DNA from: a virus
IMG/VR virus record: IMGVR_UViG_3300012012_000438
Location: 1-20,276 of that record
DNA: 20,276 nt
Reading direction: 5' to 3' (one strand)
Part shown: positions 1-20,276 of the stretch, one piece after another
How the letters are laid out: every line of letters begins with the position of its first letter
How positions within the stretch are numbered: the first letter of the stretch is position 1
Made by a program: the position numbers and the translations under genes
Notes under the pieces: generated by a model
Database searches by the model: none
Seen by the model: the letters and a program-made list of their open reading frames with translations, nothing else
Told to the model about the DNA's origin: nothing

Positions 1-1
1 C

Positions 2-193
2 GATGCCGGCTGGTGCAACACGAATCTGCACTTGTCCGATAACGGCGGGTGCTACTGGGCACGCACGGAATACAACATAAACGGCAGGAGGATCTCGTGC
101 TCTTTAAGGACTGACAAGAACATCACCGAGCACACCATGAAGGGTCTGGCCGGCAGGGTGTCAAAGTGGTTGGAGGCCGAACAGAGTGAGTGA
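2..193 (+). CDS. Unknown phage protein, 3' end only
   Basis: An open frame enters from the left edge and runs 63 codons to a TGA. I do not recognise the family. The visible part holds three Cys and three Trp residues (GWCNTN, GGCYWARTEY, RRISCSL) and ends in a basic then acidic helix-like tail (KGLAGRVSKWLEAEQSE). The next gene begins 8 nt inside it, and its ribosome site GGAGG lies within this frame, so the two are probably translated together at the head of the packaging module. Reality of the frame is supported by this tight overlap and the absence of stops. The N terminus lies outside the window, so no function is assigned. Confidence 0.6.
   Translation, partial: DAGWCNTNLHLSDNGGCYWARTEYNINGRRISCSLRTDKNITEHTMKGLAGRVSKWLEAEQSE
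172..176 (+). promoter_or_regulatory. Ribosome binding site fixing a GTG start
   Basis: GGAGG lies 9 nt before the GTG at 186. This spacing supports GTG 186 as the start of the DUF5681-type gene; the other nearby initiator, the GTG at 190, opens a different, short frame. Confidence 0.7.
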
Positions 194-578
194 CGAAACA
201 GTCAAGACCAAGACTGGCAGCAATCGGCTTCAGAACTTCGGGCGCAAGCTCAACCAGTTCCAGCCTGGGCAGTCCGGAAACCCCAATGGACGGCCCAAGA
301 CCGTCAAGTCCGTATCAGACATCGCGCATGAGAACTCAGAGCGCGCTATGCGTCGCCTCGCCAAGCTCATAGACAGCGACGACGAGAAGACCGCCCTTGC
401 CGCCGCCAACGCCATTCTTGATCGCGCCGTTGGTAAGCCTAAGCAAAGCATCGAGAAGACCACGAAGAAGGAGGCCTCGGATTACGACAGCGCAGAGCTT
501 CTCGCCATCGCCCGAATGGGCCGCCAGAGAGTTGCTCAGACGGGAACAGGCCAAGACGAGCCTCATCGCGTTCAGTAG
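186..578 (+). CDS. DUF5681-type protein, putative small terminase subunit
   Basis: This 130-aa protein carries the signature FQPGQSGNPNGRPK (about residues 25-38), typical of DUF5681 proteins, which are commonly encoded just before a phage large terminase. The middle (residues 45-85) is a predicted helical region, RAMRRLAKLIDSDDEKTALAAANAILDRAVGKP, resembling the helical repeats of these proteins. By position it is the likely small terminase, which would recognise phage DNA and regulate the large subunit; the sequence itself does not prove DNA binding. The start is GTG, chosen because GGAGG sits 9 nt upstream. The gene overlaps the preceding frame by 8 nt and, with a TTG start for the next gene, the large terminase by 47 nt. 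It ends in TAG. Confidence 0.75.
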   Translation: MSDETVKTKTGSNRLQNFGRKLNQFQPGQSGNPNGRPKTVKSVSDIAHENSERAMRRLAKLIDSDDEKTALAAANAILDRAVGKPKQSIEKTTKKEASDYDSAELLAIARMGRQRVAQTGTGQDEPHRVQ

Positions 579-2034
579 GTACACATTCCCTCAGTACCGA
601 CCTGCTGAGCATCACCAGATCATCGCCGAGAAGCTGGAAGCGGTCGCACGCGGCGAAATCAAGCGGCTTCGCATCCACGTGCCGCCGCGCCACGGAAAAT
701 CTGAGCTGGCTTCAAAACGTTTCCCGGCATTCTTTATGGGGCAATATCCCCGGCGTCATGTGATCGCGGCCAGCTACAATAGCGATTTGGCTGCGGACTT
801 TGGGCGCGAAGTCAGAAACATTGTTGCCAGCTCGGCTTATCAGGCCGTTTTCAAGACGAGCCTTGCTGCCGACAGTGCGGCCGCTAATCGCTGGCACACA
901 GCCGAAGGCGGGATGTACGCAGCAGTCGGCATCGGCACAGCAACTACGGGCCGTGGTGCTCACGTACTTTTAATCGACGATCCTTTTAAGGACCGCGAAG
1001 AAGCCGACAGCGAGACGCACCGCGAGAAGGTCTGGCGCTGGTACACGTCAACAGCCTACACACGCCTGGAAAGCGACATCACGCGGGGCGAACTGACTGA
1101 AGATGATGAGCTTTGGCATGATTTGCTAGACGACATCGACAGCGGCGAGGCCCAGCCTTTTGAGGGCGCAATTGTCGGCATCTGCACACGGTGGCACGAA
1201 GACGACTGGGCAGGCCGCGTCGAACAAGCCGAAATTAACGGCGGCGAAAAGTGGGAAGTGCTCGATCTGCCGGCGATCCTGGACGATGGTCGCGCGCTGT
1301 GGCCTGCCAAGTACCCGCTGTCGACACTGAACAAGATCAAGCTTGCGATAGGCGAACGCGATTGGTCCGCACTTTACCAACAGCGCCCGACACCCGACGA
1401 GGGTGACTACTTCAAGAGAGAGTGGTTCCGCTTCTATGAGAGCCCTCCCCAGCACTTGCGCACCTACGGAGCTTCCGACTACGCCGTCACAGCCAGGGGC
1501 GGCGATTATACGGTTCATATGGTGGCCGGCGTCGATCCCGACGACAATCTTTACATACTCGACGTGTGGCGATCACAGGCCGAAAGCAACGTCTGGGTTG
1601 AAACGTTCATCGACATGATCGCCAAGCATAAGCCGTTGAACTGGTGCGAGGAACAAGGCCAGATCATCAAGTCGCTCGGCCCGTTCATCGACAAGCGGAT
1701 GCGGGAGCGGCGGGTCTACTGCCGCCGCGAGCAGATGACTAGCGTTGCCGACAAGCCGACGCGATGCCGCGCCTTCCAGGCCCGCGCTGCAATGGGCAAG
1801 GTCTATCTCCCGCATAACGCGCCTTGGGTGGCCGATCTGATGGCGGAGCTACTGACGTTTCCGGCTGGCAAGCATGACGACCAAGTGGACGCCATCGGGT
1901 TAATTGGCCGCATGCTCGATACGATGGTCGGTGGTCGCGCCCCGCGTGCTGCCGACAAGCCAGATAGCCGCTGGGACAGGGCTTTTGCCCGTCGCGCGCA
2001 ATCTGGTTCCGATGGTAGCTGGAAAGTAGCATAG
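532..2034 (+). CDS. Phage terminase large subunit (ATPase and nuclease)
   Basis: The packaging motor cuts concatemeric DNA and pumps it through the portal into the prohead. From a TTG start at 532 the protein is 500 aa, about the length of P22 gp2. The ATPase shows a Walker A, VPPRHGKSE (residues 50-58, Lys56), and a Walker B, LLIDD (146-150). The RNase H-like nuclease domain follows, with likely metal-binding acids Asp316 (GASDY), Glu373 or Glu374 (WCEEQ) and Asp449/Asp450/Asp453 (HDDQVDA). The start is uncertain. The frame is open back to a TTG at 397, but that would overlap the previous gene by 182 nt and add an Arg-rich stretch unlike a terminase N terminus. Homology-like sequence (ELLRREQAKTSLIAFSRYTF) starts at about 529. 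No good ribosome site precedes 532. Product identity is secure; the start is not. Confidence 0.93.
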   Translation: MLRREQAKTSLIAFSRYTFPQYRPAEHHQIIAEKLEAVARGEIKRLRIHVPPRHGKSELASKRFPAFFMGQYPRRHVIAASYNSDLAADFGREVRNIVASSAYQAVFKTSLAADSAAANRWHTAEGGMYAAVGIGTATTGRGAHVLLIDDPFKDREEADSETHREKVWRWYTSTAYTRLESDITRGELTEDDELWHDLLDDIDSGEAQPFEGAIVGICTRWHEDDWAGRVEQAEINGGEKWEVLDLPAILDDGRALWPAKYPLSTLNKIKLAIGERDWSALYQQRPTPDEGDYFKREWFRFYESPPQHLRTYGASDYAVTARGGDYTVHMVAGVDPDDNLYILDVWRSQAESNVWVETFIDMIAKHKPLNWCEEQGQIIKSLGPFIDKRMRERRVYCRREQMTSVADKPTRCRAFQARAAMGKVYLPHNAPWVADLMAELLTFPAGKHDDQVDAIGLIGRMLDTMVGGRAPRAADKPDSRWDRAFARRAQSGSDGSWKVA

Positions 2035-2096
2035 CGTTCTAGCTGGTCTCGCGTTTTACGGGGCCGATACTTTTCTCAGGACACCAAACCAGCAAA

Positions 2097-4139
2097 ATGA
2101 TTCCTCAAAACGCTCTGATGGCCGGTCAACCGCCGGCTGCCGGGCCTGATCCCATGCAGGCTTACGAGAGCAAGACGTCGCTCGAAACTCTGATCACGTG
2201 GTTTGAGGACGCCGAGGAGGCGACCGAGACCGCGCGCAAGAAGTCGGAGCGCGATCGGGATTACTACGACGGCAACCAACTGACGCCGGCTGAGCTAAAG
2301 ACGCTCAACGAGCGCGGCCAGCCGGACGTGATCATCAACCGCGTACAGAGTAAGGTAAACTACCTCGTTGGGTTCGAGGCGACGAACAGAACCGATCCCA
2401 AAGGGTTCCCGCGCACGCCGCAGGATGATGGAGCGGCCGAGGCCTGCACCGATGCGCTCCGCTATGTCGAGGACAGCGCCGAGCTAAAGCCAAAGTTCTC
2501 CAACGTCTGGGAACAGATGCTTGTCGAGGGGTTTGGCGGGCTTGAGCTGTTGGTCGAGGAAAAGACCGACGCAAGCACGGGGCAGCCCCGGCGCGAGATC
2601 ACAGCGGTCGAATGGGATTGGGACCGCCTGTTCTACGATCCGCATTCGCGCAAGCACGATTTCAGAGATGCCCGTTACCTCGGCGGCGTCGTGTGGATGG
2701 ACGCCGAGGACGCAAAGCAGATGTGGCCCGGCGAGGAGCAGGCCGAAGCAATTGAAAAGACCGTTTTGGATGGTCAAAATTCGACCACCTATGACGACCG
2801 CCCCGAGTGGCAGAAGTGGACCAGCGGCAAAGGCCGCAAGAGGGTTCGCATTGTCCAGATGTACCACCGCGAGGGCCGCGATTGGATGCTCTGCAAGTTC
2901 ACAAAAGGAGGCAAGCTCGAAAGCATGCCTGTGCCGTTCAAGGATCAGGACGGCGAGAGCTGGTGCCCGATGTTGCTGCAATCGGCATTCGTCGACCGCA
3001 AAAACAACAGATACGGCATCGTTCGTTCCATGATCTCGGTACAGGACGAGATTAACAAGCGGCGCTCTAAGGCGCTGCATCGGCTGAGCCAGCGCCAGGT
3101 CAGGGCCGAGCGCGGCGCCGTCGATGATGTCGACGCGGCTAAGAAAGAACTCAGCAAGCCGGATGGCTGGGTCGAGACCAATCCCGGCTTCGAGTTCGAG
3201 CTACTAGCGCAGGGAGATCAGCTCACGGCCGAGCTGACCATGCTGCAGGAAGCTAAAAACGAGATCGAGCTGATCGGCCCTAACGCGAGCATGCAGGGTA
3301 AGAGTGGCGGCGACCCATCGGGCCGGGCGATTCTGGCTAACCAGTCCGGCGGCCAGACCGAGATCAGCGTTCTTGTCGACCGTCACCGCCATCTGAAAAA
3401 GCGCTGCTATCAGCGCATGTGGGATCTGATCCGCCAGTTCAAAGACGAGCAGTGGTGGATCAGGGTCACCGACAATGAGGAGAACATCAAGTTTGTCGGC
3501 TTCAATCGTCCCGTGACGATGCGCGATGAGCTGATGAAGCGGGCCGAGGCGTCCGGCATCCCGCCCGAGGAGTTCGCTCAGCGGATAATGGAGCTGGAGC
3601 AAGACCAGTTCGCGGCGCAGCAGCTTGAGCAAGTGGTCAGAACAGAGAACAACCCGGCGCAGATGATGATGGATATCACCGTCGAGGAAGTTCCCGACAC
3701 TGCGAATATCCAGATGGAGCAGTTCGACGCGTTGGTGAAGCTCGCGCCGGCCGTGGTGTTCCCGCCGACCGTCTATATCAAGGCCTCGGGCCTTAGAAAC
3801 AAGCGCGAGCTTCTGGAGGAAATCCAGGGTGGCGGGCAAAAGGAAGATCCGGCTGCTGCCGAACTCAAGATGCGCGGCGCTGTGGCCGAGGTCGCCAAGC
3901 TGGAAGCCGAAGTCGACAAAATCAAATCCGAGGCGGTCAAGATCCGCGTCGAAGCAAACATGGCGCTGCAGCCTGATCCGGTGGTGATTGATCCCGCCGT
4001 CGAGCAGGGTGGCGCAAATCAATCTGTACCTGCGTCTGTACCCGCGTCTGTACCTGAGTCCCCGCCGCCAGGGTCAATGGGCGATCCAAACCAGCCGCCG
4101 CCGGGCTTAACGGGCGTTGAAGGGATAGCAGTACAATGA
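2097..4139 (+). CDS. Portal protein, P22 gp1-like
   Basis: The portal forms the dodecameric ring at one head vertex through which DNA enters and leaves. The 680-aa length is near the 725 aa of P22 gp1, and the opening half has typical P22-type portal sequence (ERDRDYYDGNQLTPAEL, QPDVIINRVQSKVNYLVGFE). Position between terminase and scaffold agrees. Residues about 580-625 form a charged coiled-coil helix (LKMRGAVAEVAKLEAEVDKIKSE), matching the barrel region of P22-like portals, followed by a Pro-rich tail that includes a threefold VPAS/VPES repeat. The first residues, MIPQNALMAG, carry a short motif shared with other small proteins in the window. A 62-nt gap separates it from the terminase; CAGGA lies about 15 nt before ATG, a weak ribosome site. 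Its stop overlaps the scaffold start (ATGA). Confidence 0.92.
   Translation: MIPQNALMAGQPPAAGPDPMQAYESKTSLETLITWFEDAEEATETARKKSERDRDYYDGNQLTPAELKTLNERGQPDVIINRVQSKVNYLVGFEATNRTDPKGFPRTPQDDGAAEACTDALRYVEDSAELKPKFSNVWEQMLVEGFGGLELLVEEKTDASTGQPRREITAVEWDWDRLFYDPHSRKHDFRDARYLGGVVWMDAEDAKQMWPGEEQAEAIEKTVLDGQNSTTYDDRPEWQKWTSGKGRKRVRIVQMYHREGRDWMLCKFTKGGKLESMPVPFKDQDGESWCPMLLQSAFVDRKNNRYGIVRSMISVQDEINKRRSKALHRLSQRQVRAERGAVDDVDAAKKELSKPDGWVETNPGFEFELLAQGDQLTAELTMLQEAKNEIELIGPNASMQGKSGGDPSGRAILANQSGGQTEISVLVDRHRHLKKRCYQRMWDLIRQFKDEQWWIRVTDNEENIKFVGFNRPVTMRDELMKRAEASGIPPEEFAQRIMELEQDQFAAQQLEQVVRTENNPAQMMMDITVEEVPDTANIQMEQFDALVKLAPAVVFPPTVYIKASGLRNKRELLEEIQGGGQKEDPAAAELKMRGAVAEVAKLEAEVDKIKSEAVKIRVEANMALQPDPVVIDPAVEQGGANQSVPASVPASVPESPPPGSMGDPNQPPPGLTGVEGIAVQ
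4023..4058 (+). repeat. Three 12-bp tandem repeats in the portal 3' end
   Basis: Three adjacent 12-bp units of the form TCTGTACCYGMG encode VPAS, VPAS and VPES in the Pro-rich tail of the portal. The unit is a multiple of three, so gain or loss of a copy keeps the frame. Confidence 0.85.
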
Positions 4140-4852
4140 GCGACCTCGAAACGATCCTGACCGAAAATGAACCCTCCGACGCGCCGGCCACTGCAGAGCC
4201 GGTGCAGTCATGGGATACGGGCGTTACACCCGCAGCAGTGCCGCCGGCTGTTGCAACGGAGCAGGCTCCACCTTCTGGGTATGCACCTGTAGCTGCCGTC
4301 CAGGACGAGCGACGCAAGAGGCAAGAGGCAGAAGCACGGCTGAAGCAGTACGAGCAACAGCTTGCACAGAGTCGGGAGCAGACCCCGCCCCCGGATTGGT
4401 ATGCTGAACCGGACCGGGCTGCACAGGTAATGCAGCAGCAAGTACAGTATCAAATCACACAGACCAAGGTTGCAATGTCGCAAGATTGGGCTCGTGAGCA
4501 TTACCCTGACTATGATGCTTTGGAAGCGGTATTCACCGAAGCGGCTGATAAACAACCGCATCTGTGGCAGCAGCTCTATCAGCACCCTAACCCGGCAAAG
4601 TTCGCGTATCAGCAGGCCAAAAAGATCCACGCGATGCAAGAGATCGGCGACGATCCCGAAGCCTACCGGCAACGGATTATCGCCGAATTTCAAGCGTCGC
4701 AAGGGCAAGGCCAGCCGCAGCCGCAACAGCCTCGCGCGGTAACTCGCACACAACTCCCCACCAGCTTAGGACGCACCGTAAACAACCAGCCGCGAGACGA
4801 TCGCGGAAAGTTTTCCGGTCGTGCTGAGCTTTCCGACATTCTTGGCGATTAG
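4136..4852 (+). CDS. Capsid scaffolding protein
   Basis: The 238-aa protein lies between portal and major capsid genes, the usual scaffold position in P22-like phages, where it guides prohead assembly and then leaves. The composition fits. The N-terminal 50 residues are Pro/Ala-rich and acidic. Residues about 55-85 are a charged helix (DERRKRQEAEARLKQYEQQL), and a long Gln-rich helical middle follows. The C-terminal 40 residues are Gln/Pro-rich and then polar and charged (DDRGKFSGRAELSDILGD). Basic C-terminal residues could contact coat protein, as in P22, although this tail is not strongly basic. Its ATG overlaps the portal TGA as ATGA, with AAGGGA about 10 nt upstream. There is no protease motif. 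Assignment rests on position and composition more than on a family signature. Confidence 0.78.
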   Translation: MSDLETILTENEPSDAPATAEPVQSWDTGVTPAAVPPAVATEQAPPSGYAPVAAVQDERRKRQEAEARLKQYEQQLAQSREQTPPPDWYAEPDRAAQVMQQQVQYQITQTKVAMSQDWAREHYPDYDALEAVFTEAADKQPHLWQQLYQHPNPAKFAYQQAKKIHAMQEIGDDPEAYRQRIIAEFQASQGQGQPQPQQPRAVTRTQLPTSLGRTVNNQPRDDRGKFSGRAELSDILGD

Positions 4853-4856
4853 GAGG
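4851..4856 (+). promoter_or_regulatory. Canonical ribosome site of the major capsid gene
   Basis: AGGAGG overlaps the scaffold TAG stop and lies 6 nt before the ATG at 4863. It is one of only two perfect AGGAGG sites seen at gene starts here, as expected for the most abundant virion protein. Confidence 0.85.
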
Positions 4857-4862
4857 CCTTAA

Positions 4863-5942
4863 ATGGCTGAGACCACGGTTCCCTCTGGCCTGACGGTACA
4901 GCAGTGGGACGAGAAATACTTCACGGAATACTTGAGCCAGAATTGGTTTAAGCAGTTCATGGGCACGGGCAGTTCCAAGATCATTCAGGTCAAGGAAGAT
5001 CTGACCAAAAAGCCCGGCGACGCGGTGACGTTCACGCTCGTGAACAAGCTCACCGGCGCGGCCAAGGGCTCCTCCGAAGCGCTGGAAGGCGCTGAAGAAG
5101 CGGCCAGCCTGCGTTCGTTCCTGGTGCGTGTTCGTGAATATGCGCACGCCGTGAAGTTCAAAAAGTTCGAGGCCCAGAAAACCGCCATCGATCTGCGCAA
5201 CGCCAATCGCGATGTGCTGATGGACTGGAACATGGAGCTGGACCGCGACAACATCATCGACGCAATGATGAGCATCAACGGCACGCTCTACACGTCGGCT
5301 GATGCGACCGCGCGCAATGCGTGGCTAGTCGACAACGCCGACCGTGCTCTGTTTGGCAAGCTGAAGTCGAATGCCGTCTCTGGCGTGCATGCGACGGCGC
5401 TTGCGACCATCGACAACACCGATGACAAGCTGACGCCGGACGCGATCTCGCTGATGAAGCGGATGGCGATTACTGCCAATCCGAAGATCCGCCCGTTCAA
5501 GGCTCGCTCCTCGATCGGCACGACGGATGCCTACGTTCTGTTTGCGCATCCGCTGCACGTCCGCGATCTGTCGCTGAACTCGACGTTCGTTGCGGCAAAC
5601 AGGGAAGCTCGCAACCGTGGCGAGACGAACCCGCTGTTCACTGGCGCGGACTACATGTGGGAGAACGTCGCGATCTACACGATCGAGGACATTCCCACGG
5701 CGGCCAGCACGGTAACGGTGGCTCCGGCATTCTTCTGTGGTGCCCAGGCTCTCGGCATGGCGTGGTCGATGCGTCCTCAGACGGTTGAAGAGGAGTTCGA
5801 TTACAAGCGTGCAGTCGGATTGGCCGTGAAGCAGTGGTACAAAGTGGAAAAGCTCCGCTTTGGCTCCGGCGACGCGGACACGTCGGACTACAAGGACAAC
5901 GGCATGGTGACGGGCTGGTTTGCGGCTGTCGCGGACGCTTGA
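4863..5942 (+). CDS. Major capsid protein, N4-gp56/DUF4043-like
   Basis: This 359-aa protein builds the icosahedral shell. It resembles the N4-gp56 family of major capsid proteins (DUF4043, an HK97-fold coat group): an N-terminal WDEKYFTEYLSQNWFKQFMGTGSSKIIQVKEDLTK-type segment split here as residues 15-50, a GDAVTFTLVNKL strand, and a central DAYVLFAHPLHVRDL segment. The ending GMAWSMRPQTVEEEFDYKRAVGLAVKQWYKVEKLRF is typical of the family. The strong AGGAGG site 6 nt upstream and the place after the scaffold support high late expression. The coat is shorter than P22 gp5 (430 aa) and is not visibly of the gp5 type, so the head may mix a P22-like portal with an N4-like coat. Confidence 0.87.
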   Translation: MAETTVPSGLTVQQWDEKYFTEYLSQNWFKQFMGTGSSKIIQVKEDLTKKPGDAVTFTLVNKLTGAAKGSSEALEGAEEAASLRSFLVRVREYAHAVKFKKFEAQKTAIDLRNANRDVLMDWNMELDRDNIIDAMMSINGTLYTSADATARNAWLVDNADRALFGKLKSNAVSGVHATALATIDNTDDKLTPDAISLMKRMAITANPKIRPFKARSSIGTTDAYVLFAHPLHVRDLSLNSTFVAANREARNRGETNPLFTGADYMWENVAIYTIEDIPTAASTVTVAPAFFCGAQALGMAWSMRPQTVEEEFDYKRAVGLAVKQWYKVEKLRFGSGDADTSDYKDNGMVTGWFAAVADA

Positions 5943-5943
5943 T

Positions 5944-5949
5944 AGGAGG
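5944..5949 (+). promoter_or_regulatory. Canonical ribosome site of the decoration gene
   Basis: AGGAGG lies immediately after the capsid TGA and 8 nt before the ATG at 5958. It suggests that the 168-aa product is made in amounts similar to the coat protein. Confidence 0.82.
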
Positions 5950-5957
5950 AATTAACG

Positions 5958-6464
5958 ATGGCTGCTGAAACTCTCTCAAACTCTCCGTTGACCGTGGGCG
6001 CTGCTCACGGCCTATCGAAAAACCTCAAGATCTGGCATCGCAAATACGAGATTGCCGCGAACGTCGAGGACGGGGATATCTTCGTACTCGGCTATCTCCC
6101 GGCGAACGTGATGGTCTGCGGCAGTGTGTTTTCGTTCGACGACATCGACACCGGCACCGAGGCGATGGACATTGATTTGGGCTGGGCGGCGAACGGTGGC
6201 GGCAGCGCCACTTACACCGACAGCGAGACCGATGTCACGTACACCAACAGCGCGGCGACGGCCTCGGCCACGGGGTTCGTCAATGCGGGCGTTCTGACGG
6301 GTGACGGCCTAGCTGAATCTCACGCCGGCAATCAGCGGATTCAATTCTATCCTGACCCGCTGTTCTTCTCCGAGAAAACCAAAGTGCAGCTTGAGGCGAA
6401 CGTTGCCGCAAACGCATTCACGGCCGGCACGGCGGGCGTCTATCTGTTCTACTACGCCCTCTGA
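5958..6464 (+). CDS. Probable capsid decoration protein
   Basis: The 168-aa protein directly follows the major capsid gene and has an equally strong ribosome site. It is rich in Gly, Ala, Thr and Asp, with alternating hydrophobic strands (DGDIFVLGYLPANVMVCGSVFSF, then a long Ser/Thr-rich stretch, then KVQLEANVAANAFTAGTAGVYLFYYAL). This suggests a beta-sandwich without transmembrane segments or a signal peptide. Position, expression signal and fold-like composition fit a head decoration or stabilising protein that binds the outside of the shell. I see no motif that names a family, so another minor head protein remains possible. Its TGA overlaps the next ATG (TGATG). Confidence 0.6.
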   Translation: MAAETLSNSPLTVGAAHGLSKNLKIWHRKYEIAANVEDGDIFVLGYLPANVMVCGSVFSFDDIDTGTEAMDIDLGWAANGGGSATYTDSETDVTYTNSAATASATGFVNAGVLTGDGLAESHAGNQRIQFYPDPLFFSEKTKVQLEANVAANAFTAGTAGVYLFYYAL

Positions 6465-6841
6465 TGGCCCGCTCGAAGGCCGATCTGGCCACCGCCACCT
6501 TGCAGTTCTTGGGCGTTCTCGACGCGGCGGCTTCGCCGTCGGCTGAGGATAGCGCCTATGTGGAGGCGCGATACGACGACCTTCGCGAGGAGCTGGTGGA
6601 CAAGGGCCTTGCCTATTGGCCTTCCACAACACGCACCACGGCGGAAATCCCCGCCGTGGTGTTCTCTGCCGCGTCCATGATCTTGGCTGGGCGCTGTTCG
6701 CCGACGTTCCAAGTGACAGAGCCAAACGTCACCGACGACGACGGGAAGCAGATGCCTGCTTCAGCAAAAGGCTGGCGGGACTTGCGACGGCATTTGGCGA
6801 AGCCTGCGAGCGGGCAACCAACGCAAGCGATTTATTACTGA
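6464..6841 (+). CDS. Head-to-tail connector, P22 gp4-like
   Basis: In P22-like phages gp4 binds below the portal and starts tail assembly. This 125-aa protein has the matching gene position (after coat, before the gp10-like gene) and a helical N-terminal pattern typical of such adaptors: ADLATATLQFLGVLDAAASPSAEDSAYVEARYDDLREELVDKG shown as residues 5-48, followed by IPAVVFSAASMILAGRC. It is shorter than P22 gp4 (166 aa) and no muramidase motif is visible. Both ends are coupled: TGATG with the preceding gene and again TGATG with the following one. The family call is by position and pattern and is fairly sure; the exact homology would need a profile comparison. Confidence 0.75.
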   Translation: MARSKADLATATLQFLGVLDAAASPSAEDSAYVEARYDDLREELVDKGLAYWPSTTRTTAEIPAVVFSAASMILAGRCSPTFQVTEPNVTDDDGKQMPASAKGWRDLRRHLAKPASGQPTQAIYY

Positions 6842-8226
6842 TGGCACCCGTCCCTATCCCCCTCGCTTATCGCTCTGCCGCTGGACGCTACGGCCAGGAC
6901 GGTGCCGCGCGGGTCATGAACATGTATCCCGAGCAAATCGGAGATGAGGGCAAGGCCAAGATCGCGCTCTATGCGATTGGCGGGCTCGCTAGCTTCGCCA
7001 CGCTGACCGGATCGGGTGGCGTTCGCGCCATGCTCGCGATTAGTGATGATGAGATGGTGGCCGTAGCCGGTCGCGTGCTGTCGCGTGTCGATGCGGGCGG
7101 CGGCGTGGCTGAGTTGGGCGGTGTCGTCTCCGATGGTCTGGTGACGATGGCACGAAACCGGGCGAACCCTGTCCAGACCATGATCACATGTGACGGATCG
7201 ACGAGTCTTCTGGTGTCGGGATCGCTGACCGCGTTTACCGATGCCGACCTTGCCCCGGCAAACTCCGTATCCTCGCACGGCGGCTATTTTTTATGGACGC
7301 ATGACGACGGTCTAATCACGTTTGCCGGACCTGACGCGGTGGCTGTGGATGCGCTTGACATCCTGACAGCGGGCACAAGCCCAGATCGACTGATGCGCGG
7401 TTATTCGCGCGGCTCGGACTGGCTAGCGTTCGGATCGCGGACCATTGAAGCCTGGAATGAGACGGGCGGCGCAAGCGTGTTCGCCAGGACCACAACGGTC
7501 AACATGGGCTGCCTGTCGGCGGCGAGCATTGCCGACATTGATACGACGGTCTGTTTTGTCGCGCATGATGGCACGGTGCGCGTTTTGAACGGCTACACGC
7601 CAGAACGCATTTCCACGCATGAGATTGAGCGGCTGATCTCTGCCGATGCCAGCCCGAGCACCATATCAGGGTACGGGTGGACTGAGCGCGGCCATCGCTT
7701 TTACGGCCTCACCGGCACGACGTGGAGCGTGGTTTATGATTTGACTACCGGCGCGTGGCATCACCGCAAGAGCGCGGGTTTAAGCCGCTGGCGCTGCGGT
7801 AGCGCTGTGCAACTCGGCACAAAGCGGATCTTCGGGCACATATCAAGCCCGACCTTGTTTGAGCTTGACGCTGATCTGTACACCGAAGCCAGCGACGAGA
7901 TCGACTGCCATGTGATCTGTCCGCCGCTGCACGGGGCGCAACTGCTGGTGGCGAATGTCGTGGTCGACGTGATCACGGGGACAGGCACGGGCACGGGGGC
8001 CACGCAAAACGTCAACCCTAAGCTGTCGCTCGATTATTCCGAAGATGGCGCGATCACCTACGGCGCCGAACGTCAGATCGAGTTGGGGCGCCAGGGCCAG
8101 ACACAACGCCAGATCAAGGCCTGGCGGCTAGGCCAGATCAGCAACGTTGGCCGCACATGGCGCATACGCACGACGGCAAGCGTGGTGCGTTGCATCATGG
8201 GCGCGCGAATGAACGATGACACCTGA
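6841..8226 (+). CDS. Tail hub / packaged-DNA stabilisation protein, P22 gp10-like
   Basis: P22 gp10 forms the tail hub beneath gp4 and helps retain DNA in the head. This 461-aa product is close to the 472 aa of gp10 and begins VPIPLAYRSAAGRYGQDGAARVMNMYPEQ, split here as residues 3-31, the typical opening of the family. Repeated strands with GxxxFLWTHDDGLITFAG and DWLAFGSRTIEAWNETG-type blocks suggest the beta-propeller of this protein. The frame is open upstream to 6616, but ATG 6841 is chosen because it overlaps the preceding TGA as TGATG and begins the family-like sequence. A Gly-Thr run (TGTGTGTGATQ) lies near residue 385. It overlaps the next small ORF by 11 nt. Confidence 0.85.
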   Translation: MAPVPIPLAYRSAAGRYGQDGAARVMNMYPEQIGDEGKAKIALYAIGGLASFATLTGSGGVRAMLAISDDEMVAVAGRVLSRVDAGGGVAELGGVVSDGLVTMARNRANPVQTMITCDGSTSLLVSGSLTAFTDADLAPANSVSSHGGYFLWTHDDGLITFAGPDAVAVDALDILTAGTSPDRLMRGYSRGSDWLAFGSRTIEAWNETGGASVFARTTTVNMGCLSAASIADIDTTVCFVAHDGTVRVLNGYTPERISTHEIERLISADASPSTISGYGWTERGHRFYGLTGTTWSVVYDLTTGAWHHRKSAGLSRWRCGSAVQLGTKRIFGHISSPTLFELDADLYTEASDEIDCHVICPPLHGAQLLVANVVVDVITGTGTGTGATQNVNPKLSLDYSEDGAITYGAERQIELGRQGQTQRQIKAWRLGQISNVGRTWRIRTTASVVRCIMGARMNDDT

Positions 8227-8350
8227 GGTTTACGCGCAACTCAGCGCGATTGCCCGCAATTTGACGCTGGCAATCCCGTCTCCGCTAGAGCCGTGGGGCT
8301 CGCCGATCTGGGTTGCGTTCCTGTCCAAAATTGAACAAGCTACGAGGTAA
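8216..8350 (+). CDS. Small hypothetical protein, 44 aa
   Basis: ATG at 8216 opens a 44-codon frame ending TAA at 8350, filling the space between the gp10-like and gp7-like genes. The product (MTPEVYAQLSAIARNLTL, then a Pro/Trp-rich part ending SKIEQATR) has no signal peptide or clear membrane helix. It overlaps the previous gene by 11 nt and ends 2 nt before the next ATG, and the GAGG of the next gene's ribosome site lies inside it. This close packing is the main evidence that it is real. It holds the position where P22 has the tail needle gene 26, but is far too short and lacks the needle's coiled coil. Function unknown. Confidence 0.55.
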   Translation: MTPEVYAQLSAIARNLTLAIPSPLEPWGSPIWVAFLSKIEQATR

Positions 8351-8352
8351 GC

Positions 8353-9180
8353 ATGGCCTTTTTCAGCGATTTGTTTGGCGGCAAATCCGCCATGAAATCC
8401 GCAAACGACGCGGCGGAGGCATCGGCTCGCTACACGAACACGGGTTACACCAATCAGCGCGAGCAGTTGCAAGGCGGATACGGATCAGCCGATACGATCC
8501 TGTCGGGCTATGAGAAGCCGGGGCAGCAGGCCTATCAGCAGTATGCCGACAGCATCGGCGTCAACGGTGGAGAAGGATACGCACGTGCTAGGCAGAGCTT
8601 CGATGCTGATCCTTTTAGGGCTGGGCAGACAGATGCCACCGATCGCGCAATTCAAAGTATGTTCCGGCGATACAACCCGACCGGCCAGACTGGCCAGCAG
8701 ATGACGGCAGTCGGCCGTGTCGGGTCAGACATCTACGGCCAACAAGTCGACGCCTATCGCGCGCGGCTCGCTGCATTGGGCCAGCAGGGCGCTGGATTAG
8801 GCCAGCTGCGCGCCGGCAACGCGATCTCGCAGGGCCAGCAGGTAGGCCAATCTTACCTTGGCCAGAACAATCAGCTTGGATCGATCGAGGCGAACCGCAT
8901 CCAAGGTGTTCAGGCTGCAAGAACGCAAGGCCAGAATAATTTAATGAGCGGTCTCGGCGCGATTGCCGGTATAGCGGCCGCTCCTTTTACCGGCGGGGCA
9001 AGCCTCGGCTTGACAGCGTCGTCACTTAGTCGAATGGGAGGCGGAGGCGGAGGCGGGGGCGGAGGCGGGGGCAATCCAATGGGCACGGGATGGATGCAGC
9101 CCGGCAGGTCTATCGCCGGCAATTGGATGAACGGCGCTCCGACTAACTACGGTTCGTCGTGGGATGCATGGTCGAGGTGA
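8353..9180 (+). CDS. Ejection / DNA transfer protein, P22 gp7-like
   Basis: By order this is the first of three proteins expelled from the virion to make a DNA channel in the host envelope. The 275-aa product starts MAFFSDLFGGKSAMKSANDAAEAS, a typical opening for gp7-like proteins. A long Gln/Gly/Ala-rich helical region follows (many GQQ and GQ steps between residues 45 and 195). Next come a hydrophobic segment (GLGAIAGIAAAPFTGGASLGLT, about residues 200-221), a run of 12 Gly and a Trp/Asn-rich tail. NNLMSG just before the hydrophobic segment resembles the motif at the starts of neighbouring proteins. The start has GAGG 5 nt upstream. Assignment is by position and composition. Confidence 0.72.
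   Translation: MAFFSDLFGGKSAMKSANDAAEASARYTNTGYTNQREQLQGGYGSADTILSGYEKPGQQAYQQYADSIGVNGGEGYARARQSFDADPFRAGQTDATDRAIQSMFRRYNPTGQTGQQMTAVGRVGSDIYGQQVDAYRARLAALGQQGAGLGQLRAGNAISQGQQVGQSYLGQNNQLGSIEANRIQGVQAARTQGQNNLMSGLGAIAGIAAAPFTGGASLGLTASSLSRMGGGGGGGGGGGGNPMGTGWMQPGRSIAGNWMNGAPTNYGSSWDAWSR
9037..9072 (+). repeat. GGN tract encoding 12 glycines
   Basis: Twelve consecutive Gly codons (GGA, GGC and GGG, mostly as GGAGGC or GGGGGC hexamers) lie near the 3' end of the gp7-like gene. The tract is in frame and could expand or contract by slippage without frameshift when whole codons change. It probably makes a flexible linker. Confidence 0.9.
9174..9180 (+). promoter_or_regulatory. Ribosome site GAGGTGA
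   Basis: GAGGTGA overlaps the stop of the gp7-like gene and lies 4 nt before the ATG at 9185. It supports that start for the 53-aa gene over the in-frame ATG at 9164. Confidence 0.65.
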
Positions 9181-9184
9181 CGCA

Positions 9185-9346
9185 ATGAACCGAAATGCTC
9201 TGATGGCGGGCGAGGATCGGATATTTGCGATGCCGTCGCACTCGGCCGCGCGCAACTCCCTCGGGTTTGATCGTATGGAAGTGCTCAAACAGAACCCGCA
9301 GGCATACAGGCCGCAACCGTTCCCGACAATGCGAGGGTTTCGCTAA
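9185..9346 (+). CDS. Small protein with N-terminal NALMAG motif, 53 aa
   Basis: The 53-aa product begins MNRNALMAGEDRIFAMPSHS and is basic and Pro-rich toward its end (QAYRPQPFPTMRGFR). No family is recognised and no membrane segment or signal peptide is seen. Its first nine residues match the N-terminal motif of the portal and of two other frames in this window. It sits between two ejection-block genes: a GAGGTGA ribosome site precedes it, and its TAA overlaps the next ATG (TAATG). A minor virion protein or ejection accessory is plausible from context only. Confidence 0.68.
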   Translation: MNRNALMAGEDRIFAMPSHSAARNSLGFDRMEVLKQNPQAYRPQPFPTMRGFR

Positions 9347-10788
9347 TGGTCCGCAACACACTCATGCCGCAGATGCAGCTCTACGACGCTCCGTCTGGCC
9401 CGAACGTCGGTAATTTCATTAATCCTCTAATGGCTGGATTAAAGCGCGGCGACGATATGCGGCAGCAGGAGTTCGCGAACGAGCGTGCTTTGGCGCTGGA
9501 GGCGCGGCAAGGCGAGCAGCTCAATCTTGCCAAGAATGCCGACACCCGAGCCGGTGATGCGCAGCGCATGGCCAAGGAGCGGGCAGAGGTCGAGCGGCTA
9601 GGCAAGCTGGCTCAGGTGATCGCCGACGACCCCAACGACGCCACGGCCTCGCAGCGCTGGCAAGGCGTGATTCAGAGCAACCCGCAGATGGGGGAGCTGC
9701 TGCAGAAGTACGGCGTCAACTTGAACGACCACCGCACCGGCGCGAATTTCCTGATGGCCCAGGTTGGCAGCTACATGAGCCCGGCGCAGAAGGAACTAGA
9801 GAAGCTTAAGACGGATGCCACGCGCGCACAGGTCGGCAAGCTCAACGCCGAGGCCAAAGCTCTCGGCCAAAAGGATTTGGTCAGCGAGCTGATCATGAGC
9901 CAGCTGCGCGGCGGCGCGGCGGAACCGCAGTCGGCAGCCCCTGGTCCCATCCGACCGCAGTCCTTCAACATGCCGCCAGGCCAAGACCCCAACCTTATCC
10001 CGGTCCAGTCTGCGGCGCCGGCAACGCAGCAACAGCAGCAGCAGCCCGACATGATCGACACACCCTATGGGCGCATGACGCGGGACAAGGCTCGCACGGT
10101 GGCGGGCGCCATGCTGCTATCGCCTCAGTATGCGCAGGCCGGAAAGGCGTTGCTCGACGCCGCGGCGGCGGGTGCCAGCAACCTAGGCAAAGAAGCCGGC
10201 AACGAAAACGACAAGAAAGAGATGGCCGCGCTTGAGGGTTTGCAGCGTGTGCGCCAGATCGCATCCGGGTTTAAGCCGGAATGGCTAACATACGAGAACA
10301 AGGCCAAGCAATACGGGGTGAGCTGGGCGGATTCTTTTGAATTGACGCGCAAAAAGCTGCCGCCCGAGCTGGTCAAGGACCACGTCGAATATACGATGTT
10401 TAAGCGGGATGCAATCTCCAACCTCACGCAGGGCATTAAGGATGCCACCGGCGCTGCCATGGGTGTGCAGGAAGAGGTCCGTATTCGCGCCGGTCTGCCG
10501 GACCCGGAGAAGGACAACCCGACGGCGTTTGAGGCCAAGATAAAGGGTGTCGCGCGTGAGTACACTCTGACCATTGCGCGCACTCAGTATCTGCGCCGCA
10601 ACGGATTTCAGGGCGATGGCAATGCCGCCGCGTTGAAGCTGCCGGTCGGTCAGTTCTCGCAGATGATCCAGCAGCGCACAAACCAGTTGCAACAGCAGAT
10701 CCGGCAGCAGAACCCGCAAGCAAACCCGGCACAGATCCAGCAGGCTGTAAAGCAGGGGCTCCAGACTGAATTTGGATTGGGGATCTGA
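9346..10788 (+). CDS. Putative ejection protein, P22 gp20 position
   Basis: This 480-aa product occupies the place of P22 gp20, an internal protein released into the host during DNA entry. It begins MVRNTLMPQ and has a second copy of the motif at residues 26-31 (NPLMAG). Residues about 35-90 form a strongly charged helix (RQQEFANERALALEARQGEQL, AQRMAKERAEVERLGKLAQV). The middle (about 195-240) is Pro/Gln-rich with six consecutive Gln, and the C terminus is a Gln-rich helix (QRTNQLQQQIRQQNPQANPAQ). No enzyme motif or transmembrane segment is visible. TAATG and TGATG overlaps couple it to both neighbours. The ejection role is inferred from order and composition. Confidence 0.68.
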   Translation: MVRNTLMPQMQLYDAPSGPNVGNFINPLMAGLKRGDDMRQQEFANERALALEARQGEQLNLAKNADTRAGDAQRMAKERAEVERLGKLAQVIADDPNDATASQRWQGVIQSNPQMGELLQKYGVNLNDHRTGANFLMAQVGSYMSPAQKELEKLKTDATRAQVGKLNAEAKALGQKDLVSELIMSQLRGGAAEPQSAAPGPIRPQSFNMPPGQDPNLIPVQSAAPATQQQQQQPDMIDTPYGRMTRDKARTVAGAMLLSPQYAQAGKALLDAAAAGASNLGKEAGNENDKKEMAALEGLQRVRQIASGFKPEWLTYENKAKQYGVSWADSFELTRKKLPPELVKDHVEYTMFKRDAISNLTQGIKDATGAAMGVQEEVRIRAGLPDPEKDNPTAFEAKIKGVAREYTLTIARTQYLRRNGFQGDGNAAALKLPVGQFSQMIQQRTNQLQQQIRQQNPQANPAQIQQAVKQGLQTEFGLGI

Positions 10789-13166
10789 TGGAACCGCTCA
10801 ACGGCATCGACCTCCTGTTCGGAGACAGCGCGGCGGCAACGATGCCGGTACAGTACCCGGTGATGCGACCGCAACCCGTGCCGCAACCCGGCATGGAGCT
10901 CCCGGCGCCCAAGATGCCCGCTCCAGTCCAGTTGCCAGCCCCACTTGACGGTGTCGACATGCTGTTCGGCACGCCGACGGCGCAGCCTCAGCAGCTAGCC
11001 GTCGATCCTAACGCCGAGCCCGACGCCAAGACCTGGCTCGGCCGCCGGTGGCAGGACATCCGCGGCAAGCAGGACCCAACCACTGCCAACTTGCCGACGT
11101 TCCTCGGCCCGACGATGGAACGGGAACTGCCGGAAGCAGGGCAGCGTGGTCCGATCGCGGCCAATATCGTGCTTGGCCAAAGTGATGAAAGCCTCGCCAA
11201 GCTGATCGGCCAGCAACTCGGCTCCCGGTTCAAGGGCATTCGCAAGGATGCCAACGGCTATCCGATCGTCAGCTATATCGGCCAGGACGGACAGCCGGCC
11301 GAGTCTTATGTCAATCGCCCCGGTCTCGACATGCAGGATCTGACGCGCGGCGTTGTTGGCGCTGTGCCTTATCTCGCTGTCGGCGGCGTGGTCGGTGCTG
11401 GCGTGCGAGGGGCAAGCCTCTTGCCACGCATGTTGGCGCAGGGCACGACCCAAGGGGGCACCGCGGCGTCAACCGATCTTGGCGCAGCACTCGGCGGCGT
11501 GGCCGACTTTGATCCGGGTCAAACGGCGCTTAAGACCGGGCTTGCCGCCGGGTTTGGGGCAGGCGGCGAGGCGCTCGGCGCGGCGACTGGCACGATCTGG
11601 CGCAAGTTTGTGACCGAACCTGGATTGTTCGACGCGTCCGCCGGGCAACTGACGCAGAAAGGCGCACAGGCCGCGCAGCAGGCAGGGCTTGATCCGGCAC
11701 AGCTCTCCCGCGAATTGCAGCAGCAGTTTGCCAAGGATCTCGCGCGGACAGGCAGCGGACAGACGGCAAGCCGTGGCGTGGTGTCGGCTGAGTTCGGTAT
11801 CCCACGCACACGCGGTGAGTTGCAGAACGACATACCGACTCTTATCCGCGAGCAACAGGTTCGGGGCGGCAACTACGGCCCCGACGCCGCAAACCGGATG
11901 AAAGACTTTGACACCGGTCAGCAGGACGCTGTGCGCAACGCGCTGTTCGGCGAGATTACGACCAACACGGGGCGGCAGAAGCCAGGCATTGCCCAGCAGA
12001 TCGCGCCGAACCGAACCGTCAGCGACTACGGCAAAGCCGAGGTCGGCGGCAACATTCGAAAGAGCACGGAGGCTGCCTATCAAACGGCAAAGCAGGCAGA
12101 GGATGCGGCGTGGGATCTCGTGCCCAAGAATATCAAGCCAATGCCGGAGTCGATGCCGTTGCTGGCTCAGCGTGTGAACGCCGCAGTCGGCGACTTCGAC
12201 ATCATGCCGGATGGGGTTGCAGCGCGCATGATCAAGAAGGTCGGTCAGTTCTCGCGCAACGAGGCGCCTGCACAAATCGACGACATCCTCACGTCCTCAC
12301 CTGTGGGCGATGTCGGTAAGATGCGCAAGATCTTGACCGGAACGCTGGCCGACGCTCAAACGCCATCCGATCGAGCCGCCGCCGGCGCCGTTTACGACGC
12401 CTTCAACGAGTGGGCACGCGAGGCCGCAGAGCAGGGATTGCTCAACGGTGCTGACGCCATCGGCATGGCCAATATGACGACGGCGCGCGGCATCTCGCGT
12501 CAAATTCACCAAGTGTTCGAAGGTCAGAAGGGGACGCCGGGCGCGCGCATCCTGGCTGATGTGCTCAAGAAATCGGACAGCGCCGAGGGCGTGGTGAACG
12601 CACTTTTCACGGGACCGACAAGCGAGATCAAGGCGGGAACCATCCAGGCGCTGCGAAGTCTAAAGCAGGCTTACAACACGCATCTCGCGCCGGAAGCCGC
12701 CAAGACTGCATGGGACGACATCCGCCTCGCATACGTTCTGCGTATGGTGCAGGACACCACAAAATCCGTGGGCGATCCGGTCGGTGCGCAGGCGCTACAG
12801 TCCAACATCAACCGGAATCTCAGCAAGCAAATGAGTGTGGCGCGAGAGCTTCTGACGCCGGAAGAAATCGGCATGCTGCGCCGGTTCTCAGCGTCGCTGC
12901 AGGGCATTGAAAAGAAGAATATCAACCGTTCGTGGTCGGGCGTCAGCGCTGCCAGCTACGCAAAAGACTTCATGAACGCTCTGATCACCGCTGTCGGGTT
13001 CAAGTCGACACTGGCCGGCACGGTCGGCAACATGGCCGGCGCCAACATTGCCAAGCGGGCCTATGGATCGACGCAGGCCTCGCAGGCTATCTCCGGCATG
13101 CCGAAGGCGCTGCCCTCGCCGTCATTCGCCGGCTACGGCGGGGCCTACGGCTCCCAGCAGGACTGA
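10788..13166 (+). CDS. Putative ejection protein, P22 gp16 position
   Basis: The 792-aa product ends the ejection block, where P22 has gp16, a protein that enters the host membrane during infection. Two near copies of one motif lie in its Pro-rich start: LNGIDLLFGD (residues 4-13) and LDGVDMLFGT (53-62). A Gly-rich hydrophobic stretch (GVVGAVPYLAVGGVVGAGVRGA, about 188-209) could insert in a membrane, and another Gly/Ala-rich part lies near 230-270. The rest is long and helical, ending in a hydrophobic Gly/Ala segment (ALITAVGFKSTLAGTVGNMAGANIA). No transglycosylase or protease motif is seen. Its start overlaps the preceding TGA (TGATG). Role inferred from order; the length exceeds P22 gp16 (609 aa). 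Confidence 0.68.
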   Translation: MEPLNGIDLLFGDSAAATMPVQYPVMRPQPVPQPGMELPAPKMPAPVQLPAPLDGVDMLFGTPTAQPQQLAVDPNAEPDAKTWLGRRWQDIRGKQDPTTANLPTFLGPTMERELPEAGQRGPIAANIVLGQSDESLAKLIGQQLGSRFKGIRKDANGYPIVSYIGQDGQPAESYVNRPGLDMQDLTRGVVGAVPYLAVGGVVGAGVRGASLLPRMLAQGTTQGGTAASTDLGAALGGVADFDPGQTALKTGLAAGFGAGGEALGAATGTIWRKFVTEPGLFDASAGQLTQKGAQAAQQAGLDPAQLSRELQQQFAKDLARTGSGQTASRGVVSAEFGIPRTRGELQNDIPTLIREQQVRGGNYGPDAANRMKDFDTGQQDAVRNALFGEITTNTGRQKPGIAQQIAPNRTVSDYGKAEVGGNIRKSTEAAYQTAKQAEDAAWDLVPKNIKPMPESMPLLAQRVNAAVGDFDIMPDGVAARMIKKVGQFSRNEAPAQIDDILTSSPVGDVGKMRKILTGTLADAQTPSDRAAAGAVYDAFNEWAREAAEQGLLNGADAIGMANMTTARGISRQIHQVFEGQKGTPGARILADVLKKSDSAEGVVNALFTGPTSEIKAGTIQALRSLKQAYNTHLAPEAAKTAWDDIRLAYVLRMVQDTTKSVGDPVGAQALQSNINRNLSKQMSVARELLTPEEIGMLRRFSASLQGIEKKNINRSWSGVSAASYAKDFMNALITAVGFKSTLAGTVGNMAGANIAKRAYGSTQASQAISGMPKALPSPSFAGYGGAYGSQQD

Positions 13167-13289
13167 CAGCAGCCAGTGCCTTAGTCCGATCTTCACCGCC
13201 TTGAAGGTGATGATAATTACGGCGATCAGGGCGACCGCCACGACGACCCGTATTCGCCTGTGCATGCGTTGCAGCTAGAAGAACCGAGC

Positions 13290-13400
13290 ATGAACCGCAA
13301 TGCACTGATGTCCGGTTATCCAATGCCGGAAGGGTCAGCTCCGTACTACGGGCAGCAGGTCATGCCGTCTTCGGCGCTGAGCGCTTATAAGCCAACGTAG
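13290..13400 (+). CDS. Short NALMSG-motif frame ending in a suspicious amber codon
   Basis: ATG 13290 opens 36 codons (MNRNALMSGYPMPEGSAPYYG onward to SALSAYKPT) and stops at TAG 13398-13400. AGAAG lies 8 nt before the ATG. The opening is nearly identical to that of the 53-aa protein encoded at 9185. The same frame stays open for another 67 codons after the TAG and ends exactly at the start of the next gene, so this is probably the 5' half of a single 104-codon gene interrupted by one nonsense codon. If the TAG terminates fully, the product is a 36-aa peptide of unknown role. Confidence 0.55.
   Translation: MNRNALMSGYPMPEGSAPYYGQQVMPSSALSAYKPT
13398..13400 (+). other. In-frame amber codon dividing one frame
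   Basis: TAG lies between codons for YKPT and RDRLASLMM in an otherwise continuous frame from 13290 to 13604. A single base change from TGG (Trp) would restore PTWRDRL. The next base is C. Other genes here (DUF5681-type, terminase, scaffold) end in TAG, so the codon is not generally reassigned. Confidence 0.8.
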
Positions 13401-13421
13401 CGGGACCGTCTTGCAAGTTTG

Positions 13422-13604
13422 ATGATGCCAGATGGTGCGGCTAGCCCTGAACGCAATAGGCTTGTCGAGGGCCTGACCGGCATGGACCAAGTGTCCCAGG
13501 CCATGAGTACGGGCCAAACTTCCGATGGTCTTGGAAATATAGACCTTCGTGACCAACCCGATGGTGCCTCCAAGCCACCGAACCCTTTAATGCAGGGCTA
13601 CTGA
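13422..13604 (+). CDS. 3' half of the amber-split gene, 60 aa
   Basis: This frame could start at ATG 13422 or 13425 (or TTG 13419) and ends with TGA 13602-13604, overlapping the next ATG as TGATG. The product is polar (MMPDGAASPERNRLVEGLTG at the start) and ends NPLMQGY, echoing the NALMSGY near the start of the upstream half. No convincing ribosome site lies 5-10 nt before any of its starts; a GGGA is about 16 nt away. Expression would therefore need readthrough of the amber codon or reinitiation after it. It may instead be the dead half of a recently broken gene. Function unknown. Confidence 0.5.
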   Translation: MMPDGAASPERNRLVEGLTGMDQVSQAMSTGQTSDGLGNIDLRDQPDGASKPPNPLMQGY

Positions 13605-14059
13605 TGCGCAAACTCATTGAACAGAACGGTGCCCGCGTCAAGACGGGCTGGCCGGTGCAGTTCCACAGGTACGCACCCGATAAACTCCCCGATCCCGCCG
13701 ACGTGATCGACTGCCCGCTGATCGTCAACGACCGGTCGGACGGCGTGCCGCGCGGGCGTGTCGTGGTGTCGAACGGCGCGAGCTATGACACGGTTGCGTA
13801 TCTCACCGACATTCCAGCCGGATCGCCAGCGGTTGCCTTGGCGCAATCTCTGCCTGCGTTGCCCGTCACGCAACCAATCGCGGCTCAGGTCACCGAGTTG
13901 CGTCCGCTGGTGGCGTCCGATCCCGCCCTTGCTGCCCGTGTCGACGCAATCGAGCGCACGACGGGTGAGTTGTCTGCCCGCGTCTCCGAGCTTGAGCGCA
14001 TTTTCGATGAGCTAAAAGGCGCTGCTGCTGCCATCCGATCCACAAAGGGCCGAACCTAA
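13604..14059 (+). CDS. Hypothetical coiled-coil protein before the tail fibre
   Basis: The 151-aa product has two parts. Residues 1-75 look globular with short strands (KTGWPVQFHRYAPDKLPD, VIDCPLIVNDRSDGVPRGRV). Residues about 90-140 form a charged heptad-like helix (DPALAARVDAIERTTGELSA, then RVSELERIFDELKG) suited to trimeric or dimeric coiled-coil formation. It lies between the ejection block and the tail fibre with TGATG and TAATG overlaps on its two sides, so a virion part is likely, for example a connector between tail hub and fibre. It is not obviously the P22 gp26 needle, which is longer and mostly coiled coil. No named family is recognised. Confidence 0.65.
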   Translation: MRKLIEQNGARVKTGWPVQFHRYAPDKLPDPADVIDCPLIVNDRSDGVPRGRVVVSNGASYDTVAYLTDIPAGSPAVALAQSLPALPVTQPIAAQVTELRPLVASDPALAARVDAIERTTGELSARVSELERIFDELKGAAAAIRSTKGRT

Positions 14060-17000
14060 TGACGGATTCCGTTAACATTTTTCCTCCCTTCTGGCGCTTT
14101 TTGGATGCTAACGGCGATCCGGTGTCCGGGGGCTATCTCGAATTTTACTTGGCCGGCAGCTCAACGCCGTTGTCGGTCTATTCCGACGCGGGTTTGAGCA
14201 GCGCGCTTGGAACTACGGTGTATTGCGACAGCGGCGGGCATCCGGTTGCTTCGTCGGGCAGCTCGACGAAAGTTACGATCTGGACCGGCACGACCGATTA
14301 CAAGGTTGTCGGCAAGACCAGTGCGGGCGCAACGCTCGGAACGCTCGACAACTTCCCAGGCGCTCTGGATACGTCAACTTACGCCGTCACCTCCGCGCGT
14401 CCTATCGGCAACGTCGTAGCCAAGGCCGCGACCACTTGGACCGCCACCACGGCTGACGGGTCCGGCACGCTGTACAACGCCAACGTAAGCGGCGGGTCTC
14501 AGATCGCAACCCTTCCCAGCGCTGCCACGGCAGCGAATGGGTACATTCTTGGCATTCGTCACGACGGCCAGGGTTCCAGCAACACCGTCACCTATCAGAC
14601 GGTGAGCAGCCAGACCATTAAAGAGGGTCACAGTTCGGCATCGGTCACAGCCGGATCGCTGACAGCTTACGGCGAGACGGTCTGGCTCATATCTGATAGT
14701 GCGGGCTGGACCGTGATGGCTCACGTGCCCGCACTAACCCGCAAGGGCGAATTGCTTGTCATTGCCGACCGCTTAACGGCAGCACCCTCAAGCCCAACGG
14801 CGGGCGCGGTGTATCTTGTCAACGGCACGCCGACCGGAACGTGGCTTGCGCTGGGCTTCGCAGCAAATGATCTCGTGCAGGCATCCGGCCTTGGCACGTG
14901 GACCGAGCTTGTCGTGTCTGACGGCATGCTAGCCTATGTTGCTGACGAGACCATGATCACGCAATATCGGGGCTCGGCCTGGGTCGATTTGTCAAACATT
15001 CTAGCGCCGTCAACGTCGTATCTTGGCACTTGGCACGGAACATATCAAGCGACCTCTACCACGGTTGCGGCGACCTTGACCGCCAACGCGTGGACGAAAC
15101 ACACAATTAATACAGAAAAACTCAACACGATCACAGGCGCTGCGGTGGCCAGCAACGCCGTGACACTGCCGGCCGGCAAATATCTTGTTATAGGCACGGC
15201 TTCAATTCAAGGTACGGCAGGCGCTACCGGCTACCGGCTCGCAAATGGCGGCGCTACTATTACCTACGGATCGGCTCAAGGGCAGGCAGCGTCGGGCGGT
15301 ACTTACAATGCTCCCGCGATTGGCGTGTTTGACTTCTCCGCCGGCTCGGACACGATCGAGCTGCAATATTGGACGACGGCTGCGAATGCGGCTGGAATCG
15401 TGCTCGCAGACAGCGGCGTAGAAACCTACGCATCGTTAACGATCTTAGCCTTGGCCGCTGTGCAAGGTCCGCAAGGCGCGGCTGGCGCGCAAGGTGCGGC
15501 CGGCACGGATGGTGCGTTAGGTTTATGGAATTGGGAAACGTCGACAAGCGCCGGCCCGGCGTCTGGAGCCATCCGGTTTAATAACGCTACTTTTGCGTCG
15601 GTTACCTCAGTTTTCATGCATGAAACCGACCTTAACGCCACGGCCTTGGCCGCGTTGCTGGCGACATGGGATGATTCCACATCGACAATCAAGGGCACGC
15701 TGATCTGTCGCGAAAATGGGGCGGGCGGCAACTTCTTCGCCGCCGACGTGACCGCGTTAACCGATAACGGATCAGATGTTACGATTACGGTTACACATCG
15801 CGCGTCCGGTGGTTCATTCGGGGCCGGCGACGACATCGGTGTTGTGTTTATCCCCAAGGGGGACAAGGGCGACACGGGTGCGACCGGATCAGCCGGCGCG
15901 AACGGATCTGCGGGCGCTGCCGGCGCGACCGGTGCCACAGGTCCTAACACCGGGCTCGACTATACCTGGAGCACGGCGACCAGCGGTGATCCAGGCTCCG
16001 GCAAGCTGCTGGTCAACAACGCGACCCCGGCCAGCGCCACGGTCATGCACATCTCGGAAACCAACCGGCTCGCCGCATCGCAGGCGACCTATCTGGCGAC
16101 GTGGGACGACGGCACGACCACATCCGACAAGGGCGTGGTCCGCATTCTCGACGTGGCGGCTCCTGGAACCAATTTCCTAGAGTACCGGATCACCAGCACG
16201 CTGACCGACGCGGGCACCTACGACACTTTCCCGGTCACCTACCTTGGTGGCGCGGGCACGATCACAAACGCATCGACCGTCGCCGTGATGTTTTCCCGAA
16301 CAGGTGACAAAGGCGCGGACGGCGCCGGCACAGGCGACGTAGTCGGGCCGGCGGCGTCGGTTGACAGCGAACTTGCGCTTTATGATTCGACAACGGGTAA
16401 ACTCATAAAGCGAGCGTCGATCAGCGGCATTGTCAAGGCAGCTTCTGGCGTGGCGTCGGCGGCCACCGCGGGGACGGATTACGTTGCACCAGGAGGGGCG
16501 CTCGGCACGCCATCAAGCGGGACGGGGACGTACCTAACCGGCATTCCCATTGCGACCGGCATCAGCGGCCTTGGCAGTGGCGTAGCAACGGCGCTTGCCG
16601 TTAACGTAGGGTCGGCTGGCGCACCCGTTGTGCTTAACGGCGCACTTGGCACGCCGTCCGGCGGCACGCTAACAAGCGTTACGGGCTTGCCTATATCGAC
16701 AGGCGTAAGCGGGCTAGGCGCGAATGTTGCGACCGCCCTGGCTGTAGCGGTTGGTTCGGCTGGTGCACCTGTCGTGCTTAACGGCGTGCTCGGCACGCCA
16801 TCGTCGGGCACGCTTACCAATGCCACTGGGCTCCCTGTATCGGGCATCGCCGCATCAACATCGCTTGCGATTGGCGTTGGATCAGTCGAGTTAGGACACG
16901 CCAGCGATACGACGTTAGCGCGCTCGGCCGCTGGCGAGATGACCGTCGAAGGCACGCTAGTCAAAAAAGTCGGCAAAGAAACGATCTGGATACCGGCGGC

Positions 17001-17487
17001 GGCCATGACGGCGCGAACCACCAACGGTGCGGCGGTTGGCACCGCCGAAATGACCACTAACAAAAACATGTTTTCGACGCTCGATTACGACGCCACGACG
17101 CAGGAGTTTGCGCAGTTCGAAATCCACATGCCGAAATCGTGGAACCTTTCGACGCTGACCTTCCAACCTGTGTGGTCTCACGCCGCGACTACGACGAACT
17201 TTAGCGTCGTCTGGGAGTTGGCAGGGGTCGCCCGATCCGACGACGACGCGGGCGACGTGGCGTTCGGAACCGCGCAATCGAGCACGGACACGGGTGGCAC
17301 AACGAATGATATTTACATCGGCCCGGAAAGCTCGGCGATCACGGTTGGCGGCACGCCGGCTGCGGGTGACACGGTGCAGTTCCAGCTCGCCCGCGCGCCG
17401 GCTAACGGGTCCGACACCATGGCCATCGACGCCCGCCTTCACGGCATGCGTCTGTTCTTCACCACCAACGCGAGCACTGACGCATGA
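14059..17487 (+). CDS. Tail fibre protein with collagen-like and 48-residue repeats
   Basis: This 1142-aa protein is the likely receptor-binding fibre. Residues 1-110 form a conserved-looking virion-anchor region (FPPFWRFLDANGDPVSGGYL, TDYKVVGKTSAG). Residues about 229-315 resemble DUF2793 (GELLVIADRLTAAPSSPTAG). Collagen-like Gly-x-y triplets lie at 470-487, 600-631 and 749-757. Two related modules (488-599 and 632-748, both with ATWDD followed by a beta-rich part) alternate with them. Residues 813-908 are two copies of a 48-residue repeat and the start of a third. The C-terminal part from about 970 (KETIWIPAAAMTARTT, EFAQFEIHMPKSWNLSTLTF) looks like a terminal beta-sandwich found in many fibres. 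No endosialidase or autocleavage motif is seen. Starts by TAATG overlap; AAGGG is nearby. Confidence 0.88.
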   Translation: MTDSVNIFPPFWRFLDANGDPVSGGYLEFYLAGSSTPLSVYSDAGLSSALGTTVYCDSGGHPVASSGSSTKVTIWTGTTDYKVVGKTSAGATLGTLDNFPGALDTSTYAVTSARPIGNVVAKAATTWTATTADGSGTLYNANVSGGSQIATLPSAATAANGYILGIRHDGQGSSNTVTYQTVSSQTIKEGHSSASVTAGSLTAYGETVWLISDSAGWTVMAHVPALTRKGELLVIADRLTAAPSSPTAGAVYLVNGTPTGTWLALGFAANDLVQASGLGTWTELVVSDGMLAYVADETMITQYRGSAWVDLSNILAPSTSYLGTWHGTYQATSTTVAATLTANAWTKHTINTEKLNTITGAAVASNAVTLPAGKYLVIGTASIQGTAGATGYRLANGGATITYGSAQGQAASGGTYNAPAIGVFDFSAGSDTIELQYWTTAANAAGIVLADSGVETYASLTILALAAVQGPQGAAGAQGAAGTDGALGLWNWETSTSAGPASGAIRFNNATFASVTSVFMHETDLNATALAALLATWDDSTSTIKGTLICRENGAGGNFFAADVTALTDNGSDVTITVTHRASGGSFGAGDDIGVVFIPKGDKGDTGATGSAGANGSAGAAGATGATGPNTGLDYTWSTATSGDPGSGKLLVNNATPASATVMHISETNRLAASQATYLATWDDGTTTSDKGVVRILDVAAPGTNFLEYRITSTLTDAGTYDTFPVTYLGGAGTITNASTVAVMFSRTGDKGADGAGTGDVVGPAASVDSELALYDSTTGKLIKRASISGIVKAASGVASAATAGTDYVAPGGALGTPSSGTGTYLTGIPIATGISGLGSGVATALAVNVGSAGAPVVLNGALGTPSGGTLTSVTGLPISTGVSGLGANVATALAVAVGSAGAPVVLNGVLGTPSSGTLTNATGLPVSGIAASTSLAIGVGSVELGHASDTTLARSAAGEMTVEGTLVKKVGKETIWIPAAAMTARTTNGAAVGTAEMTTNKNMFSTLDYDATTQEFAQFEIHMPKSWNLSTLTFQPVWSHAATTTNFSVVWELAGVARSDDDAGDVAFGTAQSSTDTGGTTNDIYIGPESSAITVGGTPAAGDTVQFQLARAPANGSDTMAIDARLHGMRLFFTTNASTDA
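15466..15519 (+). repeat. Collagen-like triplets, first block
   Basis: Six Gly-x-y triplets (GPQGAAGAQGAAGTDGAL) begin at residue 470 of the tail fibre. Such stretches form trimeric rod segments in phage fibres. Confidence 0.8.
15856..15951 (+). repeat. Collagen-like triplets, second block
   Basis: A run of Gly-x-y triplets from KGDKGDTGATG through GATGATGPNT (fibre residues 600-631) separates two related modules. The KGD opening is typical of phage collagen-like rods. Confidence 0.85.
16495..16830 (+). repeat. 144-bp tandem repeat in the tail fibre
   Basis: The unit GALGTPSSGT...GAPVVLN starts at 16495, again at 16639 and, as a partial third copy, at 16783: exactly 144 bp (48 residues) each time. 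Copies share GxLGTPSxGT, TGxP, TGxSGLGxxVATALAV and GSAGAPVVLN. Synonymous and conservative changes separate the copies, so the duplication is not recent. Confidence 0.9.
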
Positions 17488-17957
17488 TGATGCAAAACAC
17501 GGTTACGGCCGAGGTGCGTGAGATTGATCCGGCCAGCATCCCGGCTCACAAGGCGTACCTGTGGCAACCCTACACGCCACCGGCGCCGCCACCCATCCCG
17601 CTTGCCGACTACAAGGCAACGATGAAGGCAATAGTTGGCGCCCAAGCCGAAAGGACCCGCATGAGATACATTTCGCCCGGCTCCGGCAAGGCGATGAGTT
17701 ATCAGCAGGTTGCAGCCGAGGCGCGGACGTATGTGACCACGAACGGCGCGGGTGTGTATCCGTTTCTTCAAGCGCGCGTTGATTCAGGACGGTATGCCAA
17801 TCTCGAAGCGGCAGCGGCGGGAACGATTGCGATAGAACAGCAATGGGCGGCGGTCGGATCGGCCATTGACCGGATTGAGGACGCGGCCAAGCTCGCTATT
17901 GACGCGGCGGCCACAGAAGACGCGGTTCTCGCCGCATCTCAAGTGGAGTGGGCCTAA
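17484..17957 (+). CDS. Tail fibre accessory protein, DUF4376-like
   Basis: The 157-aa product follows the fibre gene with an ATGA overlap. The N terminus has a Pro-rich linker (PYTPPAPPPIPLADYKA, about residues 29-45). The C-terminal two thirds is a helical domain with alternating alanines and acidic residues (QQVAAEARTYVTTNGAGVYP, YANLEAAAAGTIAIEQQWAA, IDRIEDAAKLAIDAAA). This pattern resembles DUF4376-type domains, which occur in tail fibre assembly or accessory proteins. It may act as a fibre chaperone or as a minor tail component. The start could be either of two adjacent ATGs (17484 or 17487). The family call is from pattern memory and is moderate. Confidence 0.6.
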   Translation: MMMQNTVTAEVREIDPASIPAHKAYLWQPYTPPAPPPIPLADYKATMKAIVGAQAERTRMRYISPGSGKAMSYQQVAAEARTYVTTNGAGVYPFLQARVDSGRYANLEAAAAGTIAIEQQWAAVGSAIDRIEDAAKLAIDAAATEDAVLAASQVEWA

Positions 17958-18466
17958 TGCTGCAGGCGACCCATTTGATAGGCTTTGCAGCTCGGCGCGC
18001 GGCAGGCAGCACTCCGGCCGTGATCTCCGGCGGCACAGGAACGGCAATTGGAAACATGACCGGCGGCGGCGGTTTATCCTCCGGTTTTGACGGCAACTTT
18101 TCGCAAAGCGATTCGGCTGGACCTAATCGCGCCGCCGACGTTGGCAACACGCTGGGCAAGGATTGGGGATCGGGCAATACTAAGACGATAACCAGCATTC
18201 GCGTGCGGTCGCCAAGTAATTGCCGTTTTAACGGCTCCAGTGGACAGGCGTCCGGTTATACATTCAAAATCCAGGGGTCCTCCGATAATTCAACTTTCAC
18301 CGATCTTGGATCGACGAGCAGCACGCAAACGGGTCTTAATGAGGAGGTGACGGTCACGGCTACCACTACGACAACGGCATATCGCTATCATCGGATTACT
18401 TGTGACATCACGTCTCTTACAAGCGGATATTTCGCCCTCTCAGAACTTGAGTTCACGGGCTATTAA
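17957..18466 (+). CDS. Putative carbohydrate-binding protein, discoidin (F5/8 C)-like
   Basis: From ATG 17957, which overlaps the preceding TAA (TAATG), the product is 169 aa. The N terminus (MLQATHLIGFAARRAAG) is followed by a Gly/Thr-rich region. Residues about 75-169 resemble a discoidin or F5/8 type C jelly roll: TSIRVRSPSNCRFNG, FKIQGSSDNSTFTDLGS, a Thr-rich strand, then AYRYHRITCDITSLTSGYFA and LSELEFTGY. Such domains bind sugars in many proteins. Placed right after the fibre and its accessory protein, it may be a detachable receptor- or capsule-binding part of the tail. A GTG at 17948 in the same frame is possible but less likely. Fold assignment is moderately confident; sugar binding is inferred. 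Confidence 0.65.
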   Translation: MLQATHLIGFAARRAAGSTPAVISGGTGTAIGNMTGGGGLSSGFDGNFSQSDSAGPNRAADVGNTLGKDWGSGNTKTITSIRVRSPSNCRFNGSSGQASGYTFKIQGSSDNSTFTDLGSTSSTQTGLNEEVTVTATTTTTAYRYHRITCDITSLTSGYFALSELEFTGY

Positions 18467-18614
18467 AGCAGTGATCCGCAGACGGCGGCGATAGCGATGT
18501 GCAGCAGGCGCATGGATCTATTCTCCGTCCAATCATCATACGACTTTCTGCGCCTTTTGTGCTATGGCAATTCGGGCTCTGTCTCGCGTATCTCCGACGA
18601 TCGAGAGAGATACT
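18467..18614 (+). other. Gap between tail and lysis genes
   Basis: This 148-nt gap is the longest between well-supported genes here. It holds no strong promoter or terminator that I can see: CCGC-AGACG-GCGG near its start could form a 4-bp stem but has no T-run. A 47-codon frame (ATG 18497 to TGA 18640) crosses it and enters the endolysin start in another frame; it is not convincing enough to call a gene. GAGAGAG near 18603-18609 is the likely endolysin ribosome site. Confidence 0.5.
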
Positions 18615-19346
18615 ATGAAGCTATCCAGCGAGGGCCTTGACTTAATCTGTCAGTTCGAAGGCTATCACACTGCGCTTTCCGACGGGCGCTGTGTTGCCTA
18701 CCGTTGCCCTGCGAATGTGCTTACGATCGGATGGGGCTGCACTGAAAACGTCAAAGAAGGCATGATCTGGACTCGCGACGAGGCAGCAGTTGCGCTGCGA
18801 CGCGAGCTAGAGAAGTTCGAGGCGGGCGTAATGCGGTTAACCACCGTACCGCTGAACCAGAACCAGTTCGACGGCCTTGTTTCGCTTACGTATAACATCG
18901 GCCTAAGCGCGTTTGAGCGCTCGACAATCCGCAAGCGGCTTAACGCGGGCGACTATAGCGGCGCGGCCTCAGCCTTCAAGCTCTGGAACAAGGGCGGGGG
19001 CAGGATATTGCGGGGACTGGTCAATCGACGTGCGCGCGAAGCGACACTGTTCCTGACGCCAATGGATGCCAACCCCGAGCCCGACATGCCTCAGTCTGTG
19101 CAGCCATCAGCAGAGCCGGTGAGCAAGCCCACGGTCGCGGTCGCGGCGGCCTCTAGCGGGGTCCTCATTCCGGCCGTGCCAACGCTTTTGACTGACAACG
19201 CGGCCAACGCCTCGGGCTGGCAGGCAGCGGGCGACCAGATCGCGGGCCTTGTCAAATGGGCGGTGGTGTCCCCGCTGGCGCTGGTCATCATCGCAGCCAC
19301 GGCGGCGCTGCTGTTCCTGCCGCGACTGATCGGGGGGCGAGCATGA
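18615..19346 (+). CDS. Endolysin, GH24 lysozyme with C-terminal membrane segment
   Basis: The enzyme should cut the glycan strands of peptidoglycan at lysis. Residues 1-155 match the GH24 (T4/P22 lysozyme) family: FEG with likely catalytic Glu15, then AYRCPANVLTIGWG. Here Thr37 matches T4 Thr26 and Cys31 falls at the T4 Asp20 position. LNQNQFDGLVSLTYNIG and ILRGLVNRRAREATLF are also typical. A Pro/Ala/Ser linker (155-210) leads to a hydrophobic segment at about 216-237 (VSPLALVIIAATAALLFLPR). The enzyme has no N-terminal signal or SAR helix. ATG 18615 is chosen over an upstream in-frame ATG (18564) because GAGAGAG lies just before it and family sequence starts there. Its TGA overlaps the i-spanin ATG. 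At 243 aa it is longer than simple phage lysozymes. Confidence 0.9.
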   Translation: MKLSSEGLDLICQFEGYHTALSDGRCVAYRCPANVLTIGWGCTENVKEGMIWTRDEAAVALRRELEKFEAGVMRLTTVPLNQNQFDGLVSLTYNIGLSAFERSTIRKRLNAGDYSGAASAFKLWNKGGGRILRGLVNRRAREATLFLTPMDANPEPDMPQSVQPSAEPVSKPTVAVAAASSGVLIPAVPTLLTDNAANASGWQAAGDQIAGLVKWAVVSPLALVIIAATAALLFLPRLIGGRA

Positions 19347-19573
19347 TCTGGATGGCATCTTTCGCGGCCTCGTTAGTTGGCCGTTTGTCGATTGTAGGCG
19401 CTGGCGTGGCGGCGCTGCTCGTAGCCTACAAAACGACCCAGTACACAGGCGTAAAAAAGGAGCGTGAGCGCGTCGAGAAGCAGGGGAAACAAACCGATGA
19501 GCAGGCTGGAACTAAGCGCGCTGCTGCTGAGCGTAACCCTGACGGGATGCTCAAGCGATATTATCGCGACTAA
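19343..19573 (+). CDS. Putative i-spanin (Rz-like inner membrane protein)
   Basis: Spanin pairs join inner and outer membrane in the last lysis step. This 76-aa product has one N-terminal membrane helix (about residues 9-29, SLVGRLSIVGAGVAALLVAY) and then a charged helical tail (KKERERVEKQGKQTDEQAGTKRAAAERN), as expected for a small i-spanin with its tail in the periplasm. ATG 19343 overlaps the endolysin TGA (ATGA). The lipoprotein gene starts inside it in another frame, the classical Rz/Rz1 arrangement. It is short for an Rz protein, so a holin role for the single helix remains a weak alternative. Confidence 0.75.
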   Translation: MIWMASFAASLVGRLSIVGAGVAALLVAYKTTQYTGVKKERERVEKQGKQTDEQAGTKRAAAERNPDGMLKRYYRD

Positions 19574-19748
19574 GGGCGGTCCGATCTGCAACAACCTGCA
19601 GCCAGTGAGCGTTTCACGCAGAGACGTTCTTACCGCTGGCACAAAGCGATCGATTGCCGGTGCCAACGCCGTCATAGAAACGTGGTGCGGAGACCGTCCA
19701 ATTGCGAAGGAAGTGAAGCCCCCCCGGCTTGTCGCGTCTGTGGAGTAA
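19497..19748 (+). CDS. Putative o-spanin (Rz1-like lipoprotein)
   Basis: The 83-aa product has a lipoprotein signal peptide: MSRLELSALLLSVTLTGC with lipobox LTGC and lipidated Cys18. The residue after it is Ser, so the lipoprotein should go to the outer membrane. The mature part of about 66 aa has a Cys pair (PICNN and ETWCG) and VSRRDVLTAGTKRSIAGANAV, a pattern seen in Rz1-like phage lipoproteins. It is not as Pro-rich as lambda Rz1. The first 77 nt overlap the i-spanin gene in another frame. ATG 19497 is favoured over in-frame 19464 because it starts the signal peptide directly and AGGGGA lies about 9 nt before it. Confidence 0.8.
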   Translation: MSRLELSALLLSVTLTGCSSDIIATKGGPICNNLQPVSVSRRDVLTAGTKRSIAGANAVIETWCGDRPIAKEVKPPRLVASVE

Positions 19749-19751
19749 GGA
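19747..19751 (+). promoter_or_regulatory. Ribosome site selecting ATG 19761
   Basis: AAGGA overlaps the o-spanin TAA. It is 9 nt before ATG 19761 but only 2 nt before ATG 19754, so it favours the 78-aa frame over the Arg-rich frame starting at 19754. Confidence 0.65.
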
Positions 19752-19760
19752 CCATGACCG

Positions 19761-19997
19761 ATGCGACCGGATTTCGAAGTCGGGGTAGCACTTGGCCAGG
19801 CTCTGAGCCAGTTGCAGCAGCACACCGAACAGATCGAGGCGCTGGATACTCGCGTGGATCAAGTCGAGAGCAAAGTGGCTCTGGCCGAGAGCTGGATTGG
19901 TCGCGGGATCGCAGCCGGGAGTTTATGGGTCGCGGGCGCGGGCCTCAATCTGTCGGCGGAAGACGTCGGCCAGATGATCGCAAAATTATTCAGATGA
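19761..19997 (+). CDS. Small coiled-coil protein of the lysis region, possible membrane anchor
   Basis: The 78-aa product has an amphipathic heptad-like helix (QALSQLQQHTEQIEALDTRV, residues about 13-42) followed by a mildly hydrophobic segment (GIAAGSLWVAGAGLNLS, about 49-65) and a short helical end. Position after the spanins and before a 27-aa membrane peptide suggests a lysis accessory or holin-like role, but the hydrophobic part is weak for a holin and no family is recognised. AAGGA lies 9 nt before the ATG, and its TGA overlaps the next ATG (ATGA). Function unknown. Confidence 0.62.
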   Translation: MRPDFEVGVALGQALSQLQQHTEQIEALDTRVDQVESKVALAESWIGRGIAAGSLWVAGAGLNLSAEDVGQMIAKLFR

Positions 19998-20077
19998 CGC
20001 ATACATGCTGGATCGGGCTGGCTGTGGTAATGATTGGCCTAGCGCGGGTCGGGTGGTATGCTGTTATGGCCCACTAG
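19994..20077 (+). CDS. 27-aa single-helix membrane peptide
   Basis: ATG 19994 overlaps the preceding TGA and opens 27 codons ending in TAG 20075-20077. The peptide (THTCWIGLAVVMIGLARVGW inside it) is almost entirely one hydrophobic helix with a single Arg. Coupling by ATGA and placement at the end of the lysis block make it a plausible real small membrane protein, for example a lysis regulator. The length is at the limit of what sequence alone supports. Confidence 0.4.
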   Translation: MTHTCWIGLAVVMIGLARVGWYAVMAH

Positions 20078-20086
20078 GCCGGCCCT

Positions 20087-20276
20087 TTATGTGTTGGCGG
20101 CGTCCGCCTTCTGCGGACCCCATTCGTCATTGCTCGCCGCATCCTGATCGACGGCGGTCGAGTAGGTGAAGGAAATGCTCGGCTGGCATGCGTAGGTCTT
20201 ACTGCAGGACGGACAGCGGATATCGATGCACTCGTCCTCTTGGTACAGGCCGTGGTCTGGATCGTCAGGCTTGTAG
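20087..20276 (-). CDS. Partial protein with CPSC zinc-ribbon-like motif
   Basis: A - strand frame enters from the right edge and ends with TAA at 20087-20089, giving 62 codons of a C terminus. It holds ECIDIRCPSCSKTYACQPSI, with the knuckle CPSC and two further Cys nearby, then a polar acidic tail (DQDAASNDEWGPQKADAANT). CxxC plus neighbouring Cys suggests a small zinc-binding ribbon, although the full set of ligands is not certain and the N terminus is missing. It converges on the late operon with only 9 nt between stops, so it probably belongs to another transcription unit of the phage (early or accessory genes). No named family is recognised. Confidence 0.65.
   Translation of the reverse strand, partial: YKPDDPDHGLYQEDECIDIRCPSCSKTYACQPSISFTYSTAVDQDAASNDEWGPQKADAANT

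What the first reader, a model, noticed from the sequence alone, without database searches (positions are those of the whole stretch)
13290..13604. One gene split by a single in-frame amber codon
The frame 13290-13604 is continuous except for TAG at 13398. The halves together make a 104-codon gene that has a ribosome site in front and a TGATG junction with the next gene behind, and both ends carry the same N-x-L-M-x-G-Y motif. The second half lacks its own ribosome site. A TGG to TAG change would restore PTWRDRL. Options are a recent nonsense mutation, a sequencing error, or deliberate partial readthrough that makes a short and a long product.
Basis: partly seen in the sequence, partly recalled or inferred. 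Interest (0 to 1): 0.6.

Follow-up and report, generated by a model that had tools for sequence, protein, structure and literature searches.

The report
Broken remnant of a phage enzyme gene
This short phage reading frame is the leftover of a larger gene for an enzyme that the virus probably carries in its particle: the enzyme part has been deleted and a tryptophan codon has become a stop, so the 'split gene' is ordinary gene decay, not a deliberate two-product trick.

Summary
Frame 13290-13604 is open except for TAG at 13398-13400; it starts NALMSGY, ends NPLMQGY, and has a TGATG junction. Both halves carry coding signal in this frame.

Relatives decide the question. Five phage contigs (L040, L041, L045, L054, L056) carry the same N-terminal module as one unbroken frame. 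All five have TGG (Trp) in PTW[RK]DR where the window has TAG. A profile built without the window matches straight through the stop, E about 1e-19. No relative has a stop or two genes here. TAG ends the terminase and scaffold genes in this lineage, and no tRNA was found. Mutation (or base error) is supported; readthrough is not.

Relatives are 377-668 aa with an ADP-ribosyltransferase (ART-PolyVal) domain. The window jumps in frame from the N-module (...EGLTG) to the C-terminal tail (GMDQV...NPLMQGY), joined at a GGC codon present on both sides; 298-584 residues are missing.

Side finding: the N-x-L-M motif recurs at the ends of this phage's predicted ejection proteins, and one relative uses a different motif (DLM) in the same way.

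The parts
13290..13604 (+). Remnant gene: one frame of 104 codons plus stop, interrupted by an in-frame amber
   Evidence: coding signal in both halves
13398..13400 (+). In-frame TAG, at the place of a conserved Trp codon (PT-W-[RK]-D-R)
   Evidence: Five relatives have TGG here; profile alignment runs through it
13290..13481 (+). N-terminal module, residues 1-64 (NALMSGY tag ... PT*RDR ... SPERNRLVEGLTG)
   Evidence: Profile of L040, L041, L045, L054, L056 matches 13329-13481, i-Evalue 1.2e-19, in a six-frame scan of the window; first 22 aa match L018
13479..13481 (+). In-frame deletion junction (shared GGC codon) where the ART domain is missing
   Evidence: Codons on both sides match the N side and the C side of L040, which has 517 residues between them; 298-584 in four relatives
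13482..13601 (+). C-terminal tail, residues 65-104 (MDQVSQAMS ... NPLMQGY)
   Evidence: MDQV segment matches relatives' C-termini (i-Evalue 0.026, best in window); NPLMQGY and the TGATG junction match L018 in DNA and NLLMQGY in L054
13299..13319 (+). Terminal tag NALMSGY
   Evidence: the same motif recurs in this phage
13581..13601 (+). Terminal tag NPLMQGY
   Evidence: L018 NPLMRGY, L054 NLLMQGY
13256..13289 (+). Upstream DNA shared with L018 (GCCTGTGCATGCGT...GCTAGA...), possible promoter or leader
   Evidence: Local DNA alignment
10788..13166 (+). Upstream neighbour, predicted ejection (internal virion) protein of 792 aa
   Evidence: 76% identical in L002, 35% in MW202785; function inferred from gene order
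13604..14059 (+). Downstream neighbour, 151 aa, overlaps the remnant's stop
   Evidence: 70% identical in L018 with the same junction

Best explanation
The frame is a decayed copy of a late gene that in related phages encodes a larger protein with an ADP-ribosyltransferase (ART-PolyVal) domain, probably packaged in the virion and injected with the DNA. Two lesions are seen. One is an in-frame deletion of the whole catalytic middle, joining the N-terminal module to the C-terminal tail at a GGC codon both sides share. The other is a Trp (TGG) to amber (TAG) nonsense change in the N-terminal module. As it stands the gene can make a 36-residue peptide without enzyme activity, and at most traces of a 104-residue tag-bearing protein by chance readthrough. 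Shown: the stop, the Trp codon in relatives, the domain loss, the shared ends and neighbours. Inferred: packaging and injection, loss of function, and that the deletion came first and relaxed selection.
For: Five of five relatives with the N-module have TGG in PTW[RK]DR. A profile made without the window matches residues 14-64 through the stop, i-Evalue 1.2e-19. Junction codons: window GAG GGC CTG ACC GGC ATG GAC CAA GTG; L040 N side GAA GGC CTG ACC GGC, C side TAC GGC ATG GAT CAA GTG. L018, L042 and L054 have intact ART genes in the same slot between the ejection gene and the tail fibre; L002 has a single 432-aa gene there. The ART domain is recognised in L018 (E 8.4e-8) and L054 (E 6.9e-8), and is absent from the window. 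TAG is a conserved terminator of the terminase and scaffold genes in close relatives.
Against: The second half shows no further stop in 67 codons and keeps coding-like codon usage, so decay must be recent, or the short frame may have kept a use. A 53-aa tag-only ORF at 9185-9346 shows that small tagged proteins may exist in this phage. The C-terminal segment match is short (i-Evalue 0.026). No close relative sharing the deletion or the TAG was found, so neither lesion can be dated or shown to be shared.
Confidence: 0.8

Rival explanations
1. Base-calling or assembly error: the real phage has a sense codon at 13398 and makes an uninterrupted 104-residue protein with a tag at each end and no ART domain.
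For: Single base difference from the conserved TGG; both halves still look coding; a tag-only small ORF exists at 9185-9346.
Against: Nothing else in the window suggests poor sequence: the main genes are open. The gene has a second, independent sign of decay, the domain deletion. Reads could not be examined.
Confidence: 0.08
2. Programmed amber readthrough: a short 36-aa and a long 104-aa product are both made on purpose.
For: Open frame after the stop with coding signal and a conserved C-terminal end.
Against: The stop is not conserved: relatives have Trp. TAG is an ordinary terminator in this lineage. No suppressor tRNA in the window or related contigs. The stop is followed by CGG, which is no readthrough context known to me (own knowledge).
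Confidence: 0.03
3. Two separate genes, the second starting at TTG 13419 or ATG 13422 or 13425.
For: In-frame start codons shortly after the stop would allow reinitiation.
Against: These codons lie inside the N-terminal module, which relatives encode in one frame; no ribosome site in front.
Confidence: 0.02
4. The short tag-only form is the ancestral or a functional form, and relatives gained the ART domain by insertion between the tags; only the TAG is a lesion.
For: Cargo differs between relatives (L002 and L018 share no alignable cargo), so the slot exchanges cargo; tag-only ORF at 9185-9346.
Against: The GMDQV tail in the window belongs with the end of the ART region in L018, L040 and L041, which fits loss better than never having had it.
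Confidence: 0.07

Closest known systems
ART-PolyVal domain proteins (Pfam PF18760; polyvalent proteins of Iyer et al. 2017, PMC5512222), often with LPD23 (PF18838)
   Same: N-terminal module, C-terminal tail and position among late virion genes are those of phage genes that carry this domain.
   Different: The window copy has lost the ART domain and is cut by an amber codon.
Phage T4 Alt, a virion-packaged and injected ADP-ribosyltransferase (described in PMC5512222)
   Same: Likely way of working of the intact relatives: an ART delivered with the DNA.
   Different: Different ART family, phage type and gene context; delivery is inferred here, and the window copy has no enzyme domain.
Programmed stop-codon readthrough in phages (for example Q-beta A1, UGA; own knowledge)
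   Same: A stop inside an otherwise open frame.
   Different: The stop is not conserved; relatives have Trp.

Membership tests
Gene inactivated by nonsense mutation | Relatives read through the position with a sense codon in one continuous frame | tested here: met
   TGG in five of five relatives
Gene inactivated by nonsense mutation | The stop is real in the population rather than a base error | not testable with these tools
   No reads; no near-identical contig covers the site
Virion-associated polyvalent ART protein | ART-PolyVal (PF18760) domain present | tested here: not met
   Searches with the L018 and L002 proteins find no ART domain in the window; present in L018 and L054
Virion-associated polyvalent ART protein | Gene among late virion genes | tested here: met
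   Between a predicted ejection gene and the tail fibre, as in L018, L042 and L054
Virion-associated polyvalent ART protein | Packaged in the virion and injected | not testable with these tools
   Needs virion proteomics
Programmed amber readthrough | Stop codon conserved among homologues | tested here: not met
Programmed amber readthrough | Suppressor tRNA or amber reassignment | tested here: inconclusive
   No tRNA in the window or related contigs, but the host is unknown and the window is a fragment; TAG is used as a normal terminator
Two separate genes | Independent ribosome site and separate frames in relatives | tested here: not met

The most novel reading that the evidence does not exclude
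The N-x-L-M-x-G motif at both ends of this frame is a phage-specific address tag. Each phage of this group puts its own short motif (NxLM in the window, L018, L002 and L054; DLM in L045) on the ends of its ejection proteins and its ART cargo, so that they are packed in or ejected from the head together. The window's remnant, and the 53-aa ORF at 9185-9346, would then be tags without cargo.
Probability: 0.35. Interest if true: 0.6.

Novelty: new member of a known kind. Interest (0 to 1): 0.25.

Why it matters
As asked, the finding is ordinary: it removes a candidate for programmed amber readthrough and shows how a phage effector gene decays in place. Its value lies in what the comparison brought up. 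There is a late-gene slot in which related podoviruses keep exchangeable ADP-ribosyltransferase cargo, and a short terminal motif shared by the ejection proteins and the cargo of one phage and replaced by another motif in a relative. If that motif is a packaging or ejection tag, it would give a testable rule for predicting which proteins such phages inject.

Tried and rejected
DNA search of phage records with the region gave nothing. The 104-aa frame had no PHROGs family, no plasmid match and no viral-contig match by its own peptides. The second half alone gave only a chance match. A portal-based search of genome contigs found none. A search of 385 bacterial genomes with the N-module profile found none and, lacking a positive control, says nothing. 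The first alignment with L002 alone put a Pro next to the stop and the L018 DNA alignment put a Val codon near it; both were replaced by the five-relative alignment, in which the module is conserved. An AlphaFold model of the L018 protein had low confidence (mean pLDDT 57.6) and its PDB search found nothing significant, so the ART assignment rests on Pfam only. In one search the script's automatic pick for L054 (residue G) is a regular-expression slip; one search shows its Trp codon. A minus-strand membrane-like ORF at 13122-13265 was considered and dropped: L018 has a stop soon after the shared start.

Full report
What is there. The window is a 20,276-base virus record of IMG/VR, part of a podovirus-like phage with a P22-type portal, a Phage_capsid_3 capsid, a tail fibre and a lysozyme. 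The frame 13290-13604 is as described: ATG at 13290, TAG at 13398-13400, TGA at 13602-13604, and the next gene's ATG sharing the A of that TGA. Both halves score as coding in this frame and in no other. For the second half none of 5000 dinucleotide shuffles reaches the score, and 4.5% of them stay open.

Relatives by neighbourhood. The upstream 792-aa gene led to L002 (76% identity) and to MW202785 (31-35%). The downstream 151-aa gene led to L018 (70%). MW202785 has no gene in the slot. L002 has one 432-aa gene, MADRNALF..., with a below-cutoff ART-PolyVal match. L018 has one 409-aa gene, MDRNALMAGY...NPLMRGY, with an ART-PolyVal domain above cutoff (E 8.4e-8) and the same TGATG junction. The first 22 residues of the window frame match L018 (E 5e-6 in a pairwise comparison; E 0.001 against the window). 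DNA from 13256 to 13445 and from 13577 onward also aligns with L018.

Relatives by protein. A scan with the L018 protein found 30 loci. Five of them (L040, L041, L045, L054, L056) carry the window's N-terminal module, for example L040 AYEPTWRDRLARVLMGEQRASPERARLVEGLTG against the window's AYKPT*RDRLASLMMPDGAASPERNRLVEGLTG. All five have TGG at the position of the TAG. A profile of these five, made without the window, finds 13329-13481 in a six-frame scan of the window with an i-Evalue of 1.2e-19, running straight through the stop; the next best match is chance.

The missing middle. In the relatives the module is followed by several hundred residues that include the ART-PolyVal domain and, in L040, L045 and L054, an LPD23 domain. 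The window goes directly from EGLTG to MDQVSQAMS. MDQV belongs to the tail that follows the ART domain in relatives (L040 YGMDQVQRVM, L018 YGMDAVQSVM). At codon level the window reads GAG GGC CTG ACC GGC ATG GAC CAA GTG. L040 reads GAA GGC CTG ACC GGC TCA on the N side and TAC GGC ATG GAT CAA GTG on the C side. The switch falls on the GGC codon both sides share, and 298 to 584 residues lie between the two sides in four relatives. The frame is therefore best read as an in-frame deletion derivative. No ART sequence remains elsewhere in the window. L042 and L054 also have an ART gene followed directly by the tail fibre, so the slot is a usual place for such genes.

Why not readthrough. The stop is not conserved. 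The phage lineage ends its terminase and scaffold genes with TAG at conserved positions, so amber is a working terminator. No tRNA was found in the window or in the related contigs examined, though the host is unknown. The second half has no ribosome site and its first ATGs lie inside the conserved module. A sequencing error at one base remains possible and needs reads.

How it most likely works. In relatives the product is likely a virion-packaged ADP-ribosyltransferase injected with the DNA, as argued for polyvalent proteins in general (PMC5512222) and known for T4 Alt (same source); this delivery is inferred. In the window the gene is a remnant that can yield a 36-residue peptide. That the deletion preceded and permitted the nonsense change is a guess, not shown.

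The terminal motif. N-x-L-M occurs 8 times in the window's genes (read-through included) against 0.46 expected, six of them at protein ends, with no shuffle of 2000 as high. It sits in the portal N-terminus, the 275-aa and 480-aa genes, the 53-aa ORF at 9185-9346 and this frame. The phages of L018, L002 and L054 are also enriched for it. The phage of L045 has no N-x-L-M but 12 xDLM (0.92 expected), at the ends of its ejection-type proteins and its ART protein, MPDLMMPE...KRDLMSN. I found no description of this in the papers searched, which is a weak search. The motif was noticed before it was tested, so these counts are descriptive.

Verdict. Observation confirmed; the mutation option is supported; the thing is a decayed effector gene and of low interest in itself. 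The terminal motif deserves its own look.

Noticed in passing
window 2097-4139, 8353-9180, 9185-9346, 9346-10788, 13290-13604; L018, L002, L054; L073 and L074: Short motif (NxLM; xDLM in the phage of L045) recurring at the ends of predicted ejection proteins and ART cargo, far above shuffles and differing between phages: a possible packaging or ejection tag.
   Followed up: partly
window 9185-9346: A 53-aa ORF, MNRNALMAGEDRIFAMPSHSAARNSL..., resembles the tag-bearing start of the L018 ART protein but has no other recognisable domain.
   Followed up: partly
window 13256-13289; L018 3738-3771; L002 7388-7424: CCTGTGCATGC and nearby bases upstream of the gene are shared by three phages with different cargo; possible promoter or regulatory element.
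   Followed up: partly
window 13122-13265, minus strand; L002 7296-7397: Small membrane-like ORF starting MHR on the opposite strand in both; in L018 the same start runs into a stop after six codons.
   Followed up: partly
L024, L025, L026: The relative of the 151-aa gene lies after the tail fibre and just before a lysis-type gene, not before the fibre as in the window.
   Followed up: no
L017 263-1948: A 792-aa-gene relative in a Proteobacteria MAG contig ends in SSRNALMPR, the same motif at a C-terminus.
   Followed up: no
L018 183-3548: Different genes (697 and 422 aa) in place of the 792-aa gene, yet with the same N-P-L-M motifs.
   Followed up: no
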